A DNA stretch of 64,000 nt from Ensifer adhaerens (GTDB lineage Bacteria > Pseudomonadota > Alphaproteobacteria > Rhizobiales > Rhizobiaceae): positions 2,317,501 through 2,381,500 of the forward strand of contig NZ_CP118611.1 of the NCBI RefSeq assembly GCF_028993555.1, in the 5' to 3' direction. Positions 1 through 64,000 of the stretch are shown one piece after another. Below the pieces are notes generated by a model. It did not search any database and was not told the origin of the DNA. It saw only the letters and a program-made list of their open reading frames with translations. Position 1 is the stretch's first letter. Every line of letters starts with the position of its first letter. A program made the translations under genes and the position numbers.

Positions 1-245
1 GCATCGGCGATGTCGCCGCCAAGAACCTCGACACGGCCCGCCTGCACGGCACGCGCACCGGCAACGAGAGACAGCAGGCTCGATTTCCCAACGCCGTCCG
101 GCCCGATCAGCCCGGCCATACAGCCGGACGGGATGTCGAGCGTCACGTCGGCGAGCGCCTTCGTCTTGCCATAGGAAAGCGTGACGGCGCTTAAGCGAAC
201 CACGGGCTCTGCCGGCGGCAGGCCGGCCCGATCAGGGGCTGCCAT
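1..245 (-). CDS. rbbA: RbbA-like ABC ATPase, N-terminal part (runs off left edge)
   Basis: Only the first 81 codons are present; the rest lies beyond position 1. Walker [10 protein letters not shown] is at residues 48-56, followed by [10 protein letters not shown] and VLGGD. The Asp in the P-loop and the following text resemble E. coli RbbA (YhiH), a large fusion of two ATPase domains with an ABC-2 membrane part, described as ribosome-associated. The start ATG (243-245) shares one base with the stop of the HlyD-type gene upstream, the same order as yhiI-rbbA in E. coli, so the two are surely one operon. Family and partner are well supported. Whether the full fusion is present cannot be seen here. 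Confidence 0.8.
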
Positions 246-1315
246 CACTGCACCAGCGTGCCGGTCTGGCTCGCCGGCCACTCTGCATTCGGATCGACCT
301 TCACATAGGCCACGCCCGGAAGGCCGGTTTTCACCATGCGGATGTACTTCTTCAGAAGATCCTTCGGAATTTGCGCCTTGATGCGGAAGGTCAGCTTTTG
401 CCGTTCCTCGGCCGTCTCGACCGTCTTCGGCGTGAACTGCGCGACGTCGGCGACATAGGAGACCTTGGCGGGAATGATGTATTGCGGCGCGGCGTCCAGC
501 ACCAGCCGGACATCGCTGCCAATCGAGAGACGCCCGGCCTGATCCGTCGGCAGGAAGAACGTCATGTAGACATCACCGAGATCGACGAGATTGAGCACAC
601 GGCCGCCGGCCGCAAGCACTTCGCCGGGCTGAACGACGCGATACTGGATACGGCCGTCGCGCGGCGAGACCAGGGTGCTGTCGTTGATGTCGGCGATGAT
701 GCTTTCGACCGACGCCTTGGCCGCCTCGACTGCGGCCTGGGCATCGACGACCTGGGACTTCGCCGAATTGATCGCCGCATTAGACGCAGCGAGCGAGGCC
801 TCCGCGGCACTGGCGGCAGCGCGCGCGCCCTCGGCCGTGGCCCTGTCGTCGTCGAGCACCTGTTGCGAAACGGTGCTCGTCTTCACGAGTTGCTCGGAGC
901 GGGCGAGCCGCCGTTCGGTAGCGTCCAGTTGCGCGCGCCGCTGCGCAAGCACGGCTTCGGCCGCGGCCTTTTCCGCTTCGCGCTGCGTTACAAGGTTCTT
1001 CGCCGCTTCGACGCTGATGATCGCACGCTGCCGCTGCGCTTCGGCCTGCCGCTTGTGCGCCTCCAACTGCACGGTATCCATCTGGGCGAGCACCTGGCCG
1101 GCAGTGACGAAGTCGCCCTCATCCACCAGGATTTCCTTGATCCGGCCCGCCGTCTTGGTCGAGATGTCGATCTCGACGGCCTCGATGCGCCCGTTGCCGC
1201 TGGCGATCCCGGCAGGCAGCGCGTTGCGATCCATGTTCTGCCAGGCATAGTAGCCGCCTGCGAGCGCCAGGATGACCAGACCGACCAGGAGCCAATTCTT
1301 CCGGGCTTTTTCCAT
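245..1315 (-). CDS. HlyD-family periplasmic adaptor, YhiI-like
   Basis: A 356-residue membrane fusion protein. It has a single N-terminal membrane anchor at about residues 8-25, a first lipoyl half with the typical GRIEA...ISTKTAGRI text near 42-60, a long Ala/Glu/Arg-rich coiled coil at about 85-205, then a second lipoyl half and beta-barrel domain ([18 protein letters not shown]). Such proteins link an inner-membrane ABC exporter to the outer membrane. The stop overlaps the start of the RbbA-like ATPase by one base, which makes it the adaptor of that exporter. The substrate is unknown. A perfect FNR/FixK-type box lies 87-100 bases upstream of the ATG, so oxygen-responsive expression is possible. 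Confidence 0.9.
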
Positions 1316-1722
1316 TTCAGCGTCCCACCATCAAAACAGACCACGAGAATAGCCCGCGACCACTTAAACACAACCGGGAATAGGCCAGACGGACGAGGCT
1401 GCCGCATTGACTCATGTCAATTGCGGGTCAGCCGCGTTGGAGCTGAAAGCTTGATTGCAATGAACGGCTGGTCGGTGAACTCGGTTCCCGCAGATCGTCC
1501 CGGCGCCAAAGGCAAGGCTAGCGGTAACGGCGGCTGCCGTGAAGCGGCTCGGAACGTGACGCCAGGATTTGGGGCGACGTGCGTAGGGCCGCGGCCGTGC
1601 GAAATCCAGAATGGCACTGCACATTTTTTCTCTTATAACGAGCATTTCGCCGAGGTTGTTAGTTGGACCTTAACAACTGATGCCGCCTTCTGGTTGTCAT
1701 AACTTCTAGTACAGGTTGATTA
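1316..1722. other. 407-bp gene-free interval between two divergent genes
   Basis: This interval separates the minus-strand HlyD/RbbA operon from the plus-strand OpgB-like gene. The one clear signal is the FNR-type dyad at 1407-1420. Open frames crossing the interval are weak or antisense continuations. The half next to the OpgB-like gene is more AT-rich (TTTTTTCTC, TTAACAACTG) and could carry its promoter, but I cannot point to a convincing -35/-10 pair. Confidence 0.6.
1407..1420. promoter_or_regulatory. FNR/FixK-type binding box
   Basis: TTGACTCATGTCAA is a perfect dyad of the form TTGA-N6-TCAA, the consensus bound by CRP/FNR-family regulators (FnrN, FixK, NnrR) in rhizobia. It lies 92 bases upstream of the HlyD-type start codon on the minus strand and about 300 bases upstream of the OpgB-like gene, so the adaptor/RbbA operon is the likelier target. 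The regulator is not in this window. Confidence 0.6.
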
Positions 1723-3306
1723 ATGACTGACCAGATTGGTGCTGCGAGGCCGTTGTGGCCGGCATGGGCGCTCATTTTCGCCTACGGATTGACGCACATT
1801 ATCGTTTACACGATCGATGCCGATCCTATCACCATCCTTTATGCGTTTCCGGCCACAGGGCTCGCGTTCATCTTGATGCGACTCGGACGCCGCCTCCCGA
1901 GCGCAACCCCGGCTGCGGGCTGGTGGTTGCCCATCATTCCCCTCGCGCTCTGGATGACATGGCACATCTTCGTTGAAGTGTTCGGCACCTTTTCGATTCC
2001 TGCCATCCTGTTTCACCTGCAGTACGATCTCGGATCGAACGATGTCGCCTTGCAAATCGTTCTGCAGATCGTGAGCGCTGTTCTCCCCTTCACTCTGGTC
2101 ATCACCTGCTGGATTGCGTTTGCTCGGGGCAATACCCGGCTCCAACGTCTCGGCAGCGCGATAGTGTTGCCTCTTTTCATTCTCAACCCATTTACGCTGG
2201 CAACTGGAATCTACTTCACGCGCGCGTATTCAGCGTCCACGATTGCTCTGGATACATATTACTCCGATCCTCGGCTGGCAGTGGCACCGGCGGGAAAGCC
2301 CAAAAATCTCATCCGTATCATTCTGGAAAGCACCGAGCGGACGATTTGGCACGAAGAGGTGTTCAGCGACATTGCAGCCCCGTTGAAGAAACTGGAACAA
2401 CGCGGATTTTCAGCGATCGGAATCGAGCAGGCGGAGCTTACGGGATGGACTCTCGCTGGAATGGTGGCAAGTGATTGCGGTGTGCCGCTCTTCGGTCTTG
2501 GAGCTATCGATCGCAATGAGTTTTCGACAATTTCCGACTTCATGCCGAATGCAACATGCCTGAGTGATCTGCTTGCAAGAGACGGCTACCGGCAGGTGTT
2601 CATCAAGGGCGCGCAGCTAAGTTTTTCGGGAACGGATCGGTTCCTCGCATCCCACAACTACAAGGAAGCACTCGGCTTTGACGAGTTGGCAGGCGAAGAG
2701 CGCGTAGCCGACAATGACTGGGGATACGACGACGATCGTGTTTTTGAAATAGCGCTTCAAAGAATTGAGCAGCTGAGCCGTGAACCGAAACCGTATCATG
2801 TAACGATCCAAACTTTGGGCGGTCATAGCCCGAAAGGCTATGTTTCAAAAAGCTGCACAACGCGCTCCGACATCATGAGCTACCCCAATGAAACCATGAG
2901 GGCGTTTGCCTGTACCAACACATTGACTGCGGAATTCATCGACCATCTGGATAAACGTGGTCTGATGAACAATGCTGTTCTTGTCGTGCAAAGTGATCAC
3001 CTTGCCATGCGCAATGAATTCTACTCCGAACTCGAAAGGCAGGAGCGGCGCAACACGCTGATCATCATTAGAAAAGGATTTTCGGGCGAAGTAACGCGCA
3101 CGGCCGCCAGCATGGTCGATGTCTTCCCAACGATTCTGGACGCCATGAACTACAGGCTTCCCACCAACCGTGCCGGATTGGGAACTTCGTTACTTTCGTC
3201 AGAGCCCACGATCGTTGGGCAATTCGGCTTGGCCGCCTTCGACCATTCAATTCTGGCTGACACCGCGTTGCGCGATCGTCTGTGGGGCCTGAGACCGTCT
3301 AACTGA
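1723..3306 (+). CDS. OpgB-like membrane phosphoglycerol transferase (AlkP/sulfatase superfamily)
   Basis: A 527-residue protein with about five membrane segments in residues 12-165 and a periplasmic alkaline-phosphatase-fold domain from about 190. LESTERT (201-207), GWTLAGMVAS (241-250) followed by DCGVPLF, and VVQSDH near 424 match the OpgB/MdoB group, which moves phosphoglycerol from phosphatidylglycerol onto osmoregulated periplasmic glucans. The Thr in GWTLAGM or ESTERT would be the nucleophile. In rhizobia the comparable job is done on cyclic beta-glucans, but the acceptor is inferred. Hand counts of single 60-base rows (2341, 2941, 3001) give about 45-57% G+C against more than 60% in neighbouring genes, suggesting acquisition. 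No strong Shine-Dalgarno precedes the ATG. Confidence 0.75.
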   Translation: MTDQIGAARPLWPAWALIFAYGLTHIIVYTIDADPITILYAFPATGLAFILMRLGRRLPSATPAAGWWLPIIPLALWMTWHIFVEVFGTFSIPAILFHLQYDLGSNDVALQIVLQIVSAVLPFTLVITCWIAFARGNTRLQRLGSAIVLPLFILNPFTLATGIYFTRAYSASTIALDTYYSDPRLAVAPAGKPKNLIRIILESTERTIWHEEVFSDIAAPLKKLEQRGFSAIGIEQAELTGWTLAGMVASDCGVPLFGLGAIDRNEFSTISDFMPNATCLSDLLARDGYRQVFIKGAQLSFSGTDRFLASHNYKEALGFDELAGEERVADNDWGYDDDRVFEIALQRIEQLSREPKPYHVTIQTLGGHSPKGYVSKSCTTRSDIMSYPNETMRAFACTNTLTAEFIDHLDKRGLMNNAVLVVQSDHLAMRNEFYSELERQERRNTLIIIRKGFSGEVTRTAASMVDVFPTILDAMNYRLPTNRAGLGTSLLSSEPTIVGQFGLAAFDHSILADTALRDRLWGLRPSN

Positions 3307-3383
3307 TCCACATCCGCCGCGACCAAAAGGCTGGAGCCACGCGGGCGGTCACGGCTGTTCTCCCCCGACGGCGAGCGTGACAC

Positions 3384-4199
3384 CTACCGCGCCAGCGCGA
3401 CGCGTCGCCCGCTGCCGGGTTGTTCCAGCACATCCATCTGCACGTCATAGATCCGCGCCAGTTCTTCGGGCGTCATGATGTCCGAAGGCGTGCCCTCGGC
3501 GATGAGGCGGCCGGAATGGAGCGCCACGATGCGGTCGCAGAAGCGGGCCGCCATATTGATCTCGTGCAGCACCGAGATGATGGTGATGCCCTTGTCCCGG
3601 CAGAGATCGCGGGTCAGCGCCAGAACCTCGAGCTGGTGGCCGATGTCGAGGGCGGAGATCGGTTCGTCAAGCAGCAGGCAGGTGGCATCCTGGGCGACGA
3701 GCATGGCAAGCCAGACGCGCTGGCGTTCCCCACCTGACAGACTGTCGACCTCCCGGTTGACAAACGGCTCGATACCGGTGACCGCGATCGCCTCCTCCAT
3801 TTTCGCCTTGTCGGCCGCGCCGAAGCGACCGAGCACGCCGTGCCAGGGATAGCGGCCGAGCGCGACCAGCTCACGCGCCAACATGCCGGGTGCTGGCGGC
3901 GTATTCTGCGGCAGATAGCCGAGCCGCCGGGCGAAGGCCCGCGTTCCCCAGCCCGCAAGCGGCTTTCCCTCGAAATCGATACGCCCGGTGGTCGGCGCGA
4001 GCTGTCGCCCGATCAGCTTGAGCAGCGTCGACTTGCCGGAACCATTGTGGCCGATCAGCGCGATGGAATGCCCGGCCGGGATCTCCAGCGTCAGCGGGTG
4101 CAGCAGGTTGCGCCCATCGATCGCAAAGCTCACATCACGAAGCGACAGTACGGCTTCGTCGCGGGCGATCGGTGGAGTTTCAGTCGCGTGGTTCTGCAT
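3384..4199 (-). CDS. fhuC: Ferric hydroxamate ABC transporter ATPase FhuC
   Basis: A 271-residue ATPase that powers siderophore import through FhuB. Walker A GHNGSGKST (50-58), signature SLSGGERQR (153-161), Walker B CLLLDEP (174-180) and switch His in VLHEINMAARF (212) are all intact, and the text around GRYPWHG.LGRFGAAD is almost that of E. coli FhuC. The chosen ATG at 4199 gives the family length (E. coli 265). An in-frame ATG at 4256 overlaps the fhuF stop as ATGA and would add 19 residues, so translational coupling from there is a real alternative. Last gene of the five-gene siderophore operon. Confidence 0.92.
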   Translation of the reverse strand: MQNHATETPPIARDEAVLSLRDVSFAIDGRNLLHPLTLEIPAGHSIALIGHNGSGKSTLLKLIGRQLAPTTGRIDFEGKPLAGWGTRAFARRLGYLPQNTPPAPGMLARELVALGRYPWHGVLGRFGAADKAKMEEAIAVTGIEPFVNREVDSLSGGERQRVWLAMLVAQDATCLLLDEPISALDIGHQLEVLALTRDLCRDKGITIISVLHEINMAARFCDRIVALHSGRLIAEGTPSDIMTPEELARIYDVQMDVLEQPGSGRRVALAR

Positions 4200-4252
4200 C
4201 TCTTCATTCCGGACAGGATCGCTGGACCTGCTGTTTGACTCATCGATAGATA

Positions 4253-4972
4253 TCATTGACGGCAAAAGGTCGAGACATTGATCGGGCAGGCTGCGCCGCA
4301 TTTCTTCAGGCCGCTGAGCTTATAGCGGATGCAGCAGACCCTTCGCTGGAGACAGGCACCGCCCGCGGCATCCGGGACCGTCTGCGTCGGCCGAAAAAGG
4401 GGATGGTCCACTGCCATCAGCGTCTCCATCTCGCGCAAGCGCGCCGCGACATCGGCCGGCATGGCCTCCTGCGGCCAGAGATCGTGAACATGACGGCGAG
4501 CGCGGCAAAACGCGAAGGACGCATTGCTCCAGTGCACCCGTTCGGACGTGGCCGTCACTTTCGCCATTCGCGCGATCAAAGGTCTTACATTGTCTTCGAC
4601 AATCGCCCGCAAACGCGCGCTGAGCGGAGCCGAAGCCGCAGGTTTCAGCACGAACCGGACGGGCGTCGCCATATCGGACAGGCCGACCTGAACGTCCGGC
4701 AATTTCATCGAGAACCAGATGTCGTGAACGAGGCCGTAGGCGATGACGGGCCTGAGCAGCCGGCCGAAATACCCCTGCGTCCATAGCGACGCCGCGGCCC
4801 GGCGATCACCGGGCCCCCACCGCCGCAACAGGCCATCCAGCGCATTCGCTATCGGCTCTGGTTCGAGAATGCTGTCCAGGCTGACGAGATCATCGTCTTC
4901 GGCCGGCACTGTGTGGCGCAGGGCCGCATCCGCGAACGGCATGGGAAGCGCCGGAAGCTGGTTCACCATCAT
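4253..4972 (-). CDS. fhuF: FhuF-like siderophore-iron reductase
   Basis: A 239-residue cytoplasmic protein with a C-terminal cysteine cluster C213-C214-x10-C225-x3-C229. FhuF proteins carry a [2Fe-2S] cluster on CC-x10-C-x2-C and reduce ferric iron from imported hydroxamates; here the last spacing is three residues (C-GAA-C) instead of two. The start is fixed by the ATGA overlap with the fhuB stop (4969-4972). A longer in-frame reading to 5434 is only antisense-like extension inside fhuB. Position between fhuB and fhuC supports release of iron in the cytoplasm. Confidence 0.85.
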   Translation of the reverse strand: MMVNQLPALPMPFADAALRHTVPAEDDDLVSLDSILEPEPIANALDGLLRRWGPGDRRAAASLWTQGYFGRLLRPVIAYGLVHDIWFSMKLPDVQVGLSDMATPVRFVLKPAASAPLSARLRAIVEDNVRPLIARMAKVTATSERVHWSNASFAFCRARRHVHDLWPQEAMPADVAARLREMETLMAVDHPLFRPTQTVPDAAGGACLQRRVCCIRYKLSGLKKCGAACPINVSTFCRQ

Positions 4973-6933
4973 CTCTGCCGCCCCAGAAGCCAAATGAGGT
5001 AGGGCGCGCCGACGAGTGCGGCGAAGAGGCCGAGCGGCAGCTCGTAAGGGAAGGTCGCCGTGCGGGCGCCGAAATCGGCAAGGGCCATCAGGATGGAGCC
5101 GAGCAGGAAGGAGCCTGCCAGGTGCTGCGGCGCCGTGACGAGACCGGCGCGCAAAACGATATGCGGCGCGACGAGGCCGACGAAGCTCAACGGGCCGACA
5201 AGCAGGGACGCCGCACCGGTCGCAGCGCCTGAGAGAAGCAACAGAGTAATGCGGCTCAACCGCACCGAAAGGCCGAGCGACAGCGCGATCGACGGCCCGA
5301 ACGGCAGGATCGTCAGCCAGCGGCTCAACAGCAGTGAGGCGGCAAGGACGAGCAGAGAAAGGGCCCCGAGGAATATCGCGGTCGTCGGCGTTGCCGTGGA
5401 TGCCGAACCACCGAGCCAGGAGAGAATTTGCCACGACCGCTGATCACCGATTGCCAGCAGTGCCGACAGGACGGCCGAACTGAACGAGCCGACCGCTACA
5501 CCCGCAAGCAGCAGCTTTTCCGGCGGCAGATGCCGGCGGCTGGCAAAGAGGAGCACCGCCAGCATGGCGATGAGCGCACCGAGCCCGGCGCCCGTAAAGA
5601 CCACGACCGTGCCGCCATCCGGCGCGAAGGTGAGGACTGCGGCAAAGCCGAGTCCAGCGCCGCCACTGACGCCGACGACTTCGGGGCTGGCCATTGCGTT
5701 GCCGGTCATGCGTTGGAGGATCGCGCCGGTCACCGCGAGCAGGCCGCCTGCGGCGGCAGATGCCAGGAGCCGAGGCCATCTGAGCGGTGCGAGGTCGAGC
5801 GTTTCCGTCCAGCTCAGGATCTTCCAGCCATGTCCGGTCGGACCGACGACGAACGCCACCGCGACAAGGACCGGAACGAGAAGCAAGAAGGCGGCGACTG
5901 CTGTTTTCAGGTTGCCGCGATGAACACTTTCGCGCGCATCGTGCGGCACTTCCATGCTGCGCACCCTGGGCAGAAGCCAGAGCAGCAAAGGACCGCCAAT
6001 GAGTGCAGTGACCGCGCCGGTCGGAAAATTCTCGCTCGAGGCGCGCGCAAGCGTCTGCACGATGCCGTCGCAGAGCCAGAGGAATAGCGCCCCCGCAAGC
6101 GGCGACAGCGCCACGATCGCCCCCGGTCGGCGAGCGCCACAGGCGCGCACGAAGGCCGGAGCAGCAAGGCCGACGAAGCTCACCAGGCCAACCGCTGCGG
6201 CGACGAAGCCGGCGAGCGCCGTGGCGATCGCGGCAATCGCCAAGCGGAGGCCGCCGAGATTGACCCCCAGGCTGCGCGCACTTGTGTCGCCCAGGCCAAG
6301 AACGAGCAGCGGGCGGATCAACAGGCTGGAAAGCACGCCAAGAAGGACAAATGCCAGCCCAAGCCCCTGGAACACGGACCAGTCCTGCTGGCTGAGCGAG
6401 CCGCCGTTCCAGGTCACCAGCGACATCAGATATTCGCCGCGCGCAAGCGTCATTGCTGCGGACAAGGCTGCGGCTGTCACCCCCACAAGCAGGCCGGAAA
6501 CCACCATCGTCACCGGCTCGAAAGCCCGCCGCCAGCCGAGCGCAAAGACGATCGCCGCTGCCCCGGCAGCGCCGGCGAGCGCGACCAAGGTTCGGTGGCC
6601 ATCGACGATTTCAGGGACATAGAGTGTCGCCGCGACGATCGCGAGCTGGGCGCCCGCCGAAATCCCGAGGGTCGATGGATCGGCAAGCGGATTGCGCAGC
6701 AATTGCTGGAGAAGCGCCCCGGAAAGACCGAGCGCGGCGCCTGCCACCAGCGCAACCGCCGCCCTGGGGAACAGGCTGTAGACCAGGATGATCTTGTCGA
6801 GGCTGAGCTCTGCGGGAGGGGCCAACAGGTCTCCCCATTGTGAAAACGGGACCTGGCTCGATGCGGCCAGCGCGAAGAAGATGAGGCCGGCGAACAGGCT
6901 GGCCGACAGGAAAGACCATGCCCGCATCGTCAT
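4969..6933 (-). CDS. fhuB: Ferric hydroxamate permease FhuB (fused double permease)
   Basis: A 654-residue inner-membrane permease made of two homologous FecCD-type halves in one chain, as in E. coli FhuB (660 residues). Each half has a GxSGAxLQxxxxNPLA/xAxPxxLGxSxG motif: GLSGALLQQLLRNPLADPSTLG near 70-90 and VTGAILQRMTGNAMASPEVVG near 400-420 (cited in outline). About 20 hydrophobic segments are visible. The start ATG overlaps the fhuD stop as ATGA and the stop overlaps the fhuF start as ATGA, so all three are translationally coupled. Confidence 0.93.
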   Translation of the reverse strand: MTMRAWSFLSASLFAGLIFFALAASSQVPFSQWGDLLAPPAELSLDKIILVYSLFPRAAVALVAGAALGLSGALLQQLLRNPLADPSTLGISAGAQLAIVAATLYVPEIVDGHRTLVALAGAAGAAAIVFALGWRRAFEPVTMVVSGLLVGVTAAALSAAMTLARGEYLMSLVTWNGGSLSQQDWSVFQGLGLAFVLLGVLSSLLIRPLLVLGLGDTSARSLGVNLGGLRLAIAAIATALAGFVAAAVGLVSFVGLAAPAFVRACGARRPGAIVALSPLAGALFLWLCDGIVQTLARASSENFPTGAVTALIGGPLLLWLLPRVRSMEVPHDARESVHRGNLKTAVAAFLLLVPVLVAVAFVVGPTGHGWKILSWTETLDLAPLRWPRLLASAAAGGLLAVTGAILQRMTGNAMASPEVVGVSGGAGLGFAAVLTFAPDGGTVVVFTGAGLGALIAMLAVLLFASRRHLPPEKLLLAGVAVGSFSSAVLSALLAIGDQRSWQILSWLGGSASTATPTTAIFLGALSLLVLAASLLLSRWLTILPFGPSIALSLGLSVRLSRITLLLLSGAATGAASLLVGPLSFVGLVAPHIVLRAGLVTAPQHLAGSFLLGSILMALADFGARTATFPYELPLGLFAALVGAPYLIWLLGRQR

Positions 6934-7826
6934 CCGCGCTGATCCCCTGCAAGCATCGCCTCGGCAAGGAGGCGCGCAAACCGCAGGCCCGCAGTAACAC
7001 CGCCATAGGGATTGACGTTGGCGAGCTGGACGACCCGCCCTTTGCGGACCGGCTCCAGCGAATTCCAGATGATGCTGTTTCGAAGGCCGCTGCGCGCCTC
7101 CACCGGCACCTCGGAAACGATGACGATGCGCGCATCGGGATCAGCCGCCAGGTTTTCGATCGGGACGGGTGCCGCAAAGGTGAAGCGCGAACGATCCGTC
7201 CAGGCATTCGGCAGGCCGAGCCGGGCGAGCATGTCACCGAACATGCTGTCGAAACCAAAGACGCGGACATGCCGCGCGTCGCCGATATTGACGATATAGG
7301 TGGACCTGCTCGCGAAGGGAGCCATCGTCTGCCTGAAACCTTCGATCTCGCCCGCAATCTCCTTAAGCAGCGCTTCGGCCTTGTCGGGGCGCCCGAGCCG
7401 CGCGCCGAGCGCCTTCACCGCTGCGAGCGCCTTTTCGAAGGGCGGCTCTCCCCGCACGTAGAACGGCAGGGAGAAAAGCGGCGCGATCCGGCCGAGCGCC
7501 GCCTCGTGGCGCACGTAGAAGGGCGAAATCAGGATGAGATCGGGCCTCAGGAGGTGAAGCAGTTCGAAATTGGGCGAGCCGCGCAATCCGAGATCGACGA
7601 CATCCGCGGGCAAGTCGGGCTCGACGGCATCGCTGCGAAACTGGATGAGCTCCGTCGCCGCGACCGGGGTAAGGCCGAGCGCGCCCAGCGTCTCCAGCAT
7701 CGCCCAGTCGATCGCGGCAATGCGCAAGGGCACGCTGGCCCTGACCTCGGGCGCGGCGAGCAAAAGCACCGCGCCGAGAAGCAGTTCCCGGCGGCTGACA
7801 AAAGGACCCAATGCCCGCTCTCTCAA
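6930..7826 (-). CDS. fhuD: Ferric hydroxamate-binding periplasmic protein FhuD
   Basis: A 298-residue FhuD-type substrate-binding protein. The N-terminus has SRRELLLGAVLLLAAP, a twin-arginine-like signal as in E. coli FhuD (SRRRLL), then LRIAAIDWAMLETL, LRPDLILISPFY and the late NVNPYGG segment. It should deliver ferric hydroxamates to FhuB. No ATG is available between the preceding in-frame stop and the signal peptide: the frame opens with TTG at 7826, and a second TTG at 7811 has a better purine-rich leader (GAGAG). Use of a non-ATG start is therefore almost certain. It begins only four bases after the receptor gene and overlaps fhuB by four. Confidence 0.9.
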   Translation of the reverse strand: MRERALGPFVSRRELLLGAVLLLAAPEVRASVPLRIAAIDWAMLETLGALGLTPVAATELIQFRSDAVEPDLPADVVDLGLRGSPNFELLHLLRPDLILISPFYVRHEAALGRIAPLFSLPFYVRGEPPFEKALAAVKALGARLGRPDKAEALLKEIAGEIEGFRQTMAPFASRSTYIVNIGDARHVRVFGFDSMFGDMLARLGLPNAWTDRSRFTFAAPVPIENLAADPDARIVIVSEVPVEARSGLRNSIIWNSLEPVRKGRVVQLANVNPYGGVTAGLRFARLLAEAMLAGDQRG

Positions 7827-7830
7827 TGCG

Positions 7831-9942
7831 CTACCAGCTATAGGTCAGCTTCCCCATGAACGTGCGGCCGTCGCCGTAGTAGCAGCCGAAGGAGCTGCAG
7901 CTTGCGACATAGTCCTTGTCGAAGAGATTTTGAACGTTGAGCGAGGCCTTGTAACCATTCTTCTTATAGGAAAGCGCGAAATCGGCGAGTACGACCGAAT
8001 CCAGGCCGAAGGTGTTGGCGCTGTTGCCATAGCGCTGGCCGACATAACGCACGCCCGCCCCGACGCCGAGACCTTCGAGCGCCGTGTCCTCCTGGAAGGT
8101 GTAATTCGCCCAGAGGCTTGCCATGTGCTCCGGCACGTTTTCGACGCGATTGCCGTCGTCGGCGCCCGCGGCGATGCGGGCATCGGTATAGGTATAGGCC
8201 GCCCGCAGATCGAGCCCTTGCGTGATGCTCGCCACGCCTTCGAGTTCCAGGCCGCGGACATTGACCTCGCCGATCTGCGATGAAATGCCGGCGATCGTGC
8301 GCAGCACATTCTTCTGCTTGAGGTCGTAGACGGCCGCCGTGAAGAAGCCGTTCCAGTCCGTCGGTTCGTATTTCACGCCGAGTTCGACCTGCTCGCCCGA
8401 AGTCGGCTCGAAAGGCCTGCCGTCCGGAGCCGCGCCGATCACCGGCTCGAAGGACGTCGAATAGCTGACATAGGGCGCAATGCCATTGTCGAAGATATAG
8501 CTGAGGCCGGCCCTGCCGGTCAGTTCGTGATCGTCCTGGTCGAGCGGACGAGAAACGCGTGTCAGCCCATTGAGCGAGGTGCCCGAACTGCTGGTCCAAT
8601 CCTGCCTCAAGCCCAATGTCGCCCGCCAGCCGCCGAGCGCCAGTTCGTCCTGCACGTAGACACCAAGCTGGGAAAGTTCGCTGTCGACCGTCGTATCGAG
8701 CGTCGGCGCAATCAGCCGGATCGGTCCGCCACGGCTTGGCGAACGCACGTCGAGCGGTGTCGCCTGGAAGAAGCGGGTCCGCACGTTGTTGTCGAAATAG
8801 CGATAATCGAGGCCAAAGAGCAGCGTATGGTCGACTTCGCCGGTCGAGAACTCGCCCTGCAGATTGTTGTCGATGTTGACCGTGTTGAGCGCCTCGTCCT
8901 GGAAGGTCGCGTTTCGGCGCAGTGTTCGCCCGTCGGCGGCAAGACCAAGCGTCGACATGCCAAGCGATTGGTAGTCCCAGTCGAAGTCGGTGTAGCGGAA
9001 GTTCTGCCGGAAAAGCCAGTTCTCGCTCAGGCGATGTTCGAGTTCATATCCGAGGTTGGTCAGCGTACGGCTGGAGCGATCGAAGGATTCGTCGCCGACA
9101 TAGAAGTCACGCGGCAGGCGGAAGTCGGTGGCGTTCAGCGTATATTGCGGCGGCAGGCCGGAGGGTGTGCCGGGGTTGTCGTGCTGGACGCTCGCAAGGA
9201 TCGTCAGCTTCGTATCGCCATCCGGTTGCCAGGTCAGCGCCGGTGCGATGAAGTAGCGATCGTTGTCCAGTTCGTCGACCTGGGCAGCGGCGTTCTTGCC
9301 AAGACCGGTCAGCCGGTATGCAAGATCCGCTTCTTCACCGAGAGTACCACCAAAATCGAAGAACCCGCCGAAGGTCTCGAAGCTTCCGCCCTGGACGCCG
9401 ACTTCGCCGAAAGTCTCGAAGATCGGCCGCTTGCTGATCATGTTGATGATGCCGCCCGGATTGCCCTGGCCATACATCACCGAAGCGGGTCCGCGCAGAA
9501 CGTCGATGTTCTCCAGCCCGTAGATTTCAACGGCCGGTGCGCCGGCGGTGCGCATCATCCTGAGCCCGTTCAGGAACTGGACCTGGCGACCGTCGAAACC
9601 GCGGATGATCGGCGTGTCGAAACGCGGATCGGCGCCGAAGGGCTGTCCGAAAACGCCGGGCGTGTAGTTCAGCGCCTGCCCCACGGTCTGGGCGCCCTGC
9701 GCATCGATCTGGTCATGGGTGATGACGGACACCGACTGCTGCGTCTCAAGCAGCGGCGCGCCCGACTTCGAAGCGGTGCGGCTCGATTTCGCCACATAAC
9801 CCTCGACCGGGCCGCCGGCCTCCCTGTCACCTTTCGCGACGATCGCCTCGAGCTTGGTCTCGGTTTGCTGCGCCACTGCACTTTGACCGGCGGCTCCGAT
9901 GAAAGCGACGGACGTTAACAGCAGCCAATGAATGCGTGACAT
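7831..9942 (-). CDS. TonB-dependent ferric siderophore receptor, FhuA/FoxA-like
   Basis: A 703-residue outer-membrane receptor and first gene of the siderophore operon. The ATG at 9942 gives a signal peptide ending ...GQSAVA; further upstream only a GTG (9981) extends the frame. TonB box EAIVA follows the mature start, then the plug domain (QSVSVITHDQ, GPASVMYGQGNPGG, INMISKRP) and a 22-strand barrel ending in NLFDKDYV, a two-Cys loop (SCSSFGCYYG) and a terminal aromatic SW. The plug text and siderophore operon context fit hydroxamates such as ferrichrome or ferrioxamine. It is a paralogue of the receptor at 32927-35131. Confidence 0.9.
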   Translation of the reverse strand: MSRIHWLLLTSVAFIGAAGQSAVAQQTETKLEAIVAKGDREAGGPVEGYVAKSSRTASKSGAPLLETQQSVSVITHDQIDAQGAQTVGQALNYTPGVFGQPFGADPRFDTPIIRGFDGRQVQFLNGLRMMRTAGAPAVEIYGLENIDVLRGPASVMYGQGNPGGIINMISKRPIFETFGEVGVQGGSFETFGGFFDFGGTLGEEADLAYRLTGLGKNAAAQVDELDNDRYFIAPALTWQPDGDTKLTILASVQHDNPGTPSGLPPQYTLNATDFRLPRDFYVGDESFDRSSRTLTNLGYELEHRLSENWLFRQNFRYTDFDWDYQSLGMSTLGLAADGRTLRRNATFQDEALNTVNIDNNLQGEFSTGEVDHTLLFGLDYRYFDNNVRTRFFQATPLDVRSPSRGGPIRLIAPTLDTTVDSELSQLGVYVQDELALGGWRATLGLRQDWTSSSGTSLNGLTRVSRPLDQDDHELTGRAGLSYIFDNGIAPYVSYSTSFEPVIGAAPDGRPFEPTSGEQVELGVKYEPTDWNGFFTAAVYDLKQKNVLRTIAGISSQIGEVNVRGLELEGVASITQGLDLRAAYTYTDARIAAGADDGNRVENVPEHMASLWANYTFQEDTALEGLGVGAGVRYVGQRYGNSANTFGLDSVVLADFALSYKKNGYKASLNVQNLFDKDYVASCSSFGCYYGDGRTFMGKLTYSW

Positions 9943-10061
9943 GGGATGACGAAAGCCTCTGTGCGCGCGGCGTTTGCGCACTCAATCTGGAGTAATTTTG
10001 TCATCTTTCTATAGCCAAATTTTCCGCCATTCCAATAACTCGGCACGGGATTTTTCAGAAC

Positions 10062-10075
10062 TATCACTTGTGATA
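10062..10075. promoter_or_regulatory. Dyad in the receptor/LysR divergent promoter
   Basis: TATCACTTGTGATA has six-base inverted arms (TATCAC/GTGATA) around TT. It lies in the 176-bp gap between the divergent receptor and LysR genes, 43 bases before the LysR start. LysR proteins usually bind such short interrupted dyads next to their own gene, so this is the best operator candidate. No TGA-N9-TCA iron box was found in this gap. Confidence 0.45.
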
Positions 10076-10118
10076 TGCGTCCACAGCATCGTTTTAAGTT
10101 ATTGCATTGCGAGACCTC

Positions 10119-11048
10119 ATGCCGGCTCCAAAATCGCCACGCGCCGCGAGCTTCGAACTTCGGCACCTGCGCTATTTCATCGCCCTCGTGGAGGAGAAGA
10201 ACTTCGAACGGGCCGCCGCCCGGCTCGGCATTGCCCAACCCGGCCTCAGCCAGCAGATCCTCAATCTGGAAAGCCTGGTCGGCATCCCGCTGCTGAACCG
10301 CGCGAAACGTTCCGTGCAGCTGACGCTCTCCGGGCAGTTGCTGTTTGACGAAGCCAGAAAGATCGTCGCCCAGGCCGACCTCGCGCTGTCGGAACTGCAA
10401 CGCGTCGGCCGGGGCCAGACAGGCAGAATATCGATCGGCTATGTTGCTTCGGCCGCCTATTCGGGCGTGCTGACGGAATCTCTGACGGCCTTCCGGCAGG
10501 AATTTCCCGACATCGAGCTTCAGCTTGTCGAGATCGAAATGCGCCAGCAGCTCACGATGATCTCGGAAGGCGAGCTCGACTTCGGCTACATCCGCCCGCC
10601 GGCGCCGATCCCGCCCGGTCTGACGACGACCGCCGTGCTGCGCGAGCCATTGGTGGTGGCGCTGCCGGAGGCCCATCCGCTTGCCGCCCAGCATGCGATC
10701 GATCTCGCAGCGCTCTCGGACCAGACCTTCATAACGCCACGCCAACCCGCCGATGTCGGCTTCCACTCCAACACGCTCGACGCCTGCAAAGACGCCGGGA
10801 TCGCACCAAAGGTCAGCGCGACCGGGCGGGATTTCACCACCATCATGAGCATGGTCGCCGTGGGGCTCGGCATCGCGCTCGTGCCGCAGTCGCTGCAATG
10901 CCTGCAGCTTCCCGGCGTGCGCTATGTTTCACTGGCGCGAAACCGCGTCACCTCGGACCTCGCGGTCGCCTACCGCAAGGTCGAAGGCTCGGCAGCCGTG
11001 CGCGCCTTCGTCGCCCATCACCGGTCGCGCTACGGGCGAACGGCATAA
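10119..11048 (+). CDS. LysR-family transcriptional regulator
   Basis: A 309-residue LysR protein. The winged helix-turn-helix is at about 11-70 (ELRHLRYFIALVEEKNFERAA, LGIAQPGLSQQI), followed by a two-lobed effector domain (GYVASAAYSGVL, LDFGYIRPP, GFHSNTL). The effector domain resembles the BenM/CatM/aromatic-responsive branch, which is weak evidence for its ligand. ATG at 10119 is preferred over a TTG at 10107. It is divergent from the siderophore receptor with a shared 176-bp promoter, but the desaturase gene next door is convergent, so control of the siderophore operon is only a positional inference. Confidence 0.85.
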   Translation: MPAPKSPRAASFELRHLRYFIALVEEKNFERAAARLGIAQPGLSQQILNLESLVGIPLLNRAKRSVQLTLSGQLLFDEARKIVAQADLALSELQRVGRGQTGRISIGYVASAAYSGVLTESLTAFRQEFPDIELQLVEIEMRQQLTMISEGELDFGYIRPPAPIPPGLTTTAVLREPLVVALPEAHPLAAQHAIDLAALSDQTFITPRQPADVGFHSNTLDACKDAGIAPKVSATGRDFTTIMSMVAVGLGIALVPQSLQCLQLPGVRYVSLARNRVTSDLAVAYRKVEGSAAVRAFVAHHRSRYGRTA

Positions 11049-11089
11049 GGCTTCGGGACTGCCGCCCTTGGCACCACGCGCTCGTCACA

Positions 11090-12016
11090 TCAGAGATGCT
11101 GCGGATGGCGCGGATCGTCGTGGGGCTTCAAAAGGAAGCGACGGGCCACATCGAGGTAGCCGCGATAGACGAGGCCCCCGTTGATCGTCAGCAGCACATT
11201 CCTGTGCCGGCGATAGAGCGCCGGGATCTGATACCAGGGAACGCCCGGCCGCTGGTGATGCAGCACATGCAGGTTGTTGTAGAGAAACAGCAGGCCGAAG
11301 AGCGGTGTGCCTTCGACGATCGCGGTCCGCTCATCATGGTGACCGGCATAACGATGTTCCGCATAGGAGCGAAGCCTGGTCAGTGCCGCACCGACATAGA
11401 CGAAGCCGAAGAGATAGATCCAGAGCGGCATGCCGCAGATTGCCACCACCCAGACGAGAACGACGGCAATACCTGCCGCGTGCGCGAGCCAGATCCTTGC
11501 CCGCTGTCGGTCACCGCGCACGATCAGGACCAGCTCCTGCGCGAGAAAGCTCAGGATCATGACGAGCGGACCAAGCGTCAGCCGGCCGAGCAAAGTCGTG
11601 TTCCATTCGGCGAGCTTCCGCCCTACCTTGCCCATACTTTCCCAGGCGGCTCGGGTGAAGTAGGAGGACTCCGGATCCTCGATCGGATCCGTCAGATGTT
11701 CGTCGCGATGGTGGACGAGGTGGCCTTCCAGATAGATCGCATAGGGCAACCAAAGCGAAAGCGGCGGCCAGCCGATCGCATCATTGATGCGTTGATTGCG
11801 CGTCGGGTGCCCGTGAATGACCTCATGCTGCAGCGACCCGTGCCAGGCAATCAGCCAGCCGCCCAGGCCGATCACGACGGCAATGGGAAGCACCTGCCAG
11901 AACCAGGTCAGAGCGAGGAAACCGCCATAGATGACGAGGGCCAGAGCAACGGTCTGCCATTCCACGCGGGCTATTGCAGATAGATTCGATTGTGGAGGCA
12001 GCGCATCAGTCGACAT
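11090..12016 (-). CDS. Membrane fatty acid desaturase
   Basis: A 308-residue integral membrane di-iron desaturase. Histidine boxes are visible at HEVIHGH (64-70), HLVHHRDEH (99-107), an EHRYAGHH segment and LHVLHHQRPG near the C-terminus, with paired hydrophobic helices between them. The family inserts double bonds in acyl chains of lipids or in related hydrophobic substrates. Specificity cannot be read from sequence. ATG at 12016 has CCGGAGACCCC just upstream; longer in-frame reading upstream is Arg-rich and non-coding in character. The 224 bases upstream become very AT-rich near 12150-12180, a plausible promoter. Confidence 0.88.
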   Translation of the reverse strand: MSTDALPPQSNLSAIARVEWQTVALALVIYGGFLALTWFWQVLPIAVVIGLGGWLIAWHGSLQHEVIHGHPTRNQRINDAIGWPPLSLWLPYAIYLEGHLVHHRDEHLTDPIEDPESSYFTRAAWESMGKVGRKLAEWNTTLLGRLTLGPLVMILSFLAQELVLIVRGDRQRARIWLAHAAGIAVVLVWVVAICGMPLWIYLFGFVYVGAALTRLRSYAEHRYAGHHDERTAIVEGTPLFGLLFLYNNLHVLHHQRPGVPWYQIPALYRRHRNVLLTINGGLVYRGYLDVARRFLLKPHDDPRHPQHL

Positions 12017-12240
12017 GGGGTCTCCGGCTGGAAAAAGGCGATTAATTTCAATCGCCAATATAAAAAGCCGGCCAGTGGAAACGCGCCGCATGGCTTTGCG
12101 GCGAAGCCACGCGAACGGGAATACTGGTTGCGCCAAAGCCCATACCCGTAAAATATTTATTCTATGTAATTTATATTCTATAGCTTCGCCGTCGCTCCTC
12201 GGTTCACAACGGGGCGCCGTGAAGCACTGTTGGTGAACCG

Positions 12241-13047
12241 TCAGGCGATCGCCGGGTACCCCTGACCGGCGGCATCGCGATCGAGCGCCGCCAGGGCCTC
12301 GTAGTCGCTGTCTCCAAGCAGGCTGATGCCGCGCAGCGATAGCGTATCGCAGACCGCGGCCAGCGCCGGATCGGCAATGGTTTCCGCAATCACGCGGCGT
12401 AGCAGCACCAGGTCCTTTGCCGGCGTCGATGCCGCGGTGATGAACGGCAGGCCCGGCCCTCTTTTCGTTTCCGAAAGGATGCGCACGCCGGCGACGCGAT
12501 CCGGGTCGAAGCGCAAGGTGTTGCCGAAGGTCACGCAATCGATCGCCGCGATGTCGGCGACCCCGCTCGAAACCGCGTCGATGCTCGCCACATGGGCGCC
12601 GGTCTGCAACACCTGCGAGAAGAACCGGCCGTCAATCGCATAGGGCGCCACGGAGGCTCGGAACAGGTTGTAGCCGGAATTGCTGCCGGGATCATTGATC
12701 GCTGCGCGTGCCCCCCGCAGATCTTCGATCGAACGCGCAGAGGACTTGGCATTCACGATGATGAAACTGCATTTGAGCGGACCGTCGCAACCCGGCAGTC
12801 CGTAGACAGGAGTCGCCACCAGTTGCACCTGGCCGCGCAGGCGCTGGACATAGGGATAGCCGCAGGTCTGGCCGAACAGGAGGTCGGGACGAAGCCAGGC
12901 TTCATCATAACGCATATCTTCCTCTAGAGCGGTGGGCGCATCGAGCCCCACGGCGCGAAGACGCTCCGCCAGCGCCTCCCAGAACTGCCGCGTCGCATCC
13001 TTCAGCGGCGGCGGACTGACATACATGGCAAGACTTGCAATGGGCAT
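12241..13047 (-). CDS. PhnD/SsuA/transferrin-like substrate-binding domain protein
   Basis: A 268-residue protein with the PhnD-like type 2 periplasmic-binding fold: MYVSPPPLKDATRQFW, LLFGQTCGYPYV, INDPGSNSGYN (ligand-binding loop), and VASIDAVSSGVADIAAIDCVTF in outline. Relatives are annotated as phosphate/phosphonate ABC transporter binding proteins. This one shows no clear signal peptide and has no permease or ATPase beside it, so it may not be a transporter part. Two tight palindromes precede its start (13087-13121). Ligand unknown. Confidence 0.75.
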   Translation of the reverse strand: MPIASLAMYVSPPPLKDATRQFWEALAERLRAVGLDAPTALEEDMRYDEAWLRPDLLFGQTCGYPYVQRLRGQVQLVATPVYGLPGCDGPLKCSFIIVNAKSSARSIEDLRGARAAINDPGSNSGYNLFRASVAPYAIDGRFFSQVLQTGAHVASIDAVSSGVADIAAIDCVTFGNTLRFDPDRVAGVRILSETKRGPGLPFITAASTPAKDLVLLRRVIAETIADPALAAVCDTLSLRGISLLGDSDYEALAALDRDAAGQGYPAIA

Positions 13048-13086
13048 GGGCGACCTCGGAGCAACCTCGTGAAGGCGATCGAAAAC

Positions 13087-13121
13087 CTATGCATTGCATA
13101 GACTTAATTCGCAAACGAATT
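13087..13121. promoter_or_regulatory. Two adjacent palindromes upstream of the PhnD-like gene
   Basis: CTATGCATTGCATAG (13087-13101) is a perfect dyad with seven-base arms around one T. AATTCGCAAACGAATT (13106-13121) has six-base arms around CAAA. They lie 40-74 bases upstream of the ATG at 13047, in the spot expected for an operator of a repressor or activator. No regulator gene adjoins them, so the protein that binds is unknown. Confidence 0.5.
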
Positions 13122-13158
13122 TTCCGTGAGCCCCGTGGGCCGCCCAGAGGATAAGAGA

Positions 13159-14007
13159 CTATTGCACGCGCTTCAGGATCTCTGCCGCCACGTCCATGGC
13201 GCTCGCCGGATTCTGGCCGGTGATCAGCTCGCGGTCGACGATCATGTTCGGCTGGAAGGGCGTGTCGCCGTTGGCGATCGCGCCGCCGGCGAGGGTGAGT
13301 GCATCCTGCGGATAGAACTTCATCTCGCCGCCCTTCAGCAGCGGCTTGGCCATTTCTTCCTCGCCATTGCTGAAGACAGTCATCCGGTAGCCGGCATAGA
13401 TCCAGTCCGTATCGGCAGCAGCCTGACGACCCGCTGCCAGCTCGCCGGTAAACGCGACCGGCTCGGACAGTGTCGACAGAAGTGCGATCGGCCCGTGGCA
13501 CATCAAGGCGGTCGTCTTGCCGCTCACGTGGAAATGCCGAAGCAACTGGCCGAGGTCCTCGTCGACAAGCAGATCCTGCATCGGCGCATGGCCGCCCGGA
13601 ACATAGACCGCATCGAATTGGTCGTAGCCGATCTGTTCCACCCGCGACAGGCTGATAACCGGTGTCTCGGCCGGCAAGGTGATCTTCAACTTGCCGAGCA
13701 GCGCTTCGCTTTCCCGCATCGCCGCTTCATCGCCGCCGAAATACATCTTGTCGATCGATGTGCGGTCGACGCTGGGCGCCATGCCCTTCGGCGTCGCAAA
13801 GGTTACCTCATGGCCGGCGTCCAGGAACGCCTTTACCGGCTGCATCAATTCGTTGAGGTAGAAGCCGGTCTCGAAGACCTTGCCATCCTTGAGGTCCAGC
13901 CTGTTTTCATCCGAAAGCACGACCAGGATATTGCCGGCATTCGCGTGCGTGGCGCCGAGGACGATTGCCATCGTGGCTGCCAGGTTCATCAGAATTTTCA
14001 TTTTCAT
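13159..14007 (-). CDS. Exported DJ-1/PfpI-family protein (class I glutamine amidotransferase-like)
   Basis: A 282-residue DJ-1/PfpI protein with an N-terminal signal peptide (MKMKILMNLAATMAIVLGA, cleaved near THANA-G). The conserved nucleophile is the Cys in ALMCHGPIALL, with GFYLNEL supplying the usual acidic residue. The closest functional group is Hsp31/HchA-like deglycase/glyoxalase or chaperone, here apparently periplasmic. ATG at 14007 follows TTCGGAGAC. It sits 42 bases downstream of a cytoplasmic paralogue on the same strand, so the two are likely cotranscribed from the divergent LysR promoter. Confidence 0.82.
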   Translation of the reverse strand: MKMKILMNLAATMAIVLGATHANAGNILVVLSDENRLDLKDGKVFETGFYLNELMQPVKAFLDAGHEVTFATPKGMAPSVDRTSIDKMYFGGDEAAMRESEALLGKLKITLPAETPVISLSRVEQIGYDQFDAVYVPGGHAPMQDLLVDEDLGQLLRHFHVSGKTTALMCHGPIALLSTLSEPVAFTGELAAGRQAAADTDWIYAGYRMTVFSNGEEEMAKPLLKGGEMKFYPQDALTLAGGAIANGDTPFQPNMIVDRELITGQNPASAMDVAAEILKRVQ

Positions 14008-14049
14008 GTCTCCGAATGGAGGTCTCACCACCTCCTGCAATTGGGGTTT

Positions 14050-14748
14050 TCAGGCGATAAGAACGTCGCGCAGCGCCTCGCCGACGCCCGTGGCGGACTG
14101 CGGATTCTGGCCGGTGATCAATCGGCCGTCGACGATGACCTTCGACGTCCAGTCCGGTCCCGGGTGATGCCGGGCGCCGCGCTCGACGAGCGTGCTGGCA
14201 AGCAGGAAAGGCACGGTTCTGTCGTGACCGACGGCGCGCTCTTCCGCATCGGTGAAGGCGCTGACATCGCGCCCGGACACGAGGTAACTGCCGTCGGAAA
14301 GCTTGACGTTTACGAGCGCCGCCGGGCCATGGCACACCGCCGCAACGGGACCGCCCGCCTCGAAGATCGATCGGGTCACCCGGTCAACCGCGCCGCTTTG
14401 CGGCAGATCCCACATGGCGCCGTGGCCGCCGGCGAAGAAGATCGCGGCGTAGCGCGAGGGTTCGACGTCATCGAGCTTGGCGGTCGTACGGATCGCCGTA
14501 CGAAATGCTTCGTCGTTCCAGTAGCGCTGGTTGATCTTGTCTTCGAGATCGAGACCGTCGACCGGCGGCTCGCCCCCTTTGATCGACGCGAATTCGACGG
14601 AAATCCCGGCCGCATCGAGCACGGCCAGCGGGTGCGTGACCTCGCCGAGATAGAAGCCGGTCGGCTGGCCGCCCTCGCCCTTGGTGCCATGGCTGGTGAG
14701 AACGAAAAGCACGGGTTTTCCGGTTGTCGAGGCTGTCTCCGTCATCAT
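14050..14748 (-). CDS. DJ-1/PfpI-family protein, Hsp31-like, cytoplasmic
   Basis: A 232-residue protein of the Hsp31/DJ-1 group. It has LFVLTSHG, TGFYLGEVTHPL with the conserved Glu, FFAGGHGAMWDL, and nucleophile Cys in VAAVCHGPAALV. Such enzymes convert methylglyoxal to lactate without cofactor or repair glycated groups. No signal peptide, in contrast to the tandem paralogue downstream. The frame opens at a GTG (14751), but the ATG at 14748 sits better behind AAGGGAAG. The gene is divergent from a LysR gene across a strong 22-bp dyad. Confidence 0.82.
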   Translation of the reverse strand: MMTETASTTGKPVLFVLTSHGTKGEGGQPTGFYLGEVTHPLAVLDAAGISVEFASIKGGEPPVDGLDLEDKINQRYWNDEAFRTAIRTTAKLDDVEPSRYAAIFFAGGHGAMWDLPQSGAVDRVTRSIFEAGGPVAAVCHGPAALVNVKLSDGSYLVSGRDVSAFTDAEERAVGHDRTVPFLLASTLVERGARHHPGPDWTSKVIVDGRLITGQNPQSATGVGEALRDVLIA

Positions 14749-14805
14749 CACTTCCCTTTTTGGAACGGGCCCGACGTCGCGGGCGTTGCTGATGACGCCT
14801 GTTTA

Positions 14806-14827
14806 TTATCTCCGATTTCGGCGATAA
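14806..14827. promoter_or_regulatory. 22-bp dyad in the DJ-1/LysR divergent promoter
   Basis: The arms TTATCTCCGA and TCGGCGATAA flank a central TT and match in nine of ten positions. The dyad starts 58 bases upstream of the first DJ-1 start and ends 41 bases upstream of the LysR start. This is the classic position for a LysR recognition site that controls both genes, and there is no other strong symmetry in the gap. Confidence 0.65.
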
Positions 14828-14867
14828 ATTCACTTCCAAGGAAATGATTTGGTCTTGAAAGGCAAAA

Positions 14868-15755
14868 ATGCGCCGCTTCGATCACCTCGCCGATGTCGAG
14901 GCTTTCATCACGGTGATCGACAGGGGGTCGATGACGGCCGGGGCCGTGGCGCTTGGCACGACGCCTTCCGTGCTGAGCCGGGCAATTACCAGGCTGGAAA
15001 CGAAACTCGGCACGCAGCTGGTGCGGCGAACAACGCGGCGCATCAGCCTCACCGAAGCGGGACGCACCTATCTGGAACAGGTTCGCGCGGCCTTCGAGGC
15101 GATCGACCAGGCCGAGCGGGCCGTTCAGGGCACCGGCATTCTGGCCGGTCGGGTCCGCCTCAGCGTTTCAACCACCTACGGTCATTTCCGCCTGCCGGAA
15201 AAGCTGACACGCTTTGCGATGAAGCACCCGTCCGTCATCGTCGAATTGTCGGTGGCCAACCGCAACGTCGATCTCGTCGCAGAAGGCTACGACCTCGCCA
15301 TACGACTTGGTCAACTTCCCGATAGCGGCATGATCGGGCGAAAGATCGAGGATGCACCGTTAAGGTTGGTGGCATCTCCCGTCTATGTGGCGCGGCGCGG
15401 GCTGCCGCGATCGATCGGCGATCTTGCGGCACATACGTGCCTGCCATTCATCATGCCGAGAACCGGCCGTCCCGGGCCTTGGCTGTTCCGGGTCGACGGG
15501 AATGACCTCGACTGGGTGCCGCAGGGTCCCATCCATGTCGAGGATGATGTGCTCGGCACCGTCTCGCTGGCAGAAGCCGGACTTGGCGTTTGCCAGACCT
15601 ATGACTTCGTCGTGCGTGATCGCCTGGCGCGGGGGAGCCTGGTCGAGCTTCTTCCGGAATTGGGTGGCCGGTCGCGTCCCTTCTCCCTCATCTATCCGCC
15701 GCATCGCAACCTGTCCGCCGCCACGCGAGCGCTGATCGATAGCCTCCTGGAATAG
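14868..15755 (+). CDS. LysR-family transcriptional regulator
   Basis: A 295-residue LysR protein. HTH at about 5-62 (ADVEAFITVIDRGSMTAGAV, TTPSVLSRAI, LETKLGTQLVRRTTRR in outline) and a co-inducer domain with VRLSVSTTYG, YDLAIRLG and GLGVCQTY. It belongs to the large branch often found beside oxidoreductase or quinone/aldehyde-stress genes (AaeR/YafC/DsdC-like). A GAAAGGC leader precedes the ATG. The divergent tandem DJ-1 genes are the probable targets, via the dyad at 14806-14827. Confidence 0.87.
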   Translation: MRRFDHLADVEAFITVIDRGSMTAGAVALGTTPSVLSRAITRLETKLGTQLVRRTTRRISLTEAGRTYLEQVRAAFEAIDQAERAVQGTGILAGRVRLSVSTTYGHFRLPEKLTRFAMKHPSVIVELSVANRNVDLVAEGYDLAIRLGQLPDSGMIGRKIEDAPLRLVASPVYVARRGLPRSIGDLAAHTCLPFIMPRTGRPGPWLFRVDGNDLDWVPQGPIHVEDDVLGTVSLAEAGLGVCQTYDFVVRDRLARGSLVELLPELGGRSRPFSLIYPPHRNLSAATRALIDSLLE

Positions 15756-15761
15756 GCTGAC

Positions 15762-15802
15762 GGGCACGGGGCTGCCGCAGGGGATGCGGCAGCCCCGTGC
15801 CC
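15762..15802. terminator. Strong bidirectional hairpin between convergent genes
   Basis: GGGCACGGGGCTGCCGCA (15762-15779) pairs perfectly with TGCGGCAGCCCCGTGCCC (15785-15802) around a five-base loop, an 18-bp stem. It fills the gap between the LysR stop (15755) and the HD-gene stop (15811). There is no long T-run on either side, so it may act as a transcript-end stabiliser or factor-assisted terminator. Confidence 0.7.
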
Positions 15803-15810
15803 TGGACGCC

Positions 15811-16452
15811 TCAGCCATGCCAGTGCGAGCAGCGGATCACGCTGCAGAAATTGCCGCGGTGGAAGTGCGGTTCCTTGTCGGCGATGACATCGGCCTTGAC
15901 GTTGCCGAAGGTGGTGTCGGGCTTGTGCTTGATGCCGTCGTAGAAGGCCTGGATGATATCCTCCTTGAACTCGGCGGTGCGAGGGAAGGCGCCGACGACC
16001 GCTTCGCGCTCGGCGTCGGAATATTGCTTGTAGGTGAGACCGAGCACGTCCATCTCGACGCCGGCGGTCACGAGCGCCACGACCGGATGCATGTGTTCGG
16101 GCACGCCGGGCGTCGTGTGGAGCGCAATCGCCGTCCAGACCGTGTAGGCGTCCTCTTCCGAAATGCCATGGCTGCGCAGAAAGTCGCGGGCGGCATGGGC
16201 GCCGTCGACTTCGAAACGCTCATGCTTGCTGCTGTGGCTCGGTATCAGGCCGATATCGTGGAACATCGCACCGGCATAGAGCAGTTCGCGATCAAAGGTC
16301 AGACCGCGATGGATGCCGGCGAGCGCACCGAAATGGTAGACGCGGCTCGAGTGGTTGAAGAGCAGCTCCGTTTCGGTGTCGCGAATATACTCGGTAATTT
16401 CTCTGGCCAGCTTGCTATCGGGAATGGCTGCGTCTTTGGCGATGAGCGGCAT
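15811..16452 (-). CDS. HD-domain hydrolase, cyanamide-hydratase-like
   Basis: A 213-residue metal-dependent HD protein. The metal ligands are visible in HSSRVYHFG (near 34), AMFHDIGL (HD pair near 63-64), and later ALHTTPG and HMHPVVALV. The arrangement matches the small HD family that contains fungal cyanamide hydratase (Ddi2/Ddi3), although function in bacteria is often unassigned. A near-perfect Shine-Dalgarno (AGGAGAAAACA) precedes the ATG at 16452. It is divergent from a GlxA-type regulator, which may control it. Confidence 0.8.
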   Translation of the reverse strand: MPLIAKDAAIPDSKLAREITEYIRDTETELLFNHSSRVYHFGALAGIHRGLTFDRELLYAGAMFHDIGLIPSHSSKHERFEVDGAHAARDFLRSHGISEEDAYTVWTAIALHTTPGVPEHMHPVVALVTAGVEMDVLGLTYKQYSDAEREAVVGAFPRTAEFKEDIIQAFYDGIKHKPDTTFGNVKADVIADKEPHFHRGNFCSVIRCSHWHG

Positions 16453-16560
16453 TGTTTTCTCCTGCGCTTTCTACTCGCCAACAGGATAGAAACCACCTAT
16501 TATGTCTGCAATCGACGTTAAACGTGAAAAACGGACAAATCCAGATCAAGGCGGACGCAG

Positions 16561-17547
16561 ATGCGTGTGAGGGCGAGGACGATCGTGATGGTGGCGCTGC
16601 CCGGCGTACAGCTTCTCGACGTCTCGGGTCCGCTGGATGTCTTTGCCGAAGCGAACGCGCAGGTCGGCCGCGAAGCCTATCACCTCCTCGTCGCGGCCGC
16701 GGAGCCAGGACCGCTGCGCAGTTCGTCCGGCGTCCGGTTGATGCCGGACCGCGTCATCGGCCGCGACTTTGATGATGCGATCGACACATTGCTTGTCGCC
16801 GGATGTCCCAATGCGATGGAGGTTCCCGCCGATGGGGTCGTTCTCGACTGGCTGCGACAGCGGGCGCCAACAGTGCGGCGCTACGGATCGGTCTGCAGCG
16901 GCGCCTTTTTCCTCGCAGCCGCTGGCCTGCTGGCCGGGCGGCGCGTGACCACGCACTGGGCTGTGGTGGCAGAGTTCGTGCGGCGTTTTCCCGATGTGAC
17001 CGTCGACAAGGATGCGATCCACGTCAGCGACGGGCCGGTGCGCACGGCCGCCGGCGTGACCGCAGGGCTCGACCTGGCGCTGGCACTGGTCGAGGAGGAC
17101 CTTGGCGATGAGATCGCCAAGCGCGTGGCGAGCCAGCTGGTGATGTTCTTCAAGCGGCCCGGTGGGCAGATGCAGTTCAGCCGCAAAGGCGAGGCCGTAC
17201 CGGCCGGCCGCTCCGCCCTTCAGGAACTGCAGCGCTGGATTGCGGCCCACCCGGCCCTTAATCACAGCGTGGCCAGCCTCGCGCATCGGATGGAGATCAG
17301 CCCGCGTCACTTCTCCCGGCTGTTTCGCAGCGAAGTCGGCATCACGCCAGCAAGCTGGGTAGAGGAGGCGCGCGTCAATGCCGCGCGCCGTCTTATCGAA
17401 GGGGAGAACGCTGCCCCCAAGCAGGTCGCCGCCCGCTGCGGCTTTGCCGATGCCGATACGCTGCGGCGTGCGTTCGTGCGCCATGTCGGCGTGACACCGG
17501 CGGAGTATCGCAAGCGCTTCGCCAACCCGGCCATTCTCGCTGAATAG
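16561..17547 (+). CDS. GlxA-family transcriptional regulator (DJ-1 domain plus AraC HTH)
   Basis: A 328-residue regulator with an N-terminal DJ-1/PfpI-like sensor domain (VMVALPGVQLLDVSGPLDVF; RRYGSVCSGAFFLAAAGLL with the elbow Cys) and a C-terminal AraC/XylS double HTH from about 220 (SVASLAHRMEISPRHFSRLF; AARCGFADADTLRRAF in outline). Members sense small metabolites through the DJ-1-like pocket. The 108-bp gap to the divergent HD-hydrolase gene is the probable target region. Ligand unknown. Confidence 0.88.
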   Translation: MRVRARTIVMVALPGVQLLDVSGPLDVFAEANAQVGREAYHLLVAAAEPGPLRSSSGVRLMPDRVIGRDFDDAIDTLLVAGCPNAMEVPADGVVLDWLRQRAPTVRRYGSVCSGAFFLAAAGLLAGRRVTTHWAVVAEFVRRFPDVTVDKDAIHVSDGPVRTAAGVTAGLDLALALVEEDLGDEIAKRVASQLVMFFKRPGGQMQFSRKGEAVPAGRSALQELQRWIAAHPALNHSVASLAHRMEISPRHFSRLFRSEVGITPASWVEEARVNAARRLIEGENAAPKQVAARCGFADADTLRRAFVRHVGVTPAEYRKRFANPAILAE

Positions 17548-17565
17548 CCTTCCTGGCCGTACGCT

Positions 17566-17781
17566 CTACTCGGCCGCCTGCACCCTGCCCCGCCGCGTGC
17601 CCATGTAGGGAAGCGCGAAGAGATAGAGACCGGTCGGCACAAGCACGGCCAGTGGCGGCAGCGGCATGAGGTAGACCCATTCAGGAAGCGTCGTCAGCGC
17701 CATGCCGGCAAAGATCGCCGCAACGGCCAGGGAGAAAAGCAGTGACGTCCAGCGATGGATCGTCCGGATAAGAGAGGTCAT
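17566..17781 (-). CDS. Small two-helix membrane protein
   Basis: A 71-residue protein with two hydrophobic segments (about residues 14-33 and 40-59) and a basic C-terminus. GAGGTGCCAGAC precedes the ATG at 17781; a GTG nine bases upstream is less likely. I do not recognise the family. It is convergent with the GlxA-type regulator and lies 45 bases downstream of the AHSA1 gene on the same strand, so it could be the third gene of that ArsR operon. Confidence 0.6.
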   Translation of the reverse strand: MTSLIRTIHRWTSLLFSLAVAAIFAGMALTTLPEWVYLMPLPPLAVLVPTGLYLFALPYMGTRRGRVQAAE

Positions 17782-17826
17782 GTCTGGCACCTCGTTGTTT
17801 GAGAACGGTCCTGAAGCCCGGCGTTA

Positions 17827-18237
17827 TCAGTCGAGCTTTGCGACCACCTCGGCCAGTTGGTCGATAAAGCGTCGCCACCCGACGGTTGCGCCCTGGTAAT
17901 AAGACTTCTGTTCCGCCTTGAAGCCGCGTTGCTCCATGCGCAAGCTGGTCCCGCCGGCAGTCGGAACAAGCGTCCAGGTGACGACGCTCGAGAGATCCTT
18001 GGTGTCCCAGCGATAGGCAAGCGAGCGATCCTTCTCGATCGTCTCGACTTTGCAGTCGACCTGTCCCCAATCGGCCGAGAGCGTGAATCGGCGGCCCACT
18101 TCGGGCACGAAATCGTTCCGCATCAGCCATTCGGCAATCAGATGGGGCTGGGTCAGCGCGCGCCAGAGCTTTTCCGGTGCATGGGCAAATTCGCGTTCGA
18201 CCACGACAGAGCGTGTTGTTTCAGTTGTTTCGGTCAT
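17827..18237 (-). CDS. SRPBCC/AHSA1-family protein
   Basis: A 136-residue START/Bet v1-fold protein of the AHSA1 group. It shows the N-terminal VVVEREFAHAPEKLWRALTQPHLIAEW signature (in outline) and a C-terminal helix GWRRFIDQLAEVVAKL. The fold binds hydrophobic ligands; the biochemical role of these ArsR-linked members is not established. Its ATG overlaps the ArsR stop by four bases (ATGA), so it is coupled to and probably controlled by that repressor. Confidence 0.85.
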   Translation of the reverse strand: MTETTETTRSVVVEREFAHAPEKLWRALTQPHLIAEWLMRNDFVPEVGRRFTLSADWGQVDCKVETIEKDRSLAYRWDTKDLSSVVTWTLVPTAGGTSLRMEQRGFKAEQKSYYQGATVGWRRFIDQLAEVVAKLD

Positions 18238-18557
18238 TGATCCATTCTCTTCAGCAAATCATCGAGATCGTCGAAGCGGTCCTGCCAGAAGCCGGCCATC
18301 TCCGTCGTCCAGTCAACCAGGGTCGCAAGCGCTTCGCGCTTGGCACTGTAATAGGTGTAACGGCCTTCATGCCGATCGTGCACGAGGCCCGCCGCCTTCA
18401 GGATCTTCAGATGTTTGGAGACGACCGGCTGCGAAACGCCGGCATCAGCCAGCAATCCGACGACCGTCGTATCTCCTTGGCGGCAGAGATGCTCGAAGAG
18501 CCCACGGCGTGTGGGATCGGCGAGCGCCCGGAATACCGCATCCTGCAACTGCGACAT
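18234..18557 (-). CDS. ArsR-family transcriptional repressor
   Basis: A 107-residue winged-helix protein: ALADPTRRGLFEHL, then VVGLLADAGVSQPVVSKHLKIL (HTH, outline), then the wing HDRHEGRYTYYSA. No metal-binding Cys pair is seen, so it is of the non-metal type common beside AHSA1 genes. The start codon is only four bases from a 44-bp perfect inverted repeat (18562-18605), which strongly suggests autoregulation and an almost leaderless or very short-leader mRNA. Operon: arsR, AHSA1, perhaps the small membrane protein. Confidence 0.9.
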   Translation of the reverse strand: MSQLQDAVFRALADPTRRGLFEHLCRQGDTTVVGLLADAGVSQPVVSKHLKILKAAGLVHDRHEGRYTYYSAKREALATLVDWTTEMAGFWQDRFDDLDDLLKRMDQ

Positions 18558-18561
18558 GTCT

Positions 18562-18605
18562 CATACCCAATTGGCTATGTGATGACGTATAGCCAATTGG
18601 GTATG
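18562..18605. promoter_or_regulatory. Perfect 17-bp inverted repeat, ArsR operator
   Basis: CATACCCAATTGGCTAT (18562-18578) and ATAGCCAATTGGGTATG (18589-18605) are exact inverted copies separated by ten bases. Each arm has its own internal symmetry around CCAATTGG, so the element reads as two operator sites one helical turn or so apart. It lies immediately before the ArsR start. Confidence 0.8.
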
Positions 18606-18660
18606 CGTTGTCAAATGCCCGATCAGCCTGCGGTTCCTGTCAGCCGGAGAGAACGGTCAG

Positions 18661-19239
18661 CTACCCAGAGGATACGTCGATCGCGTCGCCGATGGCGTAG
18701 AAGTGGCCACCAGCGACGTGGTGCAGGCTGCGCAGCGCCGGATCGGCAGCCTCGAATATCCAGCGCCCGCCGCGAAACACGCGGTCGTCCGCCCAGGCTG
18801 CAACGACTTCGGCTACGAACAGATCATAGCGGCTTTGAATGGACTGCTCGGGGATTATTCGGCAGACCAGCCAGGCGGAACACCCGGCAACGAAGGGCAG
18901 GCCATGCTCCGGCATCTCGAAGAGTTCCACGCCAGCCCTGTGAAGCTTGTCCGGGTCGTCGTTGAGGCTCGTCGTGCCGACTGCATGGGTCAGTTTCGCC
19001 TGCAACGCAGTCGGCACCTGAATAACAAAGACACCCGCCTCCTCCACCAGGCCGCGAGTGCGGGTGGCGCTGTCGAGCACCACCGTGAGCTTCGGCGGAT
19101 CATAGTCGAGCGCGCAAGCCCAGGCCGCAGCCATCACGTCCTCCACCCCGCCGTGACGGGCTGAAACCAGCACCGTCGGACCGTGGTTCAACAGCCGATA
19201 GGACTTTTCGAGGGGTACGGGACGAATATGGGCAGTCAT
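18661..19239 (-). CDS. Flavin reductase-like domain protein (DIM6/NTAB family)
   Basis: A 192-residue protein with the flavin-reductase-like split barrel: TVLVSARHGGVEDVMAAAW, PPKLTVVLDSATRTRGLVEEAG and a final HHVAGGHFYAIGD (His/Gly FMN-binding segment), each cited in outline. Such proteins bind FMN and supply reduced flavin to a partner oxygenase, or act as NAD(P)H:flavin oxidoreductases. It is divergent from the Rieske oxygenase gene, but Rieske enzymes need an iron-sulfur reductase rather than free flavin, so the neighbourhood does not prove a shared role. Confidence 0.78.
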   Translation of the reverse strand: MTAHIRPVPLEKSYRLLNHGPTVLVSARHGGVEDVMAAAWACALDYDPPKLTVVLDSATRTRGLVEEAGVFVIQVPTALQAKLTHAVGTTSLNDDPDKLHRAGVELFEMPEHGLPFVAGCSAWLVCRIIPEQSIQSRYDLFVAEVVAAWADDRVFRGGRWIFEAADPALRSLHHVAGGHFYAIGDAIDVSSG

Positions 19240-19500
19240 CGAGTTACCTTTGCCGCCTCTCTAGCGATCAACCCCAACAGCCCCCTTTCTATAGGGACGC
19301 TTACCGTCGCCAACAAGATGCGACCTCGACAGCAGAGTCCGCCTTCACACCGCGTTCCGGCTGCCCGAAAGTTCTGCGCGGAGGCAACCGCGCACGGCAC
19401 GCTGCGCGACCATCGCCGGGGCTACCAGCCGACAGCACCCGGCAGAGCGCCGGGTCACCTCCGCCCGCGAGGCTTCCCTTCATTCCAAAAATCAGCTATA

Positions 19501-19519
19501 TTGAATGAACGTTCAGCAA
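19501..19519. promoter_or_regulatory. BetI-type operator A, upstream of the Rieske oxygenase
   Basis: TTGAATGAACGTTCAGCAA contains the perfect core TGAACGTTCA and ends 14 bases before the start codon. It matches operator C (read on the minus strand) at 18 of 19 positions and shares TTGAATG..CGTTCA with operator B. BetI repressors are known to bind such ATTGAA...TTCAAT-like dyads. Its position overlapping the expected ribosome-binding/promoter zone fits direct repression. Confidence 0.8.
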
Positions 19520-19533
19520 AAATGGAGACCGTG

Positions 19534-20730
19534 ATGAACGAACTGGTCCGCGACATTTCCGTTCCGAACAACTGGGATCGCCGTGGGCTGCCCGGATGGT
19601 GCTATCACAGCAACACCCTGCTCGAACTGGAGAAGGAGCACGTCTTTCGGCAGCATTGGCAGATCGCCTGTCACGTCTCCGACGTGCCGGAACCGGGCAA
19701 CTACGTCACCATGGACGTCGTCGGCGAGCGGGCCCTGATCCTGCGCGGCCAGGACGGCACCATCCGCGGCTTCCACAACATCTGCCGCCATCGCGGCTCG
19801 CGGGTCGTCGCCGACGACAAGGGCACTTGCCGCAACGCACTCGTCTGTCCGTTTCACGGCTGGGTCTACAATCTCGACGGAACGCTGCGCGGGGCGGCGC
19901 GCCCGCGCTCCTTCCCGCCGCTCGACAAGCAGGCCTTCGGGCTGATCCCGCTTGAACTGGAGGTGTGGATGGGCTTTGTCTTCATCCGCTTCCGCCCGGG
20001 TCCGCAGCCTTCAGTCGCCGAGCTGATGCAGCCTTTCGCCGAAGAGCTCGGCCAGTATGGGACCGAGGCGCTGGTACCGACGGAGGGCATCTGGACCCAT
20101 GAGAGCCCCGTCAACTGGAAATCGGTGCGCGACGTGGACAATGAAGGCTACCACGTCGCCATGGCACACCCGGCGCTGCAGGATCTCTATGGCTCAACCT
20201 ACTACGACGAGCCCTTTGTCAACGGTCTCTGCCGCTCTTTTGCGACCTACAACCCGCATGCCGGCCGCCGCTGGAGCGTCAAGCAATACGTCAAGGTTGC
20301 GCCGGAAGCGACGCATCTGCCTGAGCGGCTGCGCAAGGCCTGGATCTATTTTGGCCTGTTCCCGAATGCGGTCATTGCGGTGACGCCGGAGAGCGTGCAG
20401 TTCTATCAGGAGTTTCCGCTTTCGACCGGCAAGACGCTGTTGCGCGGCGCGATCTATCGCTATCCCAACGAGACGCGCCAGCAGCGGCTCGCCCGCTACC
20501 TGGCCTTCCGCATCGACCGCGACACGCAGGCCGAAGACGTGCAGCTGACGATCTGGTCGAACGAATCGATGACCTCGAAAGCCTTCGGTGGCTTCTATCT
20601 GTCCGACCTCGAATATGGCGTGCGCACCCACCACGACCATCTGCGTGCCGTGCTGCCGGTCATGACGCTCGATCAAGCGCCACGTGAAGAGGAGATCGCT
20701 GCCGTCAATGCATCGATGGCGGCGCGCTAA
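19534..20730 (+). CDS. Rieske non-heme iron oxygenase, CntA/GbcA-like
   Basis: A 398-residue oxygenase alpha subunit. Rieske [2Fe-2S] ligands are C84, H86, C105 and H108 (NICRHRG, VCPFHGW). The catalytic iron site shows H207 and H212 in NEGYHVAMAH, with a later Asp in the QAEDVQ segment. The bridging residue three before the first His is E204, not the usual Asp; Glu here is a feature of carnitine oxygenase CntA. This suggests N-demethylation or C-N cleavage of a quaternary amine. ATG at 19534 is chosen because GGAGA precedes it; METV at 19522 lacks one. No dedicated reductase gene lies nearby. Controlled by operator A. Confidence 0.87.
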   Translation: MNELVRDISVPNNWDRRGLPGWCYHSNTLLELEKEHVFRQHWQIACHVSDVPEPGNYVTMDVVGERALILRGQDGTIRGFHNICRHRGSRVVADDKGTCRNALVCPFHGWVYNLDGTLRGAARPRSFPPLDKQAFGLIPLELEVWMGFVFIRFRPGPQPSVAELMQPFAEELGQYGTEALVPTEGIWTHESPVNWKSVRDVDNEGYHVAMAHPALQDLYGSTYYDEPFVNGLCRSFATYNPHAGRRWSVKQYVKVAPEATHLPERLRKAWIYFGLFPNAVIAVTPESVQFYQEFPLSTGKTLLRGAIYRYPNETRQQRLARYLAFRIDRDTQAEDVQLTIWSNESMTSKAFGGFYLSDLEYGVRTHHDHLRAVLPVMTLDQAPREEEIAAVNASMAAR

Positions 20731-20767
20731 GCCAAAACAAAAAGAAGGGCCGGAGATTGTCCGGCCC
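20731..20767 (-). terminator. Intrinsic terminator of the aminotransferase transcript
   Basis: Read on the minus strand, the stem GGGCCGGA/TCCGGCCC (20747-20767, five-base loop) is followed by TTCTTTTTGTTTTG. That is a textbook stem plus T-tract, about 110 bases after the aminotransferase stop. On the plus strand it can also form just after the Rieske gene but lacks a T-run there. Confidence 0.8.
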
Positions 20768-20878
20768 CTGAAATCGGCCCTGCCGGGGAATGCTGGCGGG
20801 GCCGAGGCATTTCTGGAGAGAGCGGGGTCAGGAAAAGTGCGTGCGGCTTTCCTCATCCCGCTCTGAAATGTTGTGCTC

Positions 20879-22291
20879 TCAGCCCCTCCAGAGTCCCTCG
20901 CGCACGAGTTCGTCCATGGTCCTGCGAATGCTGACGTCGAGGATACTGGCCAACTCGTCGATCTGGCCGGCAGTGATCGTCAGCGGCGGCGACATCACGC
21001 ACATGTTGATCAGCGGCCGGACGAGCAGACCAAGCTCCTGGCAGTGCCGGTCGATGCGTTTGCCCACCTCGAGATCGAGCGTCAGCGGATTGTTGCTGAC
21101 GCGGTCGGCCACGCACTCGACACAGGCCATCAGCCCGAGACCACGCACCTCGCCGACAAGCGGCAAGTCTTCGAGCCGCTTCAGCGCCTGCTGGAAATGC
21201 CCGGAGATCGAGCGGGCATGGTCGAGCAGCCCATCTTCCAGAATGTCGAGATTCTTGAGCGCCACCGCGCAGCCGATCGGGTGGCTGGAATAGGTGAGGC
21301 CGTGGGCGAACATCGCGTCGGGATGGTTCGACTGCCGCAGCGTTTCGAGGAGTTGCGACGAGATCATCACCCCGCCGAGCGGGAAATAGCCTGACGTCAC
21401 CCCCTTGGCGAAGGTGATCATGTCAGGCTCGATCGAGAAGACGGTTTTCGAGGCGAAGACCTCACCAAGCCGGCCAAAGGCCGTCACCACCTCGTCGGCA
21501 ATGAAGAGGATATCGTATTCGGCGCAGAGCGCCCGCATGCGCTGAAGGTAGCCAGCGGGCGGAACGATGACGCCGCCGGACGCCATGACCGGTTCGGCAA
21601 TGAAGGCACCGATCTTCTCGGCACCGCGCTCTTCGATGACGGCCCGGAATTCGGCAACGAGGAAGTCGCAGAACTCCGCCTCGGATTGGCCCGCCGGGCG
21701 GCGGAACGGATTGGGACAGGTGAGCTTGATCACCTGATCGGAGGCGCTGTCCATCCAGTCGTGATCGCGCGGGCGTCCATTCAGCGAGGCCGAGAGATAG
21801 GTCGAGCCGTGATAGCCGCCCTGGCGCGAGACGATCAACTTTTTCTCGGGCCGACCGCGCACATTGTTCATGAACTGCATGAACCGCAGCGCCGTCTCGA
21901 CCGCCGAGGATCCGCCGGTCGTGTAGAACACATGGCCAAGATCGCCGGGCGCATGACCGGCAAGCCTTTCGGCGAGCTCTACCGAGGGCGTGCTCGTCGT
22001 GTACCAAGGTGAATTGTAGGAAAGCACCAGTGCCTGGTCGTGCAGCACCTGAGCGAGTTCTGCCCGGCGATGCCCGACATTGACGCACCACATACCGGCG
22101 GGGCCGTCGATCAGGCGGCGTCCCTCGCCGTCGGTCACGTAGATCCCGTCGCCGCTTTCGATCGCCCCGCGCGATTCGGCGCCGATGCTGCCGGCAACCG
22201 GCCATGGCTGGACGAGATGCCGTGCCGCCAGTTCAGAGGGTTCGTCGGCCCCTTCATTGTGCATATCTGCCAGATCGCGCTTCGCAGCCAT
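20879..22291 (-). CDS. Class III PLP-dependent aminotransferase
   Basis: A 470-residue omega-aminotransferase-type enzyme. It has the cofactor-phosphate segment FYTTGGSSAVETALRF, the Asp-containing strand FIADEVVTAFGRLG, and the Schiff-base Lys in ITFAKGVTSGYFPLGG. The family transfers amino groups from omega-amino acids or diamines to pyruvate or oxoglutarate. ATG at 22291 follows TAGGGGAGA; in-frame sequence upstream is not needed. It is divergent from the transporter permease genes and shares operator B with them, which puts the transamination step in the same pathway as the imported amine. Confidence 0.87.
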   Translation of the reverse strand: MAAKRDLADMHNEGADEPSELAARHLVQPWPVAGSIGAESRGAIESGDGIYVTDGEGRRLIDGPAGMWCVNVGHRRAELAQVLHDQALVLSYNSPWYTTSTPSVELAERLAGHAPGDLGHVFYTTGGSSAVETALRFMQFMNNVRGRPEKKLIVSRQGGYHGSTYLSASLNGRPRDHDWMDSASDQVIKLTCPNPFRRPAGQSEAEFCDFLVAEFRAVIEERGAEKIGAFIAEPVMASGGVIVPPAGYLQRMRALCAEYDILFIADEVVTAFGRLGEVFASKTVFSIEPDMITFAKGVTSGYFPLGGVMISSQLLETLRQSNHPDAMFAHGLTYSSHPIGCAVALKNLDILEDGLLDHARSISGHFQQALKRLEDLPLVGEVRGLGLMACVECVADRVSNNPLTLDLEVGKRIDRHCQELGLLVRPLINMCVMSPPLTITAGQIDELASILDVSIRRTMDELVREGLWRG

Positions 22292-22364
22292 CACGAAATC
22301 TCCCCTAATATCTGACGATAAAAGCCACTCAATCACATGATATCAATCGATAAACTTTCATTTT

Positions 22365-22384
22365 ATTGAATGGCCGTTCAATCA
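22365..22384. promoter_or_regulatory. BetI-type operator B, aminotransferase/permease divergent promoter
   Basis: ATTGAA (22365-22370) and TTCAAT (22377-22382) are perfect inverted arms around TGGCCG. The site shares TTGAATG and CGTTCA with operators A and C. It lies 74 bases before the aminotransferase start and 147 bases before the permease start, so one repressor could shut both directions. Confidence 0.75.
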
Positions 22385-22530
22385 ATATTGCAGAAATTCC
22401 GCTTGCGTTCAATCCCGATTTGCGTTTTGCTAAATCAGGGAACACGAGAAGGCGGATACCGCCACGGGATGGATTGAATGAAGCGATCGCTGCATTTCCA
22501 GTGTCCACGCTCGACGCACTGCGCGAGGGC

Positions 22531-23460
22531 ATGCTGATGGCGGTTCTGTCAGACACAGGGATGGAGGATCGGCCCGCAGACCCGCCGAAAAGCCGAACGC
22601 GCTGGATCGCCAGCGAAGAGGCCAGCGGCCTCGCCCTCATCTCGCCGACACTGCTTTACGCGCTTGCCCTGCTCTTCCTGCCCGTCCTGATCGTCATCGC
22701 CTACAGTTTCTGGACCCAGGACTATCTGACGATCGACCGCACCTTTACCCTTCAGAATTACCGTACCGCGCTTGGCGAGCCGATCTACCAGGACCTGCTC
22801 CTCCGCTCGCTGGTCATCTCGCTGGTCGTGAGCGTTGTCACCGTCACGGTTTCCTACCCGATCGCCTGGTTCATCTCCTTCCATGGCGGGGTACACAAAA
22901 ACCTCTGGCTGTTCCTGATCACCGTGCCTTGCTGGACGAGCTATCTGCTGCGCGTCATGTCGTGGAAGGTCATTCTCGGCTATGGCGGCGTGATGAATAC
23001 CGGGCTTCTGTCGATCGGCCTCATCGACAAGCCACTGACGACGTTGCTCTACAATTCCAATGCCGTCGTCATCACGCTCGTCCATAGCTGGGCGGCGTTT
23101 GCGATCCTGCCGATCTACGTGTCGCTGGAGAAGGTCGACCGCTCACTGATCGAAGCGGCGCACGATCTCGGCGACAACAAGCTGATGAGCTTCCTGCGCG
23201 TCACACTGCCGCTATCCTTGCCTGGCGTCATCTCCGCCTTCCTGATCGTGATGATCCCGACCGTCGGCGACTACGTCACGCCGAAGCTCGTCGGCGGCAA
23301 GGACGGGGTGATGATCGCAACCGCCATCCAGGCGCAGTTCGGCAAGGGCGCCAACTGGCCGCTCGGCGCCGCCCTGTCCGTGACGACCATGGTGGTCGTC
23401 TCGGCGATAGCCGGGCTTGTCGTTCTGATGCTCAAGCTGCTGGTGAGGTTGACGAAATGA
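22531..23460 (+). CDS. PotB-like ABC permease
   Basis: A 309-residue inner-membrane permease of the spermidine/putrescine (PotB) type with six hydrophobic segments and the EAA loop DRSLIEAAHDLGDNKLMSFL (outline), which docks on the ATPase. Several ATGs are possible: 22531 (preceded by GCGAGGGC), 22537 and 22561. The frame stays open back to 22366, but that stretch contains operator B and reads as leader. First of three overlapping genes permease-permease-ATPase. Confidence 0.87.
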   Translation: MLMAVLSDTGMEDRPADPPKSRTRWIASEEASGLALISPTLLYALALLFLPVLIVIAYSFWTQDYLTIDRTFTLQNYRTALGEPIYQDLLLRSLVISLVVSVVTVTVSYPIAWFISFHGGVHKNLWLFLITVPCWTSYLLRVMSWKVILGYGGVMNTGLLSIGLIDKPLTTLLYNSNAVVITLVHSWAAFAILPIYVSLEKVDRSLIEAAHDLGDNKLMSFLRVTLPLSLPGVISAFLIVMIPTVGDYVTPKLVGGKDGVMIATAIQAQFGKGANWPLGAALSVTTMVVVSAIAGLVVLMLKLLVRLTK

Positions 23461-24281
23461 GTGGTCGTCACGGCATTCCGAAGTCCCGCTGGTTACCCGC
23501 TTATGTCGGCCTCTACCTGCTCTTCCTCTATTTCCCGATCCTGCTTCTGCCGATCTTCTCGTTCAACAACGCCTCGACCACGACCTTCCCGCTCGCAGGC
23601 TTCACCGCCAAATGGTACGCGTCGCTCTGGGGCAATTCGGCGATGCTGGAAGCGGCCCGCAACAGCCTGATCGTCGGCATATCGGTTGCGATCCTCAGCA
23701 CCGTTCTCGGCATCTGTGCGGCTCGCGCGCTGACCCGCTATCGCTTCCGCGGCAAGAAGCCGGCGACCGGTCTCATCATGGCACCGCTGTTTCTGCCCGA
23801 GATCATCGTGGCGGTGTCGCTGCTGATGGTCCTCTTGCAGCTCGGCCTGGAGCTTTCATTGGTCACCGTGATCCTCGGGCAGGTGATCTTCTGCCTGCCC
23901 TATGCCATGTCGGTCCTGATTTCCGGCTTCGACGGCTTCGACCGTTCGCTGGAAGAAGCCTCTCTCGATCTCGGCGAAACGGCGATCGGCACCTTCCGTC
24001 GGGTGACCTTGCCGGTGGTCGCGCCGGCGATCATCTCGAGCCTGCTGGTATCGTTCACGGTGTCGCTCGACGAATTCATCCTCGCCTTCTTCCTCTCGGG
24101 CACCGAGCCGACGCTACCGGTCTATATCTGGGGCCAGCTGCGCTTCGCCGCCAAGCTACCGGGCGTGCTGGCGCTTGGCAGTTTGATGCTCCTGATCTCG
24201 ATCCTGCTTCTCACTCTTTCGGAATTCATTCGCCGCCGCGCCGAACACAGGCTCAGGGCACAGGGAGCGCAGCATGCCTGA
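23457..24281 (+). CDS. PotC-like ABC permease
   Basis: A 274-residue permease of the PotC type: six membrane segments, MAPLFLPEIIVAVSLLM and the EAA loop with EEASLDLGETAIGTFRRVTLP (outline). The start overlaps the preceding permease stop by four bases (ATGA) and its end overlaps the ATPase start by eight. The heterodimer PotB/PotC-like forms the import channel for the amine bound by the protein at 25407-26489. Confidence 0.9.
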   Translation: MSGRHGIPKSRWLPAYVGLYLLFLYFPILLLPIFSFNNASTTTFPLAGFTAKWYASLWGNSAMLEAARNSLIVGISVAILSTVLGICAARALTRYRFRGKKPATGLIMAPLFLPEIIVAVSLLMVLLQLGLELSLVTVILGQVIFCLPYAMSVLISGFDGFDRSLEEASLDLGETAIGTFRRVTLPVVAPAIISSLLVSFTVSLDEFILAFFLSGTEPTLPVYIWGQLRFAAKLPGVLALGSLMLLISILLLTLSEFIRRRAEHRLRAQGAQHA

Positions 24282-25362
24282 TAAACCGATGATCGCGATC
24301 GATGGCGTCAACAAGTTCTACGGGATCTACAAGGCGCTCGACAACGTCTCGCTCGACATAGCCGCCGGCGAGTTCTTCTCGCTGCTCGGCCCCTCCGGCT
24401 GCGGCAAGACCACACTTCTGCGCTCGATCGCCGGTTTCGACACGCCGACCGAAGGAGATATCCGCATCGACGGGCAATCGGTGATCGGCGTGCCGCCGAA
24501 CCGCCGACCGACCAACATGGTCTTCCAGAACTACGCGATCTTCCCGCATCTCGATGTCGAGGAAAATGTGGCCTATGGCCTGAAGCGGCTAAAGCTCGAT
24601 GCTTCCGAGGAGCGGCGACGCGTCGTGGCCGCGCTAGAGCAGGTGCGGCTCGGCCATCTCGGCAAGCGCCGGGCGCATGAACTGTCAGGCGGCCAGCGCC
24701 AGCGCGTGGCGCTGGCGCGCGCCCTGGTGATGCGCCCGAAGGTGCTGCTCCTCGACGAGCCGTTGTCGGCGCTCGACAAGAAGCTGCGCGAGGAAATGCA
24801 GGTGGAGCTGCGCACGCTGCAGCGCGCCGTCGGCATTACCTTCATCCTCGTCACCCACGATCAATACGAGGCGCTGGCGCTTTCCGACCGCATCGCCGTG
24901 ATGTTCGGCGGCCGCATCGCGCAGGTTGCGACGCCGAAGGAAATCTACCAGCGGCCCAACACCCGGCAGGTCGCCGATTTTCTCGGCGGCATGAATTTCA
25001 TGAAGGCGCGCGTGACCAATGAGACCGCGACACGCATCTCCGTCGAGACCCCGCGCTTCGGCGGCGTCACGGTCGACAAGCCGCTCGGCTTCGTCGCCCG
25101 CAACGGCGCGGCGACGATCGGCATCCGGCCGGAACGGCTAAGGGTCCTCTGGGACGAGGCCCGCTCTGACTTCGAGGTCGCAGGCAAGGTGGTCGATCGA
25201 CACTATTTCGGGGAAATCACCCATCTGATCGTCGATATTCCCGGCCTCGAGCAGCCACTCTCGGTTTCCGAAACCAACAATTTCGGCGCCGACGATATTC
25301 CGGTCGGCGATACGGTGCGGCTCGCCTACGATCCCGACGCGCTGGTCGCCGTTGCCGACTGA
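24274..25362 (+). CDS. PotA-like ABC transporter ATPase
   Basis: A 362-residue import ATPase. Walker A GPSGCGKTT (39-47), signature HELSGGQRQRVALARAL near 133-149, Walker B VLLLDEPLSALD, switch His in LVTHDQYEAL, and a C-terminal TOBE regulatory domain from about 285 (IGIRPERLRV). Belongs with the two preceding permeases. A perfect 11-bp-stem hairpin follows the stop. Confidence 0.93.
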   Translation: MPDKPMIAIDGVNKFYGIYKALDNVSLDIAAGEFFSLLGPSGCGKTTLLRSIAGFDTPTEGDIRIDGQSVIGVPPNRRPTNMVFQNYAIFPHLDVEENVAYGLKRLKLDASEERRRVVAALEQVRLGHLGKRRAHELSGGQRQRVALARALVMRPKVLLLDEPLSALDKKLREEMQVELRTLQRAVGITFILVTHDQYEALALSDRIAVMFGGRIAQVATPKEIYQRPNTRQVADFLGGMNFMKARVTNETATRISVETPRFGGVTVDKPLGFVARNGAATIGIRPERLRVLWDEARSDFEVAGKVVDRHYFGEITHLIVDIPGLEQPLSVSETNNFGADDIPVGDTVRLAYDPDALVAVAD

Positions 25363-25371
25363 CAAGATTGA

Positions 25372-25396
25372 GGCGAGCCGTGAACCACGGCTCGCC
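25372..25396. terminator. Hairpin between convergent ATPase and binding-protein genes
   Basis: GGCGAGCCGTG (25372-25382) and CACGGCTCGCC (25386-25396) form a perfect 11-bp stem with a three-base loop in the 44-bp gap between two convergent stops. No T-tract follows on either strand. Confidence 0.6.
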
Positions 25397-25406
25397 AAAC
25401 TCCGGC

Positions 25407-26489
25407 TCAATAACCCGATTTGATCTTCTCGAACTCCGCGATCATGCGCTGGCGCAATTCGACCGGCATCGGTGACTGGAACAGCGTGTTGGCCAGGAAC
25501 TTCGACACGTCGGCATAACCCTTGTCGGCGAGGATCTTCGGATCGACCTGCGCCATGCCGCGGGCGTTCGCATGGCCATAGCCCCAGGATTCGACGATGT
25601 AGGGGGTGATCGCCGGATCGGTGATCGAGTTCAGGAAATCATACTGCTCGTCAACCGGCGCTGTCGCGCCCTTGAGCCGGACATAGCCGCAAACCCAGGT
25701 CGAAAGCCCCTCGGTCGTGTCCTTCTTGATCGCTGCGGGAACGCCATCGGCCTGCAGCGTCGTCGCGGTCTCGTTCCAGGCCCAGGCGAGATCGACCTCG
25801 CCGCTGGCGATCGCCTGGCTCAGGTCGGTGTTGTCGGTCCAGTAGAGGCGGACGTTCTTGTGCACTTCGCGCAGGAAATCCGACGCCTGCTTGAACTGCT
25901 CGTCGGTCATCGTCGTCCAGTCCTTGACGCCGATGGCGAGGCTTGCGAGCGCATAGGCATCGTCGACATTGTCGCCGATCGAAACCCGGTCCTTGAACTT
26001 CGGATCGGCAAAGGCCTTGAGCGACTTGACCTCATCTTCCTTCACCGTATCGGTGCGGTAGGTGAGCACGGTGTTGCCCCATTCGAAAGGCAGCATCCAG
26101 GCCTTGCCATCGGGCGTCGTCATCAGCCCCTTCATCGCGGCGATGCCGGGATCGACGTCGTTCCAATAGGTGAGCTTCGAGGTGTCGAGCGGCTCGATCA
26201 GCCCCGCCTCGCGCCATTTGGCAACACTTTGCGAACAGGGATGCGCGAGATCGGCCTTGAAGCCGGAGCGCAATTTCTGGAAGGCCTCTTCCTCGTCGCC
26301 GAAGAAGCTGAAATCCGGCTCGTCTCCATGCTTGGCGGTGTAGGACGGATGGAAGGCCGGATCCTCGTAGCCGGACCAGTCGAAGATCGTGAGGTTGTCT
26401 GCGGCAAGCGCCGGCAAGGCGGTGGTTGAGACAAGCGAGGCGATGAAGGCGCCTCCCAAGAATTGCCTGCACGCGTTCACCAATGTCAT
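25407..26489 (-). CDS. PotD/PotF-like periplasmic substrate-binding protein
   Basis: A 360-residue binding protein with a signal peptide (ends ...TTALPALAA-DN) and the PotD start LTIFDWSGYEDP, then ADLAHPCSQSVAKW, WMLPFEWGNTVLTYR and AWAWNETATTLQ. Several Trp residues (W148-region and W/N/E in AWAWNET) could form an aromatic cage for a cationic amine, which is an inference. AGGAGGTTGGC gives an excellent ribosome site. It lies only 40 bases after the BetI-like gene on the same strand, so it belongs to the methyltransferase-betI transcript even though its permeases are encoded elsewhere in the cluster. Confidence 0.9.
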   Translation of the reverse strand: MTLVNACRQFLGGAFIASLVSTTALPALAADNLTIFDWSGYEDPAFHPSYTAKHGDEPDFSFFGDEEEAFQKLRSGFKADLAHPCSQSVAKWREAGLIEPLDTSKLTYWNDVDPGIAAMKGLMTTPDGKAWMLPFEWGNTVLTYRTDTVKEDEVKSLKAFADPKFKDRVSIGDNVDDAYALASLAIGVKDWTTMTDEQFKQASDFLREVHKNVRLYWTDNTDLSQAIASGEVDLAWAWNETATTLQADGVPAAIKKDTTEGLSTWVCGYVRLKGATAPVDEQYDFLNSITDPAITPYIVESWGYGHANARGMAQVDPKILADKGYADVSKFLANTLFQSPMPVELRQRMIAEFEKIKSGY

Positions 26490-26529
26490 GCCAACCTCCT
26501 CTATTCGGCCATTCCGGCGTTATCGTTCC

Positions 26530-27228
26530 CTATTTCGGCCCTTCCCGGGTGAAATGCTCGGGGAAGGCGACGAGCAGATATTCGACAGCCGCCGCATGCG
26601 CCTTTTCGCGCGTCAGACCGTCGCCCATCATCAGCCGCAGCCACAGCCCTTCCATCGATGCGCAGAGCGCCAGCGTCATGCCCTCGGGCTCGTAGGCGTA
26701 GCCACCCTCGTCCTTGAGCCTCTGGCAAAGCGCCAGGAAGATCTCCTGGTATTTGACGTCGCGCGCACCGCAGAGCGCCTGATAGGTCGGCCGCGACTTC
26801 GCCTCGCCCCAAAAGGCGCACCAGGCCGCAAGCTTGCGCTTGGTGCAGATCTTGCGATCGAAATCGCAGGCAACGAGTGCCCAGAGTTGCGCTGCCGCCT
26901 TGTCGCCAGCCTTTTCCAGCGCCGCGCCCCAATTGGCGGCATATTCGTCCGCCATATATTGCAGCGTGGCGATCAGCAGTTTTTCCTTGCTCTCGAAATG
27001 GAAGTTGACGATGCCGCGCGACAGGCCGGCGCCATCGGCGACGTCGGCCAGCGTCGTTTCAGAATAGCCGCGCTTCGCAAGCGAATCGATCGTCGCTTCG
27101 ATCAGTTGTTGCCGCCGGGTCTCTTTCGACGCCTTGCGTCCGCGCTTTTCGCTTTCGACCGCTTCCTGCACTTCAGGGGTGAGTTTCATCCGTACCGCCG
27201 TCTCGTTCTTCTTCAGACGCAGGTGCAT
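26530..27228 (-). CDS. BetI-like TetR-family repressor
   Basis: A 232-residue TetR protein. The HTH is at about 35-65 (TRRQQLIEATIDSLAKRG, LADVADGAGLSRGIVNFHF), and the C-terminal domain resembles BetI (AAWCAFWGEAKSRPTYQAL compared with KAWLAFWASS.HQP in E. coli BetI, from memory). BetI represses choline/betaine genes. The ATG at 27228 lies one base after the methyltransferase stop (TGATATG) behind GGAGC, so the two are coupled; an internal ATG at 27189 is a weaker choice. Three near-identical operators flank the cluster, one in front of its own transcript, so autoregulation is expected. Confidence 0.88.
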   Translation of the reverse strand: MHLRLKKNETAVRMKLTPEVQEAVESEKRGRKASKETRRQQLIEATIDSLAKRGYSETTLADVADGAGLSRGIVNFHFESKEKLLIATLQYMADEYAANWGAALEKAGDKAAAQLWALVACDFDRKICTKRKLAAWCAFWGEAKSRPTYQALCGARDVKYQEIFLALCQRLKDEGGYAYEPEGMTLALCASMEGLWLRLMMGDGLTREKAHAAAVEYLLVAFPEHFTREGPK

Positions 27229-27229
27229 A

Positions 27230-28039
27230 TCATGCTCCGCGCCGCATCGGCTTGATGCCACGCAGATGAGTGGGACAATGCTCACCACTGTCAAGCACCT
27301 TCTGCATGGCAGTCCAGGTCCGGACATTCTTGGTTACATAGGCCTCGCCGACCGCTGCGACTGCGGCCGAATGCAGCCCTCCCTGCAGCCGTGAAAGTTC
27401 CTGCCGCGCCACTTCGCGATACCAGTCGTTGCGGTTTTCGGCGCGCGTTTGCACGAAGCCTGCCTCCGCCATTGCGGCCAGATAGGCCCCGGCCGACGCC
27501 ATTCCGAAGCTTAAGCCCTCGGCCGCGAGATAGGACTTCATATCGTCTGACGGTTCGTCGTCATGGGCGATCAGCCAATCGGAAGCGGCAAAGACACCAC
27601 CGGGCGAAAGCACGCGGTAAATTTCGCGAAAGAGCGACCGCTTGTCGGGCACATGGACGAGCGCATCCTTGGAAAAGACGACATCGAAACTGCCGTCAAC
27701 GAAAGGCAACGGGCCGGGCGGCGCCTGGACGAAGGAAACGCCGGCAATGCCCGCGCGCTCGGCAGCCTCCCTTGCATGTGCAATCACCGGCGCCTCGACG
27801 TCGAAACCGGAGATGCCCAGCGGATGATAAGTCCTGGCGATATGCAGCGTCACGCCGCCGGCGCCGCAGCCGAGATCAAGGATGCGCTTGCCCACAAGAT
27901 CGAGACCGCCAAGTACACGATCGACCTCCTCGGGACCGCCAGGCGAAAGGTATCCCTCACCCCAGAGGACTTCCAGGAAACGGATGGCCGTATCGTCGTA
28001 TTCGACGGCGTGTCCCGTTTCTCGATCGACCGACGACAT
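27230..28039 (-). CDS. SAM-dependent methyltransferase, phosphoethanolamine N-methyltransferase-like
   Basis: A 269-residue class I methyltransferase. SAM motif I is [10 protein letters not shown] (53-62); the surrounding text [37 protein letters not shown] and [12 protein letters not shown] closely follows plant/protist phosphoethanolamine N-methyltransferases and glycine/dimethylglycine methyltransferases. An N-methyl acceptor is likely, direction and substrate unknown. ATG at 28039 is chosen for its AGGAGCTTGG leader; ATGs at 28054 and 28102 are in frame but poorly led. First gene of the transcript that continues into betI-like and the binding-protein gene. Confidence 0.83.
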
Positions 28040-28104
28040 CCAAGCTCCTGCCATATCAACTCTTGCTAAAAATCCTATCGCATTATCAGAGGATTGCAAC
28101 ATAT

Positions 28105-28123
28105 TTGCTGAACGCTCATTCAA
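28105..28123. promoter_or_regulatory. BetI-type operator C, methyltransferase/flavoprotein divergent promoter
   Basis: On the minus strand this reads TTGAATGAGCGTTCAGCAA, differing from operator A at one base. It lies 65 bases before the methyltransferase start and 60 bases before the flavoprotein start, centred in the divergent promoter, so it can control the betI-like gene itself and the catabolic operon on the other side. Confidence 0.82.
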
Positions 28124-28183
28124 AATATATGGACAACATTCTGCTTTCCGTGTCATTTTTTGATCAACGACAAGGGGAGCCAC

Positions 28184-29806
28184 ATGACGAAATACGACGT
28201 GGTGATGATCGGAGGAGGGCATAACGGCCTGGTCGCCGCCTGCTATTTGCAGCGCGCCGGACTGAATGTCGTCGTCCTTGAAAAGAACGACTGGGTCGGG
28301 GGTGCCGCGACCAGCCGCGAACTGACGCCGGGCTTCCTTTATTCGAACTGTTCCTATGTCTGCTCGCTGTTCCGGCCGGAAATCATGCGCGATCTCGAGC
28401 TGCCGAAACATGGGCTGCAGGTGATCTCCTACGAGGGCGGCGCGGTCCTTACCCGCGATGGCGACTATCTGGCCTCCTATCGCGACCACGATTCCCATCG
28501 CCGCGAGTTCGCCCGCTATTCCAGGCGCGACGCCGAGGCCTATGAGCGCTACGCCCGCGACGTCACCCGCCAGTGCCGCTTCATCCAGCCGTTGTTGATG
28601 CGCACGGCCCCCGACCCGTTCAGCTTCAAGCCGCGCGACATTTCCGAACTCATCTATCTTGCCAGGAAGTTCGGTGATTTCTCAGCGGCCGAAATGGCGG
28701 CGACCTTGCGCTTCTGGACCATGTCGATCGCCGACTTTCTCGACGAATATTTCGAGACCGATGTGATCAAGGCCTATCTTGCACTTTCGGGCATTATCGG
28801 CACCGCACTTGGGCCGATGTCGCCGGGGACTGCCTACGTGCTGCTGCACCACTACATGGGCGAGGTCGACGGTTCGGTCGGCGCCTGGGGCTATGCTCGC
28901 GGCGGCATGGGTGCCGTCACCAAGGCACTCGCCTCTTCGTTCCAAGCGTCCGGCGGCACGATCCGCACCGGCGCCGATGTCGCCAAGGTGCTGACCCGCA
29001 GCGGCCGCGCTTCCGGCGCAGTGCTTGCCAATGGCGAAGAGGTGCTCGGCAAACTCGTCGTCTCCAATGCCGACGTCAAGCGCACCTTCCTGAAGCTCGT
29101 CGACGAGGATGCCCTGCCGCAACGCTTCGTCCACCGTGTCCGCCACTTCAAGATGCGCGGCTCCTCAGGCAAGGTGAATATTGCCCTCGACAGCCTGCCG
29201 GAATTCCCGGCACTGCCGGCCGGCTCCTCCTGTATTCGCGGCGACCTGCACTTCACCGACAGCGTCGAGCGCATGGAGCGCGCCTACGACGACTGGAAGG
29301 CCGGGCGCTGGTCGGCCGACCCCTTCGTCGACATGATGATCCCGACAACGCTCGATCCGACGATGGCACCACCCGGCAAGCACTTTGTCTCCTGCTTCGT
29401 TCAGTACTGTCCGCCGAAGGTAGGAGGCAACGACTGGACCGACGCTGACCGTGACGCCTTCGCCGAAACCGTGATCAAGCAGATCAGCGACTATTCGCCG
29501 GGTTTCCGCGAGCGCATCCTGCACATGGAAGTGCGCACGCCGCGCGAGATCGAACAGGAGGTGGGGCTGACGGAAGGCAACATCTTCCAGGGCGAGCTGA
29601 CCTTCGACCAGCTGCTGTTCAATCGGCCGGTCCCCGGCTACGCGCAATATCGCAGCCCCGTGCGCGGGCTTTACATCTGCGGCTCGTCCACCCATCCGGG
29701 CGGCGGCGTCATGGGAGCACCCGGCCGCAATGCCGCCGCCGAAATCCTGCGTGACCTCCGCCACACCCCCTCAAACAAGATGAGCCCGGCCCATGACGTC
29801 ATTTGA
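28184..29806 (+). CDS. FAD/NAD(P)-dependent oxidoreductase, phytoene-desaturase-like (copy 1)
   Basis: A 540-residue flavoprotein with an N-terminal dinucleotide-binding fold ([10 protein letters not shown], 7-16, and the [14 protein letters not shown] acidic/Gly segment) and the C-terminal FAD motif [20 protein letters not shown] of the phytoene desaturase/amine oxidase superfamily. No carotenoid genes are near, so an amine or amino-acid-like substrate is more plausible. GGGGAGCCAC precedes the ATG at 28184. It overlaps the next flavoprotein gene by 14 bases. First gene of the operon controlled by operator C. Confidence 0.85.
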
Positions 29807-31346
29807 TGCCATCGTCATCGGCGGCGGCCACAATGGCCTGACCGCCGCCACCTTCCTCGCCCGCTCGGGCCGCAGGGTCCTGCTCGTGGAAGCCGGCGAC
29901 ACGCTCGGCGGTGCCGCGCGCGGCTATTCTTTCCATCCCGGCTACGCCAGCCCCGGCCTTGCCCACATCTTCAACCGGCTCGATCCGGAAGTGGCGGCAG
30001 CCCTTTCACTTCACAACAAGCGAAGCGAAGCCGCACCGACCGTGGTGCTGTCGCCGACCGGGCAACATGCGGTGCTGCGCGGCGGCTATGGCGAAGCGAT
30101 CGATGGGGTATCGCAAGAGGAGGCGAAACGCTTCCAGGACCTGCGGGGCAAGCTGGTGTTCCAGGCCGCCATCCTGAAGCGTTTCCTCAGGCGGCGCCCG
30201 CCGGAAATCGGCGAGCTGGCGCTTGCCGACCTTGCAACACTCGCCAGCGCCGGCCTCGGGCTCTTGCGCAAGGGGCGTGAGGAAAGCCGCGACTTCCTGC
30301 GCATGTTGCTGATGAACGTCGCCGATACCGTCGAGGAATATCTGACCGACGACCGGCTGAAGGCGCTGCTTGCCTTCGACGCGACGCTCGGCATCCACCT
30401 CGGGCCCCGTTCGCCGACCTCCTTGCTTGGTCTCTACTATCGGCTGACCGGCGAGATGCAGGGCGTGACCGGCGCCCAGCTGGTGGCCAACAGCGGCGGA
30501 CGCTCGGCGGCTGCCGCCTTCGAGGCCGCGGCGATGCAGGCCGGCGTCACGGTCAGGACCGGTGCGCGGGTGGCACGCATCATCGCCGATCGCGGACGCG
30601 CAACCGGCATCGTCCTTTCCTCCGGCGAAACGCTTGAGGCGGGCGCCATCGTCTCGGCGATCCATCCAAAGGCGACCTTCCTGGACCTTACGGATCCGGC
30701 CGAGATCGGCACCGGCTTCCGCCGCGCCATCGGCAACATCCGCTCGAAGGGCAACGTCGCCAAGCTCGATCTCGCGCTCGACCGCGTTCCGGAGTTCTCC
30801 GGTGTTGCCGCCGCCGATCTCAGCGGCCGGCTGGTGATCGCCCGATCGGTCGACCATGTCGAAGAGGCCTTCAATCCGGCGAAGTACGGTCAGTTCTCCA
30901 AGGATCCGGTGATGGAGATCACGCTTCCGAGCCTTGCCGATCCGTCGCTGGCGCTTTCCGGCGGCTGTACGCTGTCGGCGCTTGTCGAGTTTGCGCCCTA
31001 TGCGCTTGCCGACGGCTGGGACAAGGGCAAGCCGGCCTTTCAGAAAATCGTGCTCGATACTCTGGAAGCCTACGCCCCTGGCATCAACGGCAGCATTCTG
31101 GGGACGAGCTTGCTGACACCCGTCGATATCGAAGAACGCTACAACCTGCCGGGCGGGCATTGGCACCACGGCGAACTCCAGGCAGATCAGTTGCTCGTCA
31201 ACCGTCCCGTCAATGCCGCATCGGGCTACTCGACGCCGCTCAAGGGCCTCTATCTCGCCAGCGCCGGCGCACATCCGGGCGGCGGCATTTCCGGCCTGCC
31301 CGGGCTGCTTGCCGCCCGCCAGGTCCTTTCGGAGAAACGCGCATGA
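29793..31346 (+). CDS. FAD/NAD(P)-dependent oxidoreductase, phytoene-desaturase-like (copy 2)
   Basis: A 517-residue paralogue of the preceding gene. [10 protein letters not shown] (7-16), LLVEAGDTLGGAARG, and the late GLYLASAGAHPGGGISGLPG are intact. The two copies are clearly diverged, so they may form a heteromer or act in sequence. Overlaps: 14 bases with copy 1 upstream and four (ATGA) with the GcvT-like gene downstream. Confidence 0.85.
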   Translation: MTSFDAIVIGGGHNGLTAATFLARSGRRVLLVEAGDTLGGAARGYSFHPGYASPGLAHIFNRLDPEVAAALSLHNKRSEAAPTVVLSPTGQHAVLRGGYGEAIDGVSQEEAKRFQDLRGKLVFQAAILKRFLRRRPPEIGELALADLATLASAGLGLLRKGREESRDFLRMLLMNVADTVEEYLTDDRLKALLAFDATLGIHLGPRSPTSLLGLYYRLTGEMQGVTGAQLVANSGGRSAAAAFEAAAMQAGVTVRTGARVARIIADRGRATGIVLSSGETLEAGAIVSAIHPKATFLDLTDPAEIGTGFRRAIGNIRSKGNVAKLDLALDRVPEFSGVAAADLSGRLVIARSVDHVEEAFNPAKYGQFSKDPVMEITLPSLADPSLALSGGCTLSALVEFAPYALADGWDKGKPAFQKIVLDTLEAYAPGINGSILGTSLLTPVDIEERYNLPGGHWHHGELQADQLLVNRPVNAASGYSTPLKGLYLASAGAHPGGGISGLPGLLAARQVLSEKRA

Positions 31347-32566
31347 TGATGCATCTGACCGCCCTTCGCCGCGCAGCCCAAGGCCATATCCTGATGCCCC
31401 GGCTGGAAACACCGTTTCACCAGCGCCTTGCTGCGCTCAGCGAAACCAACGACTGGTACAGCTGGGCAGGCTACAAGGCGCCGCATTCGATCTTCGACAC
31501 CGAGCTCGAATATTTCGCGATCCGTTCGACGGCGGCGCTGTTCGACATCTCGCCGATGGTGAAATACCGCATCCGCGGCGCAGATGCTGAGCGCTATCTC
31601 AACCGGCTGACGCTGCGCAACGTCGCCAAGCTCGGAATTAACCGCGTGCACTACACGGCCTGGTGCGACGACCACGGCCACGTGCTCGACGACGGCACGC
31701 TGTTTCGCCTCGGACGGGACGATTTTCGGCTCTGCTGCCAGGAGCGGCATCTCCCTTGGCTTCTCGACAGCGCCGGCGGATTTTCCGTCGAGATCGTCGA
31801 GGAGACCAGCGAGATCGCCGCGGTCGCGCTGCAGGGGCCAACATCCTTTGCTGTCCTCGAAGCCGCGGGCTTTGCCGGCGTCGAGGGTCTAAAACCGTTC
31901 CAGCTCTCGGACTTCTCGCATCTCGATGGCACGGTGACGATCTCACGCACCGGCTTTACCGGCGATCTCGGCTACGAACTCTTTGTCGACGCCAAGCGGG
32001 CGCTGAGCCTCTGGGACCGTCTATGGGCAGCCGGCACTGGTTTCGGCCTGAAGGCGATCGGCTATGACGCACTCAACCGCGCCCGCGTCGAAGCAGGGTT
32101 CATCGTTGCCAATGCCGATTTCATCACGGCCGAGGCGGCCCTTCGGGCGGACCGCGAACGCTTGCCTGACGAGATCGGCCTCGACTGGCTGGTGGATGCG
32201 GAAAAGCCCTTCTTCAACGGGCGCGACGCCATCTTCCGAGCACGCGAGAGGAACACGCTGAAGCATGTGCTCGTCGGCCTTGAGATCGAGGGCAACATTC
32301 CGGCCGAGGGCGCAATCGTCTATCACCGTGGCAAGAAGGAAGTCGGCCTGGTGACGGCCGCCATCTGGTCGCCGCTTGCCAAGCGCAACATCGCCATTGC
32401 CAGCCTTTCGCGCCCGTTCGGCAGCCGCGTCGTAGACGACCTCTGGGTGGAGATCTATGCTCTGCGGGAGCTGCAATACCAGAAGCTGATGAAGCGGGCG
32501 CGCGTCGTCGCCCGGCCCTTCGTCAAGCTCGACCGCCGCTCGGCCAACCCGCCGGGCCGCTTCTGA
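31343..32566 (+). CDS. GcvT-like aminomethyltransferase / folate-dependent demethylase
   Basis: A 407-residue protein with the GcvT fold: YSWAGYKAPHSIFDTELEYFAIR, AALFDISPMVKYRIRGADAERYLNRL, ALQGPTSF, SRTGFTGDLGYELF and a C-terminal barrel domain (VGLVTAAIWSPLAKRNIAIA), all in outline. Relatives accept one-carbon units from N- or S-methyl substrates onto tetrahydrofolate (GcvT, DmdA, sarcosine and dimethylglycine oxidases). With a Rieske demethylase and flavoproteins in the same regulon, capture of released methyl or formaldehyde-level carbon is the natural role. The ATG at 31343 overlaps the upstream stop; a longer frame back to 31160 is inside the previous gene. Confidence 0.85.
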   Translation: MMMHLTALRRAAQGHILMPRLETPFHQRLAALSETNDWYSWAGYKAPHSIFDTELEYFAIRSTAALFDISPMVKYRIRGADAERYLNRLTLRNVAKLGINRVHYTAWCDDHGHVLDDGTLFRLGRDDFRLCCQERHLPWLLDSAGGFSVEIVEETSEIAAVALQGPTSFAVLEAAGFAGVEGLKPFQLSDFSHLDGTVTISRTGFTGDLGYELFVDAKRALSLWDRLWAAGTGFGLKAIGYDALNRARVEAGFIVANADFITAEAALRADRERLPDEIGLDWLVDAEKPFFNGRDAIFRARERNTLKHVLVGLEIEGNIPAEGAIVYHRGKKEVGLVTAAIWSPLAKRNIAIASLSRPFGSRVVDDLWVEIYALRELQYQKLMKRARVVARPFVKLDRRSANPPGRF

Positions 32567-32576
32567 GAGTACGAGC

Positions 32577-32819
32577 ATGGACGATGAGACGAAACGACAC
32601 TGGGAGATGATCAGGTTGCCGGCCGGGCAGGAATGGTCCGGCCGCGCCCGATACGCGGCCGCGATGTTCTTCTACCAACGCGGTTTGATGGATGCCGAAA
32701 CGCTTGAAGTCTACCGCATTTGCTCGCGGCTCGACGCGGAAGACCCGGCCACGGTCTTGCGCCGCTACCGGATCGGATCGGAGTGGTTGGCTCGGCTGGA
32801 GGGCAATGGTGCCTCTTGA
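32577..32819 (+). CDS. Small uncharacterised protein closing the catabolic operon
   Basis: An 80-residue soluble protein beginning ten bases after the GcvT-like stop. It is rich in Arg, Trp and Tyr (RHWEMIRLPAGQEWSGRARY, FFYQRGLMDAETLEVYR) and predicted largely helical. I do not recognise the family. Tight spacing suggests it is cotranslated and perhaps a subunit or assembly partner of one of the flavoproteins; no motif supports a reaction. Confidence 0.65.
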   Translation: MDDETKRHWEMIRLPAGQEWSGRARYAAAMFFYQRGLMDAETLEVYRICSRLDAEDPATVLRRYRIGSEWLARLEGNGAS

Positions 32820-32890
32820 GGCAGCCGCGCCGTTCCCTCGACAGTGGTGGAAGCGCAGAAGCGAGTTTAGCCCGTCCCTAAAGTGGCCCC

Positions 32891-32910
32891 GGGCCGGTTC
32901 GCTCCGGCCC
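32891..32910. terminator. Hairpin between the catabolic operon and receptor gene
   Basis: GGGCCGG (32891-32897) and CCGGCCC (32904-32910) form a perfect 7-bp GC stem with a six-base loop in the 107-bp gap between convergent genes. There is no T-tract. Confidence 0.5.
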
Positions 32911-32926
32911 CGCCCAATGGTTCAAA

Positions 32927-35131
32927 CTACCAGGTCTTGCTGAGCTTGAGCGTGACGGTCCGGGCGTCGCCGTAACCGCAGACGAGCACGCCGCTGCAGC
33001 CGCTCACATATTCCTTGTCGAACAAATTGGTGACGTTGAGAGCGGCGCCCCAGCCATCCTGTTCATAGCGCAGCCCGGCATCGAACACCGTCGAGGTGGG
33101 CACCTTCGCCGTGTTCTCCTTGTCCGCCCAGCTTTCGCCACGGTAGCGAACGCCGGCACCGAAGCTGACGCCCTCGAGCGCGCCCTGCTGCACGGTGTAG
33201 TCGACCCACAATGAGGCCTGCGCATCGGGAGCGAGATAGGGCGACTTGCCGACCAGCGTCCGGTTCGCATCCTCGGTCACCTCGATGTCCATGAAGTCGA
33301 GGCCGGCGATCACCTTCCAGCTTTCGTTGAGATTGACCTTGCCCTCGAGCTCGATGCCGCGGGAGCGCACCTCGCCGGTCTGGGTGGAAATGCTCGTCAG
33401 CGGATCGGTGACGAGGGCATTGCGTTTGGTCAGTTGGTAGATGGACGCCGTCAGCACGCCATCGAAGAAGGTCGGCTCGTATTTGACGCCGGCCTCGAAC
33501 TGCTCGCCCTCCTCAGGCTTGGTGTTGCCGGTCGCCGTCACCGCCACGATCGGATTGAAGAAGGTGGCGACGCTGACATAGGGGGTCAGGCCATTGTCGA
33601 ATTCATAGGCAAGCCCGGCGCGACCGCTGACGGCGCCTTCGCTGTAGTCGAAGCTCGAGTTCTGCGTCGGAGCCCAGAAGGTGGGACCGTTGTCGGTCTT
33701 GGTGTCGACGTAGTCGTAGCGGCCATTGAGCGTAACGAGCCAACCGTCGCCGAAGCGGATCTGGTCCTGGGCATAGACGCCAAGCTGCTGCTGGGTGATC
33801 ACCTGGTTGATATAGATGGCGTTGGCCGGCTGCGGCGCGCCATAGACCGGATCCGTGGCGCTGATCGGCGTTCCCGCAGACGACGCCTGCACGTGATCCA
33901 GGCGGAAGAGCTTGTAGTCGATACCGACCAGCAGCGTATGATCCAGCGCGCCGGTCTCGAATTCGCCCTCAAGCCGATTGTCGACGCCGAAGGTATCGAC
34001 CTTGGAGGTCGCCTCGAAGCCAAGGCGATAGAGCAGGTTGTCGGGCGTTGCCGGCGTCGGCGAAACCGGGAACGGCAGGCTCGGATCGTAATAGCCGTAG
34101 GTGTACGGGCCGTTCTCGTGCTTGTAGAGATGACCATAGCGCAGGTTCTGGCTGAACTGCCAACCGCTGTCGAATTCGTGCTTGAACTCGTAGCCGAGCA
34201 TCTGCTGCACATAGGTGCCGGTATCGATTGCCGGTTCACCGAAGAAGGCCTTGCGATCGATCTTGCCGAAGGGCGCATCGACGACCGTACCGACATAGGG
34301 CAGGAAGCCGCCACCGGTATGGACCTGATCAAGGCCCTGGAGCAGACCGTAGACCGTCAGGCTGGTCGCATCGTCGGGCTGATAGGTGATCTGCGGCAAG
34401 ATGAAGCCGCGCAGGTCTTCCGAATGGTCGGTGTAGTTGTTGCCACCGGAGACCTTGCCGGTGACGCGGTAGTTGATCGCATCGTCCAACGGGCGGTTCA
34501 CGTCGATGCCGAGGAAGGCATTGCCGTTGTTGTTGATGCCGGTTTCCACGTAGGTCGAGGTTTCATCACTCGGCCGCTTGCTGATGAGGCTGACGATGCC
34601 GCCCGGATTGGCGCCGCCATAGAGCACCGACGCCGGTCCCTTCAGCACCTCGACGCGCTCCAGCATGAACGGATCGATCTGGAAACCGCCGAAACCATAG
34701 GAAAAGAGGTTGAGGCCGTCGAGGAAAACGCCGGTCTGCGTGGCATCGAAGCCGCGGATGTAGAACCAGTCGGTGTCCGGATCGACGCCGAAGGGCTCGG
34801 CCATCACGCCGGGCGTATAACGAAGCGCCTCGTCGATCTTGTTGACGACGCCGCGATCGTCCAGTTCGTCGCGACCGATGACCGATACGGACTGGGGAAT
34901 TTCGTTGATCGGGGTGGCAGACTTCGAGCCGGTGGTCGTGGCCTTGGCGACGTAACCCTGGACCGGACCGGTCGCGTCGACGGTGGTCGCACCGGCCTGA
35001 GCCTCGATCTTCTCCAGCCGGGTCGCCGGCGCGTCCTGCGCCATCGCGGCGCCCGCCGCCAGAATTGCAATGCCCGCTACCCCGCCTGCCAACCATTCGG
35101 CCAAACCTGCGGCCCTGCCACGCACCATCAT
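32927..35131 (-). CDS. TonB-dependent siderophore receptor, FhuA/FoxA-like
   Basis: A 734-residue outer-membrane receptor paralogous to the one at 7831-9942 (both have GPVxGYVAK, QSVSVI, a two-Cys loop near the end and a terminal TW/SW). A signal peptide with a long hydrophilic lead ends ...AGAAMA-QD. Plug motifs: VEVLKGPASVLYGGANPGG, VSLISKRPSDE (outline). The frame opens at TTG (35164), but ATGs at 35131 and 35128 are better. No transporter genes adjoin, so it may feed the FhuDBC system at 3384-7826. It lies 180 bases downstream of an AraC regulator on the same strand, with a TGA-N9-TCA box between. Confidence 0.9.
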   Translation of the reverse strand: MMVRGRAAGLAEWLAGGVAGIAILAAGAAMAQDAPATRLEKIEAQAGATTVDATGPVQGYVAKATTTGSKSATPINEIPQSVSVIGRDELDDRGVVNKIDEALRYTPGVMAEPFGVDPDTDWFYIRGFDATQTGVFLDGLNLFSYGFGGFQIDPFMLERVEVLKGPASVLYGGANPGGIVSLISKRPSDETSTYVETGINNNGNAFLGIDVNRPLDDAINYRVTGKVSGGNNYTDHSEDLRGFILPQITYQPDDATSLTVYGLLQGLDQVHTGGGFLPYVGTVVDAPFGKIDRKAFFGEPAIDTGTYVQQMLGYEFKHEFDSGWQFSQNLRYGHLYKHENGPYTYGYYDPSLPFPVSPTPATPDNLLYRLGFEATSKVDTFGVDNRLEGEFETGALDHTLLVGIDYKLFRLDHVQASSAGTPISATDPVYGAPQPANAIYINQVITQQQLGVYAQDQIRFGDGWLVTLNGRYDYVDTKTDNGPTFWAPTQNSSFDYSEGAVSGRAGLAYEFDNGLTPYVSVATFFNPIVAVTATGNTKPEEGEQFEAGVKYEPTFFDGVLTASIYQLTKRNALVTDPLTSISTQTGEVRSRGIELEGKVNLNESWKVIAGLDFMDIEVTEDANRTLVGKSPYLAPDAQASLWVDYTVQQGALEGVSFGAGVRYRGESWADKENTAKVPTSTVFDAGLRYEQDGWGAALNVTNLFDKEYVSGCSGVLVCGYGDARTVTLKLSKTW

Positions 35132-35205
35132 CTCTTCATCGCCCCGTGCCGCCCATCGCGCCAATCCCCGGGGCGATACGCAGCGTTTAAAAACCTCAGA
35201 TAAGA

Positions 35206-35220
35206 TGAGTGTTTATATCA
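35206..35220. promoter_or_regulatory. Candidate RirA iron-responsive operator
   Basis: TGAGTGTTTATATCA fits TGA-N9-TCA, the iron-responsive operator described for RirA-regulated genes in Rhizobium and Sinorhizobium. It lies 75-89 bases upstream of the receptor start in an AT-rich promoter-like stretch. The motif is short, so chance occurrence is possible, but gene and position are exactly right. Confidence 0.6.
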
Positions 35221-35311
35221 ACTATAATGCCGACGCTTGGAGCGATCCGCGATAATTGAACGATCCTGGGCTATTCACAGCGAAGAATCGCCCACGCCCG
35301 AGGCGGTTTGC

Positions 35312-36196
35312 TCAAGCCAATCGGCTTCGCCTCCATTGCGCCGGCGTGGTGCCGACGACCTTGCGGAAGACCCGGGTGAAGTGCGCCTGATCCGAAAATC
35401 CGGTCTCAACGGCGATCGCCGTCAGCGACGCGTCGTTCGTGAGCAAGAGTTGTTTGGCCCGTTCGACGCGCGCATTCGTCTGCCATTGATGCGGCGCCAT
35501 GCCGGTCGAGACCTTGAACGCGTGGCTGAAATGCGATTGCGACAACCCCGCCAGCGCCGCCAACTCCTCGAGCCGAATGTTGCGACCGAAGTGTTCTTCG
35601 ATGTAGTCGGCCACGCGGCGCATCTGCCATGCGGCCAGCGGACTGCGCCTGCGCGGATCGGCGCGGTTGAGCTTCATCAGGTCGATGAACAGCGCCACTG
35701 TGAGGCCATCACCGTAGAGATCGTGCAGCGGTTGCGGATTGAGGCACTCTTCAGCGATAAGCCGGGCGAGCTGCAGGAAACGCTCATCATGAAACATCAG
35801 CCGAGGCGCGTCGCAACGGCTGGCGTCGAGGTCTTCCATCAGCCGTCGGCTGAGGACATCGAGATTGAAGTGCAGATCGAGGTGGCGGATGTAGTGCACA
35901 TCGTCGACATCGGCCCAGATCTCCATACCCGCCGGGATATAGGAAAGGCCTTGTTCGCGATAGTTCTGCACGGTCCCGGGCCCGCCGGGCGAAAGCTTGA
36001 CGTTGCAGCGGCTCCCGCCTTGGGCATCGAGCACAATGAACATGCGCGGATCATCCGACACATAGTGACCGCCCGCCCGCGCCTCGCATTCGACATCCCA
36101 GACGTCGGCGATGATCCCGTTCCATTCACGGCGGTGCAAGCCGCCGAGGACCTTGAAGCCGGAGATCTTGTTCTGCATCCGTGGCTGGTACGTCAT
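35312..36196 (-). CDS. AraC-family transcriptional regulator
   Basis: A 294-residue regulator with a C-terminal AraC double HTH from about 195 (IRLEELAALAGLSQSHFSHAF; ASLTAIAVETGFSDQAHFTRVFRK in outline) and an N-terminal ligand domain without an obvious cupin motif. Rhizobial siderophore receptors are often controlled by adjacent AraC activators that sense the ferric siderophore (RhrA, FoxR/FhuR types), so activation of the receptor gene downstream is the best guess. ATG 36196 is used; the frame opens one codon earlier with TTG, and ATG 36178 is also possible. Confidence 0.85.
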   Translation of the reverse strand: MTYQPRMQNKISGFKVLGGLHRREWNGIIADVWDVECEARAGGHYVSDDPRMFIVLDAQGGSRCNVKLSPGGPGTVQNYREQGLSYIPAGMEIWADVDDVHYIRHLDLHFNLDVLSRRLMEDLDASRCDAPRLMFHDERFLQLARLIAEECLNPQPLHDLYGDGLTVALFIDLMKLNRADPRRRSPLAAWQMRRVADYIEEHFGRNIRLEELAALAGLSQSHFSHAFKVSTGMAPHQWQTNARVERAKQLLLTNDASLTAIAVETGFSDQAHFTRVFRKVVGTTPAQWRRSRLA

Positions 36197-36309
36197 CAAT
36201 TGACCAATGCTCGGGGAAATCAGAGGCCGCGCCTCGATCTAATTCCTTCATTCTTTACTCATCTTTAATGCGCAACGGAAGCCCCGGCCGATGCGCGCAT
36301 TGGCGATTC

Positions 36310-36726
36310 CTAGCGAAGGCGGATCAGGCCGGCATCGGTGGGCGCGAAGCGGCAGGCCTCATAGTAAAAGTCGCGAAGATGCGGCTCGAAGTCGACATGC
36401 AGCCATTCGCAGCCCGACAGCTTCGCGTTTGCCACCGCCTCTTCGACAAGCCCTCGCGCGTAACCCTTTCGCCGCCACGGCGCGGCTACCATGGTATCGA
36501 GCAGAAAGGCGTGCACCCCGCCGTCCCAGGCGACATTGACGAAGCCGGCAAGCTTTCCCTGGAGACGAAGGCAAACCCAGCCGAGGCTGAAGGTGTTCAC
36601 CTGTTTCCACCAATCGTCATCGGCAAGCGCGTGTTCGAAACACTCGGCATGTAGCACGTTCAACTCGGCATTCGTGAAGTCACCGCGCCATACGACGCAC
36701 AGGTTCTCAGCGCCGTTTTCCGTCAT
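36310..36726 (-). CDS. GNAT-family N-acetyltransferase
   Basis: A 138-residue acetyltransferase. The acetyl-CoA loop is AAPWRRKGYARGLVEEA (Q/RxxGxG/A type), preceded by VHAFLLDTMV. Substrate unknown. GGAAGAGATA leads the ATG at 36726; ATG 36738 would add four residues. Its start lies inside the 3' end of the Rrf2 gene (20-base overlap), so they are translationally linked and probably controlled together. Confidence 0.82.
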   Translation of the reverse strand: MTENGAENLCVVWRGDFTNAELNVLHAECFEHALADDDWWKQVNTFSLGWVCLRLQGKLAGFVNVAWDGGVHAFLLDTMVAAPWRRKGYARGLVEEAVANAKLSGCEWLHVDFEPHLRDFYYEACRFAPTDAGLIRLR

Positions 36727-37177
36727 TATCTCTTCCATCTTGAGGCGGGATCACCTGCCGTTCGGCAGACAGGGCATGCTCGGCGATGATCGACAGCCTG
36801 AGCTTTGCGAACTCGTCCAGCAAAGTGCACTCCGCCCGGTCGAACGCCTGCACCAGGGCGGCATTCGCCGCCCGCTCCACCGGACAGGTGGGATGATCTT
36901 CCGAAACGCCGGCGGCCAGAACCTCGCCTTCATCCAGGGCTTTCTGGATATCAAGGACCGTCAGATCGTCCAGCGGCCGCAACAGCACCCATCCGCCGCC
37001 GCGCCCTCCCTCTGAATCCACCACGCCCTTGCGCTTCAAGGCCGCCATCGTGCGGCGCACGACCACCGGATTGGTGTTCAGCATCTTGGCGATGGTTTCC
37101 GACGTCTCCCGACCACCCAGGAGCCCCATATGGATGAGCACGTGGATCATCCTTGCCAGCCGGCTGTCTCGTTTCAT
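36707..37177 (-). CDS. Rrf2-family transcriptional regulator
   Basis: A 156-residue winged-helix regulator: MIHVLIHMGLLGGRETSETIAKMLNTNPVVVRRTMAALKRKGVVDSEGGRGGGWVL in outline, typical Rrf2. Only one Cys is in the region (DHPTCPVE), so a [2Fe-2S] cluster with three Cys as in NsrR/IscR is absent; it is nearer the YwnA/cysteine-poor branch that may sense thiol or electrophile stress. Two matching dyads lie between it and the divergent hydrolase. First gene of an operon with the GNAT gene. Confidence 0.87.
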   Translation of the reverse strand: MKRDSRLARMIHVLIHMGLLGGRETSETIAKMLNTNPVVVRRTMAALKRKGVVDSEGGRGGGWVLLRPLDDLTVLDIQKALDEGEVLAAGVSEDHPTCPVERAANAALVQAFDRAECTLLDEFAKLRLSIIAEHALSAERQVIPPQDGRDNDGKRR

Positions 37178-37192
37178 GCACCTACCTCAATG

Positions 37193-37251
37193 CGTAACTT
37201 TTAATGTTACGTATACTTGACCTCATCCAATTCTGTAACTTAGATAATTAC
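37193..37251. promoter_or_regulatory. Pair of Rrf2-type dyads
   Basis: CGTAAC-N7-GTTACG (37193-37211) is perfect. A second copy, GTAAC-N7-ATTAC (37235-37251), has one mismatch. Both share GTAACTT at the left arm and an A/T spacer, with centres about 41 bases (four helical turns) apart. They occupy the 92-bp gap between the divergent Rrf2 and hydrolase genes, the first only 16 bases before the Rrf2 start, so both promoters are probably repressed together. Confidence 0.75.
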
Positions 37252-37269
37252 GGAATCAAGGGCCCTGGA

Positions 37270-38346
37270 ATGCGAAGACGAACGATGTTGGCCGGTCTGT
37301 TGGCAGCCGCATGGCCGTCCCGCGCCGGGCCGAGCGCCAACCGAGACACAATATCAAGAGCGGAAGGACCGAAAATGCCTGCTCGCACCATCGAGACAAG
37401 AACAATCCGGATGAATGTCATCGAAGAGGGCGAAGGGCCACTCGTCCTCTTCTGCCACGGCTTTCCGGAAACGGCCCATGCCTGGCGTCGTCAGATAGCG
37501 GCGCTGGCCAAGGCCGGATTTCGCGCGGTGGCGCCGGATATGCGCGGATATGGACACACGGATAGCCCCACGGCGATCGACGAATACACCCTGTTTCATG
37601 TCGTCGGGGATATGGTCGCGCTCCTGGACGTACTCGGCGCAGAGACTGCCCTCATCGTCGGCAACGACTGGGGCGCGACGGTCGCGTGGCAGGCGGCACA
37701 GATGCGGCCGGATCGCTTCCGCGGCGTGGTCGCGATCAGCGTGCCGATGATGGCCCCGCCGCCTATACCGCCGACCCGCATCTTTCCGCAGACCGACGAG
37801 TCGCAACTTTACGCGCTCTATTTTCAGGAACCCAGTATCGCCGAGGCCGAACTGGAACGGGACATTCGACAGACGCTGCGCAAGATCCTCTTCGCGGCCT
37901 CGGGCGAAGCCGGTCCGCGGCAAGTCGGCGACCAGACGCCGAATCCATTCGGGATGGTTTCGCGGCGCGACGGACTGCTCGCAGCCCTTCCCGATCCTCA
38001 GCAAATGCCGGATTGGCTGACGGCAGCCGACCTCGAAGCCTATGCGCAGGCTTTCACCCACTCCGGCTTTCGCGGTGGCCTGAACTACTACCGCAACCTG
38101 GATCGCAACTGGCAACTGCAAGCATCGCTTGCCGGTGTGAAAGTCGGCGTGCCGGCCCTGTTCATGGTCGGCGAGCGGGACACCGGGCTCAGCATCCCTG
38201 GGATGCGAGGCATCATCGATGCAATGCCCACGCTCGTCCCCCAACTCAAGGGCAATATCGTCGTGCCCGACAGCGGTCATTGGCTCCCGCAGGAGCGTCC
38301 GGGCCTCGTGAGCGACGCGATCATCGATTTCGCGCGGCGTATCTGA
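37270..38346 (+). CDS. Alpha/beta hydrolase, epoxide-hydrolase-like
   Basis: A 358-residue hydrolase with oxyanion motif LFCHGFPE, nucleophile Asp in GNDWGATVAW (epoxide hydrolase/haloalkane dehalogenase pattern), cap domain and C-terminal His in DSGHWLPQERP. The ATG at 37270 gives an N-terminal RRRTMLAGLLAAAWPSRA, a twin-arginine-like export signal; ATG at 37375 (MPARTIETRT, led by GGAAGG) gives the classic cytoplasmic length of 323 residues. I prefer neither strongly. Divergent from the Rrf2 gene with a shared pair of dyads. Confidence 0.85.
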   Translation: MRRRTMLAGLLAAAWPSRAGPSANRDTISRAEGPKMPARTIETRTIRMNVIEEGEGPLVLFCHGFPETAHAWRRQIAALAKAGFRAVAPDMRGYGHTDSPTAIDEYTLFHVVGDMVALLDVLGAETALIVGNDWGATVAWQAAQMRPDRFRGVVAISVPMMAPPPIPPTRIFPQTDESQLYALYFQEPSIAEAELERDIRQTLRKILFAASGEAGPRQVGDQTPNPFGMVSRRDGLLAALPDPQQMPDWLTAADLEAYAQAFTHSGFRGGLNYYRNLDRNWQLQASLAGVKVGVPALFMVGERDTGLSIPGMRGIIDAMPTLVPQLKGNIVVPDSGHWLPQERPGLVSDAIIDFARRI

Positions 38347-38355
38347 CGGTAGCGC

Positions 38356-38384
38356 GGTGCGCGCCGCGCTCGTCGGCGCGCACC
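38356..38384. terminator. Hairpin between convergent hydrolase and GST genes
   Basis: GGTGCGCGCCG (38356-38366) and CGGCGCGCACC (38374-38384) make a perfect 11-bp stem with a seven-base loop in the 47-bp gap between two stops. There is no clear T-tract. Confidence 0.6.
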
Positions 38385-38393
38385 CCCATCGGA

Positions 38394-39125
38394 TCAAAAC
38401 GCGCCGGTCAAACGCAATACGTCCTCAAGCGGAACGAGCCCTTTCATCGCGCCGTTGCCGGACGCCGGCGTTCCGTCCTCGATCGCCAGCGCGAAGCGGA
38501 AGGCGGGATCGGCCTCGATGCGTTTGCGCAGCGCGTGGATGCGCGGGTAGTTCCGCACATAGTCCTCAGGCTCGATCGCCTCGTGAAAATCCACCCAGCG
38601 TGCGACGCCAACGAAAACAGCATCGGCCAGCGTTGGCCGGTCGCCCAGCAGATAGTCGCTGTCGCCCATCATCGACTCGAGCTGCGCATGGCGCTTGGCG
38701 ACGAATTCGCGACCAAAGGCGCGCAGCGTCTCGCGATAGTCCTCCGTAGCCTCTTCCGCCTCCAGTGCCACCCACATGGGGAAGAACGCACCGGTGAAGC
38801 CGGTGTTGAGGAAGGCGATGAACTGATGCATCCGATCAGCTTCGTGGGATCCGGGCGTAAAGCTGATGCGGCGCTCGTGGTCCCGCCCCTCGAGCCACAG
38901 CGCGATGGCCATCGTTTCGGTGAGGACGTTCCCTTCGTCGGTGACCAACACAGGCGTTTCGACCCGGCCGTTCAGCCGCTGATAGGCCTCGGTGCGCATT
39001 TCACCGAGCATGTCGACGCGGGTAAGGCGGAAGGGTTGGCCAAGCCATTCGAACGCAGTGACCAGTCCGGCGGAGCTGCCGAGCGGAAAGCCCGCGGTGA
39101 AGATCGGTTCAGCGATAGTGTGCAT
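38394..39125 (-). CDS. Glutathione S-transferase family protein
   Basis: A 243-residue GST. The N-terminal thioredoxin-like half has the cis-Pro loop ETPVLVTDEGNVLTETMAIALWL (outline), and the C-terminal helical half carries the DYLLGDRPTLADAVFVGVARW N-capping/hydrophobic-staple segment. GGAGAAACCGAC leads the ATG. Substrate unknown; it sits beside an SDR and a hydrolase and could belong to electrophile detoxification. Confidence 0.85.
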   Translation of the reverse strand: MHTIAEPIFTAGFPLGSSAGLVTAFEWLGQPFRLTRVDMLGEMRTEAYQRLNGRVETPVLVTDEGNVLTETMAIALWLEGRDHERRISFTPGSHEADRMHQFIAFLNTGFTGAFFPMWVALEAEEATEDYRETLRAFGREFVAKRHAQLESMMGDSDYLLGDRPTLADAVFVGVARWVDFHEAIEPEDYVRNYPRIHALRKRIEADPAFRFALAIEDGTPASGNGAMKGLVPLEDVLRLTGAF

Positions 39126-39237
39126 GTCGGTTTCTCCATGGTTGATGCCATGGATGTATCCATGTGGACGCTACCGCTGTAGCTGGCTGCGCTGAGACTT
39201 ATCGTCCACAAGCATAGACGATAAGCAGCGACCAAAA

Positions 39238-39999
39238 TCAGATCGTTCTCGGTGGGAAGAGGCCGCCTTCGTCGGCATCGACCGTGATCGACAGTGTCAC
39301 GTGCCGGGGACGTGTCAAGGCAAACAGCACCGCATCGCAGACGTCACGGTTCGTCGCCGCTTCGCCTTTCCTGCGCTTGCCCGCCTCCTGCCACCCTCCC
39401 GCGGCGAGGGGCGAGACGTCATCGAGGTAGGGAGGATGCACCACGATCGAGCGCACAGGCGTGCCGGCCAGTTTCTGGCGCAGGCCATCGGCCAGCGCGG
39501 CTTGTGCTCTCTTGGCGGCATAGAACGGCACGGATACCGTCTGCAGCGACGCATTCGGCAGACCGCTGATCGAACCGATGGTGACGATATCGGGCCGGGC
39601 AGATTGATCGAGCAGCGGCAGCAGGCCCTGGGTCAACAGGAACGTTCCGGTTACCGCCGCATTGACGACGCCGAACACCTCATCGGCTGAATGGTCAACC
39701 GGGCTGTCCTCGAGCCACATCGCACCGTTGTTGACGAGGATGTCGACATGGGCGTTTTCCGTCTTGATGCGGGCAACCGCTGCCGCCACGCTGTCCGCAT
39801 CGGAAAGATCGAGCTCGACCGTTTGCACACGCCTTCCCAGATTTTGAGTGATCGCCTGTGCCACGTCTTGAAGCCCATTTGCGCTGCGCCCGCAAAGCAC
39901 GAGATCGCAACCGGCTTCGGCCAGCGTGTAAGCCAGCGCCGCTCCGAGGCCACGGCCTGCACCGGTGACCACAGCAATCGTTCCATCCATCTGATTCAT
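39238..39999 (-). CDS. Short-chain dehydrogenase/reductase
   Basis: A 253-residue classical SDR. The cofactor motif is TGAGRGLG (12-19), the NNGA motif is at 90-93, and the active-site Ser is in GSISG (142-146) with Tyr at 160. The residue four after Tyr is Arg (YAAKR) with Lys at plus three, instead of the canonical YxxxK, which would shift or impair catalysis. AAGGAATATAA leads the ATG. The 112-bp gap to the GST gene on the same strand makes cotranscription possible. Confidence 0.82.
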   Translation of the reverse strand: MNQMDGTIAVVTGAGRGLGAALAYTLAEAGCDLVLCGRSANGLQDVAQAITQNLGRRVQTVELDLSDADSVAAAVARIKTENAHVDILVNNGAMWLEDSPVDHSADEVFGVVNAAVTGTFLLTQGLLPLLDQSARPDIVTIGSISGLPNASLQTVSVPFYAAKRAQAALADGLRQKLAGTPVRSIVVHPPYLDDVSPLAAGGWQEAGKRRKGEAATNRDVCDAVLFALTRPRHVTLSITVDADEGGLFPPRTI

Positions 40000-40261
40000 T
40001 TATATTCCTTTGAAGCATGCGCTGGCCGTCACGCCCGGCGCGAACATCGAGCCGCACATCTAGGAATTGCAGCGCGACTTTCCAACTGATGGCACAGCTG
40101 TCGAACACATACACACAACCCGCGAAGCGACGAGGTCGTCACCATGTGCGCTCGACAAAGCGCACTAGCACCTTCGGGGTGGAGAAAGCCGGGCTGCTAC
40201 CTATTTCGTAGGAGACCTGATGGAGAGGGCGCAAAGCCTTCAGCACGAAAGGAGCAAGGTT

Positions 40262-40735
40262 ATGGCAAAGAACACGATCTGCCTCTGGTACGACAAGGAC
40301 GCCGAAGCCGCCGCGCGGTTCTACGCGGAGGTCTTTCCGGACAGTCGAGTGACGGCCGTGCACCGGGCGCCTGGCGACTACCCGTCCGGCAAGGAGGGCG
40401 ACGTGCTGACGGTGGAGTTCACCGTTGCCGGGGTCGCCTGCCTCGGGCTCAACGGTGGCCCGATGTTCAAGCACAGCGAGGCCTTCTCGTTCCAGATCGC
40501 CACTGACGATCAGGAAGAGACCGACCGCTACTGGAACGCCATCGTCAACAATGGCGGCGAAGAGAGCGCATGCGGCTGGTGCAAGGACAAATGGGGGATC
40601 TCCTGGCAGATCACGCCGCGCATCCTGATGGAAGCGCTGGCGGCCGGCGGCGGCGAAGCCAAGCGTGCGTTCGAGGCGATGATGGACATGCGGAAAATCG
40701 ACGTGGCGGCCATCGAGGCGGCACGGCGCGGTTGA
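40262..40735 (+). CDS. VOC-family protein, PhnB-like
   Basis: A 157-residue VOC-fold protein of the PhnB/3-demethylubiquinone methyltransferase-like group: MAKNTICLWYDKDAEAAARFYAEVFPDSRV, LGLNGGPMFKHSEAFSFQI and CGWCKDKWGISWQITPRIL in outline. Function in this group is generally unassigned. AAGGAG precedes the chosen ATG; another ATG at 40220, also well led, would add 14 residues. The 262-bp gap to the divergent SDR contains a 7-bp hairpin (GTGCGCT/AGCGCAC, 40146-40165) of unknown meaning. Confidence 0.83.
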   Translation: MAKNTICLWYDKDAEAAARFYAEVFPDSRVTAVHRAPGDYPSGKEGDVLTVEFTVAGVACLGLNGGPMFKHSEAFSFQIATDDQEETDRYWNAIVNNGGEESACGWCKDKWGISWQITPRILMEALAAGGGEAKRAFEAMMDMRKIDVAAIEAARRG

Positions 40736-40978
40736 CGCTCCGCCGCGGTGGCCGATTGACCACCGCTGCTGGCCGCCGACCGAAGCGGACATTTGCAAGT
40801 CGAAAAAGTCGCTCATCGCCGAGACTTGCTTGCTATCGAGCGTGCACGAAGTGAAACCGTTTTTCTGGCCGGCACCGAAAGGACGGTATAGAACTGCGCG
40901 AAGCAGCTGGCCGACATCGGATGTTTTGTGACGTTGCTTGCCTGTTGGATTGCCCGTTAGACGACAAGGACAGATTTC

Positions 40979-41893
40979 ATGACCGAAAAATCCCCTGCTG
41001 ACAATTTCCCTGCCGGCTACCAAGTTCCCAAGGTCTGGACCTGGGACAAGGGCAACGGCGGCGCATTTGCCAGCATCAACCGCCCGATCGCCGGGCCGAC
41101 GCACGACAAGGACCTGCCGGTTGGCAAGCACCCGTTGCAGCTCTATTCGCTCGCGACACCGAATGGCGTGAAAGTCACGATCATGCTCGAAGAGTTGCTG
41201 GCTGCGGGCCATTCGGGTGCCGAATATGACGCCTGGCCAATCCGGATCGGCAATGGCGACCAGTTCGGATCCGGCTTCGTCGACATCAACCCCAACTCCA
41301 AGATCCCGGCGCTGACCGACCATCAGCCGAAGGGCGGCGGCGAGCCGGTCCGCGTCTTCGAGTCGGCCTCCATCCTCACCTATCTCGCCGAGAAATTCGG
41401 CGCCTTCCTGCCGAGCGAGCTTCGCGCCCGCACGGAAACCTTGAACTGGCTGTTCTGGCAGATGGGCTCGGCCCCCTTCCTCGGTGGCGGTTTTGGGCAT
41501 TTCTACGCCTATGCGCCGATGCAGATCAAATACGCCATCGACCGCTATGCCATGGAAGTGAAGCGCCAGCTCGACGTGCTCGACCGCCATCTCGCCAACA
41601 ACCGGTTCCTGGCCGGCTCCGAATACACCATTGCCGACATGGCCACCTGGCCCTGGTACGGCAACCTGGCACTTGGCCAGGTCTATGGCGACGCCGGTAC
41701 CTTCCTCGAGGTCCAGAGCTACGAGCACATCCAGCGCTGGACGGCCGAAATTGCCGCCCGCCCGGCGGTCAAGCGCGGCCGCATGGTCAACCGTCTGAGC
41801 GGCGATCCGGCCGAGCAACTGCATGAGCGTCACGACGCCTCCGACTTCGACACGAAGACTGAGGACAAGATCGTCGAGAAGCAGACCGCGTAA
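40979..41893 (+). CDS. yghU: Glutathione-dependent disulfide-bond oxidoreductase YghU
   Basis: A 304-residue Nu-class glutathione transferase. It matches E. coli YghU closely across its length: KVWTWDK, INRPIAGPTHDKDLPVGKHPLQLYS, TPNGVKVTIMLEELL, NPNSKIPAL, ESASILTYLAEKFG, GGGFGHFY and the C-terminal QLHERHDASDF (outline). YghU reduces disulfides with two bound glutathiones and lacks classical transferase activity. AAGGACAG leads the ATG. It is followed ten bases later by a small uncharacterised gene, probably cotranscribed. Confidence 0.93.
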   Translation: MTEKSPADNFPAGYQVPKVWTWDKGNGGAFASINRPIAGPTHDKDLPVGKHPLQLYSLATPNGVKVTIMLEELLAAGHSGAEYDAWPIRIGNGDQFGSGFVDINPNSKIPALTDHQPKGGGEPVRVFESASILTYLAEKFGAFLPSELRARTETLNWLFWQMGSAPFLGGGFGHFYAYAPMQIKYAIDRYAMEVKRQLDVLDRHLANNRFLAGSEYTIADMATWPWYGNLALGQVYGDAGTFLEVQSYEHIQRWTAEIAARPAVKRGRMVNRLSGDPAEQLHERHDASDFDTKTEDKIVEKQTA

Positions 41894-41903
41894 GGAGAAC
41901 AGA

Positions 41904-42281
41904 ATGGCCAAGCTGGCTGATATGACGAAACATCGGGGTTTTCCCTACGCCATGCCGGGCACGGGCATCCAGTTCGTCATCCGTCGGGCCAATCCCAAGG
42001 GGGCAACGCCGATCAAGGCGCTGCCTCGCCATGCCCGGCCGGGATCTGGGGCGCACCGCATCGATGCGGCCTTCCTCCACGCTCTCTGGCATCATTTCGG
42101 TGCGGAACCGTTCGAGCGCGGCAATCTCGATGCCGCCCGGCTGAACCTCCTGTTCGGACGCGAGGTGCTACCGGTCGACAAGGATTTCGATCCCGTGTCC
42201 TATGAAGCGTTGCTCGTCATCAATGAGAAGGTTGCCCGCCAGAGCTTCCCGGAATCGTTCGAGGACGTATTCGAAGTATGA
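41904..42281 (+). CDS. Uncharacterised 125-residue protein in the yghU operon
   Basis: A soluble 125-residue protein preceded by TAAGGAGAACAGA, an excellent ribosome site, ten bases after the yghU stop. It is rich in basic and aromatic residues early (KHRGFPYAMPGTGIQFVIRR) and helical later (LLVINEKVARQSFPESFEDVF). No family recognised. The codon pattern and leader argue that it is genuine; coupling to YghU hints at redox or thiol stress. Confidence 0.65.
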   Translation: MAKLADMTKHRGFPYAMPGTGIQFVIRRANPKGATPIKALPRHARPGSGAHRIDAAFLHALWHHFGAEPFERGNLDAARLNLLFGREVLPVDKDFDPVSYEALLVINEKVARQSFPESFEDVFEV

Positions 42282-42633
42282 CAATTGCGATTGGGCCTTG
42301 AGCGTCTGACCGCCTGGGTCCAATCGGCTTCCTCCGCTGTCTCCACGGTTTGGCGCGTTCCGTTCCCCGATCGCCCGACCGCGCCGACGGAAGCGCTTTT
42401 CGGCTTTCCAAAAGCACCGATGCGGCGATCGGGGCGCCTGAGAAATTCCTACCCCGACCGATGGCTCGCCGCAGCAAAATCGTTCCCATATAATCCATAA
42501 AATATATGTATTACATGTATATCAAAATTCTCTTCTCCCCCATGATGCTGAAGCAAGGTCGCACGGCGCAGACCACTGCCCGAGAGGATGGCGCGCGCCG
42601 ACCGCCAGAACTCAGATCTCGACGGAGGATCCC
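42282..42633. other. 352-bp gene-free interval with nested inverted repeats
   Basis: This interval lies between the yghU operon and the sugar ABC operon. It holds a large stem (42365-42434, listed separately) and an AT-rich stretch at 42488-42530 with ATGTATTACAT symmetry that could be the promoter or operator of the ABC operon. No credible ORF. Confidence 0.6.
42365..42434. repeat. Nested inverted repeat, possible structured RNA or terminator
   Basis: Outer arms CCCCGATCGCC (42365-42375) and GGCGATCGGGG (42424-42434) are perfect inverted copies. Inside them GCTTTT (42395-42400) and AAAAGC (42410-42415) form a second stem. The outer loop of 48 bases is long for a terminator, so a structured leader or a recombination relic is equally possible. 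It starts 84 bases after the preceding stop codon. Confidence 0.55.
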
Positions 42634-43974
42634 ATGTCCAGTTCCATTTTCGGCCAGGCCTATCGCCGCCGCAGCGTGCTGAAATCGCTTGCCGCCGCGG
42701 GTGCCCTGCCCTTCATCGCACCGCTTGCCTCGTCGACGGCCCTTGCCTCCGGCAACAAGTACGCCGGGCGCACGATCAATCTCCTGATCATCCAGCCGCA
42801 TGTCGTCACCGGCAAGAAGATCGCCGAGGACTTCGAGAAGCTGACCGGCGCCAAGGTTAATGTCACGGCGGTGCCCTACGACCAGGTCAGCGTCAAGGCG
42901 ACGCTCGACGTGCAATCGGGCGCCAACCAGTTCGACGTCATCGACTATTTCTACACCTACAAGGGTCAGCTTGCCGAAGACGGCGTGATCGAGGACGTGA
43001 CCGACCTCATCGCGCGCGACAAGGCCGAGATCCAGCCGGATGATTTCATCCAGACCATCTACGACCAGTACACGCTCCATGACGGCCGCCGCTATGGCCT
43101 GCCCTATGACGGCGACAGCCACCTGCTGTTCTACAACCGAGAACTGTTCGATCGCTATGGCCTGAAGGCACCCTCCACCTGGGACGAATACAACGAGAAC
43201 GCCAGGGTGATCACCGAGGCCGAGGCGAAGAACGGCATCTATGGCGCGGCCGTTCTGGGCGCCAAGATCCCGGTCATCATCCTCTCGACCTATGCGAACC
43301 GGCTGACCGGCTTCGGCGGCAACTTCCTGAAGCCGGACGGCACCTCCGCACTCGACAGTGCCGAGGCCGTCGAGGCCCTGAAGTCGCTGCTCGCCTCCGC
43401 CCCCCATGCGCTGCCTACCCCGCTCGAGACACGTTTCGAAGAGGGGCTTCCCGCCTTCCTCAACGGCAAGGCGGCGCAGATCGATTTCTGGACCGATCTT
43501 GGCGGCTATGCCCAGGATCCCAAGGGCTCGAAGATCGTCGACAAATGGGGTGTGGCCCGCATTCCGACCGGCGGCAGCAACACGACCCCGCGCCTCGCCT
43601 TCAACGCCGGTTTCGGCTTTGCGATTACCAGCGGCTCCAAGAACAAGGATGTCGCCTGGGACCTGATCAAGCTCGCCACCAGCAAGGACTATCACGAGCA
43701 ACTGCTGGCGCTGACCGGCTCCGGCATCGACCCGGACCGCCAGTCGGGCCTGAAGTCGGAGAAGTTCAAGGCGTTCCAGCCGCTCGTGCAGCCGCTGCTC
43801 GACGACGGCGCCTTGGAAAACAGCCTCGCCTGGCCGACAGCCGTCTATGCGCCGAAGCTCGAAAACGCCCTGACCGACGAGCTGGCGCTGGCGCTTGCCG
43901 GCACCAAGAGCGCAGAACAGGCGATCGCCGATGCCCACCAGGCCTGGACCGAGATTATCGAGACCAACGGCTGA
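42634..43974 (+). CDS. Extracellular sugar-type substrate-binding protein (ABC)
   Basis: A 446-residue family 1 solute-binding protein. It starts with a twin-arginine-like signal (RRRSVLKSLAAAGALPF) ending near ALAS-GN, then the MalE-like fold: EDFEKLTGAKVNV, QFDVIDYFYTY, GLPYDGDSHLLFYNRELFDRYGL in outline, and FLNGKAAQIDFW. GGAGGATCCC leads the ATG. The aldo/keto reductase and two permeases follow. The ligand is likely a carbohydrate or polyol but cannot be specified. Confidence 0.9.
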   Translation: MSSSIFGQAYRRRSVLKSLAAAGALPFIAPLASSTALASGNKYAGRTINLLIIQPHVVTGKKIAEDFEKLTGAKVNVTAVPYDQVSVKATLDVQSGANQFDVIDYFYTYKGQLAEDGVIEDVTDLIARDKAEIQPDDFIQTIYDQYTLHDGRRYGLPYDGDSHLLFYNRELFDRYGLKAPSTWDEYNENARVITEAEAKNGIYGAAVLGAKIPVIILSTYANRLTGFGGNFLKPDGTSALDSAEAVEALKSLLASAPHALPTPLETRFEEGLPAFLNGKAAQIDFWTDLGGYAQDPKGSKIVDKWGVARIPTGGSNTTPRLAFNAGFGFAITSGSKNKDVAWDLIKLATSKDYHEQLLALTGSGIDPDRQSGLKSEKFKAFQPLVQPLLDDGALENSLAWPTAVYAPKLENALTDELALALAGTKSAEQAIADAHQAWTEIIETNG

Positions 43975-44039
43975 TTGCTCCCTGGGGGCGCTCGCTTCCT
44001 CCCGGCGGCGCCCCCTCCTCTCATCAAAGGTAAAAGATC

Positions 44040-45071
44040 ATGACCACGGAAACCTTGCCGAAGCGCAGGCTCGGCCGTACCGGCTTCGACATCACGCCCG
44101 TCGGCTTCGGCGCCTGGGCGATCGGCGGCCCCGATTGGGGATGGGGCTGGGGAAGCCAGGACGACAGCCAGTCTATCGCAGCCATCCGCCATGCGGTCGA
44201 GCGCGGCATCAACTGGATCGATACGGCACCCGTCTACGGCCTCGGTCATTCCGAGGAGATCGTTCGTGAAGCGCTCTCGACGATACCGCAATCCGAGCGC
44301 CCGCTGATCTTCACCAAGGCGGGACTGGTCTGGGATCCGGACAACCGCAACGCTCTTCCGGCCCGCATCGGCAATACCAAATCGCTGCGCCGCGAGGTGG
44401 AGGCCTCCCTGAAGCGGCTGGGCGTCGAGGTCATCGACCTCTATCAGATGCATTGGCCGACCAATGACGGCACGCCGGTCGAAGACTATTGGGCAACCTT
44501 TGCCGACCTCAAGAAGGAGGGCAAGGTCCGGGCGATCGGGCTTTCGAACCATGACCGGGACCTGCTGGAGCGCGCTGCCGCGGTCGCTCCCGTGGACGTG
44601 GTGCAGCCTCCCTTTTCCGCGATCAAACGCGCATTTGCCGAGAACGAGCTGCCCTGGGTGCAGACGCATGGCAGCGGCGTCATCGCCTACAGTCCGCTGC
44701 AATCCGGCCTGCTTACCGGCGCCTTCACGCCGGCCCGCGCCCGGGCGCTTCCGACGAACGACTGGCGGTCGCGCGACGAGGAGTTTTCCGGCGAGGCTCT
44801 GCACCGCAATCTCGCATTCGCCGAAGGACTGAGGCCCATCGCCGCGCGGCACAACACGACCGTTGCCGCGATCGCGGCCGCCTGGGCGCTTTCCTGGCCC
44901 GGTGTCACCGGCGCGATCATCGGGGCACGCCAACCGACGCATATCGACGGCTGGATCGAAGCGGCAACCGTCACGCTCACCGCCGGTGATCTCGATGACA
45001 TCGAGGACATGCTGGTCGCCACGCGGGCCGGCAGCGGGCCGACACGGCCGGCTCTGGCAGAGGCCGCATGA
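44040..45071 (+). CDS. Aldo/keto reductase
   Basis: A 343-residue (beta/alpha)8 NADP-dependent oxidoreductase. Catalytic tetrad segments: Asp and Tyr in WIDTAPVYGLGHSE, Lys in LIFTKAGL, His in YQMHWPTND; cofactor loop AIIGARQPTHI near the end. Encoded inside the sugar ABC operon between binding protein and permeases, overlapping the permease start by four bases, so it very likely oxidises or reduces the imported sugar or polyol. Confidence 0.9.
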   Translation: MTTETLPKRRLGRTGFDITPVGFGAWAIGGPDWGWGWGSQDDSQSIAAIRHAVERGINWIDTAPVYGLGHSEEIVREALSTIPQSERPLIFTKAGLVWDPDNRNALPARIGNTKSLRREVEASLKRLGVEVIDLYQMHWPTNDGTPVEDYWATFADLKKEGKVRAIGLSNHDRDLLERAAAVAPVDVVQPPFSAIKRAFAENELPWVQTHGSGVIAYSPLQSGLLTGAFTPARARALPTNDWRSRDEEFSGEALHRNLAFAEGLRPIAARHNTTVAAIAAAWALSWPGVTGAIIGARQPTHIDGWIEAATVTLTAGDLDDIEDMLVATRAGSGPTRPALAEAA

Positions 45072-46009
45072 CCGCCTTCACCCTCGACGCCCTTGGGCCA
45101 GACGCGAGCCGACATACTGCGCGCCGAGACGTTCTATGGGTCCGCTTCGGCCGTGCATTGTGGATCGCTCCCGTCGTGTTCGCTCTGGCCGTCACGACGC
45201 TCTACCCGACGGTTTTCCTGCTGGGGCTCGCCTTCAGCAAGAGCACGCTTGGAAAGCCGTTTCGCGGTTTCGTCGGCGTCAAGCATTTCGCAACCGCGCT
45301 TCAGGATCCGATCTTCCTTTCGGCAATCGGCAGAAGCGTCGCCTATGCGCTGTCGACGTCGCTGCTGCAACTTGCACTGGGTTTCCTGATCGCGCTGCTG
45401 TTCGCGTCGCTCTTGAAAGGCGGCCGCTTCCTGATGAGCCTCGTGCTGCTGCCTCTGATGACCCCGCCCGTCATGGTCGGTATCGCCTGGAAATTGATCT
45501 TCGCGCCGGCGGGCGGGCTGTTGAACGGCACGTTGATCAACTACGGCGTGATCTCCCAGCCGATTTCCTTTCTTGGCCACCCCCTGTTGGCCTGGCTGGC
45601 GATTGCCGTCGCCGATCTCTGGCAATGGACGCCCTTCATCGTCATTCTCTGCTTCGCGGCGCTTTCGACGATCCCCGAGGGCGTCCACGAAGCGGCGCTT
45701 GTCGACGGCGCGAATGCCTGGCAGCGCTTCTGGCACATCACGCTGCCGCTCGTCGCCGCACCGCTCTCGTCGATCTATCTCTTGAAGCTGATCCTCTCGT
45801 TCAAGCTCTTCGACCTCGTCTACATCCTCACCTTCGGCGGACCGGGCTTTGCGACGACATCCGCCGGATTTTCCATCTATCGCCGGGCGATAGAGCAGTT
45901 CGATGTCGGTCGGGCGGCCGCAGAGACGATTATCTATGCGCTGGTCATCGGTCTGGCGACGCTGCCGGTCGTGCGCATGCACCAACGGTTCGAGAGACGC
46001 GAGATATGA
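45068..46009 (+). CDS. Sugar ABC transporter permease, MalF/UgpA-like
   Basis: A 313-residue permease with six membrane segments and the EAA loop EGVHEAALVDGANAWQRFWHITLPL (outline). ATGA overlaps at both ends tie it to the aldo/keto reductase and second permease. Confidence 0.9.
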   Translation: MTAFTLDALGPDASRHTARRDVLWVRFGRALWIAPVVFALAVTTLYPTVFLLGLAFSKSTLGKPFRGFVGVKHFATALQDPIFLSAIGRSVAYALSTSLLQLALGFLIALLFASLLKGGRFLMSLVLLPLMTPPVMVGIAWKLIFAPAGGLLNGTLINYGVISQPISFLGHPLLAWLAIAVADLWQWTPFIVILCFAALSTIPEGVHEAALVDGANAWQRFWHITLPLVAAPLSSIYLLKLILSFKLFDLVYILTFGGPGFATTSAGFSIYRRAIEQFDVGRAAAETIIYALVIGLATLPVVRMHQRFERREI

Positions 46010-46821
46010 GGCTTGCCGCACGCCATCTCTGGCTGGGCCTGGCGACGGCGCCGATCATCGGCTTTTTCGCCCTGCCCATCCTCTATCTTATCGCCGTTTC
46101 CCTGAAGACGAAGGACGACGTGCTGAACGGCTCCTTCTGGCCGACGACGCCAACGCTTGCCAATTGGCCGGCGGCCTTCGAGGCGGCCAATGTCGTCGGC
46201 TTCATCGTGAATTCCGTAACCGTGTCGCTGCTTGCGGGGTTGCTCACCATCGCGCTCACGCTGCCTTCGGCCTACGCGGTCCTGCGGCTGAAGATCGGCG
46301 GTCAATGGCTCTCGGACGTGACGCTCTCGAGTTACATGGCGCCGCCAATCGTGGCGCTGATCCCGCTGTTCTTCCTTTTGAAGACGAGCGGCCTGCTCGA
46401 TACGCGCGCCGGCCTGGTTCTGGTTTACGGGCTCGCCAACGTGCCCGTCGCCTTCTGGCTGCTGACACCCTTCCTGCGCCGGATGCCGCTCGAGATCGAA
46501 CAGGCGGCCGCCATCGACGGAGCGGGACCGTTCCGCATACTGCTGCAGATCGTGACGCCGATCATTGCGCCCGGCATCGTCGCGACCTTCATCATCGTCA
46601 CGGTGCTCGCCTACAACGAGTTCCTCTTCGCCTCCGCCTTCACCTTCTCCGATGCCACGCGAACGTTGCCGGTCGGGATTTCGCTCTTCCAGGGCGACAG
46701 GCTGGTCAATTTCGGCCAGATGGCCGCGGCCTCGCTCGCGGGCATCGCGCCGGTCTACCTGATCGCGCTGTTCATGCAGCGCTATCTGGTCAGCGGACTT
46801 GCCCATGGCGCCGTGAAGTAG
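46006..46821 (+). CDS. Sugar ABC transporter permease, MalG/UgpE-like
   Basis: A 271-residue permease with six membrane segments and EAA loop IEQAAAIDGAGPFRILLQIVTPI (outline). The ATG overlaps the preceding stop (ATGA at 46006-46009); the same frame stays open far upstream through the previous genes, but only this start gives a MalG-like length. No ATPase gene follows: the next gene is a TetR gene on the other strand 13 bases later. Confidence 0.9.
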   Translation: MRLAARHLWLGLATAPIIGFFALPILYLIAVSLKTKDDVLNGSFWPTTPTLANWPAAFEAANVVGFIVNSVTVSLLAGLLTIALTLPSAYAVLRLKIGGQWLSDVTLSSYMAPPIVALIPLFFLLKTSGLLDTRAGLVLVYGLANVPVAFWLLTPFLRRMPLEIEQAAAIDGAGPFRILLQIVTPIIAPGIVATFIIVTVLAYNEFLFASAFTFSDATRTLPVGISLFQGDRLVNFGQMAAASLAGIAPVYLIALFMQRYLVSGLAHGAVK

Positions 46822-46834
46822 GCGAAAGGCTTCT

Positions 46835-47398
46835 TTACAACGCCGGTTTCACAGTCAGCGACGCCGTCACCAGACGCTCGACATGCGCCGCATCCGGCGC
46901 ACCGCCAAAGAGGATCCGGTACATGATCGGCGCGACGACGCCGTCCATGACGGTCTCGACATCCGGAAAGACTTCGCCACGCGCCTCGGCGCGTTCTGCT
47001 ATAACTTCGATCTGCTGTCTGGTGAAGTTGCAGCATTGGTAGGCGCCGTTGCCATCCTGCGCCGCCAGCACGTCACGGATCATTTCGCGACCCGGCCCCG
47101 AGGACATTTCCTCGGCATACTGTTCAGCCCAGGCCATCAGGTCACTGCCAAAACGTCCGGTATCGACCGGCACCATGTCGGGGCGCAGCCGCTCGACCGC
47201 GACGTCTGCGAGCAATTCCTGCAGGTCGCCCCAGCGGCGATAGATCGTCGAAGGCGTAACACCCGCTTCCGCCGCGATCAGCGGAACCGTGACCTCGGTG
47301 CGCTCGAGTGTCGCCAGCAAGGTCTGCACGGCCTTGTGAACCGATGCCTGAACCCGGGCGCTGCGTCCGCCGGGCCGTGGGCCTTCCTTTGTCGCCAT
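46835..47398 (-). CDS. TetR-family transcriptional repressor
   Basis: A 187-residue TetR protein with HTH at about 35-60 (VPLIAAEAGVTPSTIYRRWGDLQELLADVA in outline) and a TetR_C-type ligand domain. ATG 47398 is preferred to a TTG at 47407. It is divergent from an MFS transporter, with a perfect 27-bp dyad between them, the standard arrangement of a repressor controlling an efflux pump and itself. Confidence 0.88.
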   Translation of the reverse strand: MATKEGPRPGGRSARVQASVHKAVQTLLATLERTEVTVPLIAAEAGVTPSTIYRRWGDLQELLADVAVERLRPDMVPVDTGRFGSDLMAWAEQYAEEMSSGPGREMIRDVLAAQDGNGAYQCCNFTRQQIEVIAERAEARGEVFPDVETVMDGVVAPIMYRILFGGAPDAAHVERLVTASLTVKPAL

Positions 47399-47458
47399 TC
47401 GCTTCAACCCCGTCTTTCTTCGGCCGCGCGGCCGATGCTTCAGAAATTCTCACAACAG

Positions 47459-47485
47459 CATAAAAGCAAATAATTTGCTTTTATG
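47459..47485. promoter_or_regulatory. Perfect 27-bp TetR operator dyad
   Basis: CATAAAAGCAAAT (47459-47471) and ATTTGCTTTTATG (47473-47485) are exact inverted copies around one A. It lies 60 bases before the TetR start and 55 before the MFS start, centred in the divergent promoter. Confidence 0.82.
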
Positions 47486-47496
47486 ATGAAGCACAC

Positions 47497-47523
47497 CTAA
47501 ATCTGCCAAACGCAACGATTTAG
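47497..47523. promoter_or_regulatory. Second dyad in the TetR/MFS promoter
   Basis: CTAAATC (47497-47503) and GATTTAG (47517-47523) are perfect inverted arms 13 bases apart, giving a 27-bp element like the first but with different arms. It lies nearer the MFS gene and ends 17 bases before its start. Either a second regulator site or a leader hairpin. Confidence 0.45.
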
Positions 47524-47540
47524 CTTTAAGGGTTATATAG

Positions 47541-48743
47541 ATGTCTTCCTCCTCCGAATCCAGAGAGAGCGCTCGCCCGGCAAGTCCCATTGCCTTCTAC
47601 GCCGTTACGCTCGCGACATTCTTCGGCGCCTCCTCGGCCCCAACCCCGCTCTACCGCTTCTACCAGGAGAACTTCGCCGCCAGCCCGGTGGAGATGACCG
47701 TCATTTTTGCGGTCTATGCCTTCGCACTTCTCATGGCATTGCTGATCGCCGGTTCGATCTCGGATCATCTCGGGCGCAAGCCGGTGATCTTCGGCGCACT
47801 GCTCGTCGAGATGGCGGCAATGGCCCTGTTCGTCCTTGCAGATGGAACCGACTGGCTGATCGCAGCACGCATCGTGCAGGGTCTTGCGACCGGCGTTGCC
47901 GGCGCTTCGATCGGCGCGGCGCTCGTCGATGTCGACCACGCCCGAGGGCAGCTGGTCAACTCGCTCTCACCGTTGATCGGCCTGGCGGTCGGGGCGCTTG
48001 GCACCAGCGCGCTGATCCAGTATGGCCCCTATCCGCTGCATCTCGTCTATGTGCTGCTGTTCGTCGGCTTCATAGTCCAGGCGGCGGCGATCTGGCTGAT
48101 ACCGGAAACCGGCTCGCGCCGCCCCGGAGCGCTGTCCTCGCTCATGCCGCGGATTGCCATTCCGCAGCGCGCCAAACGGCCGCTGGCGCTCGTCACTCCC
48201 GTAAACGTCGCGAACTGGGCGCTTGGAGGGTTCTACCTCTCGCTCGTCCCCTCGCTTGTGGCCGCCACCACGGGAAGCAAGAACCCGCTCACCGGGGGTG
48301 CCGTGGTCGCGGCGCTGATGGCTGCCGGTGCGTTCGGCGTCTTCCTTCGGCGTGCGCGCCACCCGCAGGCAAACCTGACCTTCGGCGTCTTGAGCACGAC
48401 CTTCGGCATGCTGACTGTGGTCGCCGGAACGCATCTCGCCTATGTCCCCATCCTGATCGCCGGCACGCTTCTCACCGGCATAGGTTTCGGCACGAGCTTC
48501 CTTGCCACGCTCGGCTCGGTCATGCCGCTGGCAAAAGCCGAGGAGCGCGCCGGGTTGCTGTCCACCATCTACATCCAGAGCTATCTGGCGTTCAGTCTGC
48601 CGGCAATTCTGGCCGGCTTCCTGGCGAAGGCTGTGGGCTACCAACTCACGACCGACATCTATGCGGCGGCGATCATCGGCGTCGGTCTCGTGGGCCTGAT
48701 GGCCAGCCGGACATCGCCGGAAAGGGAACCAAGCATGGCTTGA
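47541..48743 (+). CDS. MFS transporter
   Basis: A 400-residue major facilitator with 12 hydrophobic segments. The loop 2-3 motif GSISDHLGRKPVIFGALL (outline) is the canonical MFS signature; FFGASSAPTPLYRFYQ in helix 1 is typical of a proteobacterial drug/metabolite efflux branch. Divergent TetR gene and operator dyads suggest induced export of a toxic compound. Substrate unknown. Confidence 0.9.
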   Translation: MSSSSESRESARPASPIAFYAVTLATFFGASSAPTPLYRFYQENFAASPVEMTVIFAVYAFALLMALLIAGSISDHLGRKPVIFGALLVEMAAMALFVLADGTDWLIAARIVQGLATGVAGASIGAALVDVDHARGQLVNSLSPLIGLAVGALGTSALIQYGPYPLHLVYVLLFVGFIVQAAAIWLIPETGSRRPGALSSLMPRIAIPQRAKRPLALVTPVNVANWALGGFYLSLVPSLVAATTGSKNPLTGGAVVAALMAAGAFGVFLRRARHPQANLTFGVLSTTFGMLTVVAGTHLAYVPILIAGTLLTGIGFGTSFLATLGSVMPLAKAEERAGLLSTIYIQSYLAFSLPAILAGFLAKAVGYQLTTDIYAAAIIGVGLVGLMASRTSPEREPSMA

Positions 48744-48769
48744 ATGCGGCGCTGAGGTGGGCCCGGAAA

Positions 48770-48788
48770 GGCGCCCCGAACGGGCGCC
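48770..48788. terminator. Hairpin between convergent MFS and isochorismatase-like genes
   Basis: GGCGCCC (48770-48776) and GGGCGCC (48782-48788) form a perfect 7-bp GC stem with a five-base loop in the 47-bp gap between stops. There is no T-tract. Confidence 0.5.
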
Positions 48789-48790
48789 GT

Positions 48791-49375
48791 CTAGGTCCGC
48801 GCCAGCGAAAGCCAATCCTCGGTCGTCGCGATCGTCACTTGAATCGAGAAGCGATTACCAAGAAAGTCGAGCGCAGCATTGTGGGTCTGATCGACCGAGC
48901 TGCAGACTGCGTCCTTCAACAGGATCACCCTGTAGCCAAGATCGATCGCTCCGAGCGCCGTCGCAAGGACGCAGACATCCGTCTCGCCGCCGGTCACCAC
49001 GATCGTTCCGACGTCCTGATGAGCGAGCAGGTTTTCGAGCTTGCCGCTTAACCAGGGTGAATAGGTGCGCTTGTCGAGAACACGGGCGGGCGGCACCAGG
49101 CGCTGCAGGGGATGAAGGAGATCGATCAGGCCCGGATCGAGCCGCGTCGCGGTCATCATCGGCCATTTTTCATAATAGGGCCGCCACATGCCCGGCATTT
49201 CCGCCGGCGAATGTGGCGGGACGAACCGGGTGAAGACGGTACGATCCGGAAAGCGGCTAGCAACCTCCAACACCTGGTCGGCGATTGTCGCCATCCAGTC
49301 CACTTGCCGCGGCCTCTCCTCGCTGAACATTCGCTGCATGTCGACGCAAATATGAGTCCAGCGTTCCGCGTTCAT
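48791..49375 (-). CDS. Isochorismatase-family cysteine hydrolase
   Basis: A 194-residue hydrolase with the catalytic triad D12 (CVDMQ), K102 (DKRTYSPW) and C135 (ETDVCVLATAL, with the preceding cis-peptide GGET). Relatives are nicotinamidases, ureidoacrylate and other amide hydrolases. ATG at 49375 starts the conserved fold; a longer reading to 49438 adds unconserved residues. It stands alone between the MFS gene and the kinase/receiver pair, so substrate is unknown. Confidence 0.85.
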   Translation of the reverse strand: MNAERWTHICVDMQRMFSEERPRQVDWMATIADQVLEVASRFPDRTVFTRFVPPHSPAEMPGMWRPYYEKWPMMTATRLDPGLIDLLHPLQRLVPPARVLDKRTYSPWLSGKLENLLAHQDVGTIVVTGGETDVCVLATALGAIDLGYRVILLKDAVCSSVDQTHNAALDFLGNRFSIQVTIATTEDWLSLART

Positions 49376-49512
49376 GATCACAATCCACTCGACACATTGG
49401 GCCACCCAACGCATTTGGGTCCAAAGAACAAACTCCACGGGATGAAATGCGGTTCCTTATCCCGGCTGTACGCGATCGATACGGACGTCAGAAACCGGGC
49501 CGCCCCGACCCG

Positions 49513-49896
49513 TCACGAGCATTTGCCATCGAACAGCGTCGTGAGTGTCTTCACCAGCACCGCACTCGCGAAAGGCTTGGAAAGGATCGGGGCAGCATGG
49601 TGCGTACCACTCAGGGCCGTGTCGCCGTAGCCGCTCAATACGAGAAAGGGAATCGCTCTTTCATCACATGCGTCCGCGACCGGGAGCCCGCTGTGCCCCT
49701 GGAGATTCATGTCGAGCACGACGGCGTCGATTTTCGTCTCCTCCTGCAGCAATCCCAATGCCCGCGCGACCGTTGACGCTGGACCAATCACTTCGCCGCC
49801 GGCATCGACCAAGGTGTCCTCGATCGACATGGCCACCAGCATCTCGTCTTCGACGACAAGTATCCGGCGTCCCACCAATGTCCCAGACATGGTCAT
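49513..49896 (-). CDS. Single-domain response regulator
   Basis: A 127-residue receiver without an output domain. Acid pocket E16/D17, phospho-acceptor D62 (VVLDMNL), switch Ser S88 (VLSGYG) and K107 (SKPFA) are all present. It overlaps the HWE kinase gene upstream by four bases (ATGA), so they are a cognate pair. Such lone receivers usually relay phosphate or feed back on the kinase rather than bind DNA. Confidence 0.9.
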   Translation of the reverse strand: MTMSGTLVGRRILVVEDEMLVAMSIEDTLVDAGGEVIGPASTVARALGLLQEETKIDAVVLDMNLQGHSGLPVADACDERAIPFLVLSGYGDTALSGTHHAAPILSKPFASAVLVKTLTTLFDGKCS

Positions 49897-51419
49897 TCCC
49901 CCCTGTCGTCCATGCCGGCACGCTCACCGTCGACGAAGTCCGTCCCGATCGTACAGGTGACACCTTTTGGTCCGAACCGGAGATCGACTGGGTGTCCCAG
50001 CTCACTGGCGAGGCCGCGATTGAGGACGCGCAGCCCGAAACCCTGGCGCTGAGGGTGCGATGCCGGCGGTCCTCCGCGCTCTTCCCACCGGATCGAACAC
50101 AGGTCGCTACATTGCCATGACAATGCAACACGGCCTCGGGGGCTCGATAGAGAACCGTATTTGATCGCATTGGTCAGCAACTCGTTGAACGCCATCGAAA
50201 GGGCGAGGGCTTGTTTCGGGCTGATGCGGACCGAAGGTCCGTGGAGAGCCACGCGCCCGTCTTCGAGCCAGGCTGCGAGAACCGCCTGGGCGATGTCGTT
50301 CAGGTAGACCGCCTGCCATGCCTCGCGGGTCAGCAGGTCATGCGCCCGGGCAAGAGCAAGCAGTCGGCTGTTGAACGCTTCGGCAAAGGCCTCCGGCGTA
50401 TCCGCACTCTTCAGTGTCTGTTCGGCAAGGGACTGCACCGTTGCCAGCGTGTTCTTCACACGATGGTTGAGCTCACCGATCAGCAGCTTCTGGCGTTTTT
50501 CTGCCCCGCGCTCCTCGGTTCGATCCCTGAAGATCTTGAGGTAGCGGTCCGGTCCGCTCTCCTCGACGGGAAGCATCACCCCGGAGCCCCAGAAGCGGGA
50601 TCCATCCTTGCGATAGTGCCAGCGCTCGTTGGCCGCGCGACCCTCCTTGCGCGCCGTTCGCATTTCCTGCTCGGGGACGTCCGAAGCGCGGTCCTGCGGG
50701 CTGAAGAAGATGCCGCCCGGCTGACCGAGAATCTCGGTCTCGCGATAACCGAGCAGCCGTTCGGCGCCACTGTTCCAGCTTGCGATCCGTCCGGCACCGT
50801 CAAGCGTGATGATTGCATACTCGCTGGCGCTGCCGAGGATGATCCGCAGCCGCTCGTTGCTGCGGCGAAATCCCTCCTCGGCACGCTGGTGCGCCTCCTC
50901 GATCCGTCTGCGCTCGATGCTGAAGCCCAATTGCCGAGCGATCGTCAGACAGAGGACGGCCTCCTCCTCCGTGAAGACGTGCACCACTTCGCGGTAGGTC
51001 ATGAACTTTCCGATGACCACGCCGTTGGCGGTCAAGGGAATGAAGGCGAGCGAGCGGATCCCCTCGCCCCGTATGGTATCCTTGAGCGCCCGGGGCTCTT
51101 CGGCAAGCTCTATGTCGCTGACGAAGATCGGGGTGGCCTCGCGATCACCGGGCCTCCACGGCGAGTGCCCGTCGACAGCCCGGCGATAGCTTTCGGAGAG
51201 CCCGCGCGAGGCGACGAAACGCATCACCCCCGTAGGGTCGAAAAGCAGGATGGAGGCGCGGCTGCAGCGCAAGGCTCGCTCGATCGCATCGAACGTGGCA
51301 TCGAAAATGTCGGCGAGCGAATTGGCACGATAGAGCGCATCCGTGAACTGAAACAGAGCCGCCAGTTCATCCGCCTTCTTGATCCAGGAGCTATCTACGC
51401 CGGACGCACTCTGCCTCAT
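49893..51419 (-). CDS. HWE-family sensor histidine kinase with GAF and PAS domains
   Basis: A 508-residue soluble kinase: N-terminal GAF domain (about 20-170), a linker coiled coil, a PAS/PAC domain (about 185-305, with GRIASWNSGAERLLGY and the PAC text WHYRKDGSRFWG), then an HWE kinase core with H319 in ELNHRVKNTLATVQ and N-box NELLTNAIKYG. No membrane segment, so it senses a cytoplasmic signal; the PAS domain could bind flavin or another cofactor, but the LOV cysteine motif is not evident. ATG 51419 follows GGGGTGCAGAC. Paired with the lone receiver downstream. Confidence 0.9.
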   Translation of the reverse strand: MRQSASGVDSSWIKKADELAALFQFTDALYRANSLADIFDATFDAIERALRCSRASILLFDPTGVMRFVASRGLSESYRRAVDGHSPWRPGDREATPIFVSDIELAEEPRALKDTIRGEGIRSLAFIPLTANGVVIGKFMTYREVVHVFTEEEAVLCLTIARQLGFSIERRRIEEAHQRAEEGFRRSNERLRIILGSASEYAIITLDGAGRIASWNSGAERLLGYRETEILGQPGGIFFSPQDRASDVPEQEMRTARKEGRAANERWHYRKDGSRFWGSGVMLPVEESGPDRYLKIFRDRTEERGAEKRQKLLIGELNHRVKNTLATVQSLAEQTLKSADTPEAFAEAFNSRLLALARAHDLLTREAWQAVYLNDIAQAVLAAWLEDGRVALHGPSVRISPKQALALSMAFNELLTNAIKYGSLSSPRGRVALSWQCSDLCSIRWEERGGPPASHPQRQGFGLRVLNRGLASELGHPVDLRFGPKGVTCTIGTDFVDGERAGMDDRGE

Positions 51420-51760
51420 GTCTGCACCCCGGGTCCCGGTGAGCAATCGACCGTGACCGCCGCTGAAGGCTGCGATCGCAAATCCGCGGTCCAACGCCCG
51501 GCGACCAAAAGAAACCAACTGTAGCGGGGCGCTTCGATTTCAACCCTTCACGAGGGGTGGATTGGACCGATCACGGACACGTGCGAGCATTGACCCAAGT
51601 GCGGGACCCTTGGCCTTGATCGGCGCGAAACAGGCTCGCCTATCGGGAAAACCTTCGAAACGCAGCCGCAGCGCTGTTTCTCCTTAAAACGAGGGATCAC
51701 CGGGAAGGTTATCCAGGCTGCCGCAGGCACGTTGATCCGGCCGTCAGGGCCGAAGTAGCA
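51420..51760. other. 341-bp gene-free interval
   Basis: This interval lies upstream of the HWE kinase gene and downstream of the second ArsR gene, both on the minus strand. I see no convincing ORF, no strong dyad and no EcfG-type promoter (GGAAC spaced from CGTT) in front of the kinase. It presumably holds the kinase promoter. Confidence 0.5.
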
Positions 51761-52090
51761 TCACGGCGCCTCGACAAGCGACTTGAGCCGTCCGAGCGCC
51801 TTGTCCCAGCCCTCCGCGATCGCACCCAGAAACGCGCGCGCCTCCTCGAGGCGGCGCGGATCGACCGCGTAAAGGACCTCCTTGCCCTGACGCTCGTGCA
51901 CCACCAGCTTTGCCGATACCAGCACCTGCAGATGCTTCACGATCGCCTGCCGGGTGATCGCCTGCCCCTCGGACAGTGCGGTTGCCGAGAGGGCACCGGC
52001 CGCCAGAAGCCGCGTGACCAGAGCGAGGCGGGTCGCATCGCCAAGTGCGGCAAACAGGCTTGCCAGTTCCCGCTCAGGCGTGTTCGACAT
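51761..52090 (-). CDS. ArsR-family transcriptional regulator
   Basis: A 109-residue winged-helix repressor: LFAALGDATRLALVTRLL, GQAITRQAIVKHLQVLVSAKLV, and wing HERQGKEVLYAVDPR (outline). No metal-site cysteines. It begins 17 bases inside the 3' end of the AHSA1 gene upstream, the reverse gene order of the ArsR/AHSA1 pair at 17827-18557. Confidence 0.88.
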   Translation of the reverse strand: MSNTPERELASLFAALGDATRLALVTRLLAAGALSATALSEGQAITRQAIVKHLQVLVSAKLVVHERQGKEVLYAVDPRRLEEARAFLGAIAEGWDKALGRLKSLVEAP

Positions 52091-52592
52091 GACGCTTGAT
52101 GTTTTCAATCTGGGCGCTCCAGCCGCCGTCATTCATGAGAAATGCGCGCTTGCGCCGATGCGCCGGCACGCCTTCAAAGCCCGATTCCGTGACCGTCACT
52201 CGCGTGTCGCCGCCAACCGCTTCCAGCCGGAATTCGACGAGCGTGGTCGGCTCCCGCGCCGGATCGCATTCGGCATCAAGGCCGTAGGGGATCCAGCGGA
52301 AGCTGAAAAGCCGCGGCGCATCCATCTGCTCTACGGTGCAAAAGACGGCATTCGGTTCGGGCTGGCGGATCGGTGCCGGCTCGAGACCGATCGAAGCCTG
52401 GTACGCGGCGATATTCTCCGCGTTGAACTCTCCCGCAAAGGAGCCGGTTACGGCTCGCCCCGGAGCAAACGGCTCGTTCAGCTTTACCCCGAACCACTGC
52501 CCGAATTCCGAGACATCGGTTATCGCCCGCCATACGCGTTCGATCGGCGCACGCAGCAGGATTGCCTTCTCGATACGATCGAATGAGCTCAT
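52074..52592 (-). CDS. SRPBCC/AHSA1-family protein
   Basis: A 172-residue START-fold protein: IEKAILLRAPIERVWRAITDVSEFGQWFGV and TLVEFRLEAVGGDTRVTVTESGFEGVP in outline, with a C-terminal helix GGWSAQIENIKRHVE. Role unproven. ATG at 52592 follows GAAAGGAAAGC-like purines; the frame upstream is unconserved. Coupled to the ArsR gene by a 17-base overlap, so both are read from the promoter carrying the GCAACC-type repeats. Confidence 0.85.
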   Translation of the reverse strand: MSSFDRIEKAILLRAPIERVWRAITDVSEFGQWFGVKLNEPFAPGRAVTGSFAGEFNAENIAAYQASIGLEPAPIRQPEPNAVFCTVEQMDAPRLFSFRWIPYGLDAECDPAREPTTLVEFRLEAVGGDTRVTVTESGFEGVPAHRRKRAFLMNDGGWSAQIENIKRHVEHA

Positions 52593-52607
52593 GACGCTTT
52601 CCTTTCG

Positions 52608-52647
52608 TGCAACGACTTGGTTGCAAGTATACGGGCTACAGACAAAC
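52608..52647. promoter_or_regulatory. GCAACC-type repeats upstream of the second AHSA1/ArsR operon
   Basis: TGCAACGACTTGGTTGCA (52608-52625) is a perfect six-base-arm dyad. Its right half TTGGTTGC (52617-52624) recurs inverted as GCAACCAA at 52640-52647. The cluster is 16-55 bases before the AHSA1 start, the expected place for ArsR autoregulation. Confidence 0.6.
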
Positions 52648-52700
52648 ACGCAACCAATTAGCTGCACGTTAATTCCGTTGGCCCAGCGCCGCCAGATCGC

Positions 52701-54032
52701 TCACGGTGCGGGCGCCACCCACCACACCTTGTTTCCGACATCGTCGGCGACGAGCAGCGCGCCATCACGGGAAATGGCAACGCCGACCGGCCGACCCAGC
52801 GCCTTGCCGTCGTCTGTCAGGAAACCCGTCAGGATATCCCACGGCGGGCCGGACGGCTTGCCGTTGGCGAAGGGCACGAAGATGACCTTGTAGCCGCTAC
52901 GCGGGATCCGGTTCCACGAACCATGTTGGCCTACGAAGGCGCCATTCTTCATCTCCGGCCCAAACAGGTCGCCGGTGTTGAAGGTCAGGCCGAGCGAGGC
53001 GGTATGCGGACCGAGCGCATAGTCCGGCTTGATCGCGCGCGCCACGAGTTCCGGGGCCTGCGGTTTGACCCGCTCGTCGACGTGCTGCCCGTACCAACTA
53101 TAGGGCCAGCCATAGAAGGCGCCGTCCTTGACCGAGGTCATGTAGTCGGGAACGAGGTCGGGCCCGAGCTCGTCGCGCTCGTTGACGGCGACCCACAGTT
53201 CACCGCTATCCGGCTGCCATGAGAGGCCGTTGGGATTGCGAAGCCCGGATGCGAATTGCCGCATCTGCCGGGTGGCAAGGTCGATCTCGTGCACGGCGGC
53301 ACGTCCCTTTTCCTCTTCCATGCCGTTCTCACCGACATTGGAATTGGAGCCGACCGTGACATAGAGCTTCGACCCGTCCAGGCTGGCGATGACATCCTTC
53401 GTCCAGTGGTGGTTGCGGCCTGCCGGCAGGTCGACGATCTTTTCCGCGGGCGTCGCAATTTCGGTTGCGCCTTCCTGGTAGGGGAAGGCAACGATCGCAT
53501 CGGCATTGGCGACGTAGAGCTTGTCGCCGAGTAATGTCATGCCGAAAGGCGAATTGAGCCCGGTGATGAAGGGCGTCTTCGTTTCCGCCACGCCGTCGCC
53601 GTCCGCATCGCGCAACAGCGAAATGCGATTGGCGCTCTGACTTCGCGCGCCAGCCCGGCCCTGGATAAGCTGGGCAGCAAAGGCCCGCACTGAAAAGCCG
53701 GGATCGGGTTGGGGCGGCGCATTGCTTTCAGCGACCAGCACATCGCCATTCGGCAACACGTGCAGCCAGCGGGGATGATCGAGATCGCCTGCAAACTGCT
53801 TGACGGCAAGGCCCGGCGCAGCCGTTGGCATCGTGCCCGCAGGCCAGGGCGTGGCTGCCGCGACACTGACGGACGGCACGAGCTCCACCTTCGGTTCGAC
53901 CAGGACCGGATCAGGACCGTAGGTCTTTTCGATCGGCACCGTTGCCTCCCGTCGCGACAGATAGCCGAGGCTGACGCCGCCAGCGGCCGCAAGCGCGCCG
54001 AAGACCAGCAGGGCGATCAGGAGCTTTTTCAT
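52701..54032 (-). CDS. PQQ-dependent sugar dehydrogenase family protein (sorbosone dehydrogenase-like)
   Basis: A 443-residue six-bladed beta-propeller protein with an N-terminal signal/anchor (MKKLLIALLVFGALAAAGG). Conserved segments: DLDHPRWLHVLPNGDVLVAE, GLNSPFGMTLLGDKLYV, GRNHHWTKDV, GLRNPNGLSWQP, ERDELGPDLVPDY and HGSWNRIPRSGYKV (each outlined). These fit soluble glucose/L-sorbosone dehydrogenases that use PQQ in the periplasm. The PQQ/Ca ligands cannot all be confirmed by eye. No PQQ synthesis genes are in the window. ATG 54032 is chosen; sequence upstream in frame is not conserved. Confidence 0.85.
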   Translation of the reverse strand: MKKLLIALLVFGALAAAGGVSLGYLSRREATVPIEKTYGPDPVLVEPKVELVPSVSVAAATPWPAGTMPTAAPGLAVKQFAGDLDHPRWLHVLPNGDVLVAESNAPPQPDPGFSVRAFAAQLIQGRAGARSQSANRISLLRDADGDGVAETKTPFITGLNSPFGMTLLGDKLYVANADAIVAFPYQEGATEIATPAEKIVDLPAGRNHHWTKDVIASLDGSKLYVTVGSNSNVGENGMEEEKGRAAVHEIDLATRQMRQFASGLRNPNGLSWQPDSGELWVAVNERDELGPDLVPDYMTSVKDGAFYGWPYSWYGQHVDERVKPQAPELVARAIKPDYALGPHTASLGLTFNTGDLFGPEMKNGAFVGQHGSWNRIPRSGYKVIFVPFANGKPSGPPWDILTGFLTDDGKALGRPVGVAISRDGALLVADDVGNKVWWVAPAP

Positions 54033-54322
54033 GGCGGATTCCCTTGATGTCCAAACCTGACGGCAGCCGGCTTCAGGCGCGCCAATCACCAGGAGAAAAG
54101 TGCTGAAAAATTCATTCGGAATCAACGTCAGTGCCTGGGCCCTTGGACCGATCGCCTGTTGGCGCAAGACGACCGTGATCAACCCTGCTTCACTCTCTGC
54201 CGCCCGGCCCGAAGCGCCCTGTTGATGCGGCGGAAAAAGCGCTGGACGAATGCCGCTCGCTCAAGCTTTAACGGAGGCCGAGGAGAGCTCCTTCGGGGCC
54301 GCAGTCTACCGATCGGAACATC

Positions 54323-55216
54323 ATGCCAATTCATGAACTCGCCGCGCTTGGGGCCGCCACCTGCTGGGCCCTGACGGGGTTGATCTCGGCCGGACCGGCC
54401 GGCCATCTCGGCGCACCCGCCTTCAACCGCCTTCGGCAGATCTTCGTCACCGGACTTCTGGCAATCTATGTGCTCGCCACCGGGTCGTGGCGTGAGCTGG
54501 ATGCCACAAGCGTCACGCCGCTGCTTTTGTCTGGCTTGATCGGCATTTTCATCGGCGACACGCTGCTCTTCGCCGCGCTCAACCGGCTCGGTCCGCGCCG
54601 TTCCGGCATCCTCTTCGCTCTCAACGCGCCGATCGCCGCCTTTCTCGGCTGGCTGGTGCTTGGCGAGGCGCTGTCGCCAACAGCCGTCGCGGGCATCGCA
54701 CTGACGGCCGCCGGCGTCTTCCTCGCCATTCTGTTCGGCAAGCGCCGGGCGCAGATGCATGAATGGGAAAAGGTCAAGGGGCCGCTGTGGATCGGCGTGC
54801 TGCTCGGTCTCGGCGCCGCCACGGGCCAGGCGATCGGCTCGATCATCGTGCGCCCGGTCATGGCCGCCGGCATAGATCCATTCGTCGCCTCCATGCTGCG
54901 CGTCGGGATTGCGGCCTTCTGTCTGAGCATCCTGCTCCAGTTGCCCATTCCTTCGGTCAAGCCGAGGGCACCGCTGACCTTGAAGGTTGCCGCAATGACC
55001 GCGCTGACCGGGGTGCTGGCTCTTGGCATGGGAATGACATTGCTGCTCTTCGCGCTCTCGGGCGGCAAGGTGGGCATCGTATCGACATTGTCGGCGACCT
55101 CACCGGTCATGATCCTGCCGATGCTGTGGCTGAGGACAGGCGAACGGCCTGCCGCCGGCGCCTGGGCCGGCGCTACCCTCGTCGTCCTCGGCATGGCGCT
55201 GATCTTCATTCGCTGA
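54323..55216 (+). CDS. EamA/DMT-family transporter
   Basis: A 297-residue drug/metabolite transporter with ten hydrophobic segments in two EamA repeats (LGAATCWALTGLI... near 8-135 and LLGLGAATGQAIGS... near 155-297). The inward sequence GDTLLFAALNRLGPRRSGILFALNAP is typical. It probably exports a small metabolite or amino acid. No partner genes. Confidence 0.88.
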   Translation: MPIHELAALGAATCWALTGLISAGPAGHLGAPAFNRLRQIFVTGLLAIYVLATGSWRELDATSVTPLLLSGLIGIFIGDTLLFAALNRLGPRRSGILFALNAPIAAFLGWLVLGEALSPTAVAGIALTAAGVFLAILFGKRRAQMHEWEKVKGPLWIGVLLGLGAATGQAIGSIIVRPVMAAGIDPFVASMLRVGIAAFCLSILLQLPIPSVKPRAPLTLKVAAMTALTGVLALGMGMTLLLFALSGGKVGIVSTLSATSPVMILPMLWLRTGERPAAGAWAGATLVVLGMALIFIR

Positions 55217-55481
55217 CGCCCAGTCACGGCATGGCTCTCTGGCCAAGCAGCGCGAGATGGCCACCCCTCGCGCGATCGGCGGCTTCGCGGTTCGCATTCG
55301 CGGAGCACCTCAGAACAACCATAGCCAATATATTGATTTAATTTGATTAATTCAGATGCTGAGGTCGAGATCCGTGGCTGAAAAGCAAGCGGTGGTAGCA
55401 ATTCGTTAACCATGCTCAGATAGCGAGAGCTACCAATACCGCTGGCTGATTCGCGAGCGTTCGTTAGCACCGGTACCATCG

Positions 55482-58466
55482 ATGCGAAAAACACCGCTTG
55501 CGGTACTCTCCCGACGTCTCGGCCTTTTCACGGCATTGGCCTCGTTCGCCTTGACCGTGCCGTCGCTTGCCCAGTCCGTCTGGACAGGTAGCGCCGACAA
55601 TGAGTTCAGCAACGGCTCCAACTGGTCTCCCGCCTTGCCCGGCTCCGCAGATGCTGCGGAAGTGGACAATGGTTCACCGCAGGTTACCAATGGATCCGAG
55701 ATCCGTACGCTCGACGTGGACGGCGGCAATGTCACGATCACCAATACCGGTGCGCTGACCGTCACCAACGGCAGCACGCTCAACGCGGGCAGCATCAGCA
55801 TCAACGCGGGTGGCGCACTGAATTCCAACGTCGAGCTGAATGGCGGCAACCTGTCGGTCGACGGCGATCTCAACGGAAGACTGACGCTGAACAACGGAAA
55901 TGTCTCCGTGAACGGAACGCTGGACAGCGCCGTTGTCGGCGCCGCCACATCACTCACGAACAATGGGCAGACTGGCGACGTCGACGTTTCCTCCGGCGGG
56001 ACATTCGTCAACAACAGCGGCGCCGTCACCGGCGCCACCACCAATGCCGGCACCGCCTCCAACGCCGGGACGATCGGCTCGCTTTCGAACACCGCCGGAA
56101 ATTTCACCAACAACACCGGCGGCACCATTACCGGCAAAACGACGGTTGCCGGCGGAACCGTCACCAACAACTTCGTTGTGACCGACGCAGACGTTGCGGC
56201 CGCAGCCGCCTTCGTCAACAACAACGGCGCCACGGCCGGGCATGTCAGTAACTCGGGCACCGTATCGAATGCCGGGACCATTGCTTCCGTTCAGAACGAC
56301 GCCGGAAACTTCACCAACAATTTCGGTGGGGAGGTCACGGGCGCAACGACGGTAGCGGGCGGCAGCGTTACCAACAATGCGACCCTCGGCACCGTCGCCG
56401 TCGGCCAAGGCAGCACGTTTACGAACACGACAGGCGCCAGCGCCGGCGCGGTCACGAACGCCGGCGCCGCATCGAACGCGGGAACGATCGCCGCCCTGAC
56501 GAACACGGCGGGCAATTTCGCCAACAATGCCGGCGGCACCATAACCGGGAAAACGACGGTCGCCGGTGGAACCGTCACCAACAACTTCGTCGTGACCGAC
56601 GCGGACGTCGCGGCCGCGGCTGCCTTCGTCAACAACAACGGCGCAACGGCCGGAAACGTCAGAAATGCCGGCACAGTCTCGAACGCCGGCACCATCGCGT
56701 CCCTGGACAACCAGGCGGGTCATTTCACCAACAATGGCGACGGCAAGGTCACCGGCATGACCACGGTCGCCGGCGGCACGGTCGTCAACAATGCCGTGCT
56801 TGGGGACGTTGAGATCGGCGCTGCGGGCACCTTTACCAACAACAGCGGCGCCAGCGCCGGACGGGTGACGACGGCCGGCACCGCCTCCAACGACGGAACG
56901 ATCGCCTCGCTGACCATCAGCGATGGCCGGTTCGCCAACACCGGCACGATCAGCGGCACGGCAACCGTCAGCGGCGGGGCGCTAATCAATAACGGCACGA
57001 TCTCGGGTCGCATCGATGTGTTTGACAGCGGCCTGCTATCCGGCACCGGCGTGGTCGGCGGCTTGACGGTCGGTGCAGATGGGGTGCTTTCGCCTGGCCC
57101 GGGCATTGCGGTTGCCACGGTCAATGGAGACGTGACGTTCCGCTCGGGCTCGGTCTACCAGCTGGACGTGGATGCAACCGGCCTTTCGGATCGCCTCGCT
57201 GCCTCCGGTGCGGTCTCCGTAGAGGGGGGCCGGCTGGACGTTCTTGCCGGCAGCGGCAGCTATGCCCCGACGACCGACTACAGGATCCTGACTGCCGGCA
57301 GCGTCACCGGCACCTTCGATCAAGTTACTAGCAACTTCGCGTTCCTGTCGCCGATGCTCAGCTACGGCCCGACGAGCATCGACCTCCGGCTTGACCGCAA
57401 CGACGTTTCCTTCGCGGAACTGGCTGAGACGGCGAATAGCCGAGCAGCCGCCGAGGCAGCCGAAGCCCTGAGCGCAACGGACCCGCTCGCTCTGGCGGTG
57501 CTGTCCTTGGATGCCAAAACGGCCGGCCGTGCCTTTTCGCAGTTGACCGGCGAGGTGCATGCTTCCCTCAAGAGCGAACTCTTGTGGGAAAGCCGGTTGC
57601 CGCGGGAGGCCGTTCTCGCGCGGACAACGGCCGCCGGCGCGAGCCACACCTTGACGGACGATGACGTATTCTGGACCGCGGCTTACGGGGCGACAAACCG
57701 GCTGTCCGGCGATGGCAATGCAGCAGGTGTCGACGCTCATGTCGCGGGCGTGGTGTTTGGCGCCGATGCGGAGATTTCTGACGATTGGCGCCTCGGTGGC
57801 ATCCTCGGCTACAGCCATCTGACCACGCAGCCGCAAGCCACTGTCGATTCATACCATGCCGGCCTTTATCTCACCGGTGAAGGCGGGCCGCTCACCCTCA
57901 CAGGCGGCGCGATCTATTCCCGCAACGAAGTCGCGACCGTTCGCAACATCTCTTTCGGGCAATTCTCCGATCGGCTGCGGGCCGACTACGAGAGCGACAC
58001 GGCGCAGGTCTTCGCGGATCTTTCCTGGACGCTACAGGCCGACCAGCTCAAGCTTCAGCCGTTCGCGAACCTTGCCTATGTCCATCTGGATACCGACGAT
58101 TTTCGAGAATTGGGCGGCCCGGCCAGGTTGTCGGCAGACGAAGCCTCGGACGCCTTGGCCCTGTCGACGATCGGCATTCGCTGGTGGGCAGACCTTCCGG
58201 CGACCGAAGTGCCCGTCGAACTCTCCGGCATGCTGGGTTGGCGGCACGCCGCCGGCGACCTGTCGCCTTCAGCCCGCCTCGCCTTTGCCGACCCCGGCTT
58301 CTTCACGATCGCCGGCGTGCCCTTGCCGCGCGATGCTCTGGTGGTGGAGGCGGGCCTTTCCGCCAGGATTTCCGAAACGGCCTGGCTGGCGCTCACCTAC
58401 ATGGGCGAATTCGCAGACGGCGTTCAGTCGAGCGCCGGGCGGGCACGTCTTCTGGTGAATTTCTGA
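55482..58466 (+). CDS. Type V autotransporter with tandem passenger repeats
   Basis: A 994-residue autotransporter: signal peptide (about 1-31, ending SLAQ), a Gly/Asn/Thr-rich passenger of beta-helix type, a linker, then a C-terminal autotransporter barrel (about 725-994) that ends in VNF, the expected terminal aromatic. The passenger contains four exact-length 69-residue repeats (residues 193-468) plus a partial fifth; the cue SNAGTI opens each. Passenger cysteines are absent, as usual. It likely mediates adhesion or aggregation at the cell surface. The last residues of the passenger (SVYQLDVDATGLSDRL and following) match the conserved autotransporter-junction segment. No chaperone or toxin domain seen. 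Confidence 0.92.
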   Translation: MRKTPLAVLSRRLGLFTALASFALTVPSLAQSVWTGSADNEFSNGSNWSPALPGSADAAEVDNGSPQVTNGSEIRTLDVDGGNVTITNTGALTVTNGSTLNAGSISINAGGALNSNVELNGGNLSVDGDLNGRLTLNNGNVSVNGTLDSAVVGAATSLTNNGQTGDVDVSSGGTFVNNSGAVTGATTNAGTASNAGTIGSLSNTAGNFTNNTGGTITGKTTVAGGTVTNNFVVTDADVAAAAAFVNNNGATAGHVSNSGTVSNAGTIASVQNDAGNFTNNFGGEVTGATTVAGGSVTNNATLGTVAVGQGSTFTNTTGASAGAVTNAGAASNAGTIAALTNTAGNFANNAGGTITGKTTVAGGTVTNNFVVTDADVAAAAAFVNNNGATAGNVRNAGTVSNAGTIASLDNQAGHFTNNGDGKVTGMTTVAGGTVVNNAVLGDVEIGAAGTFTNNSGASAGRVTTAGTASNDGTIASLTISDGRFANTGTISGTATVSGGALINNGTISGRIDVFDSGLLSGTGVVGGLTVGADGVLSPGPGIAVATVNGDVTFRSGSVYQLDVDATGLSDRLAASGAVSVEGGRLDVLAGSGSYAPTTDYRILTAGSVTGTFDQVTSNFAFLSPMLSYGPTSIDLRLDRNDVSFAELAETANSRAAAEAAEALSATDPLALAVLSLDAKTAGRAFSQLTGEVHASLKSELLWESRLPREAVLARTTAAGASHTLTDDDVFWTAAYGATNRLSGDGNAAGVDAHVAGVVFGADAEISDDWRLGGILGYSHLTTQPQATVDSYHAGLYLTGEGGPLTLTGGAIYSRNEVATVRNISFGQFSDRLRADYESDTAQVFADLSWTLQADQLKLQPFANLAYVHLDTDDFRELGGPARLSADEASDALALSTIGIRWWADLPATEVPVELSGMLGWRHAAGDLSPSARLAFADPGFFTIAGVPLPRDALVVEAGLSARISETAWLALTYMGEFADGVQSSAGRARLLVNF
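56058..56885 (+). repeat. Four tandem 207-bp repeats in the autotransporter passenger
   Basis: Units start at 56058, 56265, 56472 and 56679, each exactly 207 bp (69 codons) and opening with S-N-A-G-T-I; a fifth diverged unit opens at 56886 with S-N-D-G-T-I. Units 1 and 3 share an identical 40-residue block, and units 2 and 4 resemble each other less, so the array looks like a duplicated 414-bp pair. The copies of the identical block differ at many third codon positions. Confidence 0.88.
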
Positions 58467-58713
58467 GGCACTCCCTTCGCTGTCTCATGCGCGACGGGCA
58501 GGTCGAGCTTGACGCCTCAGGCTCAGCGGAGGCATTGTCCAGGGGCTGTAACCAGAGCTGACTGCAACCGCTGGCCAAGTTGATTTACCGCGACCGGAGA
58601 GATCACCGGGACGGCCCACCTGCAGCCTGGATCTATACCGGACAAGCGCCCCGCTCCGCGACGGGCGGCTACCTCGATGCGAACGATATGTCAGCTTTTT
58701 GAGGACGACGGCC

Positions 58714-59946
58714 ATGACTGGAACGGCACCCATGGAGAAGTCAACCGGCGGCGATGCGGCCGACACCAACCCTGCAGCGCGCCAGTCGAAAATTGCCGAG
58801 TTCCTCGCGTCGCACGGCGGGCCGTTCTACGAACTTCAGGCCCGACTGAAGCTGCTGCATGCGAATGCGCTGCAGTCCGGCAAGCGGGCGCTCATCTTCG
58901 TCGCCCTTGCCTGGGGCGGACCGTTTTTCCTCGGACTGCCGCAGAGCCTCTCGCTCGACCATGAGCAGGGCGCCTACCTTGCCGATCCGGGTGCCTGGGC
59001 AAAGTTCTTCGTTGCCATCGCCGCCTTCGTGCTCGCCGAGCAACAGGTCGAACGAGGCTTGCGCACCAAGCTCGGACAGTTCGCTCGCGCGCCTCTCATT
59101 GCTCCAACGTCGATGCCGGCAGCCGCGCATGCTGTCTCGGTCGCGCTCAAGCGGCGCGACTCGCGGCTCGCGGAGCTCGTTTGTCTGGCGCTGGCCGGCG
59201 TCGCTGCCCTGCTTTCCTTCGCGAATTTTCACACCGCCGACATCTCGTTCTGGGCCGTGCAGCATTCGGCCGACGGCAACAGGATTACGGCTGCGGGCTG
59301 GTGGTCGATCTGCATCAGCCTACCGCTCTTCGTGTTCCTGTTCCTGCGTGGCGTCTGGCGACATTTCGTCTGGGCGCAATTACTACGCAAGATCGCTGGA
59401 CTGGAACTTCGCCTTGTCGCCGCCCATCCCGATGGCAAGGGCGGGCTTGGCTTCCTGTCGCAATATCCAAACGCCTATGTCTTCTTCGTCTTCGGCATGA
59501 GCGCGGCGATCGCCGCGGCAGTCATGAAGCACCTGCTGCAGGAATCCCTGTCGATGACGACCTTCAGCATGATCATGAGCGGTTGGCTCGCGATCGTGAT
59601 TGCCTTCTTTGCCTATCCCCTGTCGGCCTTTTCCAAACCGCTGGCGCGCCTGAAGGAGGCGGGGCTGCTGATGCTCGGCGTGCAGGCAACGCGCTTTCAC
59701 CGGGCGGCCGAACGCAAGGTGCTCGGCCGCAACGTGCTCGCCGACGCGACCCCCGAACCGGACGAAGAGCTGGCGGACCCGAGCAAGCTCTACGATACGA
59801 CCAACAAGCTCTCGTCGGTGCTGATCAGCCGAGGCGCGGTCGTGCCTGTCGCGGCTGCCGCACTCATTCCCTTTGCGGTCGCCGGCGCAACCAGGCTGCC
59901 CTACAAGGAGGTCTTTTCGGTGCTGAAGAAACTCCTGCTGCTTTGA
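58714..59946 (+). CDS. Uncharacterised multi-pass membrane protein
   Basis: A 410-residue protein with about six hydrophobic segments: two near 50-105, two near 150-205, and two near 255-300, plus a C-terminal one near 375-395. A cytoplasmic N-terminus (about 45 residues) and a loop with FARAPLIAPTSMPAAAHAV lie between. I do not recognise the family. GAGGACGACGGCC precedes the ATG at 58714. It follows the autotransporter by 247 bases on the same strand with no linking motif, so it may be independent. Confidence 0.7.
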   Translation: MTGTAPMEKSTGGDAADTNPAARQSKIAEFLASHGGPFYELQARLKLLHANALQSGKRALIFVALAWGGPFFLGLPQSLSLDHEQGAYLADPGAWAKFFVAIAAFVLAEQQVERGLRTKLGQFARAPLIAPTSMPAAAHAVSVALKRRDSRLAELVCLALAGVAALLSFANFHTADISFWAVQHSADGNRITAAGWWSICISLPLFVFLFLRGVWRHFVWAQLLRKIAGLELRLVAAHPDGKGGLGFLSQYPNAYVFFVFGMSAAIAAAVMKHLLQESLSMTTFSMIMSGWLAIVIAFFAYPLSAFSKPLARLKEAGLLMLGVQATRFHRAAERKVLGRNVLADATPEPDEELADPSKLYDTTNKLSSVLISRGAVVPVAAAALIPFAVAGATRLPYKEVFSVLKKLLLL

Positions 59947-59982
59947 CGGGCCGGAGTCGGTCGATCCTCAGCGGCACCCACG

Positions 59983-61434
59983 TTACCAGCGCCACCGCTC
60001 CGCGCGGCCGACGGCGAGACCCGAGGCTTGCAACACGCGTTCCATGGCGCCACCGATAGACAGCACCTCTTCATCGCCATAGCGGCGACCGACGATCTGA
60101 AGGCCAACCGGCAGGCCGTTGTCGGCCAGACCAGCAGGCACTGAGAGAGCCGGGCACTGCGGCAACAGGTTGAATGGGCAGGTCATGTCGAGCCCACGAA
60201 AACGCCCGTCCGGCGTATCGGCAACGTAGTCGTTGTCGTCCGCGTCGGCCGAGGGGGCCGTGACCGCGCACGTCGGGCAGAGCAGTGCATCGTAGCGGGC
60301 AAGGATGAAGGCGAGGTCACGCCACATCGCGGTCCGGAGCAGCTCCACCCGCTTGTAGACTGCAGCATTCATGCCCAGTCCGCGTTCGATGAGTTCGACC
60401 ACGATCGGGTCCATGCGCGCGCGGTAGCCATCGATCGCCTCGCCGAAGAATGCGGCCATGAACACGCACCAGAGGTCGTACCACTGGTCGTTGACGGCGC
60501 GGGACCAGCCGATGTCCACGGGTTCCACCGTGGCTCCGGCCGCACGAAGCTGGTCGACCGCCGCAAGGATCGCAGCCTGCACGGAGGCATCGACGCTGTA
60601 GTAGCCAAGATCCAGCGAAAGGGCAAAGCGGCAGCCCGCAAGTGAGCCTGTCTTTGCCCGGTCGGCCGCGAAGGAGAGTGGCACCGAGGCGATATCCGCA
60701 TCATCCGGGCCGGCAGCCGCGGCCATGAAGGCGACGGCATCGCCGACGGTCCGCGCCAGTGGGCCGAAATGCGATATGTTGTCGAAGACGCTGGGCAGGA
60801 TCGTCATCGGAATGCGCCCAAGGCTGGGCTTGAAGCCGACGGCGCCCGAAAGTGCTGCGGGAATGCGCACCGACCCGCCCATGTCCGTGCCTTCGGCGAA
60901 AGGGACGACGCCGGTGGCGACGGCGACCGCCGAGCCACCGGAGGAACCGCCGGAGGTTCGCTCCGAGTTCCAGGGATTGCGGGTCACGCCCCATCGCGGG
61001 CTGGCGGTGAAACTCGAATGGGCGAATTCCGGCGTCGTCGTCTTGCCGATGAGGATCGCGCCGGCAGCCTCCAGCCGCTCGATGCATAGCGCCGTCTCCG
61101 CCGGAACCCAATCTTCGCGCGTCCAGGAGCCGAGCGTGGTGAGATCGCCCTTTGTCGGCGTCAAGTCCTTGGCGGCAAAGGGGACGCCGAGAAGAACGGG
61201 CGCGTTGCCGCCGGTCGCAACAAGTGCGTCAGCCGCCCGGGCGGATGCAAGCGCTGCCTCCTCGCGAAGCAGCGTGAACGCGTTCAGCGATTGGTTGACG
61301 ACCTTCGCGCGGCGCAAGGATTCGGCAACGACCGCTTCGGCGGAAAAATGGCGGGCGCGGATGCCGGCCGCGATCTCCGTTGCGGGCAGATCGAGCGGGT
61401 GCGTGGGCGCAAGGGCGCGAGAAACCGTCTGCAT
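59983..61434 (-). CDS. Amidase (amidase signature family)
   Basis: A 483-residue amidase with Lys-Ser-Ser triad K89 (PFAAKD), S164 (SGGSSGGSA) and S188 (GTDMGGSVRIP). It hydrolyses a carboxylic amide to acid and ammonia; substrate unknown. The start ATG lies head-to-head with the LuxR gene, whose start follows 43 bases away, so a very compact divergent promoter serves both. With the APC permease and formamidase-like hydrolase nearby it may form an amide/amino-acid degradation group. Confidence 0.9.
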   Translation of the reverse strand: MQTVSRALAPTHPLDLPATEIAAGIRARHFSAEAVVAESLRRAKVVNQSLNAFTLLREEAALASARAADALVATGGNAPVLLGVPFAAKDLTPTKGDLTTLGSWTREDWVPAETALCIERLEAAGAILIGKTTTPEFAHSSFTASPRWGVTRNPWNSERTSGGSSGGSAVAVATGVVPFAEGTDMGGSVRIPAALSGAVGFKPSLGRIPMTILPSVFDNISHFGPLARTVGDAVAFMAAAAGPDDADIASVPLSFAADRAKTGSLAGCRFALSLDLGYYSVDASVQAAILAAVDQLRAAGATVEPVDIGWSRAVNDQWYDLWCVFMAAFFGEAIDGYRARMDPIVVELIERGLGMNAAVYKRVELLRTAMWRDLAFILARYDALLCPTCAVTAPSADADDNDYVADTPDGRFRGLDMTCPFNLLPQCPALSVPAGLADNGLPVGLQIVGRRYGDEEVLSIGGAMERVLQASGLAVGRAERWRW

Positions 61435-61477
61435 GACTGCGGACTCCGTGCTAGGTCTTGTCTTCGACAGGTGGGGA

Positions 61478-62260
61478 ATGGATGTGGCAGCAAGATCCGG
61501 TGGGGCGAGTGCCTATATCGATGATTGGAATGCCGGGCTCGCAGAGGCCGTAGAAAACCTCGGTGAACCCGGCTTTCCGGAGGCTCTGGAGCGTGCGCTT
61601 CGGCAACTCGTCTCCTTCGAGATGATGAACGGCTTTGCCTATTCGCCAGGGGGCAAGGCCTTCGATCTCCACAACGATCGCATCGTCGGCGACCGCATCA
61701 CCATCGTCGACCACTACCTTGCCGGCGCCTATATCCTCGACCCGTTCTACGATGCCGTCCGCAACGCAAAACTCGACGGCGGCGTCCTGGTGATGCGACG
61801 CTTGGCGCCGGACCGCTTCACCGAGACGGAGTACTTTCGCCGCCACTACCAGGCAACCGGCATCGTCGACGAGATCGGCTTCATTCTGAAGCTTCCGGAA
61901 GTCGATGCGGTGCTGTCGCTTTCGCGTATCGGCGACGTGCCCGCCTTCTCCCGCCGCGACATCGCCCGGCTGGAAAGTGCGGCGCCAGTCGTCCGGGCAC
62001 TCGCCGAACGGCACTGGCGCGCACGGTTCGACCCGCCGCGGGAGGAGGACGATGCCGCAGCGACGATCAGCCACCCGTTGCTTTCGAAACGGGAGCTGGA
62101 GATCGTCACCCTGATCCTCAAGGGTCACTCGACCTACTCCATCGCCGCGACGCTCGGCCTTTCGCCGAACACGGTCAAGGTCCATCGTCGCCAGGCCTAT
62201 GCCAAGCTCACCATTTCCAGCCAGGCGGAGCTCTTCCATCTGTTCCTCAGCCGCCGCTGA
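61478..62260 (+). CDS. LuxR-family transcriptional regulator
   Basis: A 260-residue protein with a C-terminal LuxR HTH at about 200-255 (LLSKRELEIVTLILKGHSTYSIAATLGLSPNTVKVHRRQAYAKL in outline) and an N-terminal alpha/beta sensor region of no recognised family; no receiver or autoinducer motif is seen. AGGTGGGGA directly precedes the chosen ATG. The frame stays open upstream, and an ATG at 61433 overlaps the amidase ATG as CATG, which I reject as less likely. Divergent from the amidase, convergent with the APC permease gene (stops adjoin). Confidence 0.83.
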   Translation: MDVAARSGGASAYIDDWNAGLAEAVENLGEPGFPEALERALRQLVSFEMMNGFAYSPGGKAFDLHNDRIVGDRITIVDHYLAGAYILDPFYDAVRNAKLDGGVLVMRRLAPDRFTETEYFRRHYQATGIVDEIGFILKLPEVDAVLSLSRIGDVPAFSRRDIARLESAAPVVRALAERHWRARFDPPREEDDAAATISHPLLSKRELEIVTLILKGHSTYSIAATLGLSPNTVKVHRRQAYAKLTISSQAELFHLFLSRR

Positions 62261-63592
62261 TCATTCGACGAACTCGACTTCCGGCGGTGCCGACTGGAAG
62301 AACCGGGTGAGATAGGCGAGATAGCACACCCCAATGGCCAGCCAGATGATGCCCAGAAGCTTGGCGTGGCCATCGAGATTCCACAGCAGGAACAGGTCGC
62401 ACACTGCGCCGACGGCTGGAACGACAAGTCCCAGCAGCGCGCCGAGCGGCCGCACGATTGCATTGTCCTGCAGATAGAGCGCGATGACCGAGATGTTGAC
62501 GGCGGTGAAAGCAAGGAACGCGCCGAAGTTGATGAAGGACGTCGAAGTCGTCACGTCGAGTGTGAGCGCGAGCAGGCCGACGATGCCGACGAGCACGAGG
62601 TTAAACACCGGCGTGCGCCATTTCTCATGCAGCTTGCCGAATATCCCTGCCGGCAACACGCCGTCGCGGCCCATGGCGAAAAGCAGCCGCCCGACACTCG
62701 CCTGTGCCGCAAGGCCCGAGGTGAACTGGGCCACCACCAGCGTGGCGAGAAACAGGGTCACGAAGAGGTCGCCGCCGATCATGAGGGCGATTTCCGTCGC
62801 AGCAGAATCGATAGAGGTAAATTCGCCGCCGGGATGGGCGAGTTGCGTGACATAGGCCGAGCCCGTGAAGATGATCCCGCCGATCACCGCGATGATCATG
62901 ATCGCCTTCGGCATCGTGCGGGTCGGGTCGCGCGTCTCCTCCGTCAGGGTCGAGACGGCATCGAAGCCGAGGAAAGAGTAGGCCGCGATCGCCGCGCCGG
63001 CGACCGAAGCGCTGAACGGCACATTCGCTTCGAAGAATGGCCGCACCGACGCAAGCCCACCGACGCCATTGATGGCAACGACATAGCGCGCCGCGAGTGC
63101 AACGAAAGCGATCAACACGGTGAGCTGCACGAGCATCAGCACGACGTTCACCCGGTTGGCGAAAGCGATGCCGATGACATTTACCGCCGTTGTCAGAACG
63201 ATGAAACCGACGATCCAAAGCCAGGCCGGAACAGCCGGGAAGGCAGAGCCCAGATAGGCGGCGCCGATCAGCCAGATCACCATCGGCAGGAAGAAATAGT
63301 CGAGCAGCACGGCCCAGCCGACGAGGAAGCCGGCGCCGGAATTCAGCGACTTGCGGGCGTAGGTGTAGGCGGACCCGGCGACCGGATAGACCTTCGCCAT
63401 GATGCCGTAGCTCACGGCTGTCAGGAAGATCGCGAGCGCCGCGATGAAATAGGCCATCGCCGTCGTGCCCTGGCTCGCCGAAGCCAGCGCCCCGAACGTG
63501 CCGAACACGATCATCGGCGTCATATAGGCAAGCCCGAACAGCACCACCGACCACAGGCCAAGGGTTCGATCGAGTTTAATGTTTTGTGTCAT
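62261..63592 (-). CDS. APC-family amino acid/amine permease
   Basis: A 443-residue permease with 12 hydrophobic segments. Helix 1 has the GLAYMTPMIVFGTFGALASAS unwound motif, helix 6 the SFLGFDAVSTLTEET motif, both canonical for amino acid-polyamine-organocation transporters (PuuP/YifK-like). AGGAGGGGAAC precedes ATG 63592; a codon upstream at 63607 is less likely. It likely supplies substrate to the amidase group. It ends one base from the LuxR stop. Confidence 0.9.
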   Translation of the reverse strand: MTQNIKLDRTLGLWSVVLFGLAYMTPMIVFGTFGALASASQGTTAMAYFIAALAIFLTAVSYGIMAKVYPVAGSAYTYARKSLNSGAGFLVGWAVLLDYFFLPMVIWLIGAAYLGSAFPAVPAWLWIVGFIVLTTAVNVIGIAFANRVNVVLMLVQLTVLIAFVALAARYVVAINGVGGLASVRPFFEANVPFSASVAGAAIAAYSFLGFDAVSTLTEETRDPTRTMPKAIMIIAVIGGIIFTGSAYVTQLAHPGGEFTSIDSAATEIALMIGGDLFVTLFLATLVVAQFTSGLAAQASVGRLLFAMGRDGVLPAGIFGKLHEKWRTPVFNLVLVGIVGLLALTLDVTTSTSFINFGAFLAFTAVNISVIALYLQDNAIVRPLGALLGLVVPAVGAVCDLFLLWNLDGHAKLLGIIWLAIGVCYLAYLTRFFQSAPPEVEFVE

Positions 63593-63729
63593 GTTCCCCT
63601 CCTCCAACGAGCTGACCGGAAGCGTCGGGGAAACCGGGGGCTATGCCAATAACCCTAGGGTGTTATGGCGCGGGAGAGCCCGGGGTGAGCGGAATTCGCC
63701 ACCATCATCCCTTGGTTCGGCATAGCGCT

Positions 63730-64000
63730 TCACACCGAAAGCAGGGTTCGCGTCAGCGGATGCCCGGCGTCGGCAAGGCCATCGATGACGTTGAAGTGGT
63801 GCCGATCCGGTTCGACGACGGTCGCCGTGGTCGCACCCAGCCCGGTCCAGATATTGGCAAGCAAATCGTTCTGGCGCAGGAACTCCGCGCGCTCGCCGCC
63901 ACCGACCCAGCAGGTGATGCGGGCATCGCGCATCGGCCGCAGCAGCGCCGGGCTTTGCGAAAGCGCCTCCGCCTCGTCGATCGCGAGCTTCTCGTTCATC
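63730..64000 (-). CDS. Alpha/beta hydrolase, arylformamidase-like, C-terminal part (runs off right edge)
   Basis: The visible 89 residues contain the end of an alpha/beta hydrolase: WVGGGERAEFLRQN and HHFNVIDGLAD, with the catalytic His in the VEPDRHHFNVIDG segment. This ending resembles kynurenine formamidase-type esterases. The gene starts beyond position 64000. It is 138 bases downstream-side of the APC permease start on the same strand, so it is upstream in the same possible operon and could hydrolyse a formamide or ester. Confidence 0.65.
   Translation of the reverse strand, partial: MNEKLAIDEAEALSQSPALLRPMRDARITCWVGGGERAEFLRQNDLLANIWTGLGATTATVVEPDRHHFNVIDGLADAGHPLTRTLLSV

Follow-up and report, generated by a model that had tools for sequence, protein, structure and literature searches.

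Organization and predicted functions of the gene set

The window, a stretch of 64,000 nucleotides corresponding to positions 2317501-2381500 of a 2.78 Mb contig, contains the following genes, given with the basis of their assignment.

19534..20730, plus strand: alpha subunit of a Rieske oxygenase; carnitine monooxygenase CntA is the closest chain of solved structure
20879..22291, minus strand: class III aminotransferase (PRK07036, over the cut-off)
22531..23460, plus strand: Pot-type permease 1 (family scan; start codon uncertain)
23457..24281, plus strand: ABC permease 2 (Pfam scan)
24274..25362, plus strand: Pot-type ABC ATPase (Pfam and NCBIfam scans)
25407..26489, minus strand: PotD-fold solute-binding protein with an altered pocket (family scan and alignments)
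26530..27228, minus strand: BetI-like TetR-family regulator, the proposed repressor (family scans; helix LSRGIVNFHFES)
27230..28039, minus strand: SAM-dependent methyltransferase (family scans)
28184..29806, plus strand: flavoprotein 1, CrtI/CrtO-like, amine-oxidase superfamily (family scans)
29793..31346, plus strand: flavoprotein 2, CrtI/CrtO-like, amine-oxidase superfamily (family scans)
31343..32566, plus strand: GcvT-like protein, closest match in the C-terminal part of trimethylamine N-oxide demethylase
32577..32819, plus strand: conserved 80-residue protein

Eleven of these genes encode proteins with known domains in Pfam and NCBIfam scans, and the 80-residue open reading frame behind the GcvT gene is conserved in relatives, so that the set comprises 12 genes, as the preliminary description of this DNA had stated. 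Gene order and strands also agree with that description, with five transcripts from three sites. No Rieske reductase gene was found among the regulon's genes, and Pfam and NCBIfam scans revealed no BetA/BetB-type dehydrogenase among the 12. The SAM-dependent methyltransferase is difficult to place in the pathway proposed below.

Judging from their families, the genes probably encode the uptake of an amine and the removal of its methyl groups. The bridging glutamate of the Rieske protein, three residues before the first iron histidine, is kept (E204) in 36/36 rows of the alignment, window included; the role assigned to this glutamate follows that of E205 in PMC7948474. The equivalent of CntA Tyr203 is missing, this position being D202 in the window and Asp in 33 of the 36 rows (Tyr in the other 3), and the Cys-X-X-Cys pair found by the iron site of some group V members only is absent (the window protein has G205 and V208 there). 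The best NCBIfam model for this protein is GbcA, but with a score of 131 for a cut-off of 670. The GcvT-like protein contains the folate-binding domain PF01571 (182.9 bits, cut-off 25.6) and falls under the cut-off of the glycine cleavage T-protein model TIGR00528 (153.8 bits for 235.85). The binding protein has the PotD/PotF fold, and the equivalents of PotD E36, D168 and D257, which we take to be the acidic amine-binding residues, are replaced by G40, N174 and C267 in all 49 aligned rows.

The 80-residue protein has no Pfam family and is predicted to be all-helical (model pLDDT 92.8). Matches were obtained by tblastn (E ≤ 1e-3) in 63 of the 84 loci searched, and 15 residues are invariant across 39 rows; comparison of the model with the PDB returned no match at E ≤ 0.001, to which we attach no further meaning. 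The protein may belong, as a subunit, to a complex of flavoprotein and GcvT.

A polyamine, an opine or a GABA-like compound, oxidized by the Rieske protein and the flavoproteins at the carbon beside the nitrogen and not at an N-methyl group, is possible as substrate, if rather unlikely. The transporter is indeed of the Pot type, the predicted binding protein aligns also with opine- and GABA-binding proteins, the Rieske protein has an Asp where CntA has Tyr203, and an extra flavin amine oxidase occurs in 32 of the 80 related loci described below; nevertheless, the PotD acidic residues are consistently lost (49/49 rows), and the GcvT-like protein indicates folate-bound one-carbon units. Homarine and trigonelline were provisionally set aside as substrates, as neither a ring-opening enzyme nor an aldehyde dehydrogenase family occurs among the 12 genes.

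Three operators and their rarity

The three sites from which the transcripts depart share a common sequence.

19501-19519, plus strand: operator A, TTGAATGAACGTTCAGCAA, with its first base 33 bp ahead of the start codon adopted for the Rieske gene (19534)
22366-22384, plus strand: operator B, TTGAATGGCCGTTCAATCAA, between the divergent aminotransferase and permease genes
28105-28123, minus strand: operator C, TTGAATGAGCGTTCAGCAA, between the divergent methyltransferase-regulator-binding protein and flavoprotein-GcvT transcripts

The exact pattern TTGAATGNNCGTTCA was found at the three places named in the preliminary description. Operators A and C are identical at 18 of 19 positions, as had been read directly from the sequence; operator B does share TTGAATG and CGTTCA with both, but starts at 22366 and not, as described, at 22365. 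The operator core is a 16-bp palindrome, TTGAAYGNNCRTTCAA (hereafter box I), with half-site TTGAAYG. The window contains exact TTGAATGNNCGTTCA three times, versus none in 100 dinucleotide shuffles of its sequence, and the whole 7.77 Mb genome also holds three, all of them operators A, B and C. A site with one mismatch to TTGAATGNNCGTTCA is present at C1:3764778. A fourth place matching TTGAAYGNNCRTTCAA with at most one mismatch (C2:1525028) lies inside a 458-codon open frame and was taken as chance. With two mismatches, TTGAAYGNNCRTTCAA matches 46 places in the genome, the same number as the reversed control, therefore only close matches are informative; when this looser search is confined to the window, three sites are attained in 5 of 100 shuffles. 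A scan for sigma-70-like promoters gave none at the operators, with an overall count near that of shuffles, and an Rfam scan of the window at gathering cut-offs gave no matches.

The search of related genomes relied on a pattern derived solely from the window, with the reversed pattern as control. Among 16 genomes of the genus, the exact site is present in 7/7 of those encoding flavoprotein 1 and in 3/9 of those without it. Flavoprotein 1 (E ≤ 1e-150) was detected in 45 of 199 genomes of the family, 40 of which have the exact site, 37 of them within 20 kb of the gene; the remaining eight (45 minus 37), counted on exact matches only, have none within this distance. The site is found anywhere in 17 of the 154 family genomes lacking flavoprotein 1 (Fisher p 6e-23) and in 57/199 overall, while the reversed control pattern occurs at one place across all 199.

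Conservation of genes and operators in related loci

The best 80 of at least 583 relatives found by scanning with flavoprotein 1 were kept as loci, each spanning at most 10 kb per side of this gene, so that many of them stop short of the far-end genes, particularly the Rieske gene. The first 53 (L001-L053) are mostly named Rhizobium, Shinella, Mesorhizobium, Phyllobacterium etc., with some metagenome bins; the boundary between L053 and L054 was chosen post hoc. At 50% identity or more, flavoprotein 2 and the GcvT-like protein are present in 53/53 of these loci, the regulator in 52/53, the binding protein in 49/53, the aminotransferase in 47/53, each permease and the ATPase in 45/53, the methyltransferase in 39/53 and the Rieske protein in 23/53.

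The box was scored on 14 positions, with thresholds of at least 12 before the Rieske and flavoprotein 1 genes and at least 11 before the aminotransferase gene. It precedes the Rieske gene in all 17 testable loci, 27-35 bp before the start, and the aminotransferase gene in all 39 testable ones; flavoprotein 1 has it no more than 300 bp away in 53/53 loci and no more than 150 bp away in 43/53. The maximum score in the shuffle control was 11 (one shuffle per stretch, 150 bp for flavoprotein 1, the 300-bp count having no shuffle control of its own). Farther than 500 bp from these gene starts, 12 places reach a score of 12 in the 1.10 Mb of L001-L053. Conserved genes with lost operators, the outcome that the preliminary description had named as contrary to its reading, did not occur in the testable loci of L001-L053. 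In L054-L080, box I reaches 12 before flavoprotein 1 in one of 25 usable loci (L079), two having been dropped as too short; these loci at first gave the impression of operator loss, until a second box came to light beside the regulator gene.

Several features of the surroundings were also recorded. The extra flavin amine oxidase gene (for example L041:4677-5987) lies between the ATPase and binding-protein genes in the loci examined and is absent from the window. In a bin assigned to Steroidobacteraceae (L078:17709-21392), genes for an MttB-like methyltransferase and an OYE-type flavoprotein are found near the flavoprotein/GcvT genes. In the window, a flavin reductase-like gene (18661-19239) adjoins the Rieske gene; it has no counterpart at 50% identity or more in L001-L053 (0/53), where many loci end earlier. 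Beyond it, an inverted repeat, ATACCCAATTGGCTAT...ATAGCCAATTGGGTAT (18563-18604), directly precedes a small minus-strand open reading frame (18234-18557) that may encode an ArsR-type regulator.

Co-variation of the recognition helix and the box

The recognition helix LSRGIVNFHFES is invariant in 53/53 rows, made up of the window plus 52 loci. The helix is SHGLV in a second group of loci, most of which bear Rhodobacterales names, with H and L in place of R71 and I73; upstream of the regulator gene these loci have a different box, TTGACWGNNCWGTCAA (box II), with half-site TTGACWG. We counted helix and box in 79 loci, using 1100 bp upstream of the regulator throughout and leaving out L085, which is the window itself. 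Box I (TTGAAYGNNCRTTCAA) accompanies the helix SRGIV in 61/62 loci, most scoring 12 or 13 (L084, the miss, scores 11), and box II (TTGACWGNNCWGTCAA) accompanies SHGLV in 11/11; the six loci with other helices include one with box I. Of 1580 mononucleotide shuffles of these upstream stretches, 6 reached a score of 12/14 for box I and 8 did so for box II. When a shorter upstream stretch was used, eight SRGIV loci were boxless, namely the window and seven methyltransferase loci, for which the stretch was too short. One locus with MSRGIV (L056) has no box within 350 bp and a box I of 12/14 about 385 bp upstream.

Box II was derived from the very loci on which it was then scored. Since the loci are related, several coming from the window's own genus, the change of helix and box may represent one or few events, and independent changes were probably few. 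In 149 genomes of another family, exact box II is present in 18 and the reversed control in 15. Flavoprotein 1 (E ≤ 1e-220) also occurs in 18 of these genomes, with exact box II present in four and absent from 14; in the four, one of which is the genome of L060, box and gene are no more than about 1.5 kb apart. Genomes of this family without flavoprotein 1 have it in 14/131 cases. Allowing one mismatch, box II was found in 8/9 genomes behind the loci and the reversed control in 5/9; in six genomes, the sequence found is identical to the box next to the regulator gene. As its genome-wide count resembles that of the control, box II is informative by its place and not by its rarity. These patterns suggest that the box is tied to the regulator encoded in the cluster.

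Relationship of the regulator to BetI

The window regulator contains both a TetR_N domain and the BetI-type C-terminal domain PF13977, and scores 109.9-110.5 bits against the BetI equivalog TIGR03384, under the cut-off of 201.3. The BetI model has 11 matches in the genome at E ≤ 1e-8, of which this protein ranks third by score. The first two, with 238 and 234 bits, are genuine BetI genes located 2.8 kb apart on another contig (C1:654637-655200 and C1:657983-658537), each with its own perfect palindrome upstream (TTGATTGACTCATCAATCAA and TTGACCCATGGGTCAA), to which their products presumably bind. The Ruegeria BetI box is ATTGACG*CGTCAAT (PMC12442346), and the window sites, with half-site TTGAAYG, do not correspond to it. 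The term BetI-type operator used in the preliminary description calls for caution, as the half-site is unlike those of Ruegeria and of the genuine BetI genes and the protein falls under the equivalog cut-off.

With 11 such places in one genome, and TetR boxes being alike in form, the boxes might be bound by another TetR-family regulator while the protein encoded in the cluster controls something else; we consider this improbable, as box and in-cluster regulator co-occur and co-vary, no other convincing box place exists in the genome and the two genuine BetI genes have different upstream palindromes. An ordinary glycine betaine/choline pathway under BetI, brought to mind by the BetI-like regulator and by GbcA as the best Rieske model, is very improbable given the scores (131 of 670 for GbcA, 110 of 201 for BetI), the lack of a BetA/BetB-type dehydrogenase among the 12 genes and the genuine BetI genes elsewhere. 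Taken together, these comparisons suggest that the operators belong to the regulator encoded within the gene set, which appears to form a local BetI-like regulon of its own and not a choline regulon, because helix and box co-vary and the genuine BetI genes carry different palindromes.

Proposed mechanism

We thus propose, with a probability of roughly 0.66, that a BetI-like repressor and three operators control five transcripts for the breakdown of an N-methylated amine. Operator conservation and helix/box co-variation support the arrangement of one regulator, three operators and five transcripts put forward in the preliminary description, whose overall interpretation is partly supported; its "one imported compound" and "demethylation" are compatible with the gene families. 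Regulator binding, repression, ligand, reaction order and substrate class are what we infer in the following scheme. The regulator (26530-27228) would bind the three 16-bp palindromes TTGAAYGNNCRTTCAA and hold down five transcripts, including its own, until released by a ligand, either the compound imported by the Pot-type transporter or a breakdown product. The substrate would be an N-methylated amine, probably quaternary or tertiary, from which the Rieske oxygenase would take off the first methyl group using O2. The two flavoproteins would then oxidize further N-methyl groups, tetrahydrofolate would receive the carbon from the GcvT-like protein, and removal of the freed amine would fall to the aminotransferase. 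Several observations weigh against this scheme: the relatedness of the loci, the low genome-wide specificity of exact box II, the eight flavoprotein-bearing family genomes with no exact site nearby, the altered Rieske residues, the lack of a reductase gene in the regulon, the ill-fitting methyltransferase and the negative promoter scan.

More tentatively, the two CrtI/PYROXD2-like flavoproteins, the free-standing GcvT and the 80-residue protein could form a folate-coupled N-demethylase in an undescribed aerobic pathway whose substrate would be a quaternary amine, for example trimethyllysine or a trimethyllysine-derived betaine. Flavoprotein 1 may be related to PYROXD2, judging from the truncated UniRef names of its relatives. 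Human PYROXD2 variants show an association with N6,N6-dimethyllysine or with the N2-acetyl form of this compound (PMC7878905, PMC13352909). If this assignment were true, the cluster would offer a bacterial model for human PYROXD2. More generally, the gene set opens a route to the function of those CrtI-like flavoproteins of the amine-oxidase superfamily labelled phytoene desaturases in databases. The regulon itself is compact and testable, and the methylated amine can apparently be used by many rhizobia and some Rhodobacterales. The occurrence in nature of two repressor helices, each with its own operator half-site, would help to decipher TetR/BetI specificity.

Comparison with known systems

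Searches of the open literature returned no account of this gene set, in agreement with the preliminary description, the homarine pathway being outside the comparison; the homarine catabolic operon (2026; cited in PMC13390433) likewise concerns an N-methylated compound in bacteria. The BetI choline regulon resembles the present one in its TetR-family regulator with PF13977, short palindrome and divergent promoters, but has the half-site TTGACG in place of TTGAAYG and betA/betB in place of the Rieske/flavoprotein/GcvT set. Glycine betaine demethylation proceeds through GbcAB, DgcAB and Sox, in this order. As in that pathway, a Rieske enzyme would act first, followed by flavoprotein and folate-linked GcvT-like steps, whereas the flavoproteins here are CrtI/CrtO-like in the family scan and the pathway would end with an aminotransferase and has its own Pot-type transporter. 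Compared with the group V Rieske enzymes CntA and the stachydrine demethylase Stc2, the window protein, for which CntA is the best solved-chain match, keeps the bridging glutamate but has neither CntA Tyr203 nor the Cys-X-X-Cys pair. Trimethylamine N-oxide demethylase shares the GcvT-like part (172 bits over 344 query residues), which here is a separate protein accompanied by two flavoproteins. To these comparisons, the present analysis adds a new element, the co-variation of the regulator recognition helix with its box.
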